Source: Promicromonospora sp. MEB111 (lineage in GTDB: Bacteria > Actinomycetota > Actinomycetes > Actinomycetales > Cellulomonadaceae). Taken from it: 64,000 bases of DNA. A model generated the notes under the pieces. It worked only from the letters and a program-made list of their open reading frames with translations. It ran no database searches and was not told where the DNA came from. Positions 1-64,000 of the stretch are shown here, piece after piece; position 1 is the first letter of the stretch, and each line of letters opens with the position of its first letter. The DNA is taken from contig NZ_JARVSD010000010.1 of assembly GCF_030209445.1 (NCBI RefSeq), forward strand, positions 1-64,000, given 5' to 3'. The position numbers and the translations under genes are program-made.

Positions 1-1
1 C

Positions 2-181
2 CACACCCCACGCAGCCGCTACCAGATCGGCTGCCACACCACCGCCACCCACGGCGCGATCGCCTACCGACCCAGCCCACCACCCGGCCACCCACGCCCG
101 GCGAATCGACCCAGCCGGTCACCTGGTCGAGCCCGCACCCGGTCCCGGCACCCCGACCTCTCCTGGACCCACCCCACCTGA
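2..181 (+). CDS. Possible 3' end of a CDS cut by the window edge
   Basis: A reading frame open from the window edge runs about 59 codons to a TGA at 179-181. The plus strand is strikingly C-rich and G-poor here, unlike the flanking DNA. The peptide is rich in Pro, His and Arg and ends in DLSWTHPT. I recognise no family. It could be the low-complexity tail of a larger protein or non-coding. Confidence 0.2.
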   Translation, partial: HTPRSRYQIGCHTTATHGAIAYRPSPPPGHPRPANRPSRSPGRARTRSRHPDLSWTHPT

Positions 182-530
182 CGACCACTGACGACACGCG
201 ACGAGAACCACCTCGCGAAGCCCATCAACACGTTCGTGGTCGCTCCAGGCGAGGCCGGCCGTCAGGTCCGTCACTACTGCAGCCATGACCCCGAGATGAG
301 GGCGGCTGGGGGCAGAGCCCCTGAGGCGTACGCCAATTTCAGCCGGTCCCTCCTTCTTCTGCCTGCGGCCGGCGAGGCGAGTACCAGGCCACGGATGCCA
401 TCGGCGAGTACGCGAAGGACCACGACACCCGTGCGCGGTCGGTACGTCGACTGCGGGACCACCGGCGGCCGGCTCGCGGCCGGTCTGGCCGTTGCCGAGA
501 GCTGCCCCGGCCGGTCAGGACGCGTGGGGT
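182..530. other. No gene recognised
   Basis: About 350 bases between the edge fragment and the methyltransferase. Short open frames exist on both strands, but none has a ribosome site, signal peptide or recognisable motif. I see no clear hairpin or promoter either. Confidence 0.4.
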
Positions 531-1235
531 CTAGCGGGCCTCGAGGACGAAGAAGAGAAAGGACACGAACGCGGTCCGCTCACCGCTCGCGATGCGTGGC
601 GGGAGGAGCTCGGGCGGCGTGTCCGGCGACGGCGCGGGTTCGGCCATGGACGCGATGCTGAACCCGGCGGCGGCGAAGGCGTCGGTCATCGCGTGCAGGG
701 GGCGGTGCCAGAAGGTCAGCGTCCCCGGTTGGCCCGCGAACTCGTACTCCTCCGAGAACTGGCGGACGGCGAAGTAGTTCTCCTCCGGGAACAAGAAGGG
801 GCGCACGAGCGGGTGGTTGACGGAGAGGATGAGGCGGCCGCCGGGCTTCAGGACCCGGCGCAGCTCGGTGAGCGGTGAGTCCCAGTCCTCGAGGTAGTGC
901 AGCACGAGGGAGGAGACGACGTCGTCGAAGGTGTGATCCGCGTAGGGCAGCGGCTCCCCGAGGTCTGCGACGGTCAGCGGGACGTCGTCACCGAGCCTGC
1001 GGCGGGCGAGCTCGATCATCGCGGGGCTGCCGTCGAACCCGGTCATGTCGGCACCTCGGTCACGCAGCTCCCCGGACAGCGGTCCGGAGCCGCAGCCCGC
1101 GTCGAGGATCTTGCGACCGCGCACGTCGCCGGCGAGGCGGACCATGGCCGGTCGTTCGTACCAGGCGTTGAGGAGGCTCCCGGCGTTCTCGGCGTCGTAG
1201 CTGGCGGCGAACTCGTCGTAGTGGTCGGCCTTCAT
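531..1235 (-). CDS. Class I SAM-dependent methyltransferase
   Basis: Predicted cytoplasmic enzyme moving a methyl group from S-adenosylmethionine to an unidentified acceptor. The 234 residues are the usual size of a single-domain Methyltransf_11/25 protein. Motif I is LDAGCGSG (residues 44-51), an acidic motif II lies in TGFDGS (65-70), and LKPGGRLILS is the conserved late-core strand. The ATG has an AAGGGGA ribosome site a few bases upstream. It stands alone on the minus strand, so neighbours give no clue to substrate. The fold is well supported; the substrate is not. Confidence 0.85.
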   Translation of the reverse strand: MKADHYDEFAASYDAENAGSLLNAWYERPAMVRLAGDVRGRKILDAGCGSGPLSGELRDRGADMTGFDGSPAMIELARRRLGDDVPLTVADLGEPLPYADHTFDDVVSSLVLHYLEDWDSPLTELRRVLKPGGRLILSVNHPLVRPFLFPEENYFAVRQFSEEYEFAGQPGTLTFWHRPLHAMTDAFAAAGFSIASMAEPAPSPDTPPELLPPRIASGERTAFVSFLFFVLEAR

Positions 1236-1469
1236 CGGATCCCCTTCGCTGGACGGTCCATGTCCCGCGCGACGCTATCGGGCTGGATCGGCCTGAAGGC
1301 CTTGTGACGGGGTCCCTCCCTCAGGTGCACCGGGTTCCTCCCGGACACGCTCACACTCGCGCGACGGTGCTGCTGACCGTGCCGAACTGCCAGCATGTCC
1401 GAGCTGAAGGACGTGCAGAACGTCGACCCGCGAGAGCCGTCCGTGCGGCACGGGTGGTGCTTCCCGGCC

Positions 1470-2021
1470 TCAGTAGGCCCGGAAGGTCTCGACGGTCCTC
1501 GACGCGTTGCCCGACAGCCACCACCGTCCGCGGTCGACCGTCCGGATGTCGGCGTCGAGCCCCAGGGCACGGACGGCCCAGGTCCCTGGTCCTCCTGCGC
1601 GGGAGTAGTCGGACGGGAAGATGTAGACACGCTCGGAGAACGTGGCGTTCCTGTCCGGCTTGCTGCCCTTGCGGATGCGTCGCAGGTCGGCGTGGAAGGA
1701 ACCCGCCGTCCCGTCGTGGCTTCCCAGACTGAACCCGACGTCACCGCCCGCCAGCAGCTTGTGGTTGCACCGCACCTTGCCCTTCACGGTCACGTAGCCC
1801 GGCAGGTTCTTGGCCCCGATGGGACGGACATCCACGCGGCAGCGTGCCTGCACGTAGCGGTCCTGCGCCGGTATGTAGTAGGTGTCGGTGACGACGAGGT
1901 CGTCCTCCCACGCCGCGGCGCTCGCGGGCGCGGCGGTCACGGACGCACCGACGAGTGAGAACGCGCCGGCAAGGGCTGCAAGCCAGTGCCTGAGCCGCGT
2001 CTGGTGCTTCTTCTCCTGCAT
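1470..2021 (-). CDS. Secreted protein of unknown function
   Basis: A 183-residue protein with a Sec signal peptide: a basic start, a hydrophobic core, and an A-x-A cleavage region ending in APASA at about residue 35. The mature part has two cysteines (ARCRVD and KVRCNH), possibly one disulfide, with alternating hydrophobic residues that suggest beta sandwich structure. The start is the inner ATG because GGAGG lies 5 bases before it; an ATG 12 bases further upstream has no such site. I recognise no family. Confidence 0.7.
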   Translation of the reverse strand: MQEKKHQTRLRHWLAALAGAFSLVGASVTAAPASAAAWEDDLVVTDTYYIPAQDRYVQARCRVDVRPIGAKNLPGYVTVKGKVRCNHKLLAGGDVGFSLGSHDGTAGSFHADLRRIRKGSKPDRNATFSERVYIFPSDYSRAGGPGTWAVRALGLDADIRTVDRGRWWLSGNASRTVETFRAY

Positions 2022-2130
2022 GACTACCTCCATGTGCCATGGTCGGCACTATCAGGCCTACTGCGCACGGAGCGCGGGCGCCACACGGCGGTGCGGCACG
2101 GAGCGGAATTCACCCCTCGACCACGCCGCG

Positions 2131-2136
2131 TAGGCT
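2131..2136 (+). promoter_or_regulatory. Leaderless-type -10 box TAGGCT
   Basis: TAGGCT lies 8 bases before the GTG at 2145 with no Shine-Dalgarno between, so transcription should begin at or next to the start codon. Confidence 0.5.
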
Positions 2137-2144
2137 CTGGCACC

Positions 2145-3362
2145 GTGGCCCTACTCGACGACGCGGCACTGATCCAACCCGACCTGGTCGCCCTGCGACG
2201 GCGCATCCATCAGCACCCCGAGATCGGCCTCCACCTGCCGGGAACGCAGGCGGCCGTGCTCGAAGCCCTGGACGGGCTGCCGCTGGAGATCACCACCGGC
2301 ACGGGGCTCAGCTCCGTGGTCGCCGTCCTGCGCGGGGACCTCCAGCCCGCGGGGCAGGGGCCCACGGTGCTGCTGCGCGGCGACATGGACGCCCTGCCGG
2401 TCGTCGAGGACTCGGGCGAGCCGTTCGCCTCCACCACCGGGGCGATGCACGCGTGCGGGCACGACCTGCACGTGGCCGGCCTGGTCGGCGCGGCCCGCCT
2501 GCTCAGTGCCAGGAAGCACGAGCTCGCGGGCAACGTCGTGTTCATGTTCCAGCCCGGTGAGGAGGGCCCCGGCGGGGCGCTGCCGATGATCACCGAGGGC
2601 GTCCTGGACGCGGCCGGCACGCCCGTGGACGCCGCCTTCGGGATCCACGTCACCGGCCTGTACGACAAGGGCCTGTTCGTCTCCCGGCCGGGCCCCGCCT
2701 GGGCCGGCGTCAACATCCTGGACATCACCGTGCACGGCAGGGGCGGCCACGGCTCGTCGCCCTGGATGTCCGTGGACCCCGTGCCGGTCGCGGCCGAGAT
2801 CGTGCTGGCGCTGCAGTCCTACGTGACCCGCCGCGTCAGCGTGTTCGACCCCGTGGTGATCACCGTGGGCCAGCTCCACGCGGGCACCGCCTCCAACGTC
2901 ATCCCCGACACGGCCGAGCTCACGGCCTCCGTGCGCACGCTGTCGGACGCGTCGCTGGCCCAGCTCACGGCCGAGCTCCCGCGGCTGGTCCAGGGCATCG
3001 CCTCCGCCCACGGCTGCACCGCCGACGTCGTCCTCGAACCGGAGTACCCGGTGACGGTCAACGACGCCGGCATGTGGGACCACACCCGCACCGTCCTGAC
3101 CGGCCTCTACGGGCCCGACCGGGTCGTCGAGCGGCCCGAGCCGATCATGGGCGCGGAGGACTTCTCCTACGTGCTGCAGCGCGTGCCCGGCTGCTTCATC
3201 CAGCTCGGCGCCCGGCCCGACGACGTCCCCGCCGACGCCGCGCCGTCCAACCACTCCGCCAAGGTCCGGTTCGACGACTCCGTGCTCGGCGAGCAGGCGG
3301 CGGCGCTCGCGGAGCTGGCCGTCACCACCCTGACGAGGCTGGGGACGACGCCGCCCGCGTGA
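2145..3362 (+). CDS. M20D-family amidohydrolase/peptidase
   Basis: Predicted two-metal hydrolase that cleaves N-acyl amino acids or amino-acid conjugates, like hippurate or IAA-amino-acid hydrolases. The 405-residue length is normal. Motifs in order: RRRIHQHPE near the N-terminus, GDMDALP, HACGHDLH (metal Cys/His ligands), QPGEEGPGG (catalytic and metal Glu), and MGAEDFSYVL near the C-terminus. The frame is open upstream to 1986, but similarity begins only at VALLDDAALI, and the GTG at 2145 sits 8 bases after TAGGCT, so a leaderless start is chosen. It converges on trpEG with a 29-base gap. The exact substrate is unknown. Confidence 0.88.
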   Translation: MALLDDAALIQPDLVALRRRIHQHPEIGLHLPGTQAAVLEALDGLPLEITTGTGLSSVVAVLRGDLQPAGQGPTVLLRGDMDALPVVEDSGEPFASTTGAMHACGHDLHVAGLVGAARLLSARKHELAGNVVFMFQPGEEGPGGALPMITEGVLDAAGTPVDAAFGIHVTGLYDKGLFVSRPGPAWAGVNILDITVHGRGGHGSSPWMSVDPVPVAAEIVLALQSYVTRRVSVFDPVVITVGQLHAGTASNVIPDTAELTASVRTLSDASLAQLTAELPRLVQGIASAHGCTADVVLEPEYPVTVNDAGMWDHTRTVLTGLYGPDRVVERPEPIMGAEDFSYVLQRVPGCFIQLGARPDDVPADAAPSNHSAKVRFDDSVLGEQAAALAELAVTTLTRLGTTPPA

Positions 3363-3391
3363 CCCGGCCGGTCACCCGGACGGCGTCGCGC

Positions 3392-5371
3392 TCACCGCGC
3401 CGGCCCGCCGGAGACCACCCGGCCCGGGACGCCCAGGGCATGGCGCGCGAGTGTGTCGAGCACGGTGATGCCGTCGGCCGACAGCACCGACTCCAGGTGA
3501 CCCTGGACCGACGCCACCCCCGGCCCGCGCAGTGCCGTCAGCACGCCGTCCGTGTCGACGGACGGCTCCAGCGCGAGCCGCGCCACCGGGTTGTCGGCGG
3601 CGGCCGCGGAGACCGTCGTCAGGTGCGCGCCGAAGGTGTTGTAGTAGCCGACGGCGGCCGTGGTGCCGAACACGTCGGTGTCCAGCCGCACGCCCTGCCG
3701 GGGTGCGGGCAGGGCGCGCAGCGGGAATCCGGCCAGGCCCGCGAGCACCTGGTGGCTGAGGCAGACGGCGAGCAGCGGCCGGCCCGCGGTGACGCGCTCC
3801 AGGATCCGCCGGGTGAGGGCGGCGATGCGGGGGTCCTCCTGGTCGCGCGGGTCGCCCGGGCCCGGGCCGAGCACGACCAGGTCGTCGGCGAGCACGTCCT
3901 CCACCGCGTCCCACCGGACCACGCGGGCGTTCATGCCCAGGTGGCCCAGCTGGTGGGCGAGCATCGTCGTGAACTGGTCCTCGTGGTCGACCACGAGCAC
4001 GTCCCGGCCGGCCAGCGGCGACTCTCCGGCTTCCTGCGGCCGGACCCAGAACTCGGCGAGCTGGTGGTTGCGCGCCGTCAGCGCCTCGGCGACGCCGGGC
4101 TGCGCGTTCAGGTCGACGACGGCGTCGGGCCCCGCCCCCCGCGCCACCAGGCCGAGCGAGGCGAGCACACCCGCCGCCTTGGCGCGGGTCTCGGCCACCT
4201 CGTGCTCCGGCACGGAGTGCCGCACGAGGGTGGCCCCGGCGGGCACGGACACGCGGCCGTCGGGGTGCAGGTAGGCGGTGCGGATGAGGATCGGGGCGTC
4301 GAGCGAGTAGCCCGCGGCCCCGGGTTCGAGCTCGACCTCGGCCGCGGCCTCCGGCTCGAACAGGGCCAGGAACCCCGAGTAGTAGCCGCGCGGGCGCGTC
4401 TCGTGCCGGGCGATGACCGTGCAGGCGTTCTCCATGGGCGACCCGGTCACGGTCGGCGCGAACATCGTCAGGCGCAGCGCGTCGCGCGGGTCCACGGTGG
4501 TGCGGCCCTCCAGCAGGTACTCGGTGTGGCTGAGCCGCGCCATCTGCTTGAGGTACGGGCCCACGATGCGCCCGCCGTCCGGGCACAGCGCGCTCATCAT
4601 CTTCATCTCCTCGTCGACCACCATGAAGAGCTCCTCGTTCTCCTTGGTGTCGCTCAGGAACTCCAGCACGCCCTCCCGCGTCGGGCCCGACGCCGGATGC
4701 CGGTAGGTGCCGCTGATCGGGTTCATCCGGGCCAGGCCGTCGTGCAGGGTCAGGTGCCGCTCGGGGGTGGCGCCCGCCAGGGACACCGCCCCCGCGGCCG
4801 GGCCGACGGCGGCCGCGGGCGCCGGGGCGTGGATCGCGAACGTCCAGTACGAGCCGACCTCGTGCGTCAGCAGGGCGCGGAACCACGAGGCCAGCGTGGG
4901 CACGGGGCCGGCGTCGGTGCGGGCCTCGAAGCTGCGCATCACCACGAAGTTGGCGCCCGCGCCCTGCCCGATCTCGTCGTCGATCACGCGGCGCACGATG
5001 CCCGCGTACTCGTCGTCGGGGATGTCGAAGCCGAGCGGCTCGGCGGCCACGGGCTCGGGCGGCAGCGCGGCGACGGCGTCGGACAGGGCGACGCGTTCCG
5101 ACTCGCGCACGACGAGGCAGCGCAGCGGTGCACCGTCGTCCTGCACGGTGAAGCCGCGCTCGCGGGCCTGGCGGTAGGGGACGACGGCGAGCACGGGCGC
5201 GCCGTCGAGCGGGATGTCGTGCAGGAGGTCGGCGTCGACGACGTCGCCGGTCAGCACCTCGACCTCGGTGCCGCCGTGGCGGCGCAAGAGGGCGAAGGGG
5301 AGCGACCCGTCGGAGGCCAGGACCCGGTCGAGGAGGGGGTGCTGGGCGGCGGGGCGAGCGGTGTGGGGCAT
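3392..5371 (-). CDS. trpE(G): Fused anthranilate synthase TrpE-TrpG
   Basis: Makes anthranilate from chorismate and glutamine, the first step of tryptophan synthesis. One 659-residue chain carries a chorismate-binding TrpE half (about 1-440; MNPISGTYR, GSPMENACTV and RGYYSGFLAL are visible) and a class I glutamine amidotransferase half (about 470-650) with the nucleophile Cys in AVCLSHQVLAG (about 538) and the His/Glu pair in VQGHLESVLS (about 624). The fused layout also occurs in PhzE (aminodeoxyisochorismate synthase), so sequence alone leaves some doubt. The upstream tandem-Trp leader peptide and hairpin decide for tryptophan biosynthesis. The ATG at 5371 has GAGAGGT upstream; the longer open frame overlaps the attenuator and is not used. 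Confidence 0.9.
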   Translation of the reverse strand: MPHTARPAAQHPLLDRVLASDGSLPFALLRRHGGTEVEVLTGDVVDADLLHDIPLDGAPVLAVVPYRQARERGFTVQDDGAPLRCLVVRESERVALSDAVAALPPEPVAAEPLGFDIPDDEYAGIVRRVIDDEIGQGAGANFVVMRSFEARTDAGPVPTLASWFRALLTHEVGSYWTFAIHAPAPAAAVGPAAGAVSLAGATPERHLTLHDGLARMNPISGTYRHPASGPTREGVLEFLSDTKENEELFMVVDEEMKMMSALCPDGGRIVGPYLKQMARLSHTEYLLEGRTTVDPRDALRLTMFAPTVTGSPMENACTVIARHETRPRGYYSGFLALFEPEAAAEVELEPGAAGYSLDAPILIRTAYLHPDGRVSVPAGATLVRHSVPEHEVAETRAKAAGVLASLGLVARGAGPDAVVDLNAQPGVAEALTARNHQLAEFWVRPQEAGESPLAGRDVLVVDHEDQFTTMLAHQLGHLGMNARVVRWDAVEDVLADDLVVLGPGPGDPRDQEDPRIAALTRRILERVTAGRPLLAVCLSHQVLAGLAGFPLRALPAPRQGVRLDTDVFGTTAAVGYYNTFGAHLTTVSAAAADNPVARLALEPSVDTDGVLTALRGPGVASVQGHLESVLSADGITVLDTLARHALGVPGRVVSGGPAR

Positions 5372-5430
5372 GCGAGACCTCTCGGTTCGGGGTGCCCGCC
5401 CGGGACCGGGTGTCTCGCGGAAACACGAAA

Positions 5431-5454
5431 CGACCGCCTCGGGCGAGGCGGTCG
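5431..5454 (-). terminator. trp attenuator hairpin
   Basis: A perfect 10-bp stem, CGACCGCCTC pairing with GAGGCGGTCG around a GGGC loop. On the minus strand it is followed by the T-rich run GTTTCGTGTTT. It lies between the leader peptide and trpEG, so it is the expected attenuator, read through when ribosomes stall at the two Trp codons. Confidence 0.85.
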
Positions 5455-5484
5455 TGGACGTGTGTGGATGCGTCGCGAGCCCGC

Positions 5485-5529
5485 CTAGTCGGCGGGCCAC
5501 CAGTCGAGGGAGATCAGGTGCGACGTCAT
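5485..5529 (-). CDS. trpL: trp operon leader peptide
   Basis: A 14-residue open frame, MTSHLISLDWWPAD, ends 30 bases before the attenuator hairpin. Two adjacent Trp codons (residues 10-11) in such a short peptide upstream of anthranilate synthase are the hallmark of ribosome-stalling attenuation. When charged tRNA-Trp is scarce, the ribosome should stall at WW and prevent the terminator from forming. The ATG lies 7 bases after a TAACGT -10 box, so the leader transcript itself seems to be leaderless. Confidence 0.85.
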   Translation of the reverse strand: MTSHLISLDWWPAD

Positions 5530-5536
5530 GGCCGGA

Positions 5537-5565
5537 ACGTTAGCCGGGCGGGGCGGTGGTGTCCA
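5537..5565 (-). promoter_or_regulatory. trp operon promoter
   Basis: On the minus strand, a TGGACA -35 (5560-5565), a 17-bp spacer and a TAACGT -10 (5537-5542) lie 7 bases before the trpL ATG. Spacing and hexamers fit the housekeeping actinobacterial sigma factor. Confidence 0.65.
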
Positions 5566-5633
5566 CAGGTGGGCCGTCGAATCGTCCAGGCCCCGCCGCA
5601 GAACTCCCCATTCCGGAGGACGGCGGCCACCCC

Positions 5634-5639
5634 TACGGT
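5634..5639 (+). promoter_or_regulatory. Leaderless-type -10 box TACGGT
   Basis: TACGGT ends 7 bases before the ATG at 5647. A weak TTCCGG -35 candidate lies 17 bp upstream. Confidence 0.5.
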
Positions 5640-5646
5640 CTGGACC

Positions 5647-7050
5647 ATGATCACCGTCGATCGGCACCGGACCAGCGCCACCGCGAGGCCCCGGCCGCAC
5701 CGCAGGAACACACCGGCACGTACCCTCCTCGCGCTCGGGGGCGCGGCGACGTTGATCGCCCTCTCGGCGTGCGGCGCGGGAGGGGCAGGGGACGGCGACG
5801 CCGCCACCGGGACGATCCAGTGGTGGACCTGGGACGACAAGCAGGCGGTGTCGTGGGGCAAGTGCGTCGAGCCGTTCGAGCAGGCCAACCCCGGTATCGA
5901 GGTCAAGGTGCAGCAGTACGCCTGGGACGACTACTGGACCAAGCTCACCGCGGGCTTCGTGGCCGGCAACGCCCCGGACACGTTCATGGACCACACCTCC
6001 AACTACCCCGAGTTCGTGGACCAGGGGCAGCTGCTCGCGCTCGACGACCTGATCGAGGAGTCGGGCTACGACGTCGGGCAGCTCGGCGTCGGCGTCGACA
6101 CCTGGACGTACAGCGACGGGGCCACCTACGGCCTGCCGAAGGACTGGGCCACGGTCGGGTTCTTCTACGACAAGGCGAAGCTCGCCGACGCCGGCCTCAC
6201 CGAGGACGACGTGCAGAACATGACCTGGAACCCCGACGACGGCGGCACCTTCGAGAGGGTCGTCGCCCGCCTCACGGTCGACGAGAACGGGGTGCGGGGC
6301 GACGAGCCGGGCTTCGACAAGGACAACGTGGCGACCTACGGGATCAACAGCCTCGGGTCCAACGGGATCAACGGCCAGGACACCTGGGCCAACTTCGCGT
6401 CGACCACCGGCTGGGAGCTGGGCGACAAGGACAGCTTTCCCACGACCTTCCAGTACGAGGACGAGCGGTTCGTGAAGACGGCGAAGTACCTGCGCGGCCT
6501 CGGCGAGCGCGGCCTGTCCCCGGTGGAGGGGCAGTTCACGCTCGGCCCGGCCGAGCAGCTCGGCACGGGGAGCGTCGCCATGGTCTCGGGCGGGTCCTGG
6601 TACGCGACGACGTTCTTCGCGCTCGACGGCGTCGACGTCGGCATCGCGCCCTCGGTGCTGGGCGAGGACGGGCAGCGCGCCGGGCTCTCCAACTCGAACG
6701 CGGACTCCGTCTGGGCGGGCACCAAGCACCCGGAGGCGGCGTTCAAGTGGGTCGCCTACATGAACTCGCCCGAGTGCCAGGACGTCGCCGGCGCCGACGG
6801 CACGTTCTTCCCGTCGATCGACTCGTCGATGGAGAAGACGCAGGCCGCCCTGCTCGACCAGGGGATCGACGTCACGCCGTACACCCGGCAGTTCGTGGAC
6901 GGGACGCTCTTCGAGACGCCGGTGTTCGCCGGCGGCCAGAAGATGGGCTCGGCGATCAGCCCGCTGATGGAGGGCTACTTCACCGGGCAGCGCGAGGACG
7001 ACGTCTTCGCGGAGATGGACGAGCTGAGCAGGGAGATCCTCGCGGAGTAG
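5647..7050 (+). CDS. Orphan CUT1-type sugar-binding lipoprotein
   Basis: A 467-residue extracellular solute-binding protein (family 1), probably tethered to the membrane and delivering an oligosaccharide to an ABC importer. The leader ends in a lipobox, IALSAC, followed by GAGGAGD. The mature part begins TIQWWTWDD, typical of the fold. No permease or ATPase adjoins it. It is clearly paralogous to the binding protein at 45592-46920; both have DDYW, YGLPKDW, WNPDDGG and a long LTVD-NGVRGDEPGFDK block. It may serve the permeases at 43.7-45.6 kb or a distant set. ATG 5647 is chosen over the longer frame because a -10 box sits directly before it. Confidence 0.88.
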   Translation: MITVDRHRTSATARPRPHRRNTPARTLLALGGAATLIALSACGAGGAGDGDAATGTIQWWTWDDKQAVSWGKCVEPFEQANPGIEVKVQQYAWDDYWTKLTAGFVAGNAPDTFMDHTSNYPEFVDQGQLLALDDLIEESGYDVGQLGVGVDTWTYSDGATYGLPKDWATVGFFYDKAKLADAGLTEDDVQNMTWNPDDGGTFERVVARLTVDENGVRGDEPGFDKDNVATYGINSLGSNGINGQDTWANFASTTGWELGDKDSFPTTFQYEDERFVKTAKYLRGLGERGLSPVEGQFTLGPAEQLGTGSVAMVSGGSWYATTFFALDGVDVGIAPSVLGEDGQRAGLSNSNADSVWAGTKHPEAAFKWVAYMNSPECQDVAGADGTFFPSIDSSMEKTQAALLDQGIDVTPYTRQFVDGTLFETPVFAGGQKMGSAISPLMEGYFTGQREDDVFAEMDELSREILAE

Positions 7051-7066
7051 GTCCTCGGCGGGGAGA

Positions 7067-7104
7067 GGCCGGCCCGGACCACCGTGCGGTGGTCCGGGCC
7101 GGCC
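7067..7104. terminator. Bidirectional terminator hairpin
   Basis: A perfect 17-bp inverted repeat (7067-7083 with 7088-7104) around a GTGC loop, between the convergent ends of the binding protein and the PQQ dehydrogenase. No long U tract follows, as is common in very GC-rich genomes. Confidence 0.8.
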
Positions 7105-7126
7105 TTCGTGCTGGTGCCGGGCGGGC

Positions 7127-9898
7127 TCAGCCCCGGGTGCCCCGCACCGTCAGCTCGACCGTGGTCCAGTCGCGGGTGCCCTCGCTGTCCGTCGCGATCA
7201 GCCGCGCCGTGTACCGGCCCGGCTCCTCGTAGACGTGCGTGACGGTCTGCCCGGCCGCGGTGGTCCCGTCGCCCAGGTCCCACTGGTAGGCGGCGATCTC
7301 ACGCCCCTCGGGCGCCACGGCGGACCCGGACAGGTCCACCGAGAGGCCCGCACGGCCGCCGGTACGGCCGGCCTCGGCCGTCACGACCGGGGCGGTGGCG
7401 TCGGCGACGCCGCGCCCGTGGAAGACGAGCCAGTCGAGACCGAGGTTCGCGCCGTCGGCCGGCTCGCGCTTGCTCTTCGCGACGAGGTAGAGCGTGGTCG
7501 CGCCGCCCTCCTCCTGGAGGTCGATCGTGGGCGAGACCACCTGCGCGGCGCCGGTGGCCGCGGCGACCGTGACCTGGCCGAGCTTGCGCCCGGTCGGGCT
7601 GCCGGCCCGCACCTCGACGGTCGCGTCGGCGGCGCCGCGGACGGCGCCGACCGTCAGCGCGTCGATGCCGCGCAGGTCGACCGGGCCGAACGCGATCCAG
7701 TCGCCGTGGTCGACGTCGGTCACCAGCCGGCCGCCGCGGGCGTCCGCGCCGTCCGACACGGTGACGCCGGAGCTGTCGGCGTAGAACTCGGCCTCCTTGT
7801 CGCGCACCTGCAGACGGTTGGTGTCCTGGCCGGCCAGCGCCGGGACGCCGTCGGCGCCGAGGTCCTCGTAGCCCGCCCCGAGCACGGGGTAGACGTTCTG
7901 CCCCACCCCGTGGTCCGCCGGGTCGAGGAACACCGACCCGGAGCACCCGGTGTAGTTGTCCAGGGGGTGCGCGTGGGTGTCGTGGCCGAGCTGGGTGTTC
8001 ACCGTGACCTGCTCGCAGTCGATGGTGCCCGCCTCGGTGGAGCCGTCCTCGGCGTCGGCCACGTCGACGGAGTACGGGACGGTGTCGCCGAGCTCGGCGA
8101 AGCCGCCGTGGAACGGCGCCCCGAAGGAGACGTCCGGCCGGGTGTTGCCGACCGTGATCTTCTGCACGGAGACACCGGCGAACCCCTCGCTGTCGGTGAC
8201 CGTCAGGCGCGCGCTGAACTGGCCGCGGTCGGTGTAGGTGTGCGTCGGGTCGGCCTCGGTGGAGTCGACGACGCCGTCGTTCTCGAAGTCCCACGCGTAG
8301 GTGATGTCGAGCCCGTCGGGGCTCTCGCTGGTGGCGCCGTCGAAGGCGACGGTGAGCGGTTCGTGGCCGGAGTCGACGTCGGCGGTGAACCGCGAGATCG
8401 GTCGCCGGCCGTCGGCCGCGTAGTCGACGCGGTAGATGCCGGCGTCGGTGTTGCTGCTACCGCGGCCGGCGCCTGACCCGCGGCCGAAGTCGATGATGTA
8501 GAGCGAGCCGTCGGGGCCGAACTCGGCCTCGAACGGGGCGACGAACGTCTCGCCCTCGAGGAACGGGTCGATCGAGGCGAGCTCGCCGGTGGCCTCGTCC
8601 AGCGAGAGCACCTTGTAGTAGTTGCGGGCGTACTCGGAGACGAACCAGTGCCCGTCGAAGCTCTCGGGGAACTTCGTCTTGACGTCGAGCCCCGGGTCGT
8701 AGCGGTAGACCGGGCCGCCCATGGGGGCCGCTCCGCCGGAGCCGAGCTCGGGGAACTCCTCGGACGGTCCGTAGCCGTACCAGACGAGCGGCTCCTGCGA
8801 CGGCGGGAGCTCGCGCAGGCCCGTGTTGTTGGGGGAGTCGTTCACCGGGCTGGCGCAGTCGAACGGCTCGCCCGAGGCCCCGGTGGCGAAGTCGTAGTCG
8901 ATGTACGCCTGGTTGTCGGCGTGGCAGTACGGCCAGCCGTGGTTGCCCGGCTCGGTCATCCGGATGAACTCGACCTGGCCGTCGGGTCCGCGCAGCGGGT
9001 CGGCCACGCGGGCGTCGGGCCCGTAGTCCCCGATGAGCACCGCACCGGTCCCGGGGTCCACGGTGATCCGGAACGGGTTGCGGAAGCCCATCCCGTAGAT
9101 CTCCGGACGAGTGCCCTCGGTGCCCGGCGCGAACAGGTTGCCGTCCGGGACCGAGTACGTGCCGTCGTCCTCCGGGGTGATGCGCAGCACCTTGCCGCGC
9201 AGGTCGTTCGTGTTGGCGGACGTGCCCTGCGCGTCCCAGCCGCGGCGGCCGGGACGCTCGTCGATCGGGGTGTAGCCCTGCTGGTCGAACGGGTCGGAGT
9301 TGTCACCGGTGGCGACATACAGGTCGCCGTCGGGGCCCATCGCGAGCGAGCCGGCCATGTGCGAGTTGGCGCGACCCTCGCCCCGCCAGATGGTGTAGTC
9401 GAGCAGGCGTTCCTCCGACGCCGGGTCGATCGTGTCGTCCGGCCCCATGGTGAACCGCGAGAGGTTCATCTTCGCCACGTCGGGGTCGCTCCAGAGCAGG
9501 TACAGCCACCCGTTCTCCGTGAAGTCCGGGTCCAGGGTCAGGCCCAGGAGGCCGTCGGACTGCGTGAGCAGGTCGAGCGAGTAGTCCAGGTCAAGGGCCG
9601 TGGTCTGGCGCAGCGTCTCCTGGTCCAGCACCACCACCTGGCCGGTGCGCTGGATGTAGACGACGCGGCCGTCGTCGGCCACGTCGAGCTCGAACGGGTC
9701 GGCGAGCCCTTCGGTGACCAGGGGGACCTTGTCGAACGCGGTGGCCTCGGCGTGGTCGGAGCCGGCGTGCTCGGAGCCAGGCGGGAGGTCGTGGGCGGTG
9801 GCGGCGGTCGTGGCGGGGACCAGGGCGCCGAGCGCGACGACCAGACCGGTCGTCGCGGCCAGTGCCCGGCGGTGTGCCCGGCGGTGCGGTGCGGACAT
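7127..9898 (-). CDS. Exported PQQ-type sugar dehydrogenase with PKD domains
   Basis: A 923-residue secreted protein, predicted to oxidise a sugar or glycoside outside the cell. A signal peptide (about 1-37) precedes a glucose/sorbosone-dehydrogenase beta propeller (about 50-490; ANSHMAGSLAMGPDGDLYVA and YGMGFRNPFRITVD are family-like). A PKD domain follows (about 500-590), then a beta-rich part with carbohydrate-binding character, then a second PKD domain at the C-terminus (YQWDLGDGTT). ATG 9898 is preferred because GGGAG lies 5 bases before it; a GTG at 9904 overlaps that site. It is the last of three co-directional exported genes. Cofactor assignment is by family, and substrate is unknown. 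Confidence 0.85.
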   Translation of the reverse strand: MSAPHRRAHRRALAATTGLVVALGALVPATTAATAHDLPPGSEHAGSDHAEATAFDKVPLVTEGLADPFELDVADDGRVVYIQRTGQVVVLDQETLRQTTALDLDYSLDLLTQSDGLLGLTLDPDFTENGWLYLLWSDPDVAKMNLSRFTMGPDDTIDPASEERLLDYTIWRGEGRANSHMAGSLAMGPDGDLYVATGDNSDPFDQQGYTPIDERPGRRGWDAQGTSANTNDLRGKVLRITPEDDGTYSVPDGNLFAPGTEGTRPEIYGMGFRNPFRITVDPGTGAVLIGDYGPDARVADPLRGPDGQVEFIRMTEPGNHGWPYCHADNQAYIDYDFATGASGEPFDCASPVNDSPNNTGLRELPPSQEPLVWYGYGPSEEFPELGSGGAAPMGGPVYRYDPGLDVKTKFPESFDGHWFVSEYARNYYKVLSLDEATGELASIDPFLEGETFVAPFEAEFGPDGSLYIIDFGRGSGAGRGSSNTDAGIYRVDYAADGRRPISRFTADVDSGHEPLTVAFDGATSESPDGLDITYAWDFENDGVVDSTEADPTHTYTDRGQFSARLTVTDSEGFAGVSVQKITVGNTRPDVSFGAPFHGGFAELGDTVPYSVDVADAEDGSTEAGTIDCEQVTVNTQLGHDTHAHPLDNYTGCSGSVFLDPADHGVGQNVYPVLGAGYEDLGADGVPALAGQDTNRLQVRDKEAEFYADSSGVTVSDGADARGGRLVTDVDHGDWIAFGPVDLRGIDALTVGAVRGAADATVEVRAGSPTGRKLGQVTVAAATGAAQVVSPTIDLQEEGGATTLYLVAKSKREPADGANLGLDWLVFHGRGVADATAPVVTAEAGRTGGRAGLSVDLSGSAVAPEGREIAAYQWDLGDGTTAAGQTVTHVYEEPGRYTARLIATDSEGTRDWTTVELTVRGTRG

Positions 9899-9961
9899 CA
9901 ACACTCCCTCGTGCTGGGTCGGATGGTGCGGGGGCGCCCTCCCGGGAGGAAGGGCGGTGCG

Positions 9962-11134
9962 TCAGTAGCGCAGCCCGGCGAGGTAGCCGAGGCTGGTGCA
10001 CGCGGAGGTCACGCCGTCCGGCGAGGGCTGGTCGTGCTCCGTGAAGCCGTACCGGACCCCGGCGAGCGGCGCCGCGGCGAAGATCTCGGCGAAGTCGATG
10101 GTGCCCGCGCCGACGTCGGCGAAGGAGCCGTCCTCGGCGATGTCCTTGAGGTGCAGCAGCTCGAACCGGCCCGGGTACCGCGCGAACAGGTCCGTGGCGG
10201 CGGTGTCCGTGCTGGCCGCCCAGTACACGTCGAGCTCCATCGTGACGAACGCCGGGTTCGTCTCCCGGACCAGCACGTCATAGCCCGTGACCCCGTTCTC
10301 CGCGGTCTCGAACTCGAACCCGTGGTTGTGGTAGGCGACCCGGATGCCCTCGGCGCTCAGCCGCTCACCCGCCTCGTTGAGGATCGCGGCGGTCCGGGAG
10401 TAGTCCGCGAGGGTCCACGAGCCGGATCCCGAGACGCGCACGTACCTCGCCCCGATCGCGTGCGCCTCGGCGACCACCAGGTCGACGTCGTTCTGCAGGT
10501 TCGACAGGCTGACGCCGAGCGACGGCACCTCCAGTCCCGCCGCTTCCGTGAGCGGCGCCAGCCCCGCGGCGGAGTAGCCGTAGAAGTTGCCGGCGCTGCC
10601 CGAGGGCTCGATGTTCCGGAAGCCGCACGCGGCGAGCGCCGCGAGCGTCCCGGCGGCGTCGGTGGGCATGGTCGCGCGGACCGTGTAGCCCACCAGGCCG
10701 ATCGCAGCCAGGTCGACGGAGCGTCCGCCCGTGACCGGATGGGGCCGGCCCACCTCCGAGACGGCGGCGGCGTGGACGACGTCCCGGCGCTCGCCGCCGG
10801 TGAGGACCCGCTCGCGGACGAGCCCCCGGGTCACGGAGGCGACCGTCCGGACGAACGCGCCGTGCGACGCGAACGGCGCGTCGGCCATGATCTCGTCCAT
10901 CACGGTGCAGCTGGACCGGGTCTCGCGGTTGGGCACGCCGGAGTCGGCGTCGGCGCCGAACCAGACCGTGGCCTGGCTGGTGTAGCCGTAGGCGCACGCG
11001 CTGGTCCCGGCCGGCGCGCCGGTCTCGGCGGCTCCCGCGGGCGCGGCCAGGACCGGCAGGGACAGCGTGGCGGCCACGGCCGCGGCGAGCCACGGCGTCG
11101 CGGCACGGGCAGAGTTGCGGGCGGTACGTTCCAT
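9962..11134 (-). CDS. Exported sugar isomerase/epimerase-like TIM barrel
   Basis: A 390-residue protein with a signal peptide (about 1-36; hydrophobic core, then APAGAA). Residues about 45-115 form a small domain with two cysteines and APFASHGAFVRTV, a pattern I recall from other exported actinobacterial proteins but cannot name. The rest is an AP-endonuclease-2-like TIM barrel (xylose isomerase-like) keeping metal-ligand motifs: VAYHNHGFEF, MELDVYWA, LLHLKD and TEHDQPSP. Such barrels act on sugars or 3-keto sugars and are normally cytoplasmic, so export is unusual. GGAGAGG precedes the ATG. It lies between the DUF1080 giant and the PQQ dehydrogenase, probably in one transcript. Confidence 0.82.
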   Translation of the reverse strand: MERTARNSARAATPWLAAAVAATLSLPVLAAPAGAAETGAPAGTSACAYGYTSQATVWFGADADSGVPNRETRSSCTVMDEIMADAPFASHGAFVRTVASVTRGLVRERVLTGGERRDVVHAAAVSEVGRPHPVTGGRSVDLAAIGLVGYTVRATMPTDAAGTLAALAACGFRNIEPSGSAGNFYGYSAAGLAPLTEAAGLEVPSLGVSLSNLQNDVDLVVAEAHAIGARYVRVSGSGSWTLADYSRTAAILNEAGERLSAEGIRVAYHNHGFEFETAENGVTGYDVLVRETNPAFVTMELDVYWAASTDTAATDLFARYPGRFELLHLKDIAEDGSFADVGAGTIDFAEIFAAAPLAGVRYGFTEHDQPSPDGVTSACTSLGYLAGLRY

Positions 11135-11172
11135 CAGTTGAACCTCTCCGTCGAGGGAGTCGAGGGACCAGA

Positions 11173-14100
11173 TCAGCGGACGGTCAGGTAGACCGTCGTC
11201 GTGCTCCGCCGGTAGACCGTGTCGCCGAGGTACGCCACGGTCACCGGGTGCACCCCCGCCTCCAGACCCGTGGTCGGGAGCCGGAGCCGGGCGGGGCCGC
11301 GGCCGAGCGTGGCCTTGACCGACGTGTCCCCGACGGTGACCCGGACGGTCCCCGTCGGCGCCGGGCGACCCTTGGCGCCGAGCACCCGCACGACCGACAG
11401 CGCCTCGCTGCCCGCCGGGACCTTCGACGGCGTGAGCCGCGCCGAGACCCCCGACGTCAGGCCCTGCCGGGTGCTCTCCTGCTCGGCCAGGCGCTCGATC
11501 CAGACGTTGCGGAACCGCGGGTTCGGGCCGGCGTCCCCGTGGTCCTGGAGCTTGATGTGGCCCGGCGTCGGCCCCTCGTTCCTGCCGTTGCCGGTCTTGC
11601 CGTCGATCGCCACGTCGTCGTGCACGAGCTGGCCGTTCCACCAGAGCGAGAGGCGGGCGTCCTCGGTCTTGGTCCCGTCCGGGGCGAACCGCGCGGCGCG
11701 GAACACGATGTCGTACGTCTGCCAGGTGCCCATCGCGGTCGCGGCGTTCACGTCCGGGGCCTTCTTCAGGTAGATCGAGCCGGCGTCGTTCGTGGCCGGC
11801 GGGTCGATGCCGAAGGACTCCAGCACCTGCACCTCGTAGCGCTCCTGGATGTAGACGCCGCTGTTGCCGCGCGCCTGACCCGTGACGTCGTCGGCGTGCT
11901 GGGGCTGGTACCACTCGGCGTGCATCCGGAAGTCGCCGAACTTCTCCTTGGTGCGGATGTCGCCGCCGAAGGACTCCATCGTGCCGTCCGCGACCGGCCA
12001 CGTCGCGGGCCCGCCGCTCGCCTTCTCCCACGCGTCGAGGTCGCCGCCGTCGAACAGGGGGATGCGTTCGGTGGGGGTGACGGTGAGGCTGTCGAGGTTC
12101 ACGTGCCCCACGTCGTCGGCGTCGTACGCGTAGGCGATCGTGTTCGCGCCCTCCTGGAGCTCGACGGTCTCGGTCTGCGTCTGCCAGCTGGACCAGCTCA
12201 CGGTGCTGTCGAGCCAGACCTGCCGCTGCTTGACGCCGTTGACGTACAGGCTCATCGACCGCGGCACCGGGCTGGGGTCGGAGTTCTGGCCGTTCGCGTA
12301 GCGCAGCGCCAGGTCGTGCGGGCCTGCCTCGTCGGCCTCGATCGCGAACGTGGTGCGCGCGCCGGGTTCCCAGTTGCGGTCCACGAACCCGGCGCCGGAG
12401 TACCCGGCGTGGTTGGTGTTCCAGCCGGCGCCGCCGGAGATGTCGGCGGCCTCGGCCTCGTAGACGGGCGGCGGAGTGGTGCCGTCCGGCAGCCGGTTCA
12501 GGGTGTACCAGGCCTCGGTGCTCCACAGCTCCGCGCCGCCCTCGGCCGCGAACGGCCGCGGGGAGTGCACGTTGACCACCCGGCCGGGCTTGAGCCCGTC
12601 GATCGCCAGGGTCACGGTCCTGCGGTCCGGGGACAGCGTGGCCGAGGTGACCTCCAGGTCCTCCTCGTCGACCTTGGGCCCGCCGTACTGCGGTGTGGAG
12701 ACGTAGCGCCACTGCGCCGCCTCGTACTTGTCGGCCAGGTTCTCGGCGGTCTCCTGCGAGAGCGGCTGCGTGTACTCGATCTCGAAGCCGCCGTCGACGG
12801 CGCGCATCTCGAGCATGTCGAACGCCCGGCTCTCGTCGAAGGTGAGCTTCTGCAGGCCGTAGCCGAGCTTGCCCGCCTGGCCCCAGTTGCCCGACCAGCC
12901 GATGCCGCCCACGTAGATCGAGCCGTCCGGGCCCACGCTCGTCCTGCTGACGCCGGACTCCAGCCCCTGCGTCATGCGGAACACGGCACCCTGCTCCTGG
13001 CCCGCGACGTCCTCCAGGTAGACGCGCTGCAGGCCGCCGTACGTCACGTCGCCGATCGCCATCTGGCCCTCGAACACGCCCTCCGTGAGGATCACGGGGT
13101 TGCTCGGCGAGTTGGAGATCTCGCCGTGCGGCATCCACACCACGGGCTCGGTCACGGGCTGGTCGTCGTACGGGCCGTCCGGGTTCGTGTAGTGGTTGTA
13201 GAACGCGCCCTCCTCGATGCGCACCAGCTTCGACGTCGGCACGTGCATGCCCTGGTTGTCGGTGACGTACATGCCGCCGTCGGCCCCGAAACCGAGGCCG
13301 TTCGGGGTGCGCAGGCCGCCCGCGAGGTACTCGACCTCGCCGGTGTCCTCGTCGATCTTCAGCACGGAGCCGCGGTTCTCGACGAGCTGCGGGTCGCGCG
13401 TCGCGCCGCCGGGCACCATCGCGATGCCCGTGGAGACGTAGAAGTAGCCGTCCTCGTACAGCAGGCCGAACGCGAACTCGTGGTAGTTGCCGCCGAACGG
13501 CCAGGTCGCGACCTCGCGGTACTCGTCGGTGACCTCGTCGCCGTCGGTGTCCACGAGCTCGGTCAGGCCGTGCTTCTCGGAGACGTAGATGCGGCCGTCG
13601 ACCACCTTGAGGCCCATCGGCTCCTCGAGCTCCTCGGCGATCTTGGTGTACGTGACGTCGTCGGCGCCGCCGTCGCCCGTCACGTTGTCGACCAGGTACA
13701 CCTCGCCGAGCACCGTCTCGCGGTCGCCGCCCCACGTGGCGATGGCCATGCGCCCGTCCGGCAGCCAGTCCATGCCCGTGACCTGCGGCTCGAAGCCGTC
13801 CGGGCGCAGGTTCGTCAGCGTGTAGTCGGGGTGCACCTCGGTCAGGGGCAGGCCGTCGCCCGGGGCCTCGTCGACCCCCTCGCAGACCTTGCGGCCCGGC
13901 GAGGTGACGCGCGTGACCTCGGCGTCGGTGCTCAGCACCGAGCTCGGCACCAGCGCGAAGCCGGTCGCGCCCGGCGGGCGCCACTCCAGCGTGAGCTGCT
14001 GGCCGAAGTCGCCGTCGAAGTGGTCGACGCGCAGCGCGTGGTACCCGGCCTCCAGCGCGGCCGACCCGTCCTTCGGCGTGGCACCGTGCTTGCCGGGGTG

Positions 14101-14505
14101 GTCCACCACCAGCGTCTCGTCGAGCAGCAGCCGCGCGCCGTCGTCGCTGGTGACGCGGAAATCGTAGGTGCCGGCGGCCGGCACGTTCAGGTAGCCCGTG
14201 ACCTCGGTGACGAACCGGTCGGCGAGGCCGAAGTCCGCCGCCGTGGTCCAGTCGATCGTCGGCATCAGCTTGTCGACGTTCGGCGTCTGGCCCGGCTTCA
14301 GCGTGCAGTAGTCGTCCAGCGGGACCTGGACGTCGAACACCCGCAGGGTGACGCCGGGCTCCTGGGGCCGGGTGGGGTCCGTCGCGGCCTGCGCGGTGGC
14401 CTGCGCGGTGGCCGGGACGTCCGCCTGCGCGGGGAGCACCGTGAGCGGCAGCACGAGCACGCCGAGCATCGCGGCGAGCGTGCGGTGGGTCGATCTGCGT
14501 TCCAT
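11173..14505 (-). CDS. Exported PA14/propeller/CBM/DUF1080 protein
   Basis: An 1110-residue secreted multidomain protein. In order: signal peptide (1-28); PA14-like domain (about 70-180; GTYDFRVTSDDGARLLLD); a sugar-dehydrogenase-like beta propeller (about 220-560); a linker; CBM6/35-like domain (about 670-800; YEAEAADISGG); a DUF1080 domain (about 805-1005; IPLFDGGDLDAWE and GNSGVYIQ); and an Ig-like C-terminal domain. Some DUF1080 members hydrolyse 3-keto-glycosides, so the protein may bind a glycan and process an oxidised form. GGAGAGGC precedes the ATG. The promoter overlaps a LacI-type operator at 14585. First gene of the three-gene exported set. Confidence 0.85.
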   Translation of the reverse strand: MERRSTHRTLAAMLGVLVLPLTVLPAQADVPATAQATAQAATDPTRPQEPGVTLRVFDVQVPLDDYCTLKPGQTPNVDKLMPTIDWTTAADFGLADRFVTEVTGYLNVPAAGTYDFRVTSDDGARLLLDETLVVDHPGKHGATPKDGSAALEAGYHALRVDHFDGDFGQQLTLEWRPPGATGFALVPSSVLSTDAEVTRVTSPGRKVCEGVDEAPGDGLPLTEVHPDYTLTNLRPDGFEPQVTGMDWLPDGRMAIATWGGDRETVLGEVYLVDNVTGDGGADDVTYTKIAEELEEPMGLKVVDGRIYVSEKHGLTELVDTDGDEVTDEYREVATWPFGGNYHEFAFGLLYEDGYFYVSTGIAMVPGGATRDPQLVENRGSVLKIDEDTGEVEYLAGGLRTPNGLGFGADGGMYVTDNQGMHVPTSKLVRIEEGAFYNHYTNPDGPYDDQPVTEPVVWMPHGEISNSPSNPVILTEGVFEGQMAIGDVTYGGLQRVYLEDVAGQEQGAVFRMTQGLESGVSRTSVGPDGSIYVGGIGWSGNWGQAGKLGYGLQKLTFDESRAFDMLEMRAVDGGFEIEYTQPLSQETAENLADKYEAAQWRYVSTPQYGGPKVDEEDLEVTSATLSPDRRTVTLAIDGLKPGRVVNVHSPRPFAAEGGAELWSTEAWYTLNRLPDGTTPPPVYEAEAADISGGAGWNTNHAGYSGAGFVDRNWEPGARTTFAIEADEAGPHDLALRYANGQNSDPSPVPRSMSLYVNGVKQRQVWLDSTVSWSSWQTQTETVELQEGANTIAYAYDADDVGHVNLDSLTVTPTERIPLFDGGDLDAWEKASGGPATWPVADGTMESFGGDIRTKEKFGDFRMHAEWYQPQHADDVTGQARGNSGVYIQERYEVQVLESFGIDPPATNDAGSIYLKKAPDVNAATAMGTWQTYDIVFRAARFAPDGTKTEDARLSLWWNGQLVHDDVAIDGKTGNGRNEGPTPGHIKLQDHGDAGPNPRFRNVWIERLAEQESTRQGLTSGVSARLTPSKVPAGSEALSVVRVLGAKGRPAPTGTVRVTVGDTSVKATLGRGPARLRLPTTGLEAGVHPVTVAYLGDTVYRRSTTTVYLTVR

Positions 14506-14559
14506 GGGCCTGCCTCTCCATCGAGGACCTTGCCTGGCTGGGACCGTGCCTACGCCACG

Positions 14560-14590
14560 TCACTATGCGGTGAGCGGTAACCCCGGACAA
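14560..14590 (-). promoter_or_regulatory. Promoter of the exported oxidoreductase/DUF1080 operon
   Basis: On the minus strand a TTGTCC -35 (14585-14590) forms the downstream end of the operator. After a 17-bp spacer comes CATAGT as -10. A LacI protein bound to the operator would cover the -35. Confidence 0.6.
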
Positions 14591-14609
14591 CGAGTTGCCA
14601 CTTGTTGCC
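14585..14609. promoter_or_regulatory. LacI-type operator, copy 1
   Basis: A 25-bp imperfect palindrome with half-sites CAACAAGT and ACTCGTTG around GGCA. The same 25 bp, plus 2 identical flanking bases on each side, recurs inverted at 16317-16341. It lies upstream of the DUF1080 operon. Confidence 0.75.
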
Positions 14610-14777
14610 CCTCCCGAGGTGCGCGCACCACCTCGCCGGACGACGGTGCGTGATGTGGAGGTGGACAGGCGTTCACCAGGCGATCCGAGACCGTGAAGGG
14701 CCGGGTTACGGCCGCAGACCGCCTGGTGAACGAGTGTCCGACTGCACGCGCGAGAAAGGATCGGGCAGCGGGTCCCG

Positions 14778-15806
14778 TCAGGCGCGGCGGGCCGTCGAGC
14801 CGCGTTCGACGAGCTTCGCCGGGAGCAGCGCCGGGGCCGACAGGCCGGGCGACGAGCCGGACGACGGGGCGCGCAGCTGGTTCAGGAGGCGCTGGACGGC
14901 GAACGTCCCGAAGTGGCGCAGGGGAGAGGCGACCGTCGTCAGCGGCGGGGTGCAGAAGTCGGAGCCGAAGATGTTGTCGAACCCGACGACGCTCAGGTCG
15001 CGCGGTATCTCGACCCCCAGCCGCGTCAGCCCGCGCATCGTGCCGATCGCGACGAGGTCGTTGTAGGCGACGGTCGCGGTCGCGGAATGGGTGGTCAGGG
15101 CCTGGGCGGCCGAGAGCCCGCCGGCGAGCGTCGGCGCGAACGGGCCGAGGCGCCACGCCCGCAGGCCGAGCTCCCGGGTCGCCTCGCGGAAGGCACGCCA
15201 GCGCATGCCGTCGGCCCAGGAGGCCTCGGGGCCGGCCAGGTACGTCAGCCGGGCGTGGCCGAGGCCTGCCAGGTGCTCGACGGCGCGCCGCATCCCCTGC
15301 GCGTTGTCGGTCACCACGCTCGGGACGTCCGTGACGACGCGGTTCATCACCACGGTCGGCCGCTGCTTGGCGACGGCCCGGATCGCCGCGTCCGACAGCC
15401 GCGACGTGGCGAGGACGACCCCCTCCACCAGGGGCAGCGTGCGCTCCAGGGCCCGGCGCTCCGCCCCGCTCGACTCGTGCGCGTCCACCACGAGGAGCGT
15501 GTACCCGGAGTCGATGGCGGTCTTCTCGGCGCTACGGATGATCTCGAAGAAGAACGGGTTGGTCAGGTCGGCCACGACGATCGCGAGCAGCGCGGTCCGG
15601 CCGTCCGGCAGGCCGCGCCCGATGGGGCTGGTCCGGTAGCCGAGCTCGTGCGCGACGCGGCGGATGCGGTCCGCCGTCTCCGCGTTGACGCGCCCCGGCC
15701 GGGAGAACGCCCGTGAGACGGTCGAGGGTGCGACGCCGGCGGCCCTGGCGACGTCGTAGATGGTCGGTCTGGTCCGAGAGCTCCCTGTTTCGCCAGTTTC
15801 GCCCAT
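14778..15806 (-). CDS. LacI-family transcriptional regulator
   Basis: A 342-residue repressor, predicted to control the surrounding carbohydrate genes. The N-terminal HTH is TIYDVARAAGVAPSTVSRAF with the hinge helix following GYRTSPIGRGL, then a periplasmic-binding-like sensor domain (IVVADLTNPFFFEIIRSAE; VVGFDNIFGSDFCTPPLTT). ATG 15806 is chosen because TACGCT lies 8 bases before it and the HTH follows after a short tail. Three matched operators flank it at 14585, 15889 and 16317, and a separate perfect palindrome lies 30 bases before its own start. The inducer is unknown. Confidence 0.92.
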   Translation of the reverse strand: MGETGETGSSRTRPTIYDVARAAGVAPSTVSRAFSRPGRVNAETADRIRRVAHELGYRTSPIGRGLPDGRTALLAIVVADLTNPFFFEIIRSAEKTAIDSGYTLLVVDAHESSGAERRALERTLPLVEGVVLATSRLSDAAIRAVAKQRPTVVMNRVVTDVPSVVTDNAQGMRRAVEHLAGLGHARLTYLAGPEASWADGMRWRAFREATRELGLRAWRLGPFAPTLAGGLSAAQALTTHSATATVAYNDLVAIGTMRGLTRLGVEIPRDLSVVGFDNIFGSDFCTPPLTTVASPLRHFGTFAVQRLLNQLRAPSSGSSPGLSAPALLPAKLVERGSTARRA

Positions 15807-15814
15807 GCGCGGGG

Positions 15815-15820
15815 AGCGTA
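15815..15820 (-). promoter_or_regulatory. Leaderless-type -10 box of lacI gene
   Basis: TACGCT on the minus strand, 8 bases before the ATG at 15806. Confidence 0.45.
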
Positions 15821-15835
15821 CGGCGAGCGGACGGC

Positions 15836-15855
15836 GACGGCAACCATTTGCCGTC
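15836..15855. promoter_or_regulatory. Perfect palindrome upstream of lacI
   Basis: GACGGCAA and TTGCCGTC are exact reverse complements around CCAT. It lies 30 bases before the lacI start, over the expected -35 region. It shares the GGCAA core of the three operators and probably mediates autoregulation. Confidence 0.6.
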
Positions 15856-15888
15856 TGGGGCCCGGCCGTGGCACGTTCTGACGCGCCC

Positions 15889-15913
15889 GGCAAGAGGTGG
15901 CAACACCTTGACC
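15889..15913. promoter_or_regulatory. LacI-type operator, copy 2 (diverged)
   Basis: Matches 20 of 25 positions of the operators at 14585 and 16317, keeping the central GTGGCAAC and terminal TTGNCC. The terminal TTGACC is a good -35 for the small gene at 15944. It may serve both that gene and lacI. Confidence 0.65.
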
Positions 15914-15937
15914 GCCCCTGGCGCGCCCGCCTCGAAT
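15908..15937 (+). promoter_or_regulatory. Promoter of the LarE-C-like gene
   Basis: TTGACC -35 (15908-15913), 18-bp spacer, TCGAAT -10 (15932-15937), then the ATG 6 bases later. The -35 is the right end of operator copy 2. Confidence 0.5.
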
Positions 15938-15943
15938 GACGCC

Positions 15944-16258
15944 ATGACCCTGCCTACCGACCTGCCCGACGTGCCGTCCGACGCGTCGTCCGACCCCGTC
16001 GCGGACGAGGCGGTCCAGGTCGAGGCCGCGGAGAGCGAGCTCAGGCGCCTCGGCCTCGAGGAGATCCGCGTGCGGCACCACGGAGACCTGGCGCGGCTCG
16101 AGGCGCCGCACGCCGACCTCGCGAGCCTGGCGGCGGAGCCCCTGCGCGGTGAGGTGCTGCGGGCCGTGCGGTCCGCGGGCTTCCGGTCGGTGGCCGTCGA
16201 CCTGGAGGCCGTCACGGACGGCGCCACGGACGGCCCGACCGACCCGCGCGACGGCTGA
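15944..16258 (+). CDS. Small protein resembling the C-terminal end of LarE
   Basis: A 104-residue protein. From about residue 28 it reads like the end of LarE (the sulfur transferase that builds the nickel-pincer cofactor of lactate racemase): IRVRHHGDLARLEAP, then EVLRAVRSAGFRSVAVDLEA. The PP-loop ATPase half of LarE is absent, so the sulfur-transfer reaction cannot be assumed. It may be a stand-alone regulatory or binding module, or a remnant. A TCGAAT -10 lies 6 bases before the ATG and a TTGACC -35 is embedded in operator copy 2, so it looks like a live LacI-controlled gene. Confidence 0.6.
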   Translation: MTLPTDLPDVPSDASSDPVADEAVQVEAAESELRRLGLEEIRVRHHGDLARLEAPHADLASLAAEPLRGEVLRAVRSAGFRSVAVDLEAVTDGATDGPTDPRDG

Positions 16259-16316
16259 CCGACGGCCGGCCGGGCCGCGATGGCAACCGCCTGCCGCCGG
16301 GTGCGCACGGTGGCGG

Positions 16317-16341
16317 GGCAACAAGTGGCAACTCGTTGTCC
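16317..16341. promoter_or_regulatory. LacI-type operator, copy 3
   Basis: Identical, in inverted orientation, to the 25 bp at 14585-14609 plus two flanking bases each side. It stands upstream of the ABC importer genes. Confidence 0.78.
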
Positions 16342-16364
16342 GGCCCGGGCGCGGCTCATAGTGT
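16336..16364 (+). promoter_or_regulatory. Promoter of the ABC importer operon
   Basis: TTGTCC -35 (16336-16341, the end of operator copy 3), a 17-bp spacer, then TAGTGT -10 (16359-16364). The leader to the first gene is about 150 bases and shows no riboswitch-like structure I can recognise. Confidence 0.55.
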
Positions 16365-16524
16365 CCCCGGTGACGAGCAGCCCCACAGGCCGGGGCCGCT
16401 GACCTGCTCTACCGACCGGCACCTCCCGGACGACGACGTCCGGCGTGCCCTGACCCGCTGCCCCACGGTGTCGACGTCGACCCGTGCGACGAAACGGAAA
16501 GAGCGAACTATGGAGGATCACGCC

Positions 16525-17397
16525 ATGGTGACCACCCAGGAGGCCCGCCCCACGAGTTCGTCCAGGTCACGGCCGACGGCGCCGCCTGTCGGCGGCACAC
16601 CGTCCGGGAGCCGGGTGCTGACGCTGCTTGCGGAGTCGTGGCGGCCGGCGGCGGTGCTGCTCGCACTGTTCGCGCTCTGGTGGTTCGTGGCCTGGCGCGA
16701 GCTGGTCCCCGCCTACCTGGTGCCCTCGCCCGGCGCGGTCGCGGAGACGATGGTCGCCGAGTGGGCGATGCTGCTGGAGCACACGTGGGTGACCACGCTG
16801 GAGACGATCGTCGGGTTCGTGCTCGCGGCCGTGATCGGCGTGGCGGCGGCCGTGCTGCTGGTCTACTCCAGGACGGCGGAGAAGTCCCTGTACCCGCTGA
16901 TCCTCTTCGCCCAGGTGATCCCGAAGATCGCCATCGCGCCCATCCTGGTGGTCTGGTTCGGGTTCGGGATGACGCCGAAGATCGTCCTGGCCGTCCTCAT
17001 CGCCTTCTTCCCGGTCGTGGTCTCGGCCGTGGCGGGGCTGCGCTCGGTCGACCCGGAGCTGCTGGAGATGTCCGCGACGATGGGCGCGTCGCGGTGGAAG
17101 ACCTTCCGCAAGATCCGGTTCCCCGGGGCGCTCCCGCAGCTCATGTCCGGCCTGAAGGTCGCGGTCACGCTGGCGGTCGTGGGCGCCGTCGTCGGCGAGT
17201 TCGTGGGCGCCGACCGCGGCCTCGGGTACGTGCTGCTGCTCGCCAGCGGCAACCTCGACGCACCGCTGCTCTTCGCCGACCTCATCCTCATGTCGCTCAT
17301 CGGCGTGGTCCTCTTCGTGCTGGTCGAGGTGCTCGAACGCCTCCTGATCCCGTGGCACGCCTCGCGGCGCGGCAACCTCGCGCTCGCGACGGTCTGA
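16525..17397 (+). CDS. ABC importer permease, SsuC/TauC type
   Basis: A 290-residue inner-membrane subunit of an importer of the nitrate/sulfonate/pyrimidine (NMT1-associated) class. About six transmembrane segments are visible, and the ATPase-contact loop is ELLEMSATMGASRWKTFRKI. The inner ATG at 16525 is preferred because GGAGG lies 8 bases before it; an ATG at 16510 overlaps that site. It is the first gene of permease, binding protein, ATPase and dehydrogenase, all in one direction behind operator copy 3. Substrate is not evident. Confidence 0.88.
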   Translation: MVTTQEARPTSSSRSRPTAPPVGGTPSGSRVLTLLAESWRPAAVLLALFALWWFVAWRELVPAYLVPSPGAVAETMVAEWAMLLEHTWVTTLETIVGFVLAAVIGVAAAVLLVYSRTAEKSLYPLILFAQVIPKIAIAPILVVWFGFGMTPKIVLAVLIAFFPVVVSAVAGLRSVDPELLEMSATMGASRWKTFRKIRFPGALPQLMSGLKVAVTLAVVGAVVGEFVGADRGLGYVLLLASGNLDAPLLFADLILMSLIGVVLFVLVEVLERLLIPWHASRRGNLALATV

Positions 17398-17463
17398 CCC
17401 CGGCCCGCGCACTCTCCCGCGTTACCGCCGTCACCGTGGCGGCCCGACCAGAAAGGCTCTCCC

Positions 17464-18531
17464 GTGCGTGCTGACAACAAGCGTGGTGGCAACAAGCATG
17501 ACGGCAGGATCCGTGGCCGCAGGACCGTGATGTCGCTGGCCGTGGCCGGCGTCGCGCTGGCGACGGTCGCGGCCTGCGGGCAGACCGCCGGGGGCGGGTC
17601 GGGCGAGCAGAACGCCGAGGGCCTGAGCGAGGTCACGGTGACGCTCAACTGGGTGCCGTACGGCGAGCACGCGCCGTTCTACTACGGCGTGGCGGAGGGG
17701 ATCTTCGAGGACGAGGGGATCGACCTGACGATCCAGCCGGGCAACGGGTCCGGGAACACCGTGCAGCAGGTCGCGCAGCGCAACACCGACTTCGGGTGGG
17801 CGGACACCCCGCCGCTGGCGAACGGGATCAGCTCCGGCATGCCGGTGCGCAGCGTCGGCGTCTTCCTGCAGACCGGCCCGAGCTCGGTCGAGTTCTTCGA
17901 CGACCAGGGCATCACCGAGCCCGCCGACCTCGTGGGCAAGACGGTGGGCGGCACCCCCGGCGACGCCATGTACGGCACCTTCCCGGCGTGGCTGGAGATC
18001 AACGGCGTGGACCCGGACGACGTGACCGTGGTCAACGTCGACGCCGCGGGCAAGATCGCCGCGCTGATCGAGGGCAAGGTCGACGCCATCCAGGGCTTCT
18101 ACCACGACCAGGCGCCGACCATCGAGAACCAGACCGGCAAGGAGGTCTCGGCCCTGCCGTTCTCGGAGTTCGGCATGAACATGCTCGGCACCGGCCTCCT
18201 GGCGCACGAGGCGACGATCGAGAGCGACCCCGAGCTGGTCCAGGCGATGGTGCGGGCGACGTCGAAGTCGTTCCTCGCGGCGTCCGAGGACCCGGAGGCC
18301 GCCGTCGCCGCGATGGCCGCAGACGCGGAGCAGGCGCCGGAGGAGAGCGTGCTCGCGGCCCAGCTCGAGGCGACCATCGGCCTGCTCAACCTGGAGGCCG
18401 CCCCCGCTCCCGGCGTGAACACCGAGGAGCAGTGGACCGACACGCTGACGTTCCTGACGGAGAACACCGAGTTCGAGGGCGATTCCACCCCGGACGCCTA
18501 CTGGGACGCGACCTTCGGGGAGGACCTGTGA
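17464..18531 (+). CDS. ABC importer substrate-binding lipoprotein, NMT1 type
   Basis: A 355-residue lipoprotein that captures the ligand for the flanking permease and ATPase. The signal peptide has RGRRTVMSLAVAG and the lipobox ATVAAC. The mature start TVTLNWVPYGEHAPFYYGVA, then GIFEDEGIDL and the NTDFGWADTPPL loop, are typical of the NMT1/THI5-like binding fold (pyrimidine precursors, riboflavin, sulfonates). A GTG start follows GAAAGG. Its stop overlaps the ATPase start by 4 bases. In a carbohydrate regulon this family is unexpected; the ligand could be a sugar-derived product. Confidence 0.88.
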   Translation: MRADNKRGGNKHDGRIRGRRTVMSLAVAGVALATVAACGQTAGGGSGEQNAEGLSEVTVTLNWVPYGEHAPFYYGVAEGIFEDEGIDLTIQPGNGSGNTVQQVAQRNTDFGWADTPPLANGISSGMPVRSVGVFLQTGPSSVEFFDDQGITEPADLVGKTVGGTPGDAMYGTFPAWLEINGVDPDDVTVVNVDAAGKIAALIEGKVDAIQGFYHDQAPTIENQTGKEVSALPFSEFGMNMLGTGLLAHEATIESDPELVQAMVRATSKSFLAASEDPEAAVAAMAADAEQAPEESVLAAQLEATIGLLNLEAAPAPGVNTEEQWTDTLTFLTENTEFEGDSTPDAYWDATFGEDL

Positions 18532-19358
18532 CGGCCACGACCGGGCCCACGACCGAGCAGAGCACGTCCGCGGGGAGCACCGACGCCGAGCCGATCATCG
18601 AGGTCGCGCACCTCACGCGGCGCTTCACGTCCAAGCGGTCGGAGACCGTCGCGCTCGACGACGTGTCGCTCGCCGTGCGGCCCGGGGAGTTCGTGACGAT
18701 CGCGGGGCCGTCGGGCTGCGGCAAGTCGACGCTGCTCAAGATCATCGCGGGGCTGACGCTCGCCACGGACGGCGACGTGCGCTTGTACGGGCGGCCGGTG
18801 ACCGGGCCGCAGCGCGAGATCGGCTTCGCCTTCCAGCGCTCGGCCCTGCTGGAGTGGCGGGGCGTGCGCAAGAACATCCTGCTCCAGGCCGAGATGCGTG
18901 GCATGGACCGGCGTCGGGCGGAGGAGCGCGCGGACCACCTCATCGAGCTCGCCGGCCTGACCGGGTTCGAGAGGGCCCTGCCGCACGAGCTGTCCGGTGG
19001 CATGCAGCAGCGCGTCGCGCTGTGCCGCGCCCTGCTGCACGAGCCCCGGGTGCTGCTCATGGACGAGCCGTTCGGCGCGCTCGACGCGCTCACGCGCGAG
19101 CAGATGAACATCGAGATGAACCGGATCTGGCGCGAGACCGGGACCACGGTGGTGCTGGTGACCCACTCTGTGCCGGAGGCGGTGTACCTGGGCAGCAGGA
19201 TCGTCGTCATGAGCCCGCGGCCGGGCCGGATCGTGGAGACCCTCGAACCGGGCCTGCCGGAGCGCCGCGAGTACGGCCCGACGCTCGCCGACCCGCGGTT
19301 CACCGCGGCGGCCGAGCGCCTGCGGGAGCTGCTCGGCGCGAGCCATGCGACGGAGTGA
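18528..19358 (+). CDS. ABC importer ATPase, SsuB/TauB type
   Basis: A 276-residue ATP-hydrolysing subunit. Walker A is GPSGCGKST, the Q-loop is in FQRSALLEW, the signature is LSGGMQQR, Walker B is VLLMDEPFGALDAL, and the switch His is in VTHSVPEA. GTG start within GTGA, overlapping the binding-protein stop by 4 bases, so translation is coupled. A long inverted repeat begins 29 bases after its stop and may reduce transcription into the dehydrogenase. Confidence 0.92.
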   Translation: MTATTGPTTEQSTSAGSTDAEPIIEVAHLTRRFTSKRSETVALDDVSLAVRPGEFVTIAGPSGCGKSTLLKIIAGLTLATDGDVRLYGRPVTGPQREIGFAFQRSALLEWRGVRKNILLQAEMRGMDRRRAEERADHLIELAGLTGFERALPHELSGGMQQRVALCRALLHEPRVLLMDEPFGALDALTREQMNIEMNRIWRETGTTVVLVTHSVPEAVYLGSRIVVMSPRPGRIVETLEPGLPERREYGPTLADPRFTAAAERLRELLGASHATE

Positions 19359-20484
19359 CCCGACCGGCGACGAGGCTGCGCCGCCGCCCGACGTGTCAGA
19401 CCCACAGTTCACCGTGGTGACCTGTGGGTCTGACACGTCGGGGAGTGTTCCCCTCGGCGTGGGGATCGTCGGGATGGGCGGCATCGGGCGGATGCACGCC
19501 CTGGCGCTCGCCGAGCTCGGCGATCGGGCGCGCCTGGTCGCGTTCAGCGGCGGGGCGACGGCGGATGTGGTGGGCGGCGCCGTGCGGCTCGCACCGCACG
19601 ACGTGATCGCCCGTCCCGACGTCGACGTGGTCGCGATCTGTACGCCGAGCGGCACGCACGCGACGCTCGCGCTGGCGGCGCTGGAGGCCGGCCGGCACGT
19701 CGTCGTCGAGAAGCCGCTCGCGCTCGACGTGGGCGACGCGCTGCGGGTCGCGGACGCGGCGCGCGAGCGCGGGCTGACGGTCTCGATGATCTCCCAGCGC
19801 CGTCTGGAGGCCGAGCACGTCGTGCTCAAGCAGGCCCTCGACGACGGCGCGCTGGGCGCGCTGCGGCTCGCGATGACGCACGTGCACTGGTTCCGCGACG
19901 ACGACTACTACCGCGCGGCGGGCTGGCGGTCCACGGCGGCGCAGGGCGGCGGGTCCCTGATGAACCAGGGCGTGCACAACGTCGACCTGCTGCGCTGGAT
20001 GTGCGGCCCGGTCGAGTCGGTGACGGCGCAGTCCGGCACGCTCGCGCACGCGATCGAGGCCGAGGACACGACCGTGGCGACCCTCCGGTTCGCCTCGGGT
20101 GCGCTCGGTGTGGTGACCACGACGACGGCGACACCGCCCGGGTTCCCCGCGACGATCGCCCTGTTCGGCTCCCGGGGCTCGGTCGAGCTCGGGCAGGGGG
20201 AGGTGCGGCGCTGGGACGTGCCGGGGGTGCCGGAGCCGGGGACGGGCGCGATCGCGAGCGGTGCGGCCGACCCGCTCGCGATCGGGCACGCGGGACACCT
20301 GGCTCAGTGGACCCGGATCGTCGACGCCCTGGAGACGTCCTCACCGGTGCCCGTCGGCGTCGACGACGCGCTGGAGACCGTCCGGCTGCTGTGCGCGATC
20401 CAGACGGCGGCGGCGACCGGGGCGGTGGTCCGGCCGGCGGACCTGGGCCGGACCCGTCAGTCCCAACCCGGACCGCAGTTGTGA
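19345..20484 (+). CDS. Gfo/Idh/MocA-family oxidoreductase
   Basis: A 379-residue NAD(P)-dependent dehydrogenase, probably oxidising a sugar, inositol or keto-sugar in the cytoplasm. The dinucleotide site is GIVGMGGIGRMHA, the catalytic Lys motif is VVVEKPLAL, and GGSLMNQGVHNVDLLRW is the family's C-domain motif. The fold starts only near residue 36. The preceding 35 residues are encoded partly by a 56-base inverted repeat, so the real start is uncertain: ATG 19345 (overlapping the ATPase by 14 bases) or a later GTG. Its 3' end overlaps the convergent gene at 20457 by 28 bases. Confidence 0.85.
   Translation: MRRSDPTGDEAAPPPDVSDPQFTVVTCGSDTSGSVPLGVGIVGMGGIGRMHALALAELGDRARLVAFSGGATADVVGGAVRLAPHDVIARPDVDVVAICTPSGTHATLALAALEAGRHVVVEKPLALDVGDALRVADAARERGLTVSMISQRRLEAEHVVLKQALDDGALGALRLAMTHVHWFRDDDYYRAAGWRSTAAQGGGSLMNQGVHNVDLLRWMCGPVESVTAQSGTLAHAIEAEDTTVATLRFASGALGVVTTTTATPPGFPATIALFGSRGSVELGQGEVRRWDVPGVPEPGTGAIASGAADPLAIGHAGHLAQWTRIVDALETSSPVPVGVDDALETVRLLCAIQTAAATGAVVRPADLGRTRQSQPGPQL
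19387..19442. repeat. Long perfect inverted repeat inside an operon
   Basis: Arms of 21 bp (19387-19407 and 19422-19442) are exact reverse complements, and the 14-base centre pairs further through CACCGTGGTG. It sits after the ATPase stop and inside the 5' end of the dehydrogenase frame. No U tract follows. It could be a REP-like element, an RNA-stability barrier or a partial terminator. Confidence 0.85.
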
Positions 20485-21026
20485 ATCATCCACACGGGGT
20501 TCCAGTTCGCGGTGATACTCGGTGCGCCTGACCCGGTGTACGGGTTATAGGTCGACGTGTGGGACCAGAGATTGTTGTAATAGCTCTGGCCCTTGAAATA
20601 CGACGTCTGACCGTAGGTCTGCTTGTCGACGTACCATCCGTCGAGCTGCCAGTTGTGCACCTGATAGACATTGCACGCGTACAGCTTGAAGATCTTCCAC
20701 GCGCTGTGCACCGGGTCCCACACGGCGGTGCAGAGGGTGCCGTTGCCGCAGCTGTACGTTCCGCCCGACCGCACGAGCTCGAACGACACCGACGGCGTGA
20801 TGGTCGGCGAGACCGCCTGGATTCCGCTGCCCGTCCTGGCGGCCGCGGCGTCGCGCGGAGCGGGCGGAGCCTGGTAGAGCCGGTCGTCACCAGGCGTGTC
20901 GGAGAGCTCTGTCACCGCGCTCGCGCGCTCAGGCGTCTGGGCCGAGGCAGGGCCCGCGACGAAGAGCCCCAGCAGGACCGCGGCCGCTGCTGTGAATGCG
21001 GCGGCCCCCGTATGCAACTTACTCAT
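20457..21026 (-). CDS. Secreted Trp/Tyr-rich protein of unknown function
   Basis: A 189-residue exported protein. The signal peptide (about 1-28) ends in AGPASA. The mature C-terminal 110 residues are rich in Trp, Tyr, Asn and Ser with three cysteines (YSCGNGTLC, NVYQVHNW, MIHNCGPGWD), suggesting a compact beta-rich secreted domain. GGAGGAG lies 5 bases before the ATG. The coding DNA is visibly less GC-rich than its surroundings, with TTATAG- and TTGTAATAG-like stretches on the plus strand, a hint of acquisition. No family is recognised; a toxin, inhibitor or binding role cannot be told apart. Confidence 0.72.
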   Translation of the reverse strand: MSKLHTGAAAFTAAAAVLLGLFVAGPASAQTPERASAVTELSDTPGDDRLYQAPPAPRDAAAARTGSGIQAVSPTITPSVSFELVRSGGTYSCGNGTLCTAVWDPVHSAWKIFKLYACNVYQVHNWQLDGWYVDKQTYGQTSYFKGQSYYNNLWSHTSTYNPYTGSGAPSITANWNPVWMIHNCGPGWD

Positions 21027-21102
21027 GTCAACTCCTCCATTGTCGTTGTGCTCGGCGAGCACACCTGGAGGTTGTCACCCTGGAGAAATGGTTTCCATCA
21101 CG

Positions 21103-21150
21103 TTCGGTCACGACCGAAGGTAGAGCGTGTCATTCGGTGCTGGCCGAATG
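21103..21150. repeat. Two short inverted repeats
   Basis: TTCGGTC/GACCGAA (21103-21118) and CATTCGG/CCGAATG (21131-21150) lie 75-125 bases before the secreted-protein start, in a 245-base gap. Both contain TTCGG or CCGAA, so they may be paired regulator sites. Confidence 0.4.
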
Positions 21151-21217
21151 GAATGTCCTCGTGCCTCCGGCACCCTCCGATATCGCGGGGCCAGTTGGTC
21201 TTTCGGAGGAGGTACGA

Positions 21218-21249
21218 CGAAGGCCCCCGCCGCGAGGCGGGGACCTTCG
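21218..21249. terminator. Terminator hairpin after the S8 protease
   Basis: CGAAGG-C-CCCCGCC pairs with GGCGGGG-A-CCTTCG around GCGA, with one internal mismatch. It lies 22 bases beyond the protease stop on the minus strand. Confidence 0.6.
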
Positions 21250-21271
21250 TGCCGTGCCGGTGCCGGACCGC

Positions 21272-24200
21272 TCAGCGGCGGGCGTTCACCGCGAACGCGT
21301 CGATCACCGTCTCGGAGAAGGTGGCCCCTGCCGCGTCCCGCGCCTCGGAGCGCAGCGAGACCGTCGTCGACCCCGGCGGGGCCGTGATCGTGGCGGAGTA
21401 CGTGCCGGACCTGTCGTGCCCGGGGCCGTGCCCCGACGCCCGGGTCACGCGCACGGGCGTCCAGTGCGCACCGCCGTCCGTGGAGGACCACAGCTTCAGG
21501 CTCGTGACGGGTGCGGCGCCGGCGGCGCCGTCCTGGTGCGAGACCTGGAGGTCCAGCGTCGTGGAGCGCCGGCTCGTCGTGTTGTACGCGTCCAGGCCCT
21601 GCACGCCGTAGTCGAGCTGGAGCAGCGGGAGCACCTCCGGGGCCTTGCTGCTGCCCGAGACGAAGCCCCACTCGGTCGTCACGTCCGTCGACAGCGGCCA
21701 CCAGGGCGTGTCGCGGTGTGTCTCCAGCCGCAGGCGGAACCGCTCCTTGCCGGTGCCGACGTCCTGCGTCGCGTACGTGCCGTTGGTGTCATCCGTCAGC
21801 AGGCGGTCGCCCTGCCAGACCCGGAACCGGCCCGTGGAGGCCTCGTCCGGGCCCCACTCCTGGGCGTGGCCCTCGCCGTCGACCCGGTAGGGCAGGTCGA
21901 TCCCGAGGGTGCTGCCGTCGCGGTAGACCGCGGCGTCCTGCGGGGCGGCCGGGGACTCCCAGAACCCGCCGTGGTGGACCTGGGCGTTGTAGGTCTCCTT
22001 CGGCTGCCGCCCGGGCTCGTAGGTCACCGCCGCACCGTCGATCCACGCCGGCCAGGCGTTCAGGCCCTGGGCGGCGGTGGAGCCGCGCTGGAACCGTACG
22101 CCGGGCTGGGTCGAGTAGTACACCGTGCGCCCGCTCACCGCGCCGCTGGTCCACGACTGCTGCCAGCCGCTCATCGTGCTGCCGCTCGTGAGGGTGAGCC
22201 GCTCGGCGTTCCGGAGCCCGGGCGCGAACGGCTTGAACGACCGCAGCTCGGTCTCGACCGCCGCGAGGTCCTTGGCCGAGGGCCGGTAGGTGAGCGAGCG
22301 GGGGATCGTCCGCCCCTGCTCGCTGTAGCCGAGCGCGTACTGGTAGGACGGCGTCGCGCGGCCCGTGCCCCGCAGCGTCGCGCCCCGGTGGGCGGCCTCG
22401 ACGAGCTTGCGGCCGAGGTCGCGCTTCAGCGTCAGCGTCGGCACGGCCTGGTCGCTCATGGTGTTGATCGTCCGGTTGTCGACCTGGTGGTAGAACGGGC
22501 CCGGGGTGGACCCGTACACGATCACCGCCACGGCGCCCGCGTCCGCCGCGGCCTGCGACTGCGGGTTCAGCGTGAGGTCGCCGGTGTCCTCGACCAGCAC
22601 GACGGCGCCGTCCGCGGGCACGGCGGCCAGCTCCTCGGGGGTACCCGTCCCGGCGTCGACGAGCCGCGCCGACATCCGGCCCGCGTACCGCGGGGACCGG
22701 ACCGCGTGGCCCAGCTCCCGTGACACGTCGAGCGTCCTGCCGCCGCCCACGGCGGCGACGTCGAGCAACGGCTGGTCCAGCAGGTACCGCGACGTCACCG
22801 TGGTCTCGCCCACGAGCGGGCCGCCGTCGCGCAGCATGTACGCGGCCAGATCCATGCCGCCGGTGTAGTCGCCGGTGCTGAACGAGGTGCTCGTGATCAC
22901 CGGGCCGCTCCGGCCCGGCAGGTCGCGGACCAGCTCCGAGGCCAGGGCGCGCGGTGCCACCTTCTTCGGCGTCTCCATGCGTACCGGCACGGCCCGGCTG
23001 CCGTCCAGCGTGAGCGTGGTGTCAGCGGCCGTCAGGTCGACGTCGCGCGTGAAGTTGACGACGCCGTCGAAGTAGGCCGCCGCCGGCGACACCGCGTCGA
23101 ACAGCTGACCCTGGACCGCGTAGCGGCCGGCGGGCAGGCTCACCTCGGCGACGCCGTCGGTGAACTGGAACCACTGGTTCACGTCGGGGTCGTCGATGCC
23201 GTGGACCCAGCCCGCGTCCGGGTTGTCGGCCGGCCGGCCGCCGAGGCGGCTCGCCTCGATGCGCAGCGTGTACATGTCCGGGTCGATCTGGAACGCCAGC
23301 ACGGTCCGCACGGCGGGGAACCCGGCCCCGGTCGCGCGGAGGACCCCGGCGAAGATGTCGGGCTCGTCGGAGCGTGGGTCGATGGTCACGTCCGCGGACG
23401 CGGAGCCGTGGGCGGGGATCGTCAGGGTGTCCGTGGACAGGGACGCCACGCCCGCGGGGACGGGCACGCCGTCGCCCGCGTTGACCGAGAGGGTGAGGTC
23501 CACGTCGACGGCGGTGTCGGAGTCGTTCGTGTACGTGACGGTCTGCGTGCGCGGCGTCTGGTCGGCGCGCGGCGAGTCGAACAGCCCGAACGAGAGCGAG
23601 GCCGGCGTCGCGTAGACCGCCTCGCCGATCGCCCCGGGCACCCAGGCACGGCCCGCGCCCTCGGCGAACACCGAGTTCCCCGCGGGCTGGGCCGAGCCCA
23701 TGAGCACCGACTTCAGGGCCTCGCCGTCCAGCTCCGGCCGTGCCTGCTTGAGGAGTGCGGCCGCTCCGGCCACGTGCGGGGTGGCCATCGACGTGCCGGA
23801 CATGGCGGCGTAGTGGTCGCCGACCGGCACGTCGGGGGTCGTCCCGGCGGCGCGGGCGGCGACGATCCCGTCGCCGGGAGCCGCGATGTCGGGCTTGATC
23901 GCGTAGTCGCCGGACCGCGGTCCCATCGAGGAGAAGTACGCGATGTCGTCGGAGTCCGTCACCGCGCCGACCGTCAGGGCGCTGTCCGCGGTGCCGGGCG
24001 TGGTGACCGTGAACGGGGTGCCCCAGTTGCCCTCGTTGCCCGCCGCGATGGTGACGAGGGTGTCGTAGCGCTCCGAGATCGAGTCGACGGCGAGGGCCGC
24101 GGGGTCGGTGCCGTCGGTGTACCCGCCCCGCACGCCCAGGCTCATGTTGATGACGTCCGCGTCGTTCGAGGCCGCCCACTCCATGGCGTCGATGGCCCAG

Positions 24201-25120
24201 GACTCGTCGCCCTCGCCCGCGTCGTTCAGGACACGGCCGTTCAGCAGCCGGGCGCCGGGCGCGACGCCGCGGTTCTCGCCGTCGGACGCCTCGCCGCTGC
24301 CCGCGATGATCGAGGCGACGTGCGTGCCGTGGCCGAGGGCGTCGTGCGTGCTGCCCGAGCCGGTGAAGTCCCGTTCGAGGGCCACGATGCCCTGGTCCAG
24401 GTCGGGGTGGGTGGTGTCGATCCCGGAATCGAGGACCGCGACCGTCACGCCGGTGCCGTCGATGCCGAGGTCCCAGGTGTCGGTCGCACCGATCTGGGGC
24501 GTGGAGTCGGCGTCGGACACCTCGAGCGGGGCGTCCAGCCACACCTTGCTCACGGTTCCGCCGTCCTCGACGGCGTCCACGAGCCCGCGGGCGCCGTCCG
24601 CCGGGACGTCGCCCGCGACCGCGTCGATCGACTCCAGGGTCCGGTCGACGTCGAGGTCGAGCGTCCGCCAGGTCGGCTCCGCCGACCGGGCCGCGCGGGC
24701 GGTGGTGGTCTGCACGATCACCGGCAGGCCGGTGTCCTCGCCCGCGTCCGCGTCCTGCGCCGCCTCGAGGGCGGTGACGTCGAAGAGTCGGAGGTCCAGC
24801 CTCGCCGGCACCAGGTCGGCGACGTCCGACGGGACGACGAAGTAGTGACCCGCCGCGTCGCCGAAGGCGGCGTAGCTGACCGGGCGCCCGTCGGGCCGGG
24901 GCGCGGCCTCGAACCCGACGGTCGGTGTCCCGTCACCGGCGGTGCTGGTGGTGACCCGGTCACCGGTGACGAGGACGACGTCGGTGTCCGGGACCGAGGG
25001 CGGGGCCTCCGGCGTGGCGGCCGCGGCCGGCGGCGCGGAGCCTTCGGCTGCCGCCGTGGGCAGGGCGCCCACGACGAGTGCGGCGGCGGTGGCCGCGACG
25101 ACCAGTCTTCTTGCTCTCAC
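21272..25120 (-). CDS. Secreted subtilisin-like (S8) serine protease
   Basis: A 1282-residue exported protease. The signal peptide (about 1-25) precedes a propeptide-like region (about 45-210). The S8 domain has Asp in VAVLDSGIDTTHPDL, His in GHGTHVASIIAGSG, the oxyanion Asn region IAAGNEG and Ser in MSGTSMATPHVAGAAAL, so the triad is complete. Downstream lie beta-sandwich modules, a PA-like segment (VVLVEDTGDLT, AGAVAVIVYGS) and a C-terminal Ig-like domain. The GTG at 25120 is chosen because GGGAG lies 6 bases upstream and the signal peptide begins there; the open frame continues upstream without coding character. A role in nutrient proteolysis is likely. Confidence 0.92.
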   Translation of the reverse strand: MRARRLVVAATAAALVVGALPTAAAEGSAPPAAAATPEAPPSVPDTDVVLVTGDRVTTSTAGDGTPTVGFEAAPRPDGRPVSYAAFGDAAGHYFVVPSDVADLVPARLDLRLFDVTALEAAQDADAGEDTGLPVIVQTTTARAARSAEPTWRTLDLDVDRTLESIDAVAGDVPADGARGLVDAVEDGGTVSKVWLDAPLEVSDADSTPQIGATDTWDLGIDGTGVTVAVLDSGIDTTHPDLDQGIVALERDFTGSGSTHDALGHGTHVASIIAGSGEASDGENRGVAPGARLLNGRVLNDAGEGDESWAIDAMEWAASNDADVINMSLGVRGGYTDGTDPAALAVDSISERYDTLVTIAAGNEGNWGTPFTVTTPGTADSALTVGAVTDSDDIAYFSSMGPRSGDYAIKPDIAAPGDGIVAARAAGTTPDVPVGDHYAAMSGTSMATPHVAGAAALLKQARPELDGEALKSVLMGSAQPAGNSVFAEGAGRAWVPGAIGEAVYATPASLSFGLFDSPRADQTPRTQTVTYTNDSDTAVDVDLTLSVNAGDGVPVPAGVASLSTDTLTIPAHGSASADVTIDPRSDEPDIFAGVLRATGAGFPAVRTVLAFQIDPDMYTLRIEASRLGGRPADNPDAGWVHGIDDPDVNQWFQFTDGVAEVSLPAGRYAVQGQLFDAVSPAAAYFDGVVNFTRDVDLTAADTTLTLDGSRAVPVRMETPKKVAPRALASELVRDLPGRSGPVITSTSFSTGDYTGGMDLAAYMLRDGGPLVGETTVTSRYLLDQPLLDVAAVGGGRTLDVSRELGHAVRSPRYAGRMSARLVDAGTGTPEELAAVPADGAVVLVEDTGDLTLNPQSQAAADAGAVAVIVYGSTPGPFYHQVDNRTINTMSDQAVPTLTLKRDLGRKLVEAAHRGATLRGTGRATPSYQYALGYSEQGRTIPRSLTYRPSAKDLAAVETELRSFKPFAPGLRNAERLTLTSGSTMSGWQQSWTSGAVSGRTVYYSTQPGVRFQRGSTAAQGLNAWPAWIDGAAVTYEPGRQPKETYNAQVHHGGFWESPAAPQDAAVYRDGSTLGIDLPYRVDGEGHAQEWGPDEASTGRFRVWQGDRLLTDDTNGTYATQDVGTGKERFRLRLETHRDTPWWPLSTDVTTEWGFVSGSSKAPEVLPLLQLDYGVQGLDAYNTTSRRSTTLDLQVSHQDGAAGAAPVTSLKLWSSTDGGAHWTPVRVTRASGHGPGHDRSGTYSATITAPPGSTTVSLRSEARDAAGATFSETVIDAFAVNARR

Positions 25121-25296
25121 AACGATCTCCCAGTGGTTCCGCAGCGGTACGGAGGGGTGGAACAGTCGCTGCAGACGCTGACAGGCCTGGGAGCCGTTGG
25201 TGTGACGTGCGTGTGTCGTAACGATTTCGATGTAGCCGGATGTTCCGGTCATCGACCGGTTCGTCCCGCCGGGTGGGGACGCCCGGGTGGGGACGC

Positions 25297-25542
25297 TCAG
25301 CGCAGCGTCGGCCCCTCCACGGGCACCGGCCCGTGGGCGCCCGAGCGCTTGATCTCCAGGTTGAGCGTGTTGCGCGACGTCGGGATGACGACGACCTGCG
25401 CCTCGCCGCCGTCGGTGTCGATCGCGCGCACGTGCAGGTGCCCGTCCTTGAGCTTGAGTGCGAACTGGTCGGCCCCGGCGACGAAGCGCACCTCGCTGTC
25501 GTCGGTGATCACGGTGGGTCCGGTGGGCAGGGTCTTCGGCAT
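25297..25542 (-). CDS. Small conserved-looking protein, unknown function
   Basis: An 81-residue protein, MPKTLPTGPTV then alternating strands (FVAGADQFALKLKDGHLHVR, AQVVVIPTSR), with no signal peptide or membrane segment. The ATG at 25542 is chosen over an upstream in-frame ATG because a CATGCT box lies 6 bases before it and the upstream residues look non-coding. It stands alone between the protease and a divergent small membrane protein. Function unknown. Confidence 0.6.
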   Translation of the reverse strand: MPKTLPTGPTVITDDSEVRFVAGADQFALKLKDGHLHVRAIDTDGGEAQVVVIPTSRNTLNLEIKRSGAHGPVPVEGPTLR

Positions 25543-25644
25543 GGGTACAGCATGCCTCAGCGGCGGGGAGCGCCCGTCCGCGTCCACCCCTGGTCCGGCG
25601 CAAGATCAGCCTCCGGGGGGAGGACTCGCGTGCCGGTACCTGCT

Positions 25645-25650
25645 TACGTT
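25645..25650 (+). promoter_or_regulatory. Leaderless-type -10 box TACGTT
   Basis: TACGTT ends 6 bases before the ATG at 25657, with no ribosome site between. Confidence 0.5.
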
Positions 25651-25656
25651 GGGGGC

Positions 25657-25896
25657 ATGGCACACACCGGACCGGACGACCAGGGTGGGGACGACACGGG
25701 CTCGACCTCGACCGCCGGCTGGAACTGGGGCGCCGGCGTCGCCGTCGGCCTGTGCATCGGGCTGACGCTCGGTATCGCGCTGGACAACCTCGCGATCGGC
25801 ATCGCGCTCGGCGTGGCGTTCTTCCCGGTGTTCGCGATGATGCGGGGCACCACGGCGTCCGAGGACGAGACGGCCGGCGACGACGAGAAGCGGTAG
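25657..25896 (+). CDS. Small membrane protein
   Basis: A 79-residue protein with a polar acidic N-terminus (GPDDQGGDD), two closely spaced hydrophobic segments (WGAGVAVGLCIGLTLGIA and IGIALGVAFFPVFAMM) and an acidic tail ending in DDEKR. It looks like a helical hairpin in the membrane. Start placed by the TACGTT box 6 bases upstream. No function can be assigned. Confidence 0.65.
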   Translation: MAHTGPDDQGGDDTGSTSTAGWNWGAGVAVGLCIGLTLGIALDNLAIGIALGVAFFPVFAMMRGTTASEDETAGDDEKR

Positions 25897-25975
25897 CCGC
25901 CCGACGTCGCCGGCTCGGCGCGGTCCCGTACGACGTGATCCGCCAGCGGTCTGAATTGCCCTTGCCCGCCCGTGC

Positions 25976-25981
25976 CAGGAT
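25976..25981 (+). promoter_or_regulatory. Possible -10 box CAGGAT
   Basis: CAGGAT ends 6 bases before the GTG at 25988, the same geometry as the leaderless genes but a weaker hexamer. Confidence 0.3.
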
Positions 25982-25987
25982 GCGACG

Positions 25988-26854
25988 GTGGAGATCACCG
26001 ACGTCACGCGTGCGATCGCGGCTGCGACCTCCCTCGCCGCATCGCTCGACCTCCCGGCCGACGACGCCGTCGTGCTGCACGACTCGAACAAGCTCGCGCT
26101 GCGGCTGACGCCGTGCGACGTGTTCGCCCGGGTCGCCCCGGTGGGGCAGGAGGTCGCGCAGTTCGAGGTCGACCTCGCTCAGCGGCTCGCCGAGGTCGGA
26201 TCACCGGTGGGCCGGTTGGAGCCCCGGGTGGACCCGCGGGTGCACGTACGCGACGGCTTCGCCGTGACGTTGTGGACCTACTACGAGCCCGTGACACCCG
26301 GCGCATCACCGGCCGATGTCGCCAAAGCGCTGGAGGAGCTGCATGCCGGCATGCGTGCGGTCGACGTGCCGAGCCCGCGGTTCACGGACCGGGTCACGGA
26401 GGCGGAGGTGATCGTCGCCGACCCGGACCGCTCGCCGGAGCTCGCCGACGCGGACCGCGTGTTCCTCGGCGGCAGGCTCGCGGACCTGCGGCGGGCGATC
26501 GAGGAGCGCGGCGCCGTGGAGCAGCTGCTCCACGGCGAGCCGCACCCGGGCAACGTGCTCAGCACGACGAGCGGCGCGTTGTTCGTCGATCTCGAGACGT
26601 GCTGCCGCGGACCCGTCGAGTTCGACCTCGCCCACGTTCCCGAGGCGGTCTGCGAGCACTACCCGGGCGTCGACCGGGAGCTGCTGGACGAGTGCCGGCA
26701 GCTCCTCCTCGCGATGGTCGCCGCCTGGCGGTGGGACGTCGACGACCAGTTCCCGCGGGGGAGGCTGTTCGGGGAGGAGCTGCTGCGCGTGCTGCGCGAG
26801 GGTGCTCCCTGGCCGACCCTCGACACGGTGGTCGAGCGCCTGGACGGCCGGTAG
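25988..26854 (+). CDS. APH-family phosphotransferase
   Basis: A 288-residue cytoplasmic kinase-like enzyme of the aminoglycoside phosphotransferase/choline kinase fold. The catalytic loop reads HGEPHPGNVL (usual HxDxxxxN has Asp where Glu stands here) and the metal motif is FVDLET. The family phosphorylates small molecules; some members give antibiotic resistance, many are housekeeping or metabolite kinases. Nothing in the context points to resistance. GTG start chosen by position. Confidence 0.78.
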   Translation: MEITDVTRAIAAATSLAASLDLPADDAVVLHDSNKLALRLTPCDVFARVAPVGQEVAQFEVDLAQRLAEVGSPVGRLEPRVDPRVHVRDGFAVTLWTYYEPVTPGASPADVAKALEELHAGMRAVDVPSPRFTDRVTEAEVIVADPDRSPELADADRVFLGGRLADLRRAIEERGAVEQLLHGEPHPGNVLSTTSGALFVDLETCCRGPVEFDLAHVPEAVCEHYPGVDRELLDECRQLLLAMVAAWRWDVDDQFPRGRLFGEELLRVLREGAPWPTLDTVVERLDGR

Positions 26855-26905
26855 CCCGCAGGCCACGTGCCACGTGCCGGGCGCCGGGTCGGCCGGCCGG
26901 TCCGA

Positions 26906-26911
26906 TAGCGT
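26906..26911 (+). promoter_or_regulatory. Leaderless-type -10 box TAGCGT
   Basis: TAGCGT ends 7 bases before the ATG at 26919. Confidence 0.5.
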
Positions 26912-26918
26912 GCCCACC

Positions 26919-27158
26919 ATGACGGAGACGCCGGGCGAGAACACCTTTGACCAGCAGATCGTGCAGCTCATCCCCGCCGACGGATGGGTGGCCGTGTACA
27001 AGGACGGAAAGACCGAGATGCGCGCGCCGTTGGTGGCCTGGGGGTTGCGGCGCGACGGGCAGGTCGTTCCGCTGGACACCAATCCCGCGGGCGACGTCGG
27101 CGACCCCCGGTCGACCGCCAACTTCGACCGCGTCGAACGGATCATCGGGCTTCGCTAG
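26919..27158 (+). CDS. Small cytoplasmic protein of unknown function
   Basis: A 79-residue protein with no export signal. It contains LIPADGWVAVYKDG, APLVAWGLRRDGQVVPLD and a closing FDRVERIIGLR, suggesting a small beta-rich fold. The TAGCGT box 7 bases before the ATG fixes the start. It precedes recC by 75 bases, but recC has its own -10 box, so co-transcription is not needed. No family recognised. Confidence 0.65.
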   Translation: MTETPGENTFDQQIVQLIPADGWVAVYKDGKTEMRAPLVAWGLRRDGQVVPLDTNPAGDVGDPRSTANFDRVERIIGLR

Positions 27159-27221
27159 CGCCAGGCGGGGCCGGCGGACCCGCCGCAACGCTCGATGCGC
27201 CCCAAAGCCGACCGGGAGAGA

Positions 27222-27227
27222 TACGTT
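27222..27227 (+). promoter_or_regulatory. Leaderless-type -10 box of recCBD
   Basis: TACGTT ends 6 bases before the recC ATG at 27234. Confidence 0.5.
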
Positions 27228-27233
27228 GGCGTG

Positions 27234-30200
27234 ATGGCGGTCGTCCTTCATCGTGCTCCGCGCACCGACCTGCTCGCGGAGGCACTGGGGGACCTGCTGG
27301 CCACGCCCCTGGAGGACCCGTTCGCGACCGAGGTCGTCGTGGTGCCCGCCCGCGGCGTCGAGCGATGGCTCGCGCAGCGCCTCAGCCACCGGCTCGGCGC
27401 CGCCCGCGGGCAGGACGACGGTGTGTGCGCGGGCGTGGACCTGCGGTCGCCGGGCTCGCTGTTCGCCGAGGTCACGGGCACGCGCGACGACGACCCGTGG
27501 GCGCCGGACGCGCTGACCTGGCCGCTGCTGGCGGCGATCGACGCGAGCCTCGACGAGCCGTGGGCCGCGCTGCTCGCCCAGCACCTCGGGCACGGGATAC
27601 CGGGCGAGGAGGGTGACCTGCGGCGCGGCCGCCGGCTGTCCGTCGCCCGCCGGCTCGCGCGGCTCCTCGCGGGTTACGCCGCCCAGCGCCCGGCGCTGGT
27701 CGCGGACTGGGCCGCGGGCCGCGACACCGACGGGTGCGGGCGCGCGGTCCCGGCCGACCTCGCGTGGCAGCCGCCGCTGTGGCGCGCCCTGGCCGAGCGG
27801 GTCGACGCCGAACCGCCGCACGCGCGGCACGCCGCCGTCGTCGAACGGCTGCGCGCCGCACCCGGGGCCTTCGACCTGCCCCCGCGCCTGTCCCTGTTCG
27901 GCCACACCCGCCTGGCCGCGAGCGAGGTGGACCTGGTCGGCGCGCTCGGCGCCCACCGCGACGTGCACCTGTGGCTGCCGCACCCCTCCGCGCCCCTCTG
28001 GTCGGTGCTCGAGGACCTCGGCGGCCCCGTCGACCGGGCGCGGGACCGTTCCCACGAGCGCGCCGGACATCGGCTCCTGGCCACGCTCGGCCGCGACACG
28101 CGCGAGCTGCAGCGCACGCTGTCCGCGATCGAGCTGCGCGACGAACCCGTCGCCGCGGCGGACGACGACGGCGGCACCGCCGGCGACGAGGAACCGCCGT
28201 CGACCCTGCTGCGGATGCTGCAGCACGACCTGCGCGCCGACGCCGTGGGCGACGCCGGCGCACGGCTCCTGGACCCCGCCGACCGGTCGGTCCAGGTGCA
28301 CGCCTGCCACGGCCCGGCCCGGCAGGTCGAGGTGCTGCGCGACGTGCTGCTCGGCCTGCTGGCCGACGACCCGGCGCTCGAGCCGCGCGACGTGCTCGTC
28401 ATGTGCCCCGACATCGAGACCTACGCGCCCCTGGTCACCGCCGCCTTCGGCCTGGCCGACGTCGTCGGGCCGCACGGCCACCCCGCGCACGGCCTGCGGG
28501 TACGGCTCGCCGACCGGGCGCTGGACCGGACCAACCCGCTGCTCGCGATCGGGGTCCGTCTCCTGGACCTCGCCGGCGGCCGGGCGGGCGTCGGCGACGT
28601 CGTGGACCTGGCCCACGCCGATCCCGTGCGCCGCCGCTTCGGGTTCCGCGACGACGACCTGGAACAGCTCGCCCGCTGGGCGCGCGAGACCGGTGTGCGG
28701 TGGGGGTTCGACGCCGCGCACCGCGCCGACCTCGGCCTGGCCGACTACGGGTCCGGCACCTGGCAGGAGGGCCTGGACCGGCTGCTGACCGGGGTAGCGA
28801 TGTCGGACGACACGGGCACCTGGCTCGAGCGCGTCCTGCCGCTGGACGACGTCGGCAGCGGGCAGGTCGAGCTCGTCGGCCGCCTGACCGAGCTCGTGGA
28901 GCGGCTCCGGGACGTCACCGACGCGCTCGTGGGCGGGCATCCGCTGGAGCACTGGCTGACCACGCTCGAGGACGGCGTCGCGGCGCTCACCACCGTGCCG
29001 GCCGCCGACGCGTGGCAGCTCGCCCAGGTGCGGCGCGAGCTGGCCCGCGTGCGCGCCGACGCACCCGACCCGGCGGTGCCCCTGCGGCTGCCGGACGTGC
29101 GCGCGCTGCTCGCCGACCGCGTGGCCGGCCGCCCGACCCGCTCCAACTTCCGCACCGGCACGCTCACCGTGGCCACGCTCGTCCCGATGCGGTCGGTGCC
29201 GCACCGCGTCATCGCCCTGCTGGGTCTCGACGACGGGGTGTTCCCGCGCGTCGGCATCACCGACGGCGACGACGTGCTGGCCCGCGAGCCGAGGACGGGC
29301 GAGCGCGACCCGCGCAGCGAGGACCGGCAGCTGTTCCTCGACGCGATCCTCGCCGCGACCGGGACCCTCGTGGTGACCTACAGCGGCGCCGACGAGTACT
29401 CGGGGCAGGAACGGCCGCCCGCGGTGCCGCTGGGCGAGCTGCTCGACGCCCTCGACGAGACGGCCCGGACGCCCGACGGGCGCCCGGTGTCCCGAGCCGT
29501 GACCGTGCGCCACCCGCTGCAGCCGTTCGACCGGCGCACCGTCGAACCCGGCGCCCTCGTGCCCGGCACCGCCTTCACCTTCGACCGCGCGGCCCTGGCG
29601 GGGGCCCGGGCCGCGGCCGGTCCGCGCACCCCGGCCGGGCCGTTCCTCGCCGCGCCGCTCGCACCGGCGGCGCTCACCGGGTCGGGCGACGGCGTCGTCG
29701 CCCTCGACGACCTGCTCGCGTACTACCGCTCGCCCGCGGGCGGGTTCCTCGTCCAGCGCCTCGACGTCGGCCGCTCCTGGGACGAGGAACCGCTCGACGA
29801 CGGCCTGCCCGTCGAGCTCGACGGCCTGGGCCGCTGGGCCGTGGGGGAGCGGGTGCTGCGCGACGTGCTGCACGGCACGACGCCGGAGGACGCCGTCCAG
29901 AAGGAGTGGCGCCGCGGCCAGCTCCCGCCCGGCCGCCTCGGTTGGCGCCCCCTGGTCCGCGTCGCCGAGGAGGTGGGCCCGCTCGCCGACGCCGCCTCGG
30001 GGCTGCGGGCGAGCCCCGCACGCGTCGTGGACGTCGACGTCGACCTGCGCGACGGGCGCAGCCTGCGCGGCTCCGTGCCCGGTGTGCACGGCGACCGCCT
30101 GGTCGCGGTGTCGTACGCCCGGCTCGGCGGTAGGCAGCGCCTGCAGACCTGGATCCGGCTGCTGGCGCTCGCGGCGTCCGACGACGACCGGCCCTGGGTC

Positions 30201-30641
30201 GGCTACACGCTCGGCCGGCCGACCAACCCGCGCTCGCGCCAGACGTGGCAGGGATCCCGGCTGGGGCCGCTGGACCATACGGCCGTGGACCTGCTGCGTG
30301 ACCTCGTCGCGCTGCGCGACCGCGGGCTCACCGAGCCGCTGCCCCTGCCGGTCAAGGCGTCGGCGCTCTACGCCGAGGCACGCCGCAGCCGCGCCGACCC
30401 CGCCGAGGCGTGGTTCCGGGCCGGGCAGACCTGGACCGGGCAGCGAGGGCCGGGCGGGCGCCTCGACGGCGAGGGCGCCGAACCCGAGCACGTCCGCGTC
30501 CATGGCCTCGGTGCCCCGCTGCCCGGGACCGACGAGGAACCGCGCTCCGGCGAGGAGCAGCCGGGGGAGACCACCCGCTTCGGCGCGCTGGCGATGCGCG
30601 TCTGGAGCCCGCTGCTGGAGAGCGAGAGGTTCAGCGAGTGA
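27234..30641 (+). CDS. recC: Exodeoxyribonuclease V subunit gamma
   Basis: The 1135-residue RecC subunit of the RecBCD helicase-nuclease, which processes double-strand ends for recombination and degrades foreign linear DNA. In RecBCD systems RecC scans for Chi. Family features: the N-terminal VVVPARGVERWLAQRLSHRL, ATPase-like SLFGHTRLA, VLVMCPDIETYAPLV, and the highly conserved VIALLGLDDGVFPR. Its stop TGA shares a base with the recB ATG. The start follows a TACGTT -10 box. The gene order recC-recB-recD matches that of other actinobacteria. Confidence 0.93.
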   Translation: MAVVLHRAPRTDLLAEALGDLLATPLEDPFATEVVVVPARGVERWLAQRLSHRLGAARGQDDGVCAGVDLRSPGSLFAEVTGTRDDDPWAPDALTWPLLAAIDASLDEPWAALLAQHLGHGIPGEEGDLRRGRRLSVARRLARLLAGYAAQRPALVADWAAGRDTDGCGRAVPADLAWQPPLWRALAERVDAEPPHARHAAVVERLRAAPGAFDLPPRLSLFGHTRLAASEVDLVGALGAHRDVHLWLPHPSAPLWSVLEDLGGPVDRARDRSHERAGHRLLATLGRDTRELQRTLSAIELRDEPVAAADDDGGTAGDEEPPSTLLRMLQHDLRADAVGDAGARLLDPADRSVQVHACHGPARQVEVLRDVLLGLLADDPALEPRDVLVMCPDIETYAPLVTAAFGLADVVGPHGHPAHGLRVRLADRALDRTNPLLAIGVRLLDLAGGRAGVGDVVDLAHADPVRRRFGFRDDDLEQLARWARETGVRWGFDAAHRADLGLADYGSGTWQEGLDRLLTGVAMSDDTGTWLERVLPLDDVGSGQVELVGRLTELVERLRDVTDALVGGHPLEHWLTTLEDGVAALTTVPAADAWQLAQVRRELARVRADAPDPAVPLRLPDVRALLADRVAGRPTRSNFRTGTLTVATLVPMRSVPHRVIALLGLDDGVFPRVGITDGDDVLAREPRTGERDPRSEDRQLFLDAILAATGTLVVTYSGADEYSGQERPPAVPLGELLDALDETARTPDGRPVSRAVTVRHPLQPFDRRTVEPGALVPGTAFTFDRAALAGARAAAGPRTPAGPFLAAPLAPAALTGSGDGVVALDDLLAYYRSPAGGFLVQRLDVGRSWDEEPLDDGLPVELDGLGRWAVGERVLRDVLHGTTPEDAVQKEWRRGQLPPGRLGWRPLVRVAEEVGPLADAASGLRASPARVVDVDVDLRDGRSLRGSVPGVHGDRLVAVSYARLGGRQRLQTWIRLLALAASDDDRPWVGYTLGRPTNPRSRQTWQGSRLGPLDHTAVDLLRDLVALRDRGLTEPLPLPVKASALYAEARRSRADPAEAWFRAGQTWTGQRGPGGRLDGEGAEPEHVRVHGLGAPLPGTDEEPRSGEEQPGETTRFGALAMRVWSPLLESERFSE

Positions 30642-33600
30642 TGGACGGCTTCGACGGCGTCTTCGACCTGGCCGGGCCGCTGCCGCGGGACACGGCGCTG
30701 CTGGAGGCCAGCGCGGGCACCGGCAAGACCTTCGCGATCGGCGCGCTCGTGACCCGCTACGTCGCCGAGGGCGTCGTGCCGCTCGACCAGATGCTCGTGG
30801 TGACCTTCGGCCGCGCCGCGACCCAGGAGCTGCGCGACCGCGTGCGCGGCGCCCTGCTGCGCGCCGAGCGCACCTTCGCCGCCGCCCTGGCGGGCCGCGA
30901 CACCGGCCCGGTGGACGCCGTCCTCACGGCGCTGCTCGACGTCGACGGCGCCGAGCGGGCCCTCCGGCACCGGCGGCTGGCCGACGCCCTGGCCGCGTTC
31001 GACCACGCCACCATCGCCACGATCCACCAGTTCTGCCAGCTTGTGCTGCGCTCGCTCGGCGTCGCCGGGGACACCGAGCCCGGCGCCGAGCTGGTCGAGT
31101 CCCTGACCGAGCTCACCGTCGAGGTGGTCGACGACCTCTACCTGCGCCGGTACGGCAGCGACCCCGAGCCACCACCGTTCGACCGGGCCTGCGCCCTCAA
31201 GGTCGCCACGGCAGCCGTCGAGGACCCGCGCGCCGCGCTCGCCGACGCGGACCCCGACGACGCCGTCGGCTCGGCGCGCGTCTCCTTCGCCCGCGCGGTG
31301 CGCGCGGAGATGGAGCGGCGCAAGCGGCGGCTCGGCATCCTGTCCTACGACGACCTGCTCGGCCGGCTCGCGGACGCCCTGGACCCGGCAGCGGCCGACG
31401 GCGGCGCCGCCGTCGGCGCACGCATGCGCGAACGCTGGAAGGTGGTGCTGGTCGACGAGTTCCAGGACACCGACCCCGTGCAGTGGCAGGTGCTGGAGCG
31501 GGCGTTCGGTACCGGGCAGCCGGGGGCGCAGCCGGCGGCACCTGCGGCGCGGACGCAGGCCATGGTGCTGGTCGGCGATCCCAAGCAGGCCATCTACGCC
31601 TTCCGCGGCGGCGACGTCGTCGCCTACCTCGATGCCGCCCGGGGCGCGACCACGCGCGCGACGCTGGGCAGCAACTGGCGCTCGGACGCGCCGCTGGTCG
31701 ACACCCTGGGGGTGCTGCTGGGCAACGCGGCGCTCGGCCACGACGAGATCGTGGTGCACCCGGTCACGGCGGAGGGCGGGGGCAGCCGTCTGGCCGGTGC
31801 GCCGCACCCGGCGCCGTTCCGGCTGCGGCAGGTGCTGCGCGACGGGCTGCCCCAGTACAAGGGGCTCGTCAAGGCCGCCCCGGCACGCGAGCACGTCGCG
31901 ACGGACCTTGCCGCGGACGTCGCCGGCCTGCTCGCCTCGGGCGCGACATGGGACGGGCGCCCCCTGGTGCCCGGCGACGTCGCCGTCCTGGTCTCGGCGC
32001 GGACGCACGGCCGGCTCGTGCAGGACGCGCTCGCCGCGCGTGGTGTGGCGGCGGTCATGCCCGGCGGCGACGTGTTCGAGACACCGGCCGCCGACGAGTG
32101 GCTGACGCTGCTGGAGGCGCTGGAGTCCCCGCACCGCTCGGGCCTGGTGCGGGCCGCCGCCCTCACACCGTTCCTCGGCCGCACGGCTGCCGACCTCGTC
32201 GCGGGCGGTGACGCGGGCGGTGACGCGGGTGGTGAGGCCCTGACCGCCCGAGACGCCGACACCCTGCGCGGCTGGGCGCTCCTGCTCCGCCACCGGGGCG
32301 TGGCCGCCCTGCTGGAGGCCGCCGAGGAGCGCGGGCTGAGCAGCCGGGTGCTGGCCCGGGCCGAGGGCGAACGGCTGCTGACCGACGTCCGCCACCTGGG
32401 GCAGCTCCTGCACGAGGTGAGCGCCGCCGAGTCGCTCGGCCTGACCGCCCTGCTGGCCTGGTTCCGCGGCGAGCGGCGCCGCACGGGCACGGCCGAGCGG
32501 CCCCGCCGCCTGGACTCGGACGCCGCGGCCGTGCAGATCGTCACCGTGCACGGCAGCAAGGGCCTGCAGTACCCGGTGGTCTACCTGCCGTTCGGCTACG
32601 ACAACTACGCGCGCCCGGTCGAGATCGCGCTCTACCACGACGAGCGCGGCGCGCGCACGATCGACGTCTCCGGCTCCGGCGCGCCGTGGGACGCCCACTG
32701 CGCCGCGCACCGCGCCGAGGAGGACGGCGAGGAGCTCCGCAAGCTCTACGTGGCCCTGACCCGCGCGCAGTCGCAGGTCGTGGCGTGGTGGGCGCCGACG
32801 TCGAGCACCCCGACCAGCGGGCTGCACCGCCTCCTGTTCGGCCGCACCCCCGGCACCCGGCAGGTGCCGGCCACGCAGCCGGTCAAGGACGACACCTACG
32901 CCACGCGGGTGCTGGGGCTGCTCCAGGAGCTGGGCGGACCCGCCGCCGAGCTCGCCGTGCCCGCCGCGGCGTCCGCCCCCGTCCCCGCGGACCGGCACGC
33001 GCCCTACGAGGCGCGGGCCTTCGACCGCACCGTCGACACCGGATGGCGGCGCACCTCCTACAGCGGGCTCGTCGCGGCCGGCGAGGCCGTCGCGGGTGCG
33101 GGTGCGGGTGCGGGTGCCGGCGCGGGGGTGGGCAGCGAACCCGAGGCCGCCGGCACGGACGACGAGCCGGACGCTCCCGAGACCGACGCCGACGAGCCGG
33201 CCGCGCCCGACGGCGCTGCGGCGTCGCCCATGGCCGACCTGCCCACGGGCGCCGCCTTCGGGTCCCTGGTGCACGCAGTGCTGGAGCACATCGACCCGTT
33301 CGCGGCCGACCTGCGCGCCGAGCTGCTGGAACACGTCACCGAACAGCTGCGCTGGTGGCCCGTGCAGGCCGACCCGGTGGCGCTCGCCGACGGGCTCCTG
33401 CCGCTGCACCGCACGCCGCTCGGCCCGCTGGCCGGTGGCCTGACGCTGGGCGAGATCGGCCGGGCGGACCGGCTCCGCGAGCTGACGTTCGAGCTGCCGC
33501 TGAACGGGGGTGACCTCGTCGGTGGTGGGCTCGGCGGCCCTGCCGAGCCGAGGCTGGGCGACCTCGCGCCGCTGCTGCGCGCACTCCTGCCCGCCCACGA

Positions 33601-34069
33601 CCCGCTCGCCGCCTACGCCGACCGGCTCGACCAGCCCGCCCTGGGGGACCAGACGCTGCGCGGCTACCTCACCGGCTCGATCGACGTCGTCCTGCGGCTG
33701 CCGACCGGCCGGTTCGTCGTCGTCGACTACAAGACGAACTTTCTCGGCCCCGCCGTCGCCGACTACTCGCGGGACCGCATGGCCGAGGCCATGCTGCACT
33801 CGCACTACCCGCTGCAGGCCCTGCTGTACGGCGCGGTGCTGCACCGCTACCTGCGCTGGCGGCTGCCCGGCTACGACCCCGGCACCCACCTGGGCGGGGT
33901 GCTCTACCTCTTCGTGCGCGGCATGGCCGGGCCGGACACCCCGGACGCGGGCGGCGCTCCTGGCGCGGTCGGCAGCCCCGCGGGCGTGTTCTCGTGGCAG
34001 CCGCCGCCGGCGCTGCTGGTCGGGCTGTCGGACCTGCTCGCCGGCGTCGCGGGCCCGGAGGCCGCATGA
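30641..34069 (+). CDS. recB: Exodeoxyribonuclease V subunit beta
   Basis: The 1142-residue RecB subunit: 3'-5' UvrD-type helicase plus the nuclease of RecBCD. Walker A is in LLEASAGTGKTFAIG (about 20-35), motif II is VLVDEFQDTDPVQW (about 268), motif III is VGDPKQAIYAFRGGDV (about 310) and GSNWRSD follows. The nuclease metal motif is VVVDYKTNF (about 1025). A low-complexity linker (about 813-865) with Ala-Gly repeats from four GCGGGT units joins helicase and nuclease. Another short tandem repeat near 32205-32236 encodes GGDAGGDAGGEA. Overlaps recC by one base and recD by four. Confidence 0.94.
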   Translation: MDGFDGVFDLAGPLPRDTALLEASAGTGKTFAIGALVTRYVAEGVVPLDQMLVVTFGRAATQELRDRVRGALLRAERTFAAALAGRDTGPVDAVLTALLDVDGAERALRHRRLADALAAFDHATIATIHQFCQLVLRSLGVAGDTEPGAELVESLTELTVEVVDDLYLRRYGSDPEPPPFDRACALKVATAAVEDPRAALADADPDDAVGSARVSFARAVRAEMERRKRRLGILSYDDLLGRLADALDPAAADGGAAVGARMRERWKVVLVDEFQDTDPVQWQVLERAFGTGQPGAQPAAPAARTQAMVLVGDPKQAIYAFRGGDVVAYLDAARGATTRATLGSNWRSDAPLVDTLGVLLGNAALGHDEIVVHPVTAEGGGSRLAGAPHPAPFRLRQVLRDGLPQYKGLVKAAPAREHVATDLAADVAGLLASGATWDGRPLVPGDVAVLVSARTHGRLVQDALAARGVAAVMPGGDVFETPAADEWLTLLEALESPHRSGLVRAAALTPFLGRTAADLVAGGDAGGDAGGEALTARDADTLRGWALLLRHRGVAALLEAAEERGLSSRVLARAEGERLLTDVRHLGQLLHEVSAAESLGLTALLAWFRGERRRTGTAERPRRLDSDAAAVQIVTVHGSKGLQYPVVYLPFGYDNYARPVEIALYHDERGARTIDVSGSGAPWDAHCAAHRAEEDGEELRKLYVALTRAQSQVVAWWAPTSSTPTSGLHRLLFGRTPGTRQVPATQPVKDDTYATRVLGLLQELGGPAAELAVPAAASAPVPADRHAPYEARAFDRTVDTGWRRTSYSGLVAAGEAVAGAGAGAGAGAGVGSEPEAAGTDDEPDAPETDADEPAAPDGAAASPMADLPTGAAFGSLVHAVLEHIDPFAADLRAELLEHVTEQLRWWPVQADPVALADGLLPLHRTPLGPLAGGLTLGEIGRADRLRELTFELPLNGGDLVGGGLGGPAEPRLGDLAPLLRALLPAHDPLAAYADRLDQPALGDQTLRGYLTGSIDVVLRLPTGRFVVVDYKTNFLGPAVADYSRDRMAEAMLHSHYPLQALLYGAVLHRYLRWRLPGYDPGTHLGGVLYLFVRGMAGPDTPDAGGAPGAVGSPAGVFSWQPPPALLVGLSDLLAGVAGPEAA
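33092..33115. repeat. GCGGGT hexanucleotide repeat in recB
   Basis: Four exact GCGGGT units encode the Ala-Gly part of the RecB linker. Copy number should vary freely in frame, changing the linker length only. Confidence 0.8.
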
Positions 34070-35898
34070 CGCCCGCGATCGAGCGCTGGACCAGCGACGA
34101 CCCCCACGACGCCCGCCGGGCGCTCGGCGCGACCGGGCTGCTGCGCACCTTCAACGACGCCGGTGTGCTCACCGCCGCCGACGTGCACGTCGCGCGCCGC
34201 ACGGCCGACGTCGTCGGCGAGGACGACGAGGCCGTGCGGCTCGCCGTCGCGCTCGCGGTGCGCGCGGTACGGCAGGGCTCGGTGTGCGTGGACCTGGGCG
34301 GGTTCGGCGACGGTCCCGACGAGGTGACGCTGCCCTGGCCCGCGGCCGACGGCTGGCTCGACCGGGTGGCCGCGAGCCCGCTGGCCGAGCGTTCGGTGGT
34401 CCGGGCCGACCTCGGCCTGCTCTACCTCGACCGCTACTGGCGCGAGGAGCGGCAGGTGCGCGACGACCTCGCCGCCCGGCTGGTGGCGCCCGCGCCCGCC
34501 GTCGACGACGCCCTCCTGGAGGACAGCGCGGCGCGGCTGTTCCCCGGCGACGCGTACGCCGAGCAGCGCGCCGCGGCGCTGTCCACCGCGCGTCGCCTGA
34601 CCACCGTGCTCACCGGCGGCCCGGGCCGCGGCAAGACGACGACGGTCGCCGGCCTGCTCGCCCTGCTGGCGGAGCAGGCCGAGCACGCCGGCGGACGTCG
34701 CCCGCGCATCGCGCTCGCCGCCCCGACCGGCAAGGCGGCCGCACGGATGCAGGAGGCGGTGGCCGAGGCGCTCGGCGCCCCGCCGAAGGCCGGTGCGCGT
34801 GCGGGGGCCGGGCGGCCCGGGTTCACCGCCGGCGACCGGCGCCGGCTCGACGGCCTCCAGGCGGGCACCCTGCACCGGCTGCTGGGGTGGCGGCCCGGCT
34901 CGACCACCCGGTTCCGGCACGACCGCGCCAACCGCCTGCCGCACGACGTCGTGGTGGTCGACGAGACGTCCATGGTCTCGCTCACGCTCATGGCTCGGCT
35001 GCTGGAGGCCGTGCGCCCCGACGCGCGGCTCGTGCTCGTGGGCGACCCCGACCAGCTCGCGTCCGTCGAGGCCGGTGCCGTGCTCGCCGACCTGGTGGCC
35101 GGGCTCGGGGAGCACGACGACGGCGTCGTGACGGCCCTGCTCACCGACCACCGGTCGGAGAGCTCGGCGATCACGCGACTGGCCGCCGCGATCCAGGACG
35201 GTGACCCGGAGGCGGTGCTCGCGGCGCTGACGGCGGGCGACGGCGTCGTGGAGCTCGTGCACCCCGACGACACGGTGGCGCTGGCCGGCGTCCAGGACGA
35301 GCTGACCCGGCACGCGCTCGACGTGCGGGGCCTGGCGCTGGCCGGGGACGCCGCCGGGGCGGTCGAGCTGGCCGAGCGGCACCGGCTGCTGTGCGCCCAC
35401 CGGGAGGGCCCGTGGGGCGCGGCGCACTGGAACCGGCTGGTCGAGCGCCGGCTCGGCGAGGCCTCCGGCGCCTACCTCGGCGCCGCGGTGGGCGCCGAGT
35501 GGTACGCGGGCCGGCCGGTGCTGATCACCGCGAACGACTACGGCCTGGGCCTGTTCAACGGCGACACCGGGGTGGTGGTCGCCGACGGCGAGAACCTGCG
35601 CGCCCACCTCGCCGGCGGCGCGTCGTTCGCCGTCTCCCGGCTCGGGGACGTCGAGACGCTGCACGCCATGACGGTGCACAAGAGTCAGGGCAGCCAGGCC
35701 GAGACCGTGACGGTGCTGCTGCCGGACGAGACGTCGCCGCTGCTCACGCGCGAGCTGTTCTACACCGCGGTGACCCGGGCGCGCCGTCGGGTTCGGGTGG
35801 TCGGCACGCCGGAGGCGGTGCGGGCGGCGGTGACGCGGCGGGCACGGCGGGCGAGCGGGCTGGCCGTGCGGCTGCGGGGCGACCCGCCGACGGCGTAG
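34066..35898 (+). CDS. recD: Exodeoxyribonuclease V subunit alpha
   Basis: The 610-residue RecD subunit, a 5'-3' SF1B helicase completing RecBCD. Walker A is GGPGRGKTTT (about 184), PTGKAAARMQ follows, Walker B is VVVVDETSMVSL (about 295), GDPDQLASVEAG is motif III, and TVHKSQGSQAETV (about 535) is the late helicase motif, followed by FYTAVTRARRRV. The start overlaps the recB stop in ATGA. Length is normal. The complex would be fully functional on sequence. Confidence 0.94.
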   Translation: MTPAIERWTSDDPHDARRALGATGLLRTFNDAGVLTAADVHVARRTADVVGEDDEAVRLAVALAVRAVRQGSVCVDLGGFGDGPDEVTLPWPAADGWLDRVAASPLAERSVVRADLGLLYLDRYWREERQVRDDLAARLVAPAPAVDDALLEDSAARLFPGDAYAEQRAAALSTARRLTTVLTGGPGRGKTTTVAGLLALLAEQAEHAGGRRPRIALAAPTGKAAARMQEAVAEALGAPPKAGARAGAGRPGFTAGDRRRLDGLQAGTLHRLLGWRPGSTTRFRHDRANRLPHDVVVVDETSMVSLTLMARLLEAVRPDARLVLVGDPDQLASVEAGAVLADLVAGLGEHDDGVVTALLTDHRSESSAITRLAAAIQDGDPEAVLAALTAGDGVVELVHPDDTVALAGVQDELTRHALDVRGLALAGDAAGAVELAERHRLLCAHREGPWGAAHWNRLVERRLGEASGAYLGAAVGAEWYAGRPVLITANDYGLGLFNGDTGVVVADGENLRAHLAGGASFAVSRLGDVETLHAMTVHKSQGSQAETVTVLLPDETSPLLTRELFYTAVTRARRRVRVVGTPEAVRAAVTRRARRASGLAVRLRGDPPTA

Positions 35899-35925
35899 GC
35901 ACGCGGGGGAGGGCCCCGCGCAGGA

Positions 35926-38900
35926 TCAGGCGTGCTTCCGGACGGCCAGCACGTGCACCCGCCGTGCCTCGACGACGACGGACGTCGCGTCGCACGCCTC
36001 CGCGAGGACGGCGGCGCGCGCGGCCTCGTCCGTCGCCTCCTGGGTCTTGCCCAGCCGGAGGTGCGCGCTCGCCAGGTGGGCACGTGCCCGGGCCTCCCAC
36101 GACCGGTAGCCGTGTGCGGTCGCCAGCGCTGCGGCGTCGGTCAGGATGGCTGCTGCCTCGGCGGTGTGCCCGCTGGCCAGGAGGCTCATGCCCAGGCCGT
36201 CACCGGTGATGACCTGTGCCCTGGGGTCGTTCAGCCGGGATGCGGCGGCGTGTGCCTCGCGGGCGGTCTCGACCGCTTCGGTGGGCCGGCCGGTCTGGGC
36301 GAGGAGCCTGCCGAGCTCGTCCAGCGTGGAGAGCTCCCCGCGGGTGTGGCCGCGTCGGCGGAATCCGCGGAGGACGTCGTTGAGCTGGGCCTCCGCGGTC
36401 CCGGTGTCGCCGAGGAGCCGCAGGGCGCTGGCGAGGTTGCCGCGGATCGTCAGGTCGGCCACCTCGCGCTTGTTGCCCTCGCTGATGCGCAGCGCGGCGC
36501 GGAACGAGTCGGCGGAACGGACGAGCTCGCCCTGTTCCAGGTAGGTCATGCCGAGCCCGTTCAGGGCGAGGGCGCGGGTCTGGCTCTCGGGCTCGGTCTG
36601 GGACAGCGTCTGCTCGAAACAGGCCGTGGCCTCGACGAGCCGGCCGGCCTCGTAGTGCTCCCAGCCCACGTTGTGCGCCAGGTAGGCGACGGCGTCGGTC
36701 CAGCCGCAGAGCTCGGCGAGGCGGGTCGCGCGGACGGTGTCCGCGTGCGAGTCGTCGATGCGTCCGTGCGCCCAGTGGGCGTAGCTGCGGGAGATGTACA
36801 TCGCCGCACGTGCCTGGTCGTCGCCGGTCCGGACGGCCGCCCCGAGGCCGGCTTCGGCCAGGTGCTCCCAGCTGTCGAACCGGCGGAGCAGGAGGTATCC
36901 GCGGAGCTGGTCGACGAGCCGCCAGACGTCGGGACCACGATCGGGGTCGTCGGCCGACGAGGTCGCCAGGGCCAGCATCGACGGGTACTCCAGGTCCATC
37001 CATCTCATGGCGGCGTCCTCGTCGCCGAACACCGCGGTGCGGTCCGGGTGGCCGGTCAGCCGGAGCAGGTGCGGGTGGATCCAGTCGACGGCCGCGGTGG
37101 CCCGGTCGAGGTACCAGCGCCGGAGGCGGCTCTCGGCGTCGGGGACGCGGTCGGCCGTGGTGAGCTTGCGCCGGGCGAACAGCCGCAGCAGGTCGTGGCT
37201 GCGGAACCGGTCGGCGGCGTGCTCGGTCAGCATGTTCGCGTCGAGCAGCTCGTCCAGCGCACGGGCAGCCGTCCCGTCGCCCACCAGCACCTCCGTCGCC
37301 TCCGTGCCGAAGTCGATGCCGGGGTGGAGCGACGACATCCGGAACACGCGTTGCGCCGTGCGGGAGAGCTCCGTGTAGCTGAGCTCGAAGCTGTTCCAGA
37401 GGCTCGACGTCCCCACGGCGAGGTGGTCCAGACGGTCCTGCCCGTCCTGGAGCCGGTGCACCAGGTCCGCCGGCACGAGCTGCCGCCGGCTCCGCAGCTG
37501 CGCGGCCGTGATCTGCAGGGCGAGCGGGAGGTCGCTGCACAGGCGCGCCAGCTCGTCGAGAACCGCCGCGTCGCCCCCGTCCGACGTCGTCGTCGCGGCC
37601 GCCAGCAGACGGACCGAGTCGGTGCGGTCGAGCACGTCCAGGCGGACCAGGACGGCGCTGTCGAGCTCGGGCAGCAGACTTCTGCTGGTCACGAGCACGT
37701 CGCTGTCGCCGAGGCCCGGGATGAGCGGGCGTACCTGGGCCGCGTCCCGGGCGTTGTCGAGCACGATCAGCATCTTCCGGTCCGCGAGCCGGCTGCGGAA
37801 CAGTGACGCCGCCTCGGGCAGGTCCGCGGGCGGCGTCCCGGGGCCCGTGGCACGCAGGAAGCGCTGCAGGATCTCCAGGGGCGGGACGGGAACACCCGCG
37901 GCGTCCTGCAGGTCGGCGAACAGCTGACCGTCGGGATACCGGTCGTGCGTCTCGTGCGCCACGGACAGGCACAGGGCGGTCTTCCCGACGCCTGCGGCGC
38001 CGCTGACCACGACGGGCACGTTGCCGCCCTCAGGGCCGCGGTCGAGCGCCGCCGTGATGCCGGAACGCTCGTCCGTGCGTCCCACCAGGCGCGGCGGAGC
38101 CGCGGGAACCTGCCAGGGGACCGAGGCCGCGGCGGCGGACTCGTCCGTCCAGCGCTGCCGCAGCGCGTCCAGGTGCGCGGTGCGCAGCCGCTCCCCGGGG
38201 TCCACGCCGAGCTCGGTGGAGAGTGCGCGCCGCGTGGACTCGTACCGGCCGAACGCCTCCGCCTGGCGTCCCGCCGCGGCGAGCGTCTGGATCAGCGACG
38301 ACTGGACCACCTCGTCGAGCGGGCGGCGGTCCGCCATGGTCGTGAGCGGCACGACGGCGTCCTCGGGCACGCCGAGCTCACGGGTGATCCTCGCGTACGA
38401 CAGCAGCGCCGCGACGTACTCCTCCTCGATCGCCGCGATCCGGTCCGGTGACGTCACGAGGTCCGGGTCCGGACCACCGCGCCACAGCGAGACGGCGGCA
38501 GCGAGGGCCTCCTTCGCGCCGCTCGTCGCCCCTGAGCGTTGCGCATGCCCGGCGAGCTCGCGGAACGTGAGCAGGTCGAGCTGGTCGGCCGGGACGAGGA
38601 GCCGGATACCGGCGCGGTCCTGCTCCACGACGGGCTGCCGGTCGTCGGAGTCCTCCAGCAGGCGACGCAGGCGGGTGAGGTGGATGTTCAGGGCCGCTGT
38701 CGTGGTCGAGGTCTCGCCCGGCCAGAGTGCTGCCACGAGCACCTCGCGGGGTACGGGCGACCCCGCGGCGACCGCCAGCTCGGCGAGCAGCACCTGCTGC
38801 ATCCGGGACCGCAGGGGGATCCGTGCCTCACCCCGATGCAGCAGCAACGGCCCGAGAACACCGATGTGCACGGTTCCGGGACCCGCCGTCGTGCCACCGG

Positions 38901-39162
38901 ACCGGGACCGTACGAGCGCCTCGTCGAACCGCTCGCGCAGCCGGTCTGCCTCCGGGCCGGCGAGCCCGAGGGCCGCGATCAGGGCGGCGACGGACTCCCG
39001 TCGGGGACGGCGGCTGCGCCCCTGCTCGATGTCCCGGACCGAGGCGAGACTCACCCCGGAAGCCCCGGCGAGCTCGCGCTGGGTCAGCCCGCCGGCCTCT
39101 CGATGCCGGCGGAGCAGATCGCCTGCTGAGTCCCGGACCCTCTCGACATCGGACGACGGCAC
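35926..39162 (-). CDS. XRE-SARP-NB-ARC-TPR regulator, AfsR-like
   Basis: A 1078-residue transcription regulator. From the N-terminus: an XRE-type HTH (about 15-75; LTQRELAGASGVSLASVRDI), an OmpR-like winged helix of SARP type (about 100-180; TAALNIHLTRLRRLLED), a bacterial transcriptional activator domain (about 190-345), an NB-ARC ATPase (about 360-640; Walker A SGAAGVGKTA, then LIVLDNARDA), and a TPR C-terminus (about 780-1070). Such proteins switch on metabolite or developmental genes. The extra XRE domain is uncommon in classical SARPs. GTG start, 6 bases after TATGAT. The nearest same-strand gene upstream is an NlpC/P60 hydrolase. Confidence 0.9.
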   Translation of the reverse strand: MPSSDVERVRDSAGDLLRRHREAGGLTQRELAGASGVSLASVRDIEQGRSRRPRRESVAALIAALGLAGPEADRLRERFDEALVRSRSGGTTAGPGTVHIGVLGPLLLHRGEARIPLRSRMQQVLLAELAVAAGSPVPREVLVAALWPGETSTTTAALNIHLTRLRRLLEDSDDRQPVVEQDRAGIRLLVPADQLDLLTFRELAGHAQRSGATSGAKEALAAAVSLWRGGPDPDLVTSPDRIAAIEEEYVAALLSYARITRELGVPEDAVVPLTTMADRRPLDEVVQSSLIQTLAAAGRQAEAFGRYESTRRALSTELGVDPGERLRTAHLDALRQRWTDESAAAASVPWQVPAAPPRLVGRTDERSGITAALDRGPEGGNVPVVVSGAAGVGKTALCLSVAHETHDRYPDGQLFADLQDAAGVPVPPLEILQRFLRATGPGTPPADLPEAASLFRSRLADRKMLIVLDNARDAAQVRPLIPGLGDSDVLVTSRSLLPELDSAVLVRLDVLDRTDSVRLLAAATTTSDGGDAAVLDELARLCSDLPLALQITAAQLRSRRQLVPADLVHRLQDGQDRLDHLAVGTSSLWNSFELSYTELSRTAQRVFRMSSLHPGIDFGTEATEVLVGDGTAARALDELLDANMLTEHAADRFRSHDLLRLFARRKLTTADRVPDAESRLRRWYLDRATAAVDWIHPHLLRLTGHPDRTAVFGDEDAAMRWMDLEYPSMLALATSSADDPDRGPDVWRLVDQLRGYLLLRRFDSWEHLAEAGLGAAVRTGDDQARAAMYISRSYAHWAHGRIDDSHADTVRATRLAELCGWTDAVAYLAHNVGWEHYEAGRLVEATACFEQTLSQTEPESQTRALALNGLGMTYLEQGELVRSADSFRAALRISEGNKREVADLTIRGNLASALRLLGDTGTAEAQLNDVLRGFRRRGHTRGELSTLDELGRLLAQTGRPTEAVETAREAHAAASRLNDPRAQVITGDGLGMSLLASGHTAEAAAILTDAAALATAHGYRSWEARARAHLASAHLRLGKTQEATDEAARAAVLAEACDATSVVVEARRVHVLAVRKHA

Positions 39163-39168
39163 GCCGTG

Positions 39169-39174
39169 ATCATA
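39169..39174 (-). promoter_or_regulatory. Leaderless-type -10 box TATGAT
   Basis: TATGAT on the minus strand ends 6 bases before the GTG of the SARP regulator. It falls in the 21-base gap to the upstream gene, so the regulator can be transcribed on its own. Confidence 0.55.
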
Positions 39175-39183
39175 GGCGACGGC

Positions 39184-40065
39184 TCAGGCGGCCCACCCCA
39201 CGGCACCGAGGATGCGGTACGCGCCCACGCGAGAGTTCACCCAGTCGGCGTGGAAGCCGACCGGAGTGCCCGTCCGGTGGGCGTCGAAGACGGTCCCGTC
39301 GCCGGCGTAGAACGCGACGTGCGTGATGTTGCCGGTGTACTCGCCGTCGGCGTCGTAGAAGATCAGGTCACCCTCCTTGAGCTCGGAGTAGGGCACCTGC
39401 TGGGCGTAGATCCTGTCCTGGCCGGTGTGCGTCCGGGCCCAGTCGTACATCGCCTGCGACGAGCGCACCGGCCACCCGGGGAAGTCGGCCACCTCGTCGT
39501 AGGACGCGTACACGAGCCCCGAGCAGTCGTAGGCCGGGCCGTCCCCGCCGGTCCCGGAGAACGGTGCGCCTTCCTTCTCGAACGCGTTCCGGAGCCCGAG
39601 GCCGGACCAGTTGTACAGGTTCGCGTACCGCGTGCACAGGGTGCCCTCGGCCGTCGTGCCGTTGGAGACCTCGATGTTCAGGTGGTTGATCGTACCGATG
39701 GTCCCCGGGTTCCAGTCGTTCTCGCCGTACCAGGAGCTGAAGCCCTCGCCGGCCGTGCGGGCGTGGGTGACCGTGCCGTCGTCGAAGACGTAGTCGGCGG
39801 TCACGCCGTTCCCGGTCACCGCGGAGATCTTCAGGACCGGGCTCCGGCCGTCGGCGGCGGTGTCGCGCAACCGGTACCGGAGCGACACGCCGTCCGCGCC
39901 CCAGGTGACCTGGATCGCCGCCTCGGCGTTCCCGCAGCCGACCACGATCTCCTGACCGGGGGCCGAGAAGGGCGCCGCCTCGGCCGCCTGCGCTGCCGGC
40001 GCGACGGCAGCAAGGCACCAGAAGGCGGTCACGAAGGCCACGATTCCGCTCACCAGTCTGCGCAT
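39184..40065 (-). CDS. Exported NlpC/P60 peptidoglycan hydrolase
   Basis: A 293-residue secreted protein, probably cutting peptide stems of the cell wall. The signal peptide (about 1-28) ends in APAAQA. The N-terminal half (about 35-165) is a beta-rich domain I do not recognise. The NlpC/P60 domain carries Cys181 in YDCSGLVYASYDEV, His249 in ITHVAFYAGDG and a second His in VFDAHRTG, so the catalytic set is present. ATG 40065 is chosen because the signal peptide starts there. Only 21 bases separate it from the SARP regulator. Confidence 0.87.
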   Translation of the reverse strand: MRRLVSGIVAFVTAFWCLAAVAPAAQAAEAAPFSAPGQEIVVGCGNAEAAIQVTWGADGVSLRYRLRDTAADGRSPVLKISAVTGNGVTADYVFDDGTVTHARTAGEGFSSWYGENDWNPGTIGTINHLNIEVSNGTTAEGTLCTRYANLYNWSGLGLRNAFEKEGAPFSGTGGDGPAYDCSGLVYASYDEVADFPGWPVRSSQAMYDWARTHTGQDRIYAQQVPYSELKEGDLIFYDADGEYTGNITHVAFYAGDGTVFDAHRTGTPVGFHADWVNSRVGAYRILGAVGWAA

Positions 40066-40187
40066 GGCTCTTCCGTCCCGGTTCTCGAGTGGGTTCCTCG
40101 CGGTTCCTCTGACACCGATGAAGGTAGGAACCCGACTCGACAACCGGCTTTCCGTACCCCGCCCGTACGTTCGGGCTGGTTCGCCGC

Positions 40188-40193
40188 TATCGT
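40188..40193 (+). promoter_or_regulatory. Leaderless-type -10 box TATCGT
   Basis: TATCGT ends 6 bases before the GTG at 40200. Confidence 0.5.
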
Positions 40194-40199
40194 TCCGCC

Positions 40200-40940
40200 G
40201 TGAGCCTGCTCTGGATCGTCGTCGGAGCGGCCCTGATCCTCGATGCCGTGATCGTGTCGTTCACGAGCAGCCTCAGCTCCGGCGTCGTCGCGACGTTCGT
40301 GCTCGGTGTCCTCTACCTGCTCCACGGTCTCCACCGGGACCGGACCCGGGCGGGAACACGGAGAAGCCTGTTCCGGTGGGTCAAGGTCTTCGTCCCGGTC
40401 GCCACTGCCCTGGTGCTCGTCCTCTTCGCATCCATCGCGTCTCTCGGCAGGACGGACACCGTCTCGCACCAGGAGGACGCCGTCATCGTCCTCGGGGCCG
40501 CGCTGAAGGGCGAGGAGGTGACGCCGTCGCTCCGCTCCCGGCTGGACGCGGCCGTCGGGTACTCCGTCGCGAACCCGGACGCCGTCATCGTCGTCGCCGG
40601 AGGTCAAGGGCCTGGGGAGTCCGTCACCGAGGCGCTCGCGATGGAGCGGTACCTGATCTCGCACGGGGTCTCGGAGGACCGGATCATCCGGGAGAGCCGG
40701 TCGACCAGCACCTACGAGAACTTCGTCCTCACGAAGGGGCTCCTGGACGCGCACTTCGATGCGGACTACACCACGGCCTTCATCACGAGTGACTACCACG
40801 TGTTCCGGGCCGGCGAGATCGCCGAGGAAGCGGGCATCGGCAGCACTCACGTGCACGCGGACACGCCGTGGTACGAGATCCCCGTCGACTACGTCAGGGA
40901 ATCCCTGGCGATCACGAAGTTCGTCCTGACGGGGCGGTGA
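40200..40940 (+). CDS. YdcF/SanA-like (DUF218) membrane protein
   Basis: A 246-residue protein with two or three N-terminal membrane segments (about 5-45 and 65-82) and a DUF218 domain. Typical motifs are AVIVLGAALKGEEVT, VVAGGQGPGESVTEA, STSTYENF and FITSDYHVFRA. Family members act at the envelope and are linked to peptidoglycan precursor or vancomycin barrier phenotypes, but the reaction is not settled. GTG start fixed by the TATCGT box. Confidence 0.85.
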   Translation: MSLLWIVVGAALILDAVIVSFTSSLSSGVVATFVLGVLYLLHGLHRDRTRAGTRRSLFRWVKVFVPVATALVLVLFASIASLGRTDTVSHQEDAVIVLGAALKGEEVTPSLRSRLDAAVGYSVANPDAVIVVAGGQGPGESVTEALAMERYLISHGVSEDRIIRESRSTSTYENFVLTKGLLDAHFDADYTTAFITSDYHVFRAGEIAEEAGIGSTHVHADTPWYEIPVDYVRESLAITKFVLTGR

Positions 40941-40954
40941 TCACCAACAGTTAA

Positions 40955-40983
40955 TTGACAGTGACAAAAAAAGACGGTTGAGT
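40955..40983 (+). promoter_or_regulatory. Promoter of the alpha-galactosidase locus
   Basis: A perfect TTGACA -35 (40955-40960), a 17-bp A-rich spacer and TTGAGT as -10 (40978-40983). The A7 run in the spacer is exceptional in this GC-rich DNA. A GGTGATCACC palindrome lies just upstream at 40936. Confidence 0.6.
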
Positions 40984-41016
40984 GTCCGCACCAGCAACGA
41001 CGCCGGAGGGGCACTC

Positions 41017-43737
41017 ATGTCAGTCACATCCGCATCCGACCAGGTCCGGCGAGCCGACCGTGCCTGGCTCGCCGCCGGCCTGGCGCTCGGCGTCGTGGTC
41101 ACCATCGGGGCGGCGCCCGCTCCCGCGGCCACCGCGGCCGATCCGAGCGGGGCCACCATCGAGGCCGAGGCCACCCAGGTGGTCCTCGACGGCGCGAGCC
41201 GCAGCGGCTGTTCCACCTGCTCGGGCGGGAGCAAGGTCGGCAGCATCGACCCGTCCGCCACGGCGAAGGTCCCCGGCGTCATCGCGCCCGAGGACGGCAC
41301 CTACGAGGTGACGCTGCACTACCTGAGCGGCGACGACTCGCGTGCGCTCACGATCACGCCCGACGGCGGTTCGATGGCCACCGTGCCGGTCGCCTCGACC
41401 GGCGGCTGGGACCGCGTCGGCACCGTCACGGTGGACCTGCCCCTGCACGCGGGCGAGAACAGCCTGACGTTCAGCGCCCCGGCCGGCGCGCTCGGCCCCG
41501 ACCTCGACCGGGTCGACGTCGCCGGCGCGACCGCGAAGGACTACACGCTCACCGACCCCGACGCGGCCGATCCGGTGCCCGTCGACCCCACCCGCGCCAC
41601 ACCGGGCGGCAAGCGGACGGTGCTCCGCGGCGGTGACGTCGTCATCGACTACTCGCTCCGCAGCGGCACCGCAGACGCCCGCTGGGGCGGCCGCGAGGCC
41701 GTGACCGGCTTCTACAGCGGCGTGCGCCTGGGCGACGAGTTCGTCACCACCAAGCAGTACGACGGCGGCTGCCGGCTCACCGCCCGCACCACGGTCACCT
41801 GCGCCAAGCCCGGGCTGCCCACGCTCCGGCAGGTCTTCGCGTTCGACGGCGACCACTCGTTCTCGGTGCGGCTCGACGTGACGGGCACCGACGGCCCGGT
41901 CACCACCTCGATGATGGTGACGGTCATGACCGACCGGCGCGGCTCGGTCGACCTCGGGCGCACCGGCGACAACCGCATGGTGCTCGTGCCCTTCGACAAC
42001 GACCACTGGGTCCGCTACGAGACCCCGGCGATCAAGGACGTGACGCCGGCCCGGCGCAGCTTCGAGGTCACCGCGTTCATCGACGACACCTCGCGCCGCG
42101 GCCTCGTCGTCGGCTCCCTGGACCGCGACACGTGGAAGTCCGGCGTGGTGGCCGACGGCAACGCGCGCGGCGGCCTGGACCGGCTGCAGGCCGCGGCCGG
42201 CCTGACGGACTGGAGCTACGACTACGGCGACGGCATGAACAAGTACCAGTTCAACCGCGAGCTCAAGCCGCACGCCGAGGTCAGCGGCGCCACGGTGCGC
42301 TCCCCGCGCATGTTCGTGGGCCTCTTCCCGGACTGGCGCGAGGGCATGGAGACCTTCGGCCGCGCGGCCGCGCAGGCCGCGCGCTCCCGCACCTGGGACG
42401 AGGGCACGCCCTTCGGGTTCAACAGCTGGGGCGGCCTCGGCGCCCGCGGTGGCGACGCCGCCGTCATGGACGAGGTCTCGGAGTTCCTGGCCGAGGAGAC
42501 CCCCGGGTTCCGGAACGCCGACTCGGCCAAGGGCCTCTACGTGGGCGTCGACTCCTACTGGGACAAGATGCTCGCCCCCGAGTACGCGTTCGAGGACCCG
42601 AACACCTCCTGGGTTGAGCTCGAACAGTACGTCGCCGACGTCAAGGCGCGCGGCCAGGAGCCGGCCCTGTACTTCCAGCCGTTCGCCAACTTCTGGCGCG
42701 AGGGCCTGGACGAGCCCATCGGCGGGACCGCGCTGTGCGACACCTGCGAGAACCAGACCTACCGCCAGATGGCGCTCAAGGTGAACGGCATCCCCGTGAA
42801 CATCGACGGAGCCTGGGCGCTCGACCCGACCAACCCCGGCGTGCAGAACCGCGCCCGGATCGCCCTGGGCAAGTTCCGCGAGCTCGGCGTGCGCTACGTC
42901 AAGCTCGACTTCCTGACCCACGGCTACGTCGAGGCCGACGACTGGTACGACGCCGACGTGCACACCGGCCAGCAGGCGTTCCGCCAGGGCATGGCGCAGG
43001 TGGTCGACGTCGTCGGCGACGACATGTTCGTCGACCTCGCCATCTCGCCCCTGTTCGCCTCCGAGTTCGCCCACGCCCGGCGCATCTCGTGCGACGTGCA
43101 CGGCGCCCTGAACAACTGGCACCCCACGCAGCCCGACCGCTACCAGAAGAGCACCGAGTACCTGCTCAACTCCCTGACGTACGGCTGGTGGCTCGACGAG
43201 GTCTACGCCTTCAACGACGGCGACCACGTCCAGTTCGGCAACTACGAGTACGACGGCAACGCGAACGCCTACCTGCTGGACGACCCCTACCCGAGCATCT
43301 GGCCCGAGGGGCAGAACCGGGCACGCGTCACCTCCGCCGCCATCACGGGGATCTACCAGGTCAGCGAGGACCTCACCGCCACCGGCCACCCGGTCATCAA
43401 GCAGCGGGCCCGCGACCTGCTGCAGAACCCCGGCATCAACCACCTCGCCGAGCTCGGCCGGTCCTTCGCCCCCGTGCGGGCCGGAGCCGACGCCTTCACC
43501 GCCGCCGACACGTTCGTGCTGCACGACGGCGGGACCACCTACGTCGCCGCGTTCAACTACGGCGCGACGCCGCGCACCGCCGACCTGCCGCTGCGCGACC
43601 TGGGACTGGGCGGCGGCCGGTACGACGTCACCGAGCTGTGGACCGGCCAGGAGAGCCACGCCGCGGGCCGGCTGCGCGCCGTCGTGCCGGGCGAGGACGT
43701 GCGGGTCTGGGCCATCACGAAGGGACGGCGCTCATGA
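41017..43737 (+). CDS. Secreted clan GH-D glycosidase, alpha-galactosidase-like
   Basis: A 906-residue exported glycoside hydrolase. The signal peptide (about 1-40) is followed by a CBM35-like domain (about 45-165; TIEAEATQVV, GGWDRVGTVTVDLPL) and a central beta-rich domain. The TIM barrel has a likely nucleophile Asp631 in YVKLDFLTHG and acid/base Asp693 in RISCDVHG, the arrangement of GH27/GH36 enzymes. The alpha-galactoside or beta-L-arabinopyranoside class is likely, but the exact linkage cannot be read. GGAGGG lies 6 bases before the ATG. It overlaps the first permease gene, so degradation and uptake are coupled. Confidence 0.82.
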   Translation: MSVTSASDQVRRADRAWLAAGLALGVVVTIGAAPAPAATAADPSGATIEAEATQVVLDGASRSGCSTCSGGSKVGSIDPSATAKVPGVIAPEDGTYEVTLHYLSGDDSRALTITPDGGSMATVPVASTGGWDRVGTVTVDLPLHAGENSLTFSAPAGALGPDLDRVDVAGATAKDYTLTDPDAADPVPVDPTRATPGGKRTVLRGGDVVIDYSLRSGTADARWGGREAVTGFYSGVRLGDEFVTTKQYDGGCRLTARTTVTCAKPGLPTLRQVFAFDGDHSFSVRLDVTGTDGPVTTSMMVTVMTDRRGSVDLGRTGDNRMVLVPFDNDHWVRYETPAIKDVTPARRSFEVTAFIDDTSRRGLVVGSLDRDTWKSGVVADGNARGGLDRLQAAAGLTDWSYDYGDGMNKYQFNRELKPHAEVSGATVRSPRMFVGLFPDWREGMETFGRAAAQAARSRTWDEGTPFGFNSWGGLGARGGDAAVMDEVSEFLAEETPGFRNADSAKGLYVGVDSYWDKMLAPEYAFEDPNTSWVELEQYVADVKARGQEPALYFQPFANFWREGLDEPIGGTALCDTCENQTYRQMALKVNGIPVNIDGAWALDPTNPGVQNRARIALGKFRELGVRYVKLDFLTHGYVEADDWYDADVHTGQQAFRQGMAQVVDVVGDDMFVDLAISPLFASEFAHARRISCDVHGALNNWHPTQPDRYQKSTEYLLNSLTYGWWLDEVYAFNDGDHVQFGNYEYDGNANAYLLDDPYPSIWPEGQNRARVTSAAITGIYQVSEDLTATGHPVIKQRARDLLQNPGINHLAELGRSFAPVRAGADAFTAADTFVLHDGGTTYVAAFNYGATPRTADLPLRDLGLGGGRYDVTELWTGQESHAAGRLRAVVPGEDVRVWAITKGRRS

Positions 43738-44678
43738 CCACGACCGCCCTCGACCGCCCCGCCGGCCGGACCGGCGGCGGGGGAGTGCCGGCCGGTCCGG
43801 CCCGCCGGCGCCCCCGCAACCAGCTCTGGCCCGCCCTCGGCATGATCGCCCCCGCGGCCCTCGGGTTCCTGGTCTTCTACCTCTACCCGACGCTGCGCGG
43901 CGCCTACCTGTCGTTCACCGAGTACAACGTGCTGGGCAGCCCCGTCTTCGTGGGCCTGCAGAACTACGTCGACATGGCCCAGGACGACGTCTTCTGGAAC
44001 GCCGTCCGCGTGACGTTCCTGTACGTGGTGCTGAACATCGGGTTCCAGACCGTCCTCGCCGTCGGGCTGGCGGTGCTCATGCACCGCCTCACCAGGTCGG
44101 TGCTGATCCGCGGCAGCCTCCTGCTGCCCTACCTCATCGCCAACGTCGTCGTGGCCCTGCTGTGGTTCTGGATGCTCGACTACAACATCGGCATCGTCAA
44201 CGCCGTGATCGACGCCGTCGGGCTGCCCAAGGTCGCCTTCTTCGGCGACGAGGCATGGACCGTCGCGACCATCGCGGGCGTCAACACCTGGCGGCACCTG
44301 GGCTACACAGCCCTCCTGGTGTTCGCAGGCCTGCAGATGATCCCGGCGAGCGTCTACGAGGCCGCCGCCGTCGACGGCGCGGGGGAGTGGCGCACCTTCT
44401 GGCGCATCACCCTGCCGCTGTTGCGCCCGGTGCTCGTGCTCGTGCTGGTCATCACCGTCACCGGGGCCTTCCAGGTCTTCGACACGGTGGCCGTGACCAC
44501 CGCCGGCGGGCCAGGCAACGCCTCCCGCGTGCTCCAGCTCTACATCTACGAGCAGGCGTTCGCCCGCGGGCACTTCGGCTACGCGTCGGCGATGTCCGTG
44601 GTCCTGTTCCTCATCCTCGCCGGGGCGGCCTTCGCGCAGATGCGACTGCTGCGCGCCGGCGAGTCCGACCTCTCCTGA
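43734..44678 (+). CDS. CUT1 sugar ABC permease, MalF/UgpA type
   Basis: A 314-residue membrane subunit with six predicted helices. The coupling-loop motif is EAAAVDGAGEWRTFWRITLPLL. The start ATGA overlaps the glycosidase stop. With the next permease and the binding protein it forms an importer lacking its own ATPase, as is usual for CUT1 systems served by a shared MsiK-type ATPase elsewhere. Expected cargo is the product of the adjoining glycosidase. Confidence 0.93.
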   Translation: MTTTALDRPAGRTGGGGVPAGPARRRPRNQLWPALGMIAPAALGFLVFYLYPTLRGAYLSFTEYNVLGSPVFVGLQNYVDMAQDDVFWNAVRVTFLYVVLNIGFQTVLAVGLAVLMHRLTRSVLIRGSLLLPYLIANVVVALLWFWMLDYNIGIVNAVIDAVGLPKVAFFGDEAWTVATIAGVNTWRHLGYTALLVFAGLQMIPASVYEAAAVDGAGEWRTFWRITLPLLRPVLVLVLVITVTGAFQVFDTVAVTTAGGPGNASRVLQLYIYEQAFARGHFGYASAMSVVLFLILAGAAFAQMRLLRAGESDLS

Positions 44679-44689
44679 TGGGAGCGCAC

Positions 44690-45571
44690 ATGCGTACACG
44701 GATCACCTGGGGCCGGGCGCTCGCCTGGATCGTGCTGTGGCTCTTCGTGCTGGCCACCGTGCTGCCGTTCTACTGGATGCTGCGCACCGCGTTCTCGGAC
44801 AACCAGGCGCTCGCCGCCCAGTCCTTCTCGCTGCTGCCCGCCGACTTCACGCTCGGCCCGTTCAAGCGGGTGTTCGGCCTGGCCACTCCCGAGGAGGCGC
44901 TCGCGGAGGGCGGTTCCGGCGCGTCGCTGAGCTTCTGGCTCTACCTGCGCAACTCGCTCGTGGTCGCCACGGCCGTGACGGTGGGCCAGGTGCTGTTCTC
45001 CTCGATGGCGGCCTACGCCTTCGCCCGGCTCAGCTGGCCGGGGCGGGACGCCTGGTTCGCCGTCTTCCTCGGGGCGCTCCTGGTGCCGCCGATCTTCACC
45101 TCGCTGCCGAACTTCCTGACGATCAAGTCGCTCGGCCTGCTCAACACGCTGCCCGGGATCATGCTGCCGAGCCTGTTCATGACGCCGTTCGCGATCTTCT
45201 TCATGCGGCAGTTCTTCCTCGGCATCCCGAAGGAGATCGACGAGGCGGCGATGATCGACGGCGCCAAGCCCTGGCGCATCTTCTTCCGGATCATCCTGCC
45301 GATCTCGGCGGCGCCGGTCACCACGCTCGGCATCCTCACGTTCATCAACACCTGGAACGAATACTTCTGGCCGCTCCTGGTGGGCCAGACGGAGGAGTCC
45401 AAGGTGCTCACCGTGGCCCTGGGGGTCTTCCGCTCGCAGACGCCGCAGGGCGCGCCGGACTGGGCCGGGCTCATGGCCGCGTCCCTCGTCGCGGCCCTGC
45501 CCATCGTGATCCTCTACGCCGTCTTCGGCCGCCGGGTCATCAACTCCATCGGTTTCTCCGGCATCAAGTAG
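44690..45571 (+). CDS. CUT1 sugar ABC permease, MalG/UgpE type
   Basis: A 293-residue partner permease. Six helices, and the loop motif EAAMIDGAKPWRIFFRIILP with NTWNEYFWPLLV just before the last helices is typical. The ATG at 44690 is preferred because GGGAG lies 5 bases before it; an upstream ATG at 44678 overlaps the previous stop as TGATG. Same transcript as the glycosidase. Confidence 0.92.
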   Translation: MRTRITWGRALAWIVLWLFVLATVLPFYWMLRTAFSDNQALAAQSFSLLPADFTLGPFKRVFGLATPEEALAEGGSGASLSFWLYLRNSLVVATAVTVGQVLFSSMAAYAFARLSWPGRDAWFAVFLGALLVPPIFTSLPNFLTIKSLGLLNTLPGIMLPSLFMTPFAIFFMRQFFLGIPKEIDEAAMIDGAKPWRIFFRIILPISAAPVTTLGILTFINTWNEYFWPLLVGQTEESKVLTVALGVFRSQTPQGAPDWAGLMAASLVAALPIVILYAVFGRRVINSIGFSGIK

Positions 45572-45591
45572 CCGGGCCAGAAAGGAACACC

Positions 45592-46920
45592 ATGAAGCGA
45601 AAGATGCTCGCGGGCGCCGTCGCCCTCGCGTCCCTGTCCCTGACCGCCTGCGCGGGCGGGTCGTCCGGCGCCGAGGCGGAGGGCCAGATCGACTACTGGC
45701 TCTGGGACTCGAACCAGCAGCCCGCCTACCAGCAGTGCGCCGACGCCTTCCACGAGGCCAACCCCGACCTGACGGTCAAGATCACGCAGCGCGGGTGGGA
45801 CGACTACTGGTCGGCGCTGACCACCGCGTTCTCGTCGGGCACCGGCCCGGACGTGTTCACCGACCACGTGTCCAAGTACCCCGAGTTCGTGGCGAACGGG
45901 CAGCTCCTGGCGCTGGACGACCACATCGCCGACGTCGACCTCGACCAGTACTCGGCCGGGCTCGCGGACCTGTGGGTCGCGCAGGACGGCAAGCGGTACG
46001 GCCTGCCCAAGGACTGGGACACGGTCGCGATCTTCTACAACCAGCAGATGGTTGCCGACGCCGGGCTGACCGAGAAGGACATGCAGGACCTCGACTGGAA
46101 CCCGGACGACGGCGGCAGCTACGAGGAGGCCATCGCGCGCCTGACCGTCGACGCGAACGGCGTGCGCGGCGACGAGCCGGGCTTCGACAAGGAGAACGTC
46201 GCGGTCTACGGCCTGGGCATCCCCGGCGCCGGGTACGAGAACGGCCAGACCGAGTGGAGCATGTACACCGCCACCACGGGCTGGACCCACACGGACGAGA
46301 ACCCCTGGGGCACGCACTACAACTACGACGACCCGCGCTTCCAGGAGACCATCGCCTGGTGGTACTCCCTGATCGAGAAGGGCTACGCCCCGCCGCTGGA
46401 GACCACGATCGGCGCGTCGGTGAACGACAACTTCGGCGCGGGCAAGTCCGCCATCAACATCAGTGGCGACTGGATGCTCTCGACCTACTTCGGCTACGAC
46501 GGCGTCGACGTCGGCCTGGCGCCCACGCCCACCGGTCCGAACGGGAAGCGCGCGAGCATGTTCAACGGCCTGGCCGACTCCGTCTGGGCGGGCACGGACA
46601 ACCCGGAGGGGGCCGCCAAGTGGGTCGCGTTCCTGGGCTCGACCGACTGCCAGGACCTCGTGGGCGCCGCCGGCGTCGTGTTCCCGGCGATCACCAGCTC
46701 GGCCGAGATCGCCACGGAGGCGTTCGCCGAGAAGGGCATCGACGTCTCGCCGTTCACCACCCATGTCGAGGACGGCACCACGTTCCTGTTCCCGGTGACC
46801 GACCACGCCTCGGACGTGCACGCGATCATGACCCCTGCGATGGACGAGGTGCTGGGCGGCAAGTCCGACGTCAGCTCGCTGACCGAGGCCAACGAGCAGG
46901 TCAACGCCCTGTTCGACTGA
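45592..46920 (+). CDS. CUT1 sugar-binding lipoprotein
   Basis: A 442-residue solute-binding protein for the two permeases. Lipobox SLTAC at about residue 20; the mature part has the family's YWLWDSN start and YGLPKDWDTVAIFYN. It is paralogous to the orphan binding protein at 5647-7050, with a shared LTVD-NGVRGDEPGFDK segment. AAAGGA precedes the ATG. Its last 20 bases overlap the convergent AraC gene. Confidence 0.92.
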   Translation: MKRKMLAGAVALASLSLTACAGGSSGAEAEGQIDYWLWDSNQQPAYQQCADAFHEANPDLTVKITQRGWDDYWSALTTAFSSGTGPDVFTDHVSKYPEFVANGQLLALDDHIADVDLDQYSAGLADLWVAQDGKRYGLPKDWDTVAIFYNQQMVADAGLTEKDMQDLDWNPDDGGSYEEAIARLTVDANGVRGDEPGFDKENVAVYGLGIPGAGYENGQTEWSMYTATTGWTHTDENPWGTHYNYDDPRFQETIAWWYSLIEKGYAPPLETTIGASVNDNFGAGKSAINISGDWMLSTYFGYDGVDVGLAPTPTGPNGKRASMFNGLADSVWAGTDNPEGAAKWVAFLGSTDCQDLVGAAGVVFPAITSSAEIATEAFAEKGIDVSPFTTHVEDGTTFLFPVTDHASDVHAIMTPAMDEVLGGKSDVSSLTEANEQVNALFD

Positions 46921-47761
46921 CCGGGAGGCGCGGCTGGTCGTGCTGGTTCTCGCGCCGGTACGCCGCCGGGGGCATGCCGCAGACGTCGCCGAACGCGGTG
47001 TAGAACCGGCTCACGGAGCTGAAGCCGGACTCTGCCGCGACGTCGGCGACCGGCAGGTCGGTGGTCACCAGCAGCCGCCGCGCCTCGGCCAGCCGGCACC
47101 GGGTCAGGTAGTCGACCATGGTGGTGCGCACGACCTTGCGGAACTGGGCCATGGCGTAGTTGGGGTGCAGCCGCACGGTCCGCGCGACGTCGGCGACGGT
47201 GAGCGGTTCGCGGAAGTGCTCGGCGATGTGCCGCACCATCGCCAGCACCTGGCGCAGCGCCGGGTCGCCGGCCGCGAACTGCCGCACCGGCTGCCCCGGT
47301 GTGGCCAGCCCGAGCCGGCGCACCCGGGCCTCGATCTCCAGCATCGCGATGCGACGCAGCTCGGGCTGGTCACCCGACAGGTCGGCGGCCCACTGCGTGA
47401 AGTTCGCCGGGTCGGTCGTCAGCGCCACCTCCGGCGGTGAGACCAGCGGCATGCCGGACAGCAGGCGGCCGACCAGGGCGGTGGGCAGTCCCCAGCCGAG
47501 GAAGGTCGAGAACGGCACGTGCACCCAGTGCGCCCGGGTCGCCGTGCTGGCGATGAGCTGGTGGGGCACCGCCGCCCAGAACGCGGCCACCGACCCGGGG
47601 CCGATCTCGACCGGCGCGCCACCGAACAGGTACAGCATCGTGCCGCCCTCGGTGACGAGGTTGATCTCCAGGTCGTCGTGCTGGTGGGCGGTGCCCATCA
47701 GGGTGGGGCGGCCGGACCAGCTCACGAGCGCGGGCGGCTCGATCTCGATCTGCGACGTCAT
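46901..47761 (-). CDS. AraC-family regulator
   Basis: A 286-residue regulator. The N-terminal cupin-like sensor domain (HQHDDLEINLV, YLFGGAPVEIGPG) likely senses a sugar. The C-terminal double HTH (about 185-280) has LTVADVARTVRLHPNYAMAQF and LPVADVAAESGFSSVSRFYTAF, then CGMPPAAYRR. It lies between the alpha-galactosidase transport operon and a divergent Gfo/Idh gene. Two 12-bp direct repeats spaced 21 bp in the divergent gap are plausible AraC sites. It probably activates the locus when substrate is present. Confidence 0.92.
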   Translation of the reverse strand: MTSQIEIEPPALVSWSGRPTLMGTAHQHDDLEINLVTEGGTMLYLFGGAPVEIGPGSVAAFWAAVPHQLIASTATRAHWVHVPFSTFLGWGLPTALVGRLLSGMPLVSPPEVALTTDPANFTQWAADLSGDQPELRRIAMLEIEARVRRLGLATPGQPVRQFAAGDPALRQVLAMVRHIAEHFREPLTVADVARTVRLHPNYAMAQFRKVVRTTMVDYLTRCRLAEARRLLVTTDLPVADVAAESGFSSVSRFYTAFGDVCGMPPAAYRRENQHDQPRLPVSRTGR

Positions 47762-47782
47762 TCGGGACCCCCGGCATCTGAT

Positions 47783-47815
47783 GATCCGGGAAGAACCGGC
47801 TTGGATCCGTGAAGA
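47783..47815. promoter_or_regulatory. Tandem AraC-type binding sites
   Basis: GATCCGGGAAGA (47783-47794) and GATCCGTGAAGA (47804-47815) are direct repeats with starts 21 bp apart, two helical turns, as in classical AraC half-site pairs. The second one abuts the likely -35 of the dehydrogenase promoter. Confidence 0.65.
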
Positions 47816-47831
47816 GTTCGCTGATCGTAGG

Positions 47832-47837
47832 TACATA
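47832..47837 (+). promoter_or_regulatory. -10 box TACATA of the dehydrogenase gene
   Basis: TACATA lies 17 bp after the end of the second AraC repeat (TGAAGA region as poor -35), fitting an activator-dependent promoter with about a 70-base leader. Confidence 0.4.
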
Positions 47838-47914
47838 GGGTCGAGGCCGTCAACGCGGCCGCCGGCCGTCGTCGCCCCCGGCCGCATCGCCGCGGCCCAA
47901 GACAAGGAGATTCC

Positions 47915-49111
47915 GTGTTCACACTTGGCATCGTCGGAGCCGGGCAGTTCGCCGGGCAGTTCGTCAAGCTCTGGAACCTGCACCCCGGCGTCGGGGACAT
48001 CTACGTCACCGACCTGCTGCCCGAGCGCGCCGAGCGGCTCGTCGACGAGTACGACCTCGCCGGGACCGTCCCGTCCTTCGAGGACCTGCTGGCCTCCGAC
48101 GTCGACGCGATCGCCGTCTTCACCCAGCGCTGGACGCACGGACCCCTGGTGGTCCAGGCGCTTCGCGCCGGCAAGCACGTCTACTCCTCGGTGCCGATGG
48201 CGATCTCCGAGCCGGAGATCGAGGCGATCGTCGAGGCGGTCCGGGAGACCGGGCTGACCTACATGATGGGCGAGACGAGCTACTACAACCCGGCGACCGT
48301 CCACGCCCGTGACCAGGCCGCGAAGGGCGCCTTCGGCCGGCTGTTCTACGCCGAGGGCGACTACCTGCACGACATGGACCTCGGCTTCTACGACGCGTAC
48401 AAGTACAGCGGCGGTGAGAACTGGAAGTCCACCGCGAGCTACCCGCCCCTGATGTACCCCACGCACTCCCTGGGCGGGATTCTCGGCGCCTGGCAGACGT
48501 ACGCGACCAGCGTCTCGGCGATCGGCGTGCTCGACGACCGCGGGGACGGGGTGTTCGACAAGGACGTGAGCCAGTTCGCCAACGACTTCTCCAACGCCAC
48601 GGCGCTGTTCGAGGCCGCCGGGGGCGGCGCGTTCCGCATCAACGAGTTCCGCCGGGTCGGGTTCCCCTCGCACGTCCGCGAGTCGCGGTTCCGGTTCTTC
48701 GGCACCGAGGCCAGCATGGAGCAGCTCGTCAACGTCAGCCTCTGGCAGGACAAGCAGGAGGTCGTGGACATCACGGAGCACCTGGCTCCCAAGCCGACGC
48801 TGTCACCCGACGACCCGTCGCTGGAGCACGTCTCGCCCGCGCTGCGGGACGCCTTCACCTCGGGCTCCGCGCCGGTGCACGACCGCTCGCGGCTGCCGAA
48901 GGAGTTCGCGAACGTGTCCAACGGCCACGAGGGCAGCCACCACTTCCTGGCCGACGACTTCGTCACGGCCGTCACGACCGGCGCCCTCCCGCCGGTCAAC
49001 GCCTGGGTCGCCGCGCGGTACACGATGCCCGGCATCGTCGCGCACGAGTCGGCGCTCAAGGGCGGCGTCCGCCTGGACATCCGCGACTTCGGGGACGCGC
49101 CGCAGGGCTGA
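47915..49111 (+). CDS. Gfo/Idh/MocA-family oxidoreductase
   Basis: A 398-residue NAD(P)-dependent dehydrogenase, probably acting on the sugar imported by the neighbouring system. The dinucleotide motif is GIVGAGQFAGQFV. The usual EKP at the catalytic Lys is replaced: VYSSVPMAIS has Ser-Val-Pro, so the catalytic Lys seems absent. This may mean altered chemistry or a different catalytic residue. GEPFG-type C-domain motifs are weak, but EGDYLHDMD and SYPPLMYPTHSLGG are family-like. AAGGAG lies 5 bases before the GTG. Divergent from the AraC gene. Confidence 0.82.
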   Translation: MFTLGIVGAGQFAGQFVKLWNLHPGVGDIYVTDLLPERAERLVDEYDLAGTVPSFEDLLASDVDAIAVFTQRWTHGPLVVQALRAGKHVYSSVPMAISEPEIEAIVEAVRETGLTYMMGETSYYNPATVHARDQAAKGAFGRLFYAEGDYLHDMDLGFYDAYKYSGGENWKSTASYPPLMYPTHSLGGILGAWQTYATSVSAIGVLDDRGDGVFDKDVSQFANDFSNATALFEAAGGGAFRINEFRRVGFPSHVRESRFRFFGTEASMEQLVNVSLWQDKQEVVDITEHLAPKPTLSPDDPSLEHVSPALRDAFTSGSAPVHDRSRLPKEFANVSNGHEGSHHFLADDFVTAVTTGALPPVNAWVAARYTMPGIVAHESALKGGVRLDIRDFGDAPQG

Positions 49112-49260
49112 CGGGGCGGGAACTGCGGCGACTCGCGGCGCGGCGTTCAGATCGCCTCCGTGTGGGAGGCCCGGCTGAGGCGACCGTTCGCGTGGACCTG
49201 GCAGACCCGACCGTATGGGAGGTGCGGGTCGGATGTGGGACGACGTGACCCCAGATCGGG

Positions 49261-50427
49261 TCAGCTGTCGGCCGAGGCCGGAGTGCCGGTGGTCGCGGTG
49301 GCCCGCCGGCTCTCGCCGTTGCTGGAGCCGGCGGAGGCGCCCGACACAGCGGCTGCCGCCGCAACCGCGACGGTCAGCCCTTGCGTCGCGGCCGCGTTGG
49401 CATGTTCGACACCCTGGTCCAGCGCGGATGCGCCCGAGCTGGTGCCGGCCGCGGACTCCGAGCGGGAGGATGCGTCGGCCCCCTGGTCGGCGGCGGTGAG
49501 CCCGGTGTCGGCCTCCGTCGCGGCCGCCTGGGTCGTCCGGGCGGCCGCGACGGTCTGCACGGTTGCGGCGGCGTCGTACTTCGCCATGGTCGACGGGCGG
49601 GGGTGTCGGTTCGCGGGACGGATCGAAGGCGGCGGCGGGGCTTCCCGGTTCCCCGGGTCGCCGACTCCCAGGACGCCCTCGTCGACGCCGGCGCTCTCCA
49701 GCACCTGGCCCGCGGGTTCACCGGTCTGATCAGCGACATACGTCGACGCACCGATGACGGTGACCGCGACGAGGGCGGCAGCGGCCACGGCGGTCTCTCT
49801 CCGGTTCACCCGGGTGCCGATGTGCGCAGGGCGGGCGGTGACGTCGGCCGGCGCACCCTCGACGACGGCGTCGCTCCCGGCTTCGCGGAGCGCCCAGGAG
49901 ACGTCACACACGTCGACGAACGCGCGGGTGCATCGGGCACAGTCGTTCATGTGGACCTCCAGCCGCCGCTGGCTGTGGGGCAGGAGGTGTCCGGCGAGGT
50001 AGTCGTGCATGACCGCGCGGCCGGCGCGGCACTCGGGTTCGGCCACGTGCCGGGCGTGCGCGGCGGCCAGCGCGGCGGCAAGGTTCTCCTCGGCACGGCG
50101 GAGCCGGCCGGGCACGGCGTGCGGGTGGAGGCCGAGCTGCTCGGCGATGCTCGTCGTGGTTCTGCCGTGGACGTGGCGGCCGACCAGGATCGTGCGGTCG
50201 GCGTCCGCGAGGTCGCGCATGGCTGCGCGCAGCACGACGAGGGCTCCGCGGCGCTCGACGTCGACGTCGGCCGGAAGTGCACGGACGTCACCCGGACGGT
50301 CCCACGCCCAGTCGCGATGAACGGCGGCCACGTCAACCGCCTCCTCTCGCTGGGACGTCGTCTGGTCCGAGTCGAGCGCAACGTCCGCATCGTACCTTCC
50401 GCGCCGCGAAGATCCTCCTGGTTTCAT
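49261..50427 (-). CDS. Sigma-region-4-like and zinc-finger anti-sigma fusion, membrane-bound
   Basis: A 388-residue protein. Residues about 63-122 resemble sigma region 4 (LADADRTILVGRHVHG, then SIAEQLGLHPHAVPGRLRR). They run straight into a zf-HC2 anti-sigma zinc finger (Cys133, His159, Cys163, Cys166 in HMNDCARC). One transmembrane helix (about 213-230) and a long Ala/Ser/Thr-rich outer tail follow. Region 2, needed for core binding and -10 recognition, is missing. It could tether a DNA-binding module to the membrane or sequester a sigma factor. GGAGG abuts the ATG too closely, so the start is uncertain. Confidence 0.68.
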   Translation of the reverse strand: MKPGGSSRRGRYDADVALDSDQTTSQREEAVDVAAVHRDWAWDRPGDVRALPADVDVERRGALVVLRAAMRDLADADRTILVGRHVHGRTTTSIAEQLGLHPHAVPGRLRRAEENLAAALAAAHARHVAEPECRAGRAVMHDYLAGHLLPHSQRRLEVHMNDCARCTRAFVDVCDVSWALREAGSDAVVEGAPADVTARPAHIGTRVNRRETAVAAAALVAVTVIGASTYVADQTGEPAGQVLESAGVDEGVLGVGDPGNREAPPPPSIRPANRHPRPSTMAKYDAAATVQTVAAARTTQAAATEADTGLTAADQGADASSRSESAAGTSSGASALDQGVEHANAAATQGLTVAVAAAAAVSGASAGSSNGESRRATATTGTPASADS

Positions 50428-50455
50428 CCTCCGGGCGCGGGGGTGATCGACGGAC

Positions 50456-50986
50456 TCACCCGGCGGTGGCCTCGTCGATCGCCGCCTCCAGCGCCTTCTC
50501 GTCGGCCTTCAGCTCCTTCTTCTCCAGCCTGGCCGCGCGGGCGATCGCGCTCTCCACGTGTGCTGCCACGTCCGACGCGGCGATGACGACCAGGCCGCTC
50601 TGGCCCTCGTCGAGCAGCTCGCCCAGGTCCTTCAGGTCGCCGCGGCTCATCCCGCCGGCGACGTGCCCGGCGATCGCGCCGATGGCGCTGCCCCCGGCGC
50701 CGCCCGCGAGCAGGGCGCCACCCAGACCGATCGCCGGGAAGAGGGCCACCAGCGCGCCCCCGGCCAGGCCGAGGCCCAGGCCGCCCCAGGCGCCCTGCCG
50801 GGTCGGCTGCTCGTGCTTCTTGACGATCTTGACCTTGCCGTCGGCGTGCCGCGAGACCACCGCCGCGTCGTAGGTGTCGATGAGACCGCTGGCCTGGTAG
50901 AACTCCTTCACGGCCTCGTAGTCGGTCACCGCGTCGTCCTCGCTGCCGTAGCTGGCCGCGAAGGCCACCAGGGTGTCGAGCGCCAT
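50456..50986 (-). CDS. DUF1269-family membrane-associated protein
   Basis: A 176-residue protein. The N-terminal AASYGSEDDAVTDYEAVKEF and the Gly/Ala-rich central hairpin (GGLGLGLAGGALVALFPAIG) are typical of DUF1269, whose function is unknown. A charged helical C-terminus (ARLEKKELKADEKALEAA) may coil. GGAGAG lies 5 bases before the ATG. It ends 28 bases from the sigma/anti-sigma fusion start and may share a transcript with it. Confidence 0.85.
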   Translation of the reverse strand: MALDTLVAFAASYGSEDDAVTDYEAVKEFYQASGLIDTYDAAVVSRHADGKVKIVKKHEQPTRQGAWGGLGLGLAGGALVALFPAIGLGGALLAGGAGGSAIGAIAGHVAGGMSRGDLKDLGELLDEGQSGLVVIAASDVAAHVESAIARAARLEKKELKADEKALEAAIDEATAG

Positions 50987-51138
50987 GTCGTCTCTCCTCG
51001 ATAGCGTGGCCCGCCGTCCGCGGGCACTCGTTCGATGGTTCGTCCGCGACGCTAGGCCGGGGTGCGCCTCGTCGAGTCACATGATTCGGGTGACCTGCTC
51101 CCCGGGGCCTGGCCGCGACGGAGCAGGCGCGTCTCGTC

Positions 51139-51196
51139 ACCTGGTCGGACGGCCACTACCCCAGAAGTCACATGGAGAAGTACTTCGCTTCTGGGT
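51139..51196 (-). repeat. Direct repeat of the metH 3' end, copy A
   Basis: About 58 bases match 56433-56489 at all but three substitutions and one single-base gap, in the same orientation. On the minus strand it still encodes PEAKYFSM and a stop, the MetH C-terminus (PEAKYFSV), and continues about 28 bases past the stop codon. No other part of metH is present here. Confidence 0.85.
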
Positions 51197-51212
51197 AAAC
51201 AGCTTCTGACCT

Positions 51213-51384
51213 GCCAAGGGCGCCATCGAGCAGCTCACGCGGAGCTGGGCGCTGGAGCTCGCCTCCGCCGGCGTCCGCGTCAACGCGGTGGCGCCCGGCC
51301 CCACTAGTACGGCTCGCCGACCCGGCCACCACCTGGCTCACCGGCCAGGTCCTCGCGGTCGATGGCGGCCTGCACCTCACCTGA
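51213..51384 (+). pseudogene. Short-chain dehydrogenase C-terminal fragment
   Basis: The frame starts AKGAIEQLTRSWALELASAG and VRVNAVAPGPTST, the classic SDR active-site helix and following loop. It then switches frame near 51301 into LADPATTWLTGQVLAVDGG, the SDR C-terminus. About 40 codons between the two are missing and the N-terminal Rossmann half is absent. It is a decayed remnant, lying directly beside metH repeat copy A. Confidence 0.8.
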
Positions 51385-51491
51385 TGACCTACCTCAGTTC
51401 ACTGCCGTCGACCGCCACAGCCCTGACCTGCACCAGTGCGTCCGCCGGTCCGCATCGCGGCACAGGGAGCGACCAGCGAACATTGCTGCAG

Positions 51492-51512
51492 ATCGCTCGT
51501 CAGGTGAGCGAT
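51492..51512. terminator. Possible terminator after the ECF sigma gene
   Basis: ATCGCTC and GAGCGAT pair around a 7-base loop, touching the stop codon of the ECF gene. The stem is short, so it may be weak. Confidence 0.35.
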
Positions 51513-52225
51513 TACCGGTGACACTCGATCGACGGCTCGGCCCCGGCCGTTCGGACGTGCCGCGTCAGCAGACTCTCGAGCGCATGAAGCTCCCCACCGC
51601 GGGCCGCGGCCAAGAAGGCCGATACGAACTGCTGGTGCACCTCGGGTCCGACGACGGACCGCGCAACACCGTCCGCGACACGGGCACGCGCCCTGCGGAC
51701 CAGCTGTCGCGTGTTGACGGGGCTCGTGCGCAGCAGCCGGGCGATCTCGGCATACGGGTAGTCGAAGATCTTCCTCAGCAGGTAGGCCGCACGCTCATTG
51801 CCGCTCAGCCTGGCCAGGAGGAGACCGATCGCCTCGGCGACCTCTGCTGTCCGGTCCGTCAGGGCGGCGGGGTCGTGCCGGCCGTCGTGGACACCGTGCG
51901 CGAGGGACACGCTCGGTCGCTCATGGCGATGAGACGCGGACTGGACGACGTTGATCGCCAAGCGGGTCGTCGTGGTGGTCAGGAACGCCTCGGGGTTCCT
52001 GACCTGCCCCCGGTTCGTGCGCTGCCATCTGATCCAGGCCTCCTGGACGACGTCCTCGGCGCTCGAGGTGTCACCGCCCGTGACGCGAAGTGCGATGCGG
52101 AACAGGACGGGGCGCTGCGTGACGAAGAAGGCGACCGTCCGGTGCAGCTCCCTGGCGACGACCGGGTCTGCTTCCCCATAGGCGTTACCCGTCGTTCTCG
52201 CGTGGTCTGGATCCTTCGCATACAT
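51512..52225 (-). CDS. SigJ-like ECF sigma factor, C-terminally truncated
   Basis: A 237-residue sigma factor. Region 2 has DTSSAEDVVQEAWIRWQ and region 4 has LSGNERAAYLLRKIFDYPYA and EIARLLRTSPVNTRQLVRRA. SigJ/ECF41-type factors then carry a full SnoaL-like domain that tunes activity. Here only its first helices survive (QQFVSAFLAAARGGELHALE) before a short unrelated tail. It may be constitutively active or decayed. GAGGAG lies 6 bases before the ATG. No anti-sigma gene adjoins it. Confidence 0.83.
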   Translation of the reverse strand: MYAKDPDHARTTGNAYGEADPVVARELHRTVAFFVTQRPVLFRIALRVTGGDTSSAEDVVQEAWIRWQRTNRGQVRNPEAFLTTTTTRLAINVVQSASHRHERPSVSLAHGVHDGRHDPAALTDRTAEVAEAIGLLLARLSGNERAAYLLRKIFDYPYAEIARLLRTSPVNTRQLVRRARARVADGVARSVVGPEVHQQFVSAFLAAARGGELHALESLLTRHVRTAGAEPSIECHR

Positions 52226-52306
52226 CTCGGACTCCTCTGGTGAGTGCCGCCCTTCATGCGGGCGTATCCACCTTTCGTCCGCGCTACGTCCCGTCGCGCC
52301 GCGCAA

Positions 52307-52364
52307 GTCCGTGGTCCGGTGCGTGGCCGTGTCCGTGGGGGTAGCCAGCCACCGGACCACGGAC
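52307..52364. repeat. Inverted repeat, 15-bp arms
   Basis: GTCCGTGGTCCGGTG (52307-52321) and its exact reverse complement (52350-52364) lie 28 bases apart, in the divergent gap between the ECF sigma gene and the LuxR regulator. Two GACACAGCC direct repeats follow. Confidence 0.8.
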
Positions 52365-52405
52365 ACAGCCGACGACACAGCCGAGGACACAGCGGGGCTC
52401 CGGAC

Positions 52406-52451
52406 CGGCGAGGTTCCGGCACGGCGTTGCGCACGTGCCGGAACCTCGCCG
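52406..52451. repeat. Inverted repeat, 17-bp arms
   Basis: CGGCGAGGTTCCGGCAC (52406-52422) pairs exactly with 52435-52451 around a 12-base loop. It stands between the first inverted repeat and the LuxR promoter. It is too far from any gene end to be a simple terminator. Confidence 0.8.
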
Positions 52452-52636
52452 ACTGGCCGGGGGAAGAGGCCAGTGCGGTCAGAGGGTCGGTGACGAGCGG
52501 GTCCAGTCGCTCTCTGCTTCCGGCATAGCGGCCCACGCCGCCCCGGTGAAACCCGGTGAGACTCGTCCTTACCTGCGACTCGACCACCTCTGACGCATCT
52601 TCGACCGGGCACTCCAGGCAGATGTGACGCACGGGG

Positions 52637-52642
52637 TAGGCT
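52637..52642 (+). promoter_or_regulatory. Leaderless-type -10 box TAGGCT
   Basis: TAGGCT ends 7 bases before the GTG at 52650. Confidence 0.5.
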
Positions 52643-52649
52643 CCACGAT

Positions 52650-55310
52650 GTGGCGAGACTGTCCGCGAGGGGAGCCAGGGAGGCCCTGCGGGGCCGGACC
52701 CGCCACTGCGAGGCGCTCGACGAGGTCCTGACGACCGTCCAGGGTGGCCTGGGCGCGGTGCTGGTGCTGCGAGGCGAGGCGGGCGTCGGGAAGACCGCGC
52801 TCCTCGACCACCTGGTGGGGCGGGCTGCGCGGTGCCGAGTCACCGACGTCGCCGGCATGGAGTCCGAGATGGAGCTCGCCTTCGCCGGCCTGCACCACCT
52901 CTGCCTGCCGTTCCTGGATCGCCTCGATCACCTCCCCGTCCCGCAGCGCGACGCGCTGACCACGGCGTTCGGCCTCAGTGCGGGCCCGCCTCCCGATCGG
53001 TTCCTCGTCGCGCTCGCCGCGCTCAGCCTTCTCGCCGACGTCGGCGCGGACCTGCCGCTGGTGTGCGTCGTCGACGACGCGCCGTGGCTCGACGAGGTCT
53101 CCTTGCAGACGCTCGCGTTCGTCGCACGGCGCCTCGGTGCCGATCCCGTCGCCATGGTCTTCGCGGTACGCGAGCCGGATCTCCCGCACGAACTGCGCGG
53201 CCTCCCGGAGATCACGGTCGACGGGCTGGCGGAGGCCGACGCCCGCGCCCTGCTTGACTCGGCATTCCCCAGCCGGCTCGACACCCAGGTACGCGATCGG
53301 ATCGTCGCCGAGACGGGAGGCAATCCGCTCGCCCTCCTGGAGCTGCCCCGCGCTCTGACCACGGCGGAGCTGGCGGGAGGCTTCGAACGGCCGGACACCC
53401 GCCCCCTCGCAGGACAGCTGGAGAACGGGTTCTTGCGGATCATCCGGTCGCTGCCCGCCACGACCCGGCAACTCCTGGTCCTCGCGGCGGCCGAGCCCGT
53501 CGGGGACCCGTCGGTGCTCGGCCGAGCGGCGGACCTGCTAGGGGTCAGCCTCGACGCGGCGGCGCCCGCCGAGGCAGCGGGCCTCATCGAGATCGGCGCG
53601 AGCGTCCGCTTCCGCCACCCGCTCGTGCGCTCCGCCGTCTACCGCGCCGCGGACGCCCGAGCCCGCCGCGAGACCCATCAGGCCCTGGGCGCGGCGACCG
53701 CGCAGGACACGGATCCCGACCGCCGGGCATGGCATCTCGCGCAAGCCGCGGACGGGTTCGACGACGCCGTCGCGGACGAGCTCGAGCGGGCTGCTCACAG
53801 AGCGCGCGGGCGCGGCGGGGTGACGGCGGCGGCCGCGTTCCTCGAACGGGCGACCGAGCTGACACGTCCCGGTGGAGGCGGTGTCCGACGCGCGCTCGCC
53901 GCTGCCCAGGAGAAGCTCCGTGCCGGCGCTCCGGACGCTGCCAGGTCGCTCCTCGAGACGGCGGCGGCGGGACATCCCGACGACCTCCAACGCGCCCAGA
54001 TCGCACGCATGCGCGCGCACCTCGCGTTCGTCAGCCAGGGTGCCGGCGCTTCGCTGCCGCTCCTCCTGGACGCCGGGCGGAAGCTGGAGCGTCTCGATCC
54101 TCCAGCGGCGAGGGAGGCCTATCTCGAAGCAGTGGCTGCCGCCATGTTCACCGGCCGGCTCGGCGACCCGAACGATCTCCAGGCTGCCGCCGCCGCCGCT
54201 CGGGCGGCACCACCCGGACCGCTCCCGCACCGGCCTACCGACCTCCTCCTGACCGGGGTCGCCACGCGGATCACAGCGGGCCACGCGGCCGGCCAGCTGC
54301 CGCTCGTCGAGGCCCTGGAATCCTTCCGAGTCGAGTCGGGCGCCGCCGGCGAGTCCGAGATGAGCTGGATGTGGCTCGCCTGTCCCGTGGCGCCGGAGCC
54401 GATCGCCCCCGATCTGTGGGACGACGAGGCGTGGTACCTCCTCGCGACCCGCGCCGTGCGGCTCGCTCGCACCGCAGGTGCCCTGTCGATCCTGCCGTTC
54501 GCCATGGGATACCAGGCGGGCGTGAGCGTGCACACCGGCGAGCTCGCTGCCGCGGCGGCACTTCTCGACGAAGCGGCATCGATCGCGGCGGCGACCGCCG
54601 CCGCGCCGCCGCTCTACACCTCCCTGCTGCTCCTCGCCCATCAGGGCGACGAGCTGACCGCTCGACGGGCGATCAGCTCCGCCGTCCACCAAGCGACCAC
54701 CCGCGGAGAGGGCCGTGCACTGGGACTTGCGGAATACGCGGCAGCCGTCCTGCACAACGGTCTCGGCCATTACGACGCCGCCCTCGAGTCCGCACGGTCG
54801 GCGTGCGAGTACGAGGACCTCGGGTTCTACGGCTCCTCGCTGGCCGAGCTCGTCGAGTCCGCCGTCCGGTGCGGTGCCCGGAGCGACGCCGAGACAGCGC
54901 TCCGCCAGCTGGACGAGCGGACTCGGTCGTCCGACACCGGCTGGGCTCAAGGGGTCCTGGCCCGCTCACAGGCGCTGCTCAGCGAGGGACGGGAGGCCGA
55001 TCGTCTCTACCGGAAGTCGATCGAGCACCTGAGCCGGAGCAGGGCGGCCGTCCAGCTCGCACGGGCACACCTGACCTACGGGGAGTGGTTGCGCCGCGAG
55101 AACCGCCGCACCCAGGCCCGGGACCAGCTCAGGGGCGCATACGACAGATTCACCCGGATGGGGGGCCCAGGCCTTCGCCGACCGGGCCCGGCGGGAGCTC
55201 CAGGCGACCGGCGAGAAGGCACCGAGGAGACCCGCGCCGGCAGACAGCGGGCTCACGGCCCAGGAGAGCAGGATCGCTCACCTCGCCGGCGACGGTCTCA
55301 CCAACCGTGA
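52650..55310 (+). CDS. LuxR/LAL-type ATPase regulator, HTH lost by frameshift
   Basis: A large LuxR-family ATPase regulator (MalT/LAL type), read as 886 residues. The AAA ATPase is N-terminal, with Walker A in LRGEAGVGKTALLDHLVG and Walker B in LPLVCVVDDAPWLDE, followed by a long helical repeat region. LAL proteins end in a DNA-binding LuxR HTH. Here the frame shifts in a G6 run (55160-55165), and the last 50 or so residues are out-of-frame Arg/Pro-rich sequence. Dropping one G restores the HTH to 55431. It may be a sequencing slip, phase variation or a real inactivation. Confidence 0.85.
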   Translation: MARLSARGAREALRGRTRHCEALDEVLTTVQGGLGAVLVLRGEAGVGKTALLDHLVGRAARCRVTDVAGMESEMELAFAGLHHLCLPFLDRLDHLPVPQRDALTTAFGLSAGPPPDRFLVALAALSLLADVGADLPLVCVVDDAPWLDEVSLQTLAFVARRLGADPVAMVFAVREPDLPHELRGLPEITVDGLAEADARALLDSAFPSRLDTQVRDRIVAETGGNPLALLELPRALTTAELAGGFERPDTRPLAGQLENGFLRIIRSLPATTRQLLVLAAAEPVGDPSVLGRAADLLGVSLDAAAPAEAAGLIEIGASVRFRHPLVRSAVYRAADARARRETHQALGAATAQDTDPDRRAWHLAQAADGFDDAVADELERAAHRARGRGGVTAAAAFLERATELTRPGGGGVRRALAAAQEKLRAGAPDAARSLLETAAAGHPDDLQRAQIARMRAHLAFVSQGAGASLPLLLDAGRKLERLDPPAAREAYLEAVAAAMFTGRLGDPNDLQAAAAAARAAPPGPLPHRPTDLLLTGVATRITAGHAAGQLPLVEALESFRVESGAAGESEMSWMWLACPVAPEPIAPDLWDDEAWYLLATRAVRLARTAGALSILPFAMGYQAGVSVHTGELAAAAALLDEAASIAAATAAAPPLYTSLLLLAHQGDELTARRAISSAVHQATTRGEGRALGLAEYAAAVLHNGLGHYDAALESARSACEYEDLGFYGSSLAELVESAVRCGARSDAETALRQLDERTRSSDTGWAQGVLARSQALLSEGREADRLYRKSIEHLSRSRAAVQLARAHLTYGEWLRRENRRTQARDQLRGAYDRFTRMGGPGLRRPGPAGAPGDRREGTEETRAGRQRAHGPGEQDRSPRRRRSHQP
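55160..55165. other. G6 homopolymer at a frameshift
   Basis: Six G in a row at the point where the LuxR reading frame departs from the expected HTH frame. Loss of one G joins both frames. Confidence 0.8.
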
Positions 55311-55431
55311 GATCGGCGCGCAGCTGTTCCTCAGCCCGCACACCGTCGAATGGCATCTCAGGAAGGTCTTCACGAAGACCGGTGTCTCCTCAAGAAGGCA
55401 GCTGGGTGCCGCGCTGCGGTCCGGCAGGTGA
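55165..55431 (+). pseudogene. Out-of-frame LuxR HTH end of the LAL regulator
   Basis: In the next frame the sequence reads AQAFADRARRELQATGEKA and then a complete LuxR HTH: LTAQESRIAHLAGDGLTN, REIGAQLFLSPHTVEWHL, RKVFTKTGVSSRRQLGAAL, then a stop. It is the natural C-terminus of the gene at 52650 and has no start or ribosome site of its own. It is not degraded, which argues for a recent or reversible shift. Confidence 0.8.
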
Positions 55432-55454
55432 GTCCTCACCCGCCGGACCGCAGG

Positions 55455-56303
55455 TCAGCGCGTCGCGCGGACAGCGGTGGTGATGGTCCGCGCGACCGTC
55501 GTCGGATCGGTCAGAAGGCCGAGGTGGCCGGCGCGGAACCGGATGACGGTCGAACCGGCCTTCTCAGCCATTCCCTGCTGGGCGCTGGCCGGAATGACCA
55601 GGTCCCTGGTGCCGATGAGGTACCAGCTCGGGATGGACTTCCAGGCGGGCTCGCCCGACGGCTCGTTCAGAGCTCCGAAGGTGATCGGACGTTGCGTCGC
55701 CCACAGGGTGAGCGCACGGTCCCGGCTGAGTCCCGTGGCGAACGACTCCAGGAACGTCGAGGACTTCAGGTAGACGTCGGTCTCGGGCGTGGGCGGCAGC
55801 GTCGCGGGCGCGAAGTCGAAGATCGTGGTCGGGTCGGCCGCGAGTGCCGAGTCGGGGCCCGCGAGCTCCGCGACGGTCTCCCCTTCCGCGGGAACCGAGC
55901 CGTTCACGAAGACCAGCGCCTTGACGTCGGGGTCGCCGGTGGCCGCGTTGGTGATCACGGCGGCTCCGTAGGAGTGGCCGACGAGAACCACGGGGCCGTC
56001 GATGGTGCCGAGCAGCGTCTTGAGATAGTCGGTATCACCCGCGAGCGAGCGCAGCGGGTTGGCGGTGGCGATGACGTGCTGACCATCGGCCTGGAGCTGG
56101 CGGACCACACCGGACCAGCTCGAGGCGTCGGCCCAGGCGCCGTGCACCAGCACGATCGTGGGCTGCGGCCCGGGGCGGGTGGCCGGGGCACCCGTCGCTG
56201 CCGGGGCGGAGACGGCGGAAGCGAGGACGATCAGGCCCAGTAGCAGGGCTGAGCCGGCGCGGCGTCCTGCTCGGCGCCGGTGGGCGCGCTTGTTCACGTT
56301 CAT
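55455..56303 (-). CDS. Exported alpha/beta hydrolase
   Basis: A 282-residue secreted hydrolase. The signal peptide (about 1-38) starts with a basic RRRAGRRAG segment. The fold motifs are IVLVHGAWADASSW (oxyanion region), nucleophile Ser in LVGHSYGAAVI (about 110), Asp in GTRDLVIPA and His in RAGHLGLL, so the triad is complete. Similar proteins are esterases or salicylate-esterase-like hydrolases, but the substrate is unknown. GCAGGAG lies 7 bases before the ATG. It lies within the islet bracketed by metH repeats. Confidence 0.87.
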   Translation of the reverse strand: MNVNKRAHRRRAGRRAGSALLLGLIVLASAVSAPAATGAPATRPGPQPTIVLVHGAWADASSWSGVVRQLQADGQHVIATANPLRSLAGDTDYLKTLLGTIDGPVVLVGHSYGAAVITNAATGDPDVKALVFVNGSVPAEGETVAELAGPDSALAADPTTIFDFAPATLPPTPETDVYLKSSTFLESFATGLSRDRALTLWATQRPITFGALNEPSGEPAWKSIPSWYLIGTRDLVIPASAQQGMAEKAGSTVIRFRAGHLGLLTDPTTVARTITTAVRATR

Positions 56304-56432
56304 GGTTGGTCTCCTGCTTCGCTGGACCGCCGAGTTCCCACCCGCGCGGGACGACAGATGCCGTCGCCCTGACTGACCGGGTCTGCCGGCCGAACGTGAC
56401 ATCCGGGGCTCTGACCAGCCAGAACAGGCTTG

Positions 56433-56489
56433 ACCTGGTCGGACGGCCATACCCCAGAAGTCACACGGAGAAGTACTTCGCCTCCGGGT
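56433..56489 (-). repeat. Direct repeat of the metH 3' end, copy B
   Basis: The partner of 51139-51196. It covers the last nine codons of metH, its stop, and 28 bases of downstream DNA. Because similarity continues past the stop, it is not just coding convergence. Confidence 0.85.
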
Positions 56490-59400
56490 GGTGGAACACG
56501 AAGGCATCGGTGGACTGCTCCGGGTGCAGCTGCAGCTCGTCCGACAGCGTCACGCCGACCCGCTCCGGCCGCAGCAGCTCCACCACCTTGTGCCGGTCCT
56601 CCATGTCGGGGCACGCCGGATAGCCGAGCGACATCCGCGCCCCGCGGTACTCCAGCTTGAACATGCCCTCCACGCTCTTCGGGTCCTCGTCCCCGAAGCC
56701 CAGCTCCGAGCGCACCCGGGAGTGCCAGAACTCCGCCAGCGCCTCCGTGAGCTGCACCGACAGCCCGTGGAGCTCCATGTACTCGCGGTACTTGTTCGCC
56801 TCGAACAGCTTGGCGGTGTGCGCGGACACCGTGTCGCCCACGGTCACGAGCTGCACCGGCAGCACGTCGAACCGCCCGGTCTCCTCGACGAAGGACCGCG
56901 GCCGGACGAAGTCCGCCAGGCACAGGTGCCGGTCGCGCCGCTGCCGCGGGAAGTGGAACCGCAGCCGCTCGGTCCCGACCTCGCCCCCGGAGCCGCCGTC
57001 GGGCGCTCCGGTCCCGTTGAGGTCCCCGTGGTGCGCGACGACGACGTCGTCCCCCTCGGACCACACCGGGAAGTACCCGTACACCACGGTCGGGTCCATG
57101 ATCTGGTCGGTGCGGATGCGATCCATCCACTCCGCGAGCCGCGGGCGGCCCTCGGTCTCGACCAGCTCCTCGTAAGAAGCACCGGCCGGACCGGAAGCAG
57201 AGGCGCGGCCGGGCTTGAGACCCCACTGGCCCATGAACGTCGCGCGCTCGTCCAGGAACGCCGCGTACTCCGAGAGCTGCACGCCCTTGACGATCCGCGT
57301 GCCCCAGAACGGCGGCTCCGGCACGGGGTTGTCGGTGGCCACGTCCGAGCGGGCGGGCAGGTCCTCGGGCGCCGTCTGCGTCACCGTCACCACGTTGTGG
57401 CGGCGCTTGCGCAGCGCCGGCAGGCCGACGTCGTCCGGCGAGGCGCCGCGCGCGACCCGCACCAGGGGCTCCATGAGCCGCAGGCCCTCGAACGCGTCCT
57501 TCGCGTACCGGACGGTGCCGGGGAAGGCGCCGGCGAGGTCGTCCTCGACGTACGTGCGGGTCAGGGCGGCCCCGCCGAGCAGCACCGGCCAGCGCTTCTC
57601 GAACCCGCGGGAGGCCAGCTCCTCCAGGTTCTCCTTCATCACCACCGTCGACTTCACGAGCAGCCCCGACATGCCGATCACGTCGGCGTCGTGCTCGATC
57701 GCGGCGTCGATCATCGCGCTCACCGGCTGCTTGATGCCGATGTTCACCACCGTGTAGCCGTTGTTCGTCAGGATGATGTCCACGAGGTTCTTGCCGATGT
57801 CGTGCACGTCGCCGCGCACCGTGGCCAGCACGATGGTCCCCTTGGACCCGGAGTCGCCCTCCAGGCGCTCCATGTGCGGCTCCAGCAGTGCGACGGCGGC
57901 CTTCATCACCTCGGCCGACTGGAGCACGAACGGGAGCTGCATCTCGCCCCGCCCGAACAGGTCGCCGACCACCTTCATGCCCTCCAGCAGGTGGTCGTTG
58001 ACGATGTCCAGGGCCTTCATGCCCTCGCCCAGCGCCAGGTCGAGGTCCGCCTCCAGGCCCTTGCGGGCGCCGTCCACGATGCGCCGCGCCAGCCGCTCGC
58101 CGGTCGGCAGCGCCGCCAGCTCCGCGGCGCGCTGGTCGCGGATCGCCGCGGCGTCCACGCCCTCGAACAGGTCCAGCAGCTTGGACAGCGGGTCGTAGGT
58201 CAGGTTCCCGTCGGCGTCCCACTCGCGACGGTCCCACACCAGGTCGAGCGCCGTCCGGCGCTGCTCGTCGGGGATGGAGGACAGCGGCAGGATCTTCGCC
58301 GCGTGCACGATCGCCGAGTCCAGCCCCGCCTCGGTCGCCTCGTGCAGGAACACCGAGTTCAGCACCGCGCGCGCCGCCGGGTTCAGGCCGAACGACACGT
58401 TCGAGACGCCGAGCGTGGTGTGCACGCCGGGGTACTTGCGCGTGATGCGCCGGATCGCCTCGATGGTCTCGATCGCGTCGCGCCGCGTCTCCTCCTGGCC
58501 CGTGGCGATCGGGAAGGTCAGGGCGTCGACGATGATGTCGTCCACCCGCATGCCCCAGTCGCCCACCAGGGTGTCGATCAGCCGCGACGCGATGGCCACC
58601 TTGCCGTCGGCGGTCCGGGCCTGCCCCTCCTCGTCAATCGTCAGGGCGACGACGGCGGCTCCGTGCTCCACGACGGCCGGCATGATCCGCCCGAACCGCG
58701 ACGTCGGCCCGTCGCCGTCCTCGAAGTTCACCGAGTTGACCACGCCGCGGCCGCCCAGCAGCTCCAGGCCCGCGCGGATCACGGCGGGCTCCGTGGAGTC
58801 GATCACCAGCGGCAGCGTGCTCGCCGACGCGAGGCGGGAGACGACGTCCCGCACGTCCGCGATGCCGTCGCGCCCCACGTAGTCCACGCACACGTCCAGC
58901 AGGTGCGCGCCGTCGCGGGTCTGGGCGCGGGCGATGTCCACGACGTCGTCCCAGCGGGCCTCCAGCATCGCCTCGCGGAACGCCTTGGAGCCGTTGGCGT
59001 TGGTGCGCTCGCCGATCGCCAGGAAGCTCGTCTCCTGCCGCAGGTCCGTGGCCGAGTACAGCGAGGCGACGGCGTTCTCCCGCACCGGCTCGCGCGCGGC
59101 CACGGGCTGCCCGCCGACGGCCTCGACCACCAGGCGCATGTGCTCCGGCGTGGTGCCGCAGCAGCCGCCCACCAGGCCCAGGCCGAACTCGCGCGCGAAC
59201 TGCGTGTGCGCGGCGGCCAGCTCCTGCGGCGTCAGCGGGTAGGAGGCGCCGTGCGGCCCGAGCACCGGCAGGCCCGCGTTCGGCATGCACGCCACCGGCA
59301 TCTGGGCGTGCTGCGACAGGTGCCGCAGGTGCTCGCTCATCTGCTCCGGGCCCGTGGCGCAGTTCATGCCGATCGCGTCGATGTCCAGCGCCTGCAGCGC

Positions 59401-60066
59401 CACCAGCGCCGCGCCGATCTCGGAGCCCATCAGCATGGTCCCGGTGGTCTCCACCGTCACCGACACGATGACCGCCACCCGTCGGCCGGTCTCCGCCATC
59501 GCCTGCCGGCAGCCCGTCACCGCGGCCTTGGCCTGCAGCAGGTCCTGGCTGGTCTCGATCAGCAGCGCGTCGGCGCCGCCCTCGATCAGGCCCGCCGCCT
59601 GCTCCGCGAAGGTGTCGCGCAGGTGCTCGTACGTGGTGTGTCCCAGCGACGGCAGCTTGGTGCCGGGGCCCATCGAGCCCAGCACCCAGCGCGGCCGGTC
59701 CGGCGTCGCGTGGGCGTCGGCGCGCTCGCGCGCGATCCGGGCGCCCTCGCGGGCCAGCTCGCGGATGCGGTCGTCGATGCCGTAGTCCGACAGGTTCGAC
59801 CAGTTGGCCCCGAACGTGTTCGACTCGATCGCGTCGACGCCCACCTCGAGGAACGCGTCGTGCACCCCGGCGATGAGGTCGGGCCGCGAGACCGTCAGGA
59901 TCTCGTTGCAGCCCTCCAGGCCCTGGTAGTCGTCCAGGGTCGGGTTCGCCTCCTGGATCATCGTGCCCATCGCGCCGTCGGCCACGACCACGCGCGTGCG
60001 CATCGCCTCCAGCAGGGCGGCGGAACGCTCGGCGAGCGTGGGCAGGGCGGCGGGCAGCGCGGTCAC
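56461..60066 (-). CDS. metH: Cobalamin-dependent methionine synthase
   Basis: A 1201-residue enzyme moving the methyl group of methyltetrahydrofolate to homocysteine through cobalamin. Domains: homocysteine methyltransferase (about 1-320, zinc Cys in GGCCGTTPEHM), pterin-binding (about 330-600; VIDSTEPAVI), cobalamin-binding (about 620-880; axial His in GDVHDIGKNL at about 752), and AdoMet activation (about 890-1201; RTDQIMDP and SLGYPACPDMED). GTG 60066 is preferred: TACGCT lies 6 bases before it, and upstream residues look spurious. There is no cobalamin riboswitch; only 79 bases separate it from the divergent SDR. Its 3' end is duplicated at 51139. Confidence 0.95.
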   Translation of the reverse strand: MTALPAALPTLAERSAALLEAMRTRVVVADGAMGTMIQEANPTLDDYQGLEGCNEILTVSRPDLIAGVHDAFLEVGVDAIESNTFGANWSNLSDYGIDDRIRELAREGARIARERADAHATPDRPRWVLGSMGPGTKLPSLGHTTYEHLRDTFAEQAAGLIEGGADALLIETSQDLLQAKAAVTGCRQAMAETGRRVAVIVSVTVETTGTMLMGSEIGAALVALQALDIDAIGMNCATGPEQMSEHLRHLSQHAQMPVACMPNAGLPVLGPHGASYPLTPQELAAAHTQFAREFGLGLVGGCCGTTPEHMRLVVEAVGGQPVAAREPVRENAVASLYSATDLRQETSFLAIGERTNANGSKAFREAMLEARWDDVVDIARAQTRDGAHLLDVCVDYVGRDGIADVRDVVSRLASASTLPLVIDSTEPAVIRAGLELLGGRGVVNSVNFEDGDGPTSRFGRIMPAVVEHGAAVVALTIDEEGQARTADGKVAIASRLIDTLVGDWGMRVDDIIVDALTFPIATGQEETRRDAIETIEAIRRITRKYPGVHTTLGVSNVSFGLNPAARAVLNSVFLHEATEAGLDSAIVHAAKILPLSSIPDEQRRTALDLVWDRREWDADGNLTYDPLSKLLDLFEGVDAAAIRDQRAAELAALPTGERLARRIVDGARKGLEADLDLALGEGMKALDIVNDHLLEGMKVVGDLFGRGEMQLPFVLQSAEVMKAAVALLEPHMERLEGDSGSKGTIVLATVRGDVHDIGKNLVDIILTNNGYTVVNIGIKQPVSAMIDAAIEHDADVIGMSGLLVKSTVVMKENLEELASRGFEKRWPVLLGGAALTRTYVEDDLAGAFPGTVRYAKDAFEGLRLMEPLVRVARGASPDDVGLPALRKRRHNVVTVTQTAPEDLPARSDVATDNPVPEPPFWGTRIVKGVQLSEYAAFLDERATFMGQWGLKPGRASASGPAGASYEELVETEGRPRLAEWMDRIRTDQIMDPTVVYGYFPVWSEGDDVVVAHHGDLNGTGAPDGGSGGEVGTERLRFHFPRQRRDRHLCLADFVRPRSFVEETGRFDVLPVQLVTVGDTVSAHTAKLFEANKYREYMELHGLSVQLTEALAEFWHSRVRSELGFGDEDPKSVEGMFKLEYRGARMSLGYPACPDMEDRHKVVELLRPERVGVTLSDELQLHPEQSTDAFVFHHPEAKYFSV

Positions 60067-60072
60067 CCGGGC

Positions 60073-60078
60073 AGCGTA
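60073..60078 (-). promoter_or_regulatory. Leaderless-type -10 box of metH
   Basis: TACGCT on the minus strand, 6 bases before the GTG at 60066. It faces the TATCGT box of the divergent SDR gene. Confidence 0.5.
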
Positions 60079-60132
60079 AGCCTTGGCCGGACGACGACGC
60101 CGTGCGTGCCCGGCAGGCGGTCTCGCCGCGAG

Positions 60133-60138
60133 TATCGT
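60133..60138 (+). promoter_or_regulatory. Leaderless-type -10 box TATCGT
   Basis: TATCGT ends 7 bases before the ATG at 60146. Confidence 0.5.
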
Positions 60139-60145
60139 CCCCGCC

Positions 60146-60925
60146 ATGACGACGCACGACTACCTGGACTCCTTGTTCTCCCTGGAGGGCCGCACCGCCG
60201 TGGTGACCGGCGGCAGCTCCGGCATCGGAAGGGCCATCGCCGAGGCGCTCGCGCAGGCCGGGGCGCGCACCGTGCTCCTGGCGCGCGGCGCCGACCGGCT
60301 CGACGAGGTCGCCGCCAGCCTGCGCGAACGGGGCTGCGCCGTGGAGACCGTCGTCGCCGACCTCTCCAGCCGCGACGGCATCCGCGCCGCCGCCGACGGG
60401 ATCGTCGCGGCCACCGGGGAGCCCGACATCCTCGTCAACAGCGCGGGCATCAACCTGCGCCCCCACCTCGGCCAGGTCGACCAGGAGACCTGGGAGGTCA
60501 CCATGACGGTCAACCTGGAGGCGCCGTTCATGCTCGGGCAGCGGTTCGCGCCCGGCATGGCAGCCCGCGGCTTCGGCCGCCTCATCCACATCTCCTCGCA
60601 GCAGGCCCACCGGTCGTTCGTCGACAGCGGTGTCTACGGCGTCTCCAAGGGCGCCCTCGAGTCGCTCGCCCGCTCCCAGTCCGAGGCCTGGTCCGCGCGC
60701 GGCGTCACCGCCAACACCCTCGTGCCCGGGTTCGTCCTCACGCCCCTGAACCAGCACCTGCAGGACGACGCCGAGAAGGTCACGGCCCTCGCCGCCCGCA
60801 CCACCGTCGGCCGCAACGGCGTGCCCGAGGACTTCGCGGGCGCCGCCGTCTTCCTCGCCAGCGCGGCCTCGGGCTATGTCACGGGCCACTCGCTGTTCGT
60901 GGACGGCGGCTTCTCGGTGCACTGA
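60146..60925 (+). CDS. Short-chain dehydrogenase/reductase
   Basis: A 259-residue classical SDR. The cofactor motif is TGGSSGIGRAIAEAL, NSAGI follows, the catalytic Tyr/Lys are in YGVSKGALESL with Ser in ISSQQAH, and the C-terminus is GYVTGHSLFVDGGF. It probably reduces or oxidises a sugar or hydroxy-acid with NAD(P). ATG start by the TATCGT box 7 bases upstream. Divergent from metH; no functional link is apparent. Confidence 0.9.
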   Translation: MTTHDYLDSLFSLEGRTAVVTGGSSGIGRAIAEALAQAGARTVLLARGADRLDEVAASLRERGCAVETVVADLSSRDGIRAAADGIVAATGEPDILVNSAGINLRPHLGQVDQETWEVTMTVNLEAPFMLGQRFAPGMAARGFGRLIHISSQQAHRSFVDSGVYGVSKGALESLARSQSEAWSARGVTANTLVPGFVLTPLNQHLQDDAEKVTALAARTTVGRNGVPEDFAGAAVFLASAASGYVTGHSLFVDGGFSVH

Positions 60926-60984
60926 GCGCGCGTCGCGGTCGTGCCGTCGCGGCGGGTGGGGGGCAAGGCCTACTCGGTCGGAGG

Positions 60985-61021
60985 GGTAACGGAGAGGTAG
61001 CACTGCTACGTGCTCGTTACC
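60985..61021. repeat. Nested palindromes after the SDR gene
   Basis: GGTAACG (60985) pairs with CGTTACC (61015-61021), and inside it GTAGCA pairs with TGCTAC (60997-61009). The structure may terminate the SDR transcript, or be an operator for the next gene, whose start is 83 bases on. Confidence 0.5.
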
Positions 61022-61092
61022 TTCCCCGCCGTGAAGGCACTCTCCCCGGGCGGTGTGCCTGCCGCGGCGACCGTCGACGCCGCGCGCCGCAG

Positions 61093-61098
61093 TAGGCT
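61093..61098 (+). promoter_or_regulatory. Leaderless-type -10 box TAGGCT
   Basis: TAGGCT ends 6 bases before the GTG at 61105. Confidence 0.5.
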
Positions 61099-61104
61099 CG
61101 CTCG

Positions 61105-61932
61105 GTGAACGTCGACTTCCCGGGCCTGGGCACTCTCGTCAACGTCGGGACGATCGTCGTCGGGTCGCTGCTCGGCATGGCGGTGGGGCACCGGCTTCCC
61201 CAGCGCACCCACGCGGTGGTGACCGACATCCTCGGCCTCGTGACCCTGCTGGTCGCCGCGCTGTCGGCGGTCGCGGTCACCGACGCCGCGTTCGTCGCCG
61301 CCACGGGCTCGGGCGCGCCCGTGCTGATCGTGCTCGGCTCCCTGCTGATCGGCGGCATCGCCGGCTCGCTGCTGCGGATCGAGGACCGCCTGGAGGGACT
61401 GGCCGGCACCATCCAGGGCTGGCTGGCCCGGCGCACCGACGCCCGGCGCTCGAGCGGCCGGCGCGCCTCGCACCGTCCCGTGCTGATCGACGCGACCGAG
61501 ACCGGCCAGGACCACGCGGCGCGCGAGCGCTTCATCGAGGGCTGGCTCACCGCGTCGCTGCTGTTCTGCGTCGGGCCGCTCGCGATCCTGGGGTCGCTGT
61601 CCGACGGGCTGGGCCGCGGCATCGACCAGCTCCTGCTCAAGTCGGTGCTCGACGGTTTCGCGGCGCTGGCGTTCGCGTCGTCGTTCGGCGTCGGGGTGCT
61701 GCTCTCCGCGGTGTCGGTCGGTGTGGTCCAGGGTCTCGTCACGCTGGCCGGGGTGCTGCTCGGGTCCGTGCTGCCCGACGCGCACATCGCCGCGCTCACG
61801 GCCACGGGCGGTCTCATGCTGGTGGGTATCGGGCTGCGGCTGCTGCACCTCAAGCAGATCCCGGTCGGCGACCTGCTGCCGGCCCTCGTGGTGGCGCCGC
61901 TGCTCACCCAGCTCGTGATCGTGCTGCGCTGA
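61105..61932 (+). CDS. DUF554 membrane protein
   Basis: A 275-residue membrane protein with about seven hydrophobic segments. Family motifs include GTLVNVGTIVVGSLLGMAVG at the start, FIEGWLTASLLFCVGPLAILGS in the middle, and GLMLVGIGLRLLHLK near the end. The charged loop at about 105-140 is unusually long. DUF554 members have no settled function. GTG start by the TAGGCT box. Confidence 0.87.
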   Translation: MNVDFPGLGTLVNVGTIVVGSLLGMAVGHRLPQRTHAVVTDILGLVTLLVAALSAVAVTDAAFVAATGSGAPVLIVLGSLLIGGIAGSLLRIEDRLEGLAGTIQGWLARRTDARRSSGRRASHRPVLIDATETGQDHAARERFIEGWLTASLLFCVGPLAILGSLSDGLGRGIDQLLLKSVLDGFAALAFASSFGVGVLLSAVSVGVVQGLVTLAGVLLGSVLPDAHIAALTATGGLMLVGIGLRLLHLKQIPVGDLLPALVVAPLLTQLVIVLR

Positions 61933-61974
61933 GCGCGCGCCCGGGCCCGGGTACCGGGCGCCGGGCACCCGGCG

Positions 61975-62916
61975 TCAGCCCCGCACGGGCACCGGGAGCC
62001 GCACCTGCCGTCCCGGCTCGTCCTGTCCGTCGAGCTGCCGCGCCAGCAGGTCCATCGCGGTGCGGCCCAGCTCCTCGCCGTCCACGTCGATGGCGGGCGT
62101 GTGCTCCAGGCCGAGCGCCTCGATGACCGTGGGCTCCGTGCTCACCACCAGGTCGCGCGGCACCTCGACGCCGCGCGTGCCCAGCGCCAGCAGCAGCCCC
62201 AGCCCGATGGACGTCGCGTACGGCACGACGGCGGTGGCGCCGGTCTCCAGCACCGACGGCGTCACCTCGACGCCCGCGACGAACGTGGCCGGGCGCGGGC
62301 CGAGCACGGTGAGCTCGGCGCCGGCCCGCTGCGCGGCGTCCCGCACGGCGGCGGTGCGCTGCCGGTCCTGCCAGGACCCCTCGGGGCCGCCCACGTAGAC
62401 GATGCGCGGATGTCCCTCGGCGGCCAGCCGGGTGGTCAGGGCGCCGAAGGCCGTGGCGGTGTCGGCCACGACCGACGTCATCCCGTCGATCTCGCGGTCC
62501 ACCAGGACGGCGGGCTTGGTCGCGCCGACCCCGGCCACGAGCGTGTCGGTGCCGCGCGGCGCGACGACGAGGAACCCGTCGACCTGCCGGGACAGCCGCT
62601 CGACGGCGTCCGCGGAGTCCAGGGCGTGCACCGCCACCGTGAGCTGGAGGCCCGCCTCCTCGGCGCGCGCCTGGGCGCCGGCGATGATCGGGGTGAAGAA
62701 GGTGTTGTCCAGGGTGGGGACGACGATGGCGATGATGCCGGTACGCCCACGGGCGAGCTCGCGGGCCGCGCGGTTGGGCACGTAGCCGAGCCGGGCGGCC
62801 GCGGCCACCACGCGCACCGCGGTCTCGGGGGCCACCAGGCCGCTTCCGTTCAGCGCGCGCGACGCGGTCGCCTTGGAGACGCCGGCCACCGCGGCGACGT
62901 CGGACAGATCAGGCAC
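61975..62916 (-). CDS. LacI-family transcriptional regulator
   Basis: A 313-residue repressor with N-terminal HTH LSDVAAVAGVSKATASRAL, hinge region YVPNRAARELARGRTG, and a sensor domain (IVVPTLDNTFFTPIIAGAQ; VVSTEPTVIEALGLEHTP). The GTG at 62916 is preferred because AAGGAGG lies 4 bases before it; an upstream GTG at 62940 lacks one. It is divergent from a PotB/PotC-like importer. A perfect palindrome at 63044 and a weaker match at 62954 are its likely operators. Confidence 0.9.
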   Translation of the reverse strand: MPDLSDVAAVAGVSKATASRALNGSGLVAPETAVRVVAAAARLGYVPNRAARELARGRTGIIAIVVPTLDNTFFTPIIAGAQARAEEAGLQLTVAVHALDSADAVERLSRQVDGFLVVAPRGTDTLVAGVGATKPAVLVDREIDGMTSVVADTATAFGALTTRLAAEGHPRIVYVGGPEGSWQDRQRTAAVRDAAQRAGAELTVLGPRPATFVAGVEVTPSVLETGATAVVPYATSIGLGLLLALGTRGVEVPRDLVVSTEPTVIEALGLEHTPAIDVDGEELGRTAMDLLARQLDGQDEPGRQVRLPVPVRG

Positions 62917-62953
62917 CGTACCTCCTTGGTCGTTGCGCACACTCTAGACGGCC

Positions 62954-62971
62954 GATGCAACCGTTTCCGCC
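62954..62971. promoter_or_regulatory. Imperfect LacI-type operator near lacI start
   Basis: GATGCAACCGTTTCCGCC matches the perfect site at 63044 at 14 of 18 positions. It lies 38 bases before the lacI start and may give autoregulation. Confidence 0.45.
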
Positions 62972-63035
62972 CACTCTGCCCGTGCGCGTAACAGGAAGTT
63001 AACGCGGGATTACAGGAGCACGGCCACACATGCCT

Positions 63036-63061
63036 TAGGGTCCGATGGAACCGGTTCCATC
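63036..63061 (+). promoter_or_regulatory. Importer promoter with perfect LacI-type operator
   Basis: TAGGGT (-10, 63036-63041) is followed at once by the 18-bp perfect palindrome GATGGAACCGGTTCCATC (63044-63061), placed over the start site. The GGAACC-GGTTCC core is typical of LacI-family operators. A bound repressor would block transcription of the importer. Confidence 0.7.
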
Positions 63062-63076
63062 AACGAAAGACGGCTC

Positions 63077-63898
63077 GTGCGAGCACGTTCCACACTTCTG
63101 CTGCTCCTGCCGGGGCTGGCGTTCCTGCTCGTCGGCTTCCTGCTGCCGGCGGTCGCGATGCTCTTCGCCCCGCCCGGCGTGACGTTCGCCCAGGTGATCG
63201 AGCGCATGGGCGCGATGCTCACCGACCCCTACGACCTCGGGATCATCTGGCGCACCGTGCGCATCGGCCTGATCGTCACCGCCCTGTGCGTGGTGCTCGG
63301 GTTCCCGATCGCCTCGCTGCTGGCCCGGTCGCAGTCCCGGTGGGCGGGCGTGCTGCTCGCGCTGGCGATCTTCCCGCTGCTGCTGAGCAACGTGGTGCGC
63401 ACCTTCGGCTGGCTCGTGGTGCTCGGCTCGAACGGCGTCATCGGCCAGCTCCTGACGGGCCTGGGCATCGTGGAGAAGGCGCCCCAGCTCCTGTACACCG
63501 AGCTGGCGATCGTGCTGGGCCTGGTCCAGCTCTTCCTGCCGCTGGCCGTCATCACCTGCTACTCCGCCGTCGCGCAGGTCGATCCCGGCCTCGACGAGGC
63601 GGCCCGGGGCCTGGGCGCCAGCCGCACCCGGTCCTTCTGGACCATCCTGGTGCCGCTCTCGCTGCCCGGCATCGTGGTCGCGGCCACGCTCGTGTTCGCC
63701 GGCTCCGTGACCGCGTACACCACGCCGTACCTGCTCGGCGGGTCCAGCCAGCGCATGCTCTCGACCCAGCTCTTCTCCTACGCGAGCGTCACGGTCGACT
63801 GGGCGGCGGCGTCGGCCACGGCGATCGTGATGACGGTGCTGGTCTTCCTGGTCTCCGGGATCTCGGCCCTGGTGGGCCGGAAGGGAGCCACCTCATGA
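63077..63898 (+). CDS. ABC importer permease, PotB type
   Basis: A 273-residue membrane subunit with six predicted helices. The coupling loop is DEAARGLGASRTRSFWTIL, and SVTAYTTPYLLGG is the family's late helix. The PotB/AfuB class carries polyamines, iron or sugar phosphates; LacI control suggests a carbohydrate-type or phosphorylated ligand. GTG start; overlaps the next permease by 4 bases. Confidence 0.87.
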   Translation: MRARSTLLLLLPGLAFLLVGFLLPAVAMLFAPPGVTFAQVIERMGAMLTDPYDLGIIWRTVRIGLIVTALCVVLGFPIASLLARSQSRWAGVLLALAIFPLLLSNVVRTFGWLVVLGSNGVIGQLLTGLGIVEKAPQLLYTELAIVLGLVQLFLPLAVITCYSAVAQVDPGLDEAARGLGASRTRSFWTILVPLSLPGIVVAATLVFAGSVTAYTTPYLLGGSSQRMLSTQLFSYASVTVDWAAASATAIVMTVLVFLVSGISALVGRKGATS

Positions 63899-64000
63899 CC
63901 GGCCAGACCCTGAACCAGGGAGCGGGCCGCTCCCTGCGGCTGCGCCACCCCGTGGCCGGCACGCTCGCCGTGGCGGGCTACGTGATCATGATCGTGCCCA
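63895..64000 (+). CDS. ABC importer permease, PotC type, partial
   Basis: Only the first 35 codons are in the window (MTGQTLNQGAG, then a first helix AGTLAVAGYVIMIVP). The ATGA overlap with the PotB-type gene and the position make it the second permease. The family is inferred from context, since its key loop lies outside the window. Confidence 0.7.
   Translation, partial: MTGQTLNQGAGRSLRLRHPVAGTLAVAGYVIMIVP

What the first reader, a model, noticed from the sequence alone, without database searches (positions are those of the whole stretch)
7127..20484. Candidate exported oxidative glycoside-processing system with NMT1-type uptake
Three consecutive exported proteins combine a PQQ-type sugar dehydrogenase, a sugar-isomerase-like TIM barrel and a DUF1080 domain with PA14/CBM modules. 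Known DUF1080 members act on 3-keto-glycosides, TIM barrels of this class can process keto-sugars, and Gfo/Idh enzymes make or reduce keto-sugars. One operator set joins them to an importer of a family not normally used for sugars and to a Gfo/Idh enzyme. The inference is an extracellular oxidise-then-cleave pathway whose product is imported and dehydrogenated. The whole assembly, including the LarE-like piece, is not a layout I know.
Basis: inference. Interest (0 to 1): 0.8.

Follow-up and report, generated by a model that had tools for sequence, protein, structure and literature searches.

The report
Exported keto-glycoside cleavage operon with importer
A soil actinobacterium carries a jointly regulated gene set that appears to break sugar linkages outside the cell through keto-sugar chemistry and to import the product with a transporter of a family not usually used for sugars; similar sets recur in related bacteria, but no activity has been measured.

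Summary
Three exported proteins (propeller-PKD-CBM6; TIM barrel; PA14-propeller-CBM35-DUF1080), a LacI repressor, a small LarE-C-terminal protein, an NMT1/THI5-type ABC importer and a Gfo/Idh enzyme lie at 7127-20484. One palindrome occurs three times in 64 kb, each time in this cluster, and at least three times in 12 of 16 Promicromonospora, Cellulosimicrobium and Oerskovia loci. Homologues of the exported proteins flank the importer in 48 of 80 loci. In relatives the exported modules are fused into single proteins near a sugar-type importer and Gfo/Idh. The TIM barrel keeps the five metal/catalytic residues of the 3-keto-glucoside beta-eliminase AtOGE, as do 40 of 40 homologous stretches. 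Weak point: PQQ. The propeller keeps the quinoprotein fold and catalytic His, but the Lys377 and Arg408 positions differ in 46 of 46 homologous stretches, and PqqE was not found over cut-off. Best reading: an extracellular version of the known oxidation-elimination-reduction route for glycosides, oxidation step unproven, with an unusual importer for its keto-sugar or glycal product. New variant of a known kind.

The parts
7127..9904 (-). P0001, exported protein: GSDH-type beta propeller, PKD, CBM6, PKD
   Evidence: Pfam; AlphaFold model (mean pLDDT 80); nearest folds 1c9u/1cq1, TMq 0.60-0.61 with large rmsd 9-10
9962..11134 (-). P0003, exported TIM barrel (AP_endonuc_2) with an N-terminal stretch without Pfam match; five AtOGE metal/catalytic residues present
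11173..14505 (-). P0002, exported PA14-DUF7133 propeller-CBM35-DUF1080 (3keto-disac_hyd)-Ig protein
   Evidence: Pfam; propeller fold (model of moderate confidence, mean pLDDT 69)
14586..14609 (.). operator 1, upstream of the exported operon (core 14586-14599)
14778..15806 (-). P0007, LacI-family regulator
15889..15912 (.). operator 2, between lacI and the LarE-C gene (core 15899-15912)
15944..16258 (+). P0005, stand-alone LarE C-terminal-domain protein with a codon pattern of purifying selection
   Evidence: LarE positions 189-257; no LarE over cut-off in genome
16317..16340 (.). operator 3, upstream of the importer operon (core 16327-16340)
16510..17397 (+). ABC permease, TauC/SsuC type (start chosen by comparison with L087)
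17464..18531 (+). P0004, NMT1/THI5-type substrate-binding lipoprotein
18528..19358 (+). ABC ATPase, TauB type
19345..20484 (+). P0006, Gfo/Idh oxidoreductase, no export signal seen; N-terminus uncertain

Best explanation
An inducible catabolic unit for glycosides. Exported, carbohydrate-binding enzymes break glycosidic bonds by 3-keto chemistry: (1) a hydroxyl, probably C3, of the sugar is oxidised outside the cell, possibly by the GSDH and/or DUF7133 propellers with a cofactor that need not be PQQ (inferred, weakest step); (2) the exported metal-dependent TIM barrel and the DUF1080 domain release the aglycone or next sugar by beta-elimination or hydrolysis and may hydrate the glycal (inferred from residues and family); (3) the NMT1/THI5-type importer takes up the small keto-sugar or planar 2-hydroxy-3-keto-glycal (inferred); (4) the cytoplasmic Gfo/Idh enzyme reduces it to an ordinary sugar (inferred). 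LacI represses all units through three conserved operators until an inducer appears (operator conservation shown; binding inferred).
For: Operator palindrome at least three times in 12 of 16 loci of three genera. Homologues of the exported GSDH/ThuA/DUF7133/DUF1080 modules near the importer in 45 of 80 loci, 48 of 80 with the exported TIM type; L101 has TIM, SBP, ATPase, Gfo, GSDH and PA14-DUF7133 genes on one strand. Of 20 NMT1 proteins in five genomes a GSDH lies within 10 kb of 3 of 5 clade members and 0 of 15 others. Fusions ThuA-GSDH-PKD-CBM6-TIM-DUF1080 and PA14-DUF7133-CBM35-DUF1080-TIM, some with LPxTG-like tails or SLH. TIM: AtOGE residues H132, H134, D163, H189, E233 present, also in 40 of 40 homologous stretches (roles from passages of PMC10628242). 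In the same genome a second cluster (L074) joins the same exported types to a ribose-type importer and Gfo/Idh, so a sugar-like product is likely. Precedents: DUF1080 with signal peptide for lactose in Caulobacter (PMC9007349, passages); oxidation-elimination-hydration-reduction of levoglucosan (PMC7676230, passages).
Against: No activity measured. PQQ ligands are incomplete and PqqE did not reach cut-off; no CxxCH haem motif in P0001-P0003, so no electron acceptor is visible. 32 of 80 loci show no exported module in reach (22 of the 80 loci are 20 kb or shorter). In seven Cellulosimicrobium/Oerskovia loci only the DUF7133-DUF1080 type was found, without GSDH or TIM in the flanks, so these two look dispensable there. 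The Gfo/Idh is below the equivalog cut-offs shown (best IolG 138 of 355 bits). P0002 matches no glycoside-specific NCBIfam model, and its DUF1080 stretch no solved structure by sequence at E 0.01.
Confidence: 0.55

Rival explanations
1. The importer carries the aglycone, not the sugar: the exported enzymes strip sugar from a planar aromatic or heterocyclic glycoside, and the NMT1/THI5-type protein takes up the freed ring compound.
For: Closest solved relatives of the SBP are pyrimidine-precursor and taurine/sulfonate proteins (3ix1, THI5, 6ssy).
Against: Partner genes at importer loci look sugar-directed: Gfo/Idh, AP_endonuc_2 TIM and MR_MLE recur; glycerate kinase at L057 and L161, mannitol dehydrogenase and UxaC at L102. 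A ribose-type importer stands in similar clusters.
Confidence: 0.2
2. The propellers are not oxidases but binding or scaffold domains; the exported TIM and DUF1080 process keto-glycosides that other enzymes or organisms oxidised.
For: Lys377 and Arg408 equivalents absent in the window protein and in 46 of 46 homologous stretches; no CxxCH; PqqE not over cut-off. Hedgehog-interacting protein has the fold (match) without a redox role (recalled).
Against: Catalytic His144, Arg228 and Asn229 equivalents are kept in 44 of 46 stretches, the other 2 being gapped; the AA12 propeller binds PQQ without Lys377 (PMC6881789, passages).
Confidence: 0.25
3. The pathway serves an inositol-like cyclitol or cyclitol glycoside: TIM as IolE-like, Gfo/Idh as IolG-like.
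For: Best NCBIfam names are IolE for P0003 (36 bits) and IolG for P0006 (138 bits).
Against: Both far below cut-offs 290 and 355; P0003 has a signal peptide and matches 8TCS/8TCD/8TCT and AtOGE best among solved structures; DUF1080 has no known place there.
Confidence: 0.1
4. Chance neighbourhood: a LacI-controlled importer of unrelated function next to an exported enzyme operon.
For: 32 of 80 importer loci lack an exported module in the flanks.
Against: Shared conserved operators and recurrence in distant genera.
Confidence: 0.05

Closest known systems
BT2156-BT2159-type glycoside oxidation-elimination pathway of Bacteroides (BT2157 as 3-ketotrehalose hydrolase cited in PMC9007349, passages; full pathway recalled)
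   Same: DUF1080, AP_endonuc_2 TIM barrel and Gfo/Idh enzymes encoded together
   Different: Here the TIM and DUF1080 enzymes are exported with propellers and CBMs, with a dedicated NMT1-type ABC importer; Gfo/Idh far below the BT2158/BT2159 cut-offs
Caulobacter LacABC plus DUF1080 lactose route (PMC9007349, passages)
   Same: Extracytoplasmic oxidation followed by a DUF1080 protein with a signal peptide; transporter and reductase nearby
   Different: Oxidation there by the membrane dehydrogenase LacABC, not by beta propellers; gram-negative; single-domain DUF1080
Levoglucosan pathway LgdA-LgdB1-LgdB2-LgdC (PMC7676230, passages)
   Same: Keto-sugar beta-elimination and hydration by sugar-isomerase-like proteins, then reduction; LacI and ABC importer in the cluster
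   Different: Importer there is annotated as a sugar type; I take the enzymes to be cytoplasmic (inference)
AtOGE 3-keto-O-glucoside beta-eliminase (8BVK, PMC10628242, passages)
   Same: P0003 keeps the five metal/catalytic residues
   Different: P0003 has a signal peptide and an extra N-terminal stretch; the match is 64-65 bits, so specificity may differ
Soluble quinoprotein glucose dehydrogenase and aldose sugar dehydrogenases (GSDH, AA12)
   Same: Propeller fold, catalytic His, Arg-Asn pair
   Different: Lys377 and Arg408 positions differ; PqqE not over cut-off in the genome

Membership tests
PQQ-dependent soluble sugar dehydrogenase (GSDH) | quinoprotein propeller fold | tested here: met
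   GSDH 93.5 bits over cut-off 25; top folds 1c9u, 1cq1
PQQ-dependent soluble sugar dehydrogenase (GSDH) | catalytic His144 | tested here: met
   His in window and in 44 of 46 homologous stretches, 2 gapped
PQQ-dependent soluble sugar dehydrogenase (GSDH) | PQQ ligands Lys377 and Arg408 | tested here: not met
   Ala and Phe in window; 0 of 46 homologous stretches have them; Lys377 is also absent in AA12 (PMC6881789, passages)
PQQ-dependent soluble sugar dehydrogenase (GSDH) | PQQ-dependent sugar oxidation | not testable with these tools
   needs assay
3-keto-disaccharide hydrolase (DUF1080, PF06439) | profile match over cut-off | tested here: met
   136.2 bits, cut-off 26.8
3-keto-disaccharide hydrolase (DUF1080, PF06439) | cleavage of a 3-keto-glycoside | not testable with these tools
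   needs assay
AtOGE-type keto-glycoside beta-eliminase | metal and catalytic residues H132, H134, D163, H189, E233 | tested here: met
   five of five aligned; 40 of 40 homologous stretches
AtOGE-type keto-glycoside beta-eliminase | beta-elimination activity | not testable with these tools
   needs assay
NMT1/THI5-SsuA importer family | PF09084 SBP with TauC/TauB-type permease and ATPase | tested here: met
   153 bits, cut-off 20.5; permease and ATPase names, below equivalog cut-offs
BT2158/BT2159 glycoside or disaccharide 3-dehydrogenase | NCBIfam equivalog cut-off | tested here: not met
   P0006 27.7 of 750 and 23.5 of 650 bits
LarE | full-length protein over the NCBIfam cut-off | tested here: not met
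   P0005 44.7 of 150 bits, only positions 189-257

The most novel reading that the evidence does not exclude
A surface-exposed, propeller-driven glycoside oxidation-elimination machine, in some relatives one polypeptide, whose planar 2-hydroxy-3-keto-glycal product is imported by an NMT1/THI5-type transporter recruited for sugar uptake; the propellers oxidise with altered PQQ binding or another cofactor.
Probability: 0.25. Interest if true: 0.8.

Novelty: new variant of a known kind. Interest (0 to 1): 0.6.

Why it matters
If right, gram-positive soil bacteria do the recently described keto-sugar route of glycoside cleavage outside the cell, with multidomain exported proteins, and one importer family gains a sugar-derived substrate. 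It would give a function to actinobacterial proteins now named 'PQQ-dependent sugar dehydrogenase' and to DUF7133 proteins, whose annotated cofactor is doubtful, and it is directly testable with synthetic 3-keto-glycosides.

Tried and rejected
LarE piece as a broken remnant: judged unlikely. Its codons differ most at third positions, as in the neighbouring genes, in each of 14 loci of three genera (no formal dN/dS). Longer ORFs at L091, L096, L100 and L102 also match only LarE's C-terminal half or less, below cut-off. Its role stays unknown.

The hairpin 19387-19442 as a special control element: its arm is a genome-wide repeat, 62 single-arm hits with at most one mismatch against 0 for the reversed control, so REP-like.

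The DUF1080 stretch against solved structures: nothing at E 0.01. The 105-residue N-terminal stretch of P0003: no Pfam match and no homologue among 300 proteins of the first 20 neighbourhoods. Papers: nine searches showed no description of this actinobacterial arrangement in the listings returned (up to 20 papers each); the 2024 Bacteroides pathway paper is recalled, not seen.

The SBP search at E 1e-50 in 248 genomes of the order gave 5 genomes, the window's included; the 80 named loci are the best 80 of 563 relatives, a biased sample.
Full report
What is there. and searches give the gene map; Pfam and NCBIfam name the domains. Three exported proteins are encoded on the minus strand (P0002 14505-11173, P0003 11134-9962, P0001 9904-7127) with short gaps, so probably one operon. 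Next come lacI (15806-14778, minus), a 104-codon LarE-C-terminal gene (15944-16258, plus), and permease-SBP-ATPase followed by Gfo/Idh (16510-20484, plus).

Regulation. A 32-base inverted pair, 97% complementary, lies at 14583-14614 and 16312-16343. In the own genome the 16-mer GACAACNNGTTGCCAC occurs exactly only at these two places; of 16 two-mismatch places one is at 15897-15912 and 15 are elsewhere; the reversed control gives 50 hits, so two-mismatch hits alone mean little. The palindrome G[AGT]CAA[CG]NN[CG]TTG[ACT]C has three hits in the window, each here, against 0.06 expected. In the 80 importer loci it occurs at least three times in 12 of the 16 from Promicromonospora, Cellulosimicrobium and Oerskovia; two on short contigs have 2 and 1; L095 (5 kb) and L101 (rearranged) have none; of the other 64, four have one hit. 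In the 12 the sites lie around lacI as in the window (by eye against the gene calls). LacI binding is inferred.

Recurrence. With an SBP alignment the named genome collection gave 563 relatives, best 80 kept, under 27 genus labels (three of them placeholders), nearest Promicromonospora (91% identical), so the window comes from that genus or near kin (inference). By tblastn at E 1e-15, 45 of 80 loci (16 of 27 labels) hold homologues of the exported GSDH, ThuA, DUF7133 or DUF1080 modules; export was not tested in each. Three more hold only the exported TIM type (L103, L104, L107), giving 48 of 80. 58 of 80 loci exceed 20 kb, 38 of them with a module of the first list. Six Promicromonospora loci hold GSDH, TIM, DUF7133/DUF1080 and Gfo together. 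Counter-cases: 16 loci, 13 of them Micromonospora, have DUF993 and a second TIM but no exported module; nine have none of the partners tabulated, five of them on short contigs. In seven Cellulosimicrobium/Oerskovia loci only the DUF7133/DUF1080 protein of the exported set is found, so GSDH and TIM look dispensable there.

Control. In five genomes chosen because they hold the clade, 20 NMT1 proteins and 11 GSDH places were found. A GSDH lies within 10 kb of 3 of 5 clade proteins and of 0 of 15 others (hypergeometric 10/1140, own arithmetic; without the window's genome 2 of 4 against 0 of 11, 6/105). L056 and L057 there pair the importer and a LacI with GSDH-laminin_G proteins of 1302 and 1406 residues; L057 adds Gfo/Idh, DUF993 and a TIM.

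Fusions. Among 248 genomes of the order the TIM query matched 42 at E 1e-20, the window's included. I read neighbourhoods of 13 of these genomes and of the four other SBP genomes (one, G021, in both sets) and ran five giant proteins through Pfam: ThuA-GSDH-PKD-CBM6-TIM-DUF1080-collagen (L042:11686-17403); ThuA-GSDH-PKD-CBM6-TIM (L043:3909-11009); PA14-CBM35-DUF1080-TIM with DUF7133-like propellers by phmmer (L043:11307-15968; L054:6487-12021, with an SLH match); GSDH-PKD-TIM (L045:4354-8931). Four giants end in LPxTG-like tails (L042 twice, L043, L052, by eye). Thus the window's three proteins are the unfused form of modules that elsewhere share one chain. Genes near the giants at L042, L052 and L053 include Peripla_BP_4 SBPs, separate TIM genes and Gfo/Idh. 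The own genome has such a cluster on contig C17 (L074): PA14-DUF7133-CBM35-DUF1080, two-domain ATPase, BPD_transp_2 permease, Peripla_BP_4 SBP, Gfo/Idh, ThuA-GSDH. The same exported types with either of two unrelated importers argues for a sugar-like product.

Chemistry. P0003 aligns with 8BVK (AtOGE, E 5.5e-17) with H132, H134, D163, H189 and E233 kept; passages of PMC10628242 give their roles and the Mn2+ need. 40 of 40 homologous stretches keep the five. It aligns better with 8TCS, 8TCD and 8TCT, whose function I could not look up (no paper). P0001 has the quinoprotein fold (mean pLDDT 80). The His144, Arg228 and Asn229 equivalents are kept in 44 of 46 homologous stretches (2 gapped); Lys377 is T/A/S/G and Arg408 I/F/M/L in 46 of 46; the Arg406 position is Arg in 14 of 46, Ala in the window. 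Roles of Lys377, Arg408 and His144 come from passages of PMC6881789; those of Arg228, Asn229 and Arg406 in PQQ binding are recalled. The mapping of the C-terminal positions rests on sequence alignment, with the profile alignment to 2g8s and 2ism in agreement for the Arg408 position. PqqE: best 47.9 of 381 bits; none of 14 control genomes passed either; other PQQ-synthesis genes were not searched and exogenous PQQ is not excluded. No CxxCH in P0001-P0003. So a redox role is possible, PQQ doubtful.

Product and importer. The SBP's best solved matches are a pyrimidine-precursor binder (3ix1), 4nmy and THI5/THI13 proteins. A planar enone such as 2-hydroxy-3-keto-glucal, the beta-elimination product in PMC7676230, would suit such a pocket; this is my inference. 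P0006 is a Gfo/Idh enzyme below the equivalog cut-offs; reduction of the imported keto-sugar, as by LgdC, is the likeliest role.

LarE piece. Present in 14 of 80 loci, with more change at third codon positions in each. Neither P0005 nor the seven homologues scored reached the LarE cut-off, and no place in the genome did. Function unknown.

Verdict. Real, sharing operators, recurring; an extracellular variant of a known keto-glycoside route with an unusual importer; oxidation step and substrates unproven.

Noticed in passing
window 19387-19442: Palindrome with 27-nt arms between ATPase and Gfo/Idh genes; its arm has 62 hits (at most one mismatch) in the genome: REP-like element.
   Followed up: partly
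window 15944-16258: Stand-alone LarE C-terminal-domain gene with a purifying-selection codon pattern in three genera; no LarE over cut-off in the genome.
   Followed up: partly
L074 (own genome C17): Second cluster with PA14-DUF7133-DUF1080, ThuA-GSDH, ribose-type importer and Gfo/Idh.
   Followed up: partly
L076:9727-13779: Third ThuA-GSDH protein of the own genome, also holding the DUF1080 match; no importer homologue of the window seen in the 20 kb read.
   Followed up: no
alignment A1, before the residue numbered His124: 13 of 14 relatives have a Cys-Cys pair directly before the catalytic His of the GSDH propeller; the window protein and L043:4779-6164 lack it.
   Followed up: no
16 loci, e.g. 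L113, L116, L118, L164: Importer clade with DUF993 and a second TIM but no exported module in the flanks: perhaps a related but different sugar pathway.
   Followed up: no
P0003 residues 36-140: N-terminal stretch of the exported TIM protein without Pfam match; near full-length alignments exist in Georgenia, Agromyces and Micromonospora (344-384 of 390 residues).
   Followed up: partly
L042-L046, L051 (G067, G225, G137): Arrays of several giant GSDH/TIM proteins, six TIM matches within about 62 kb in G225.
   Followed up: partly
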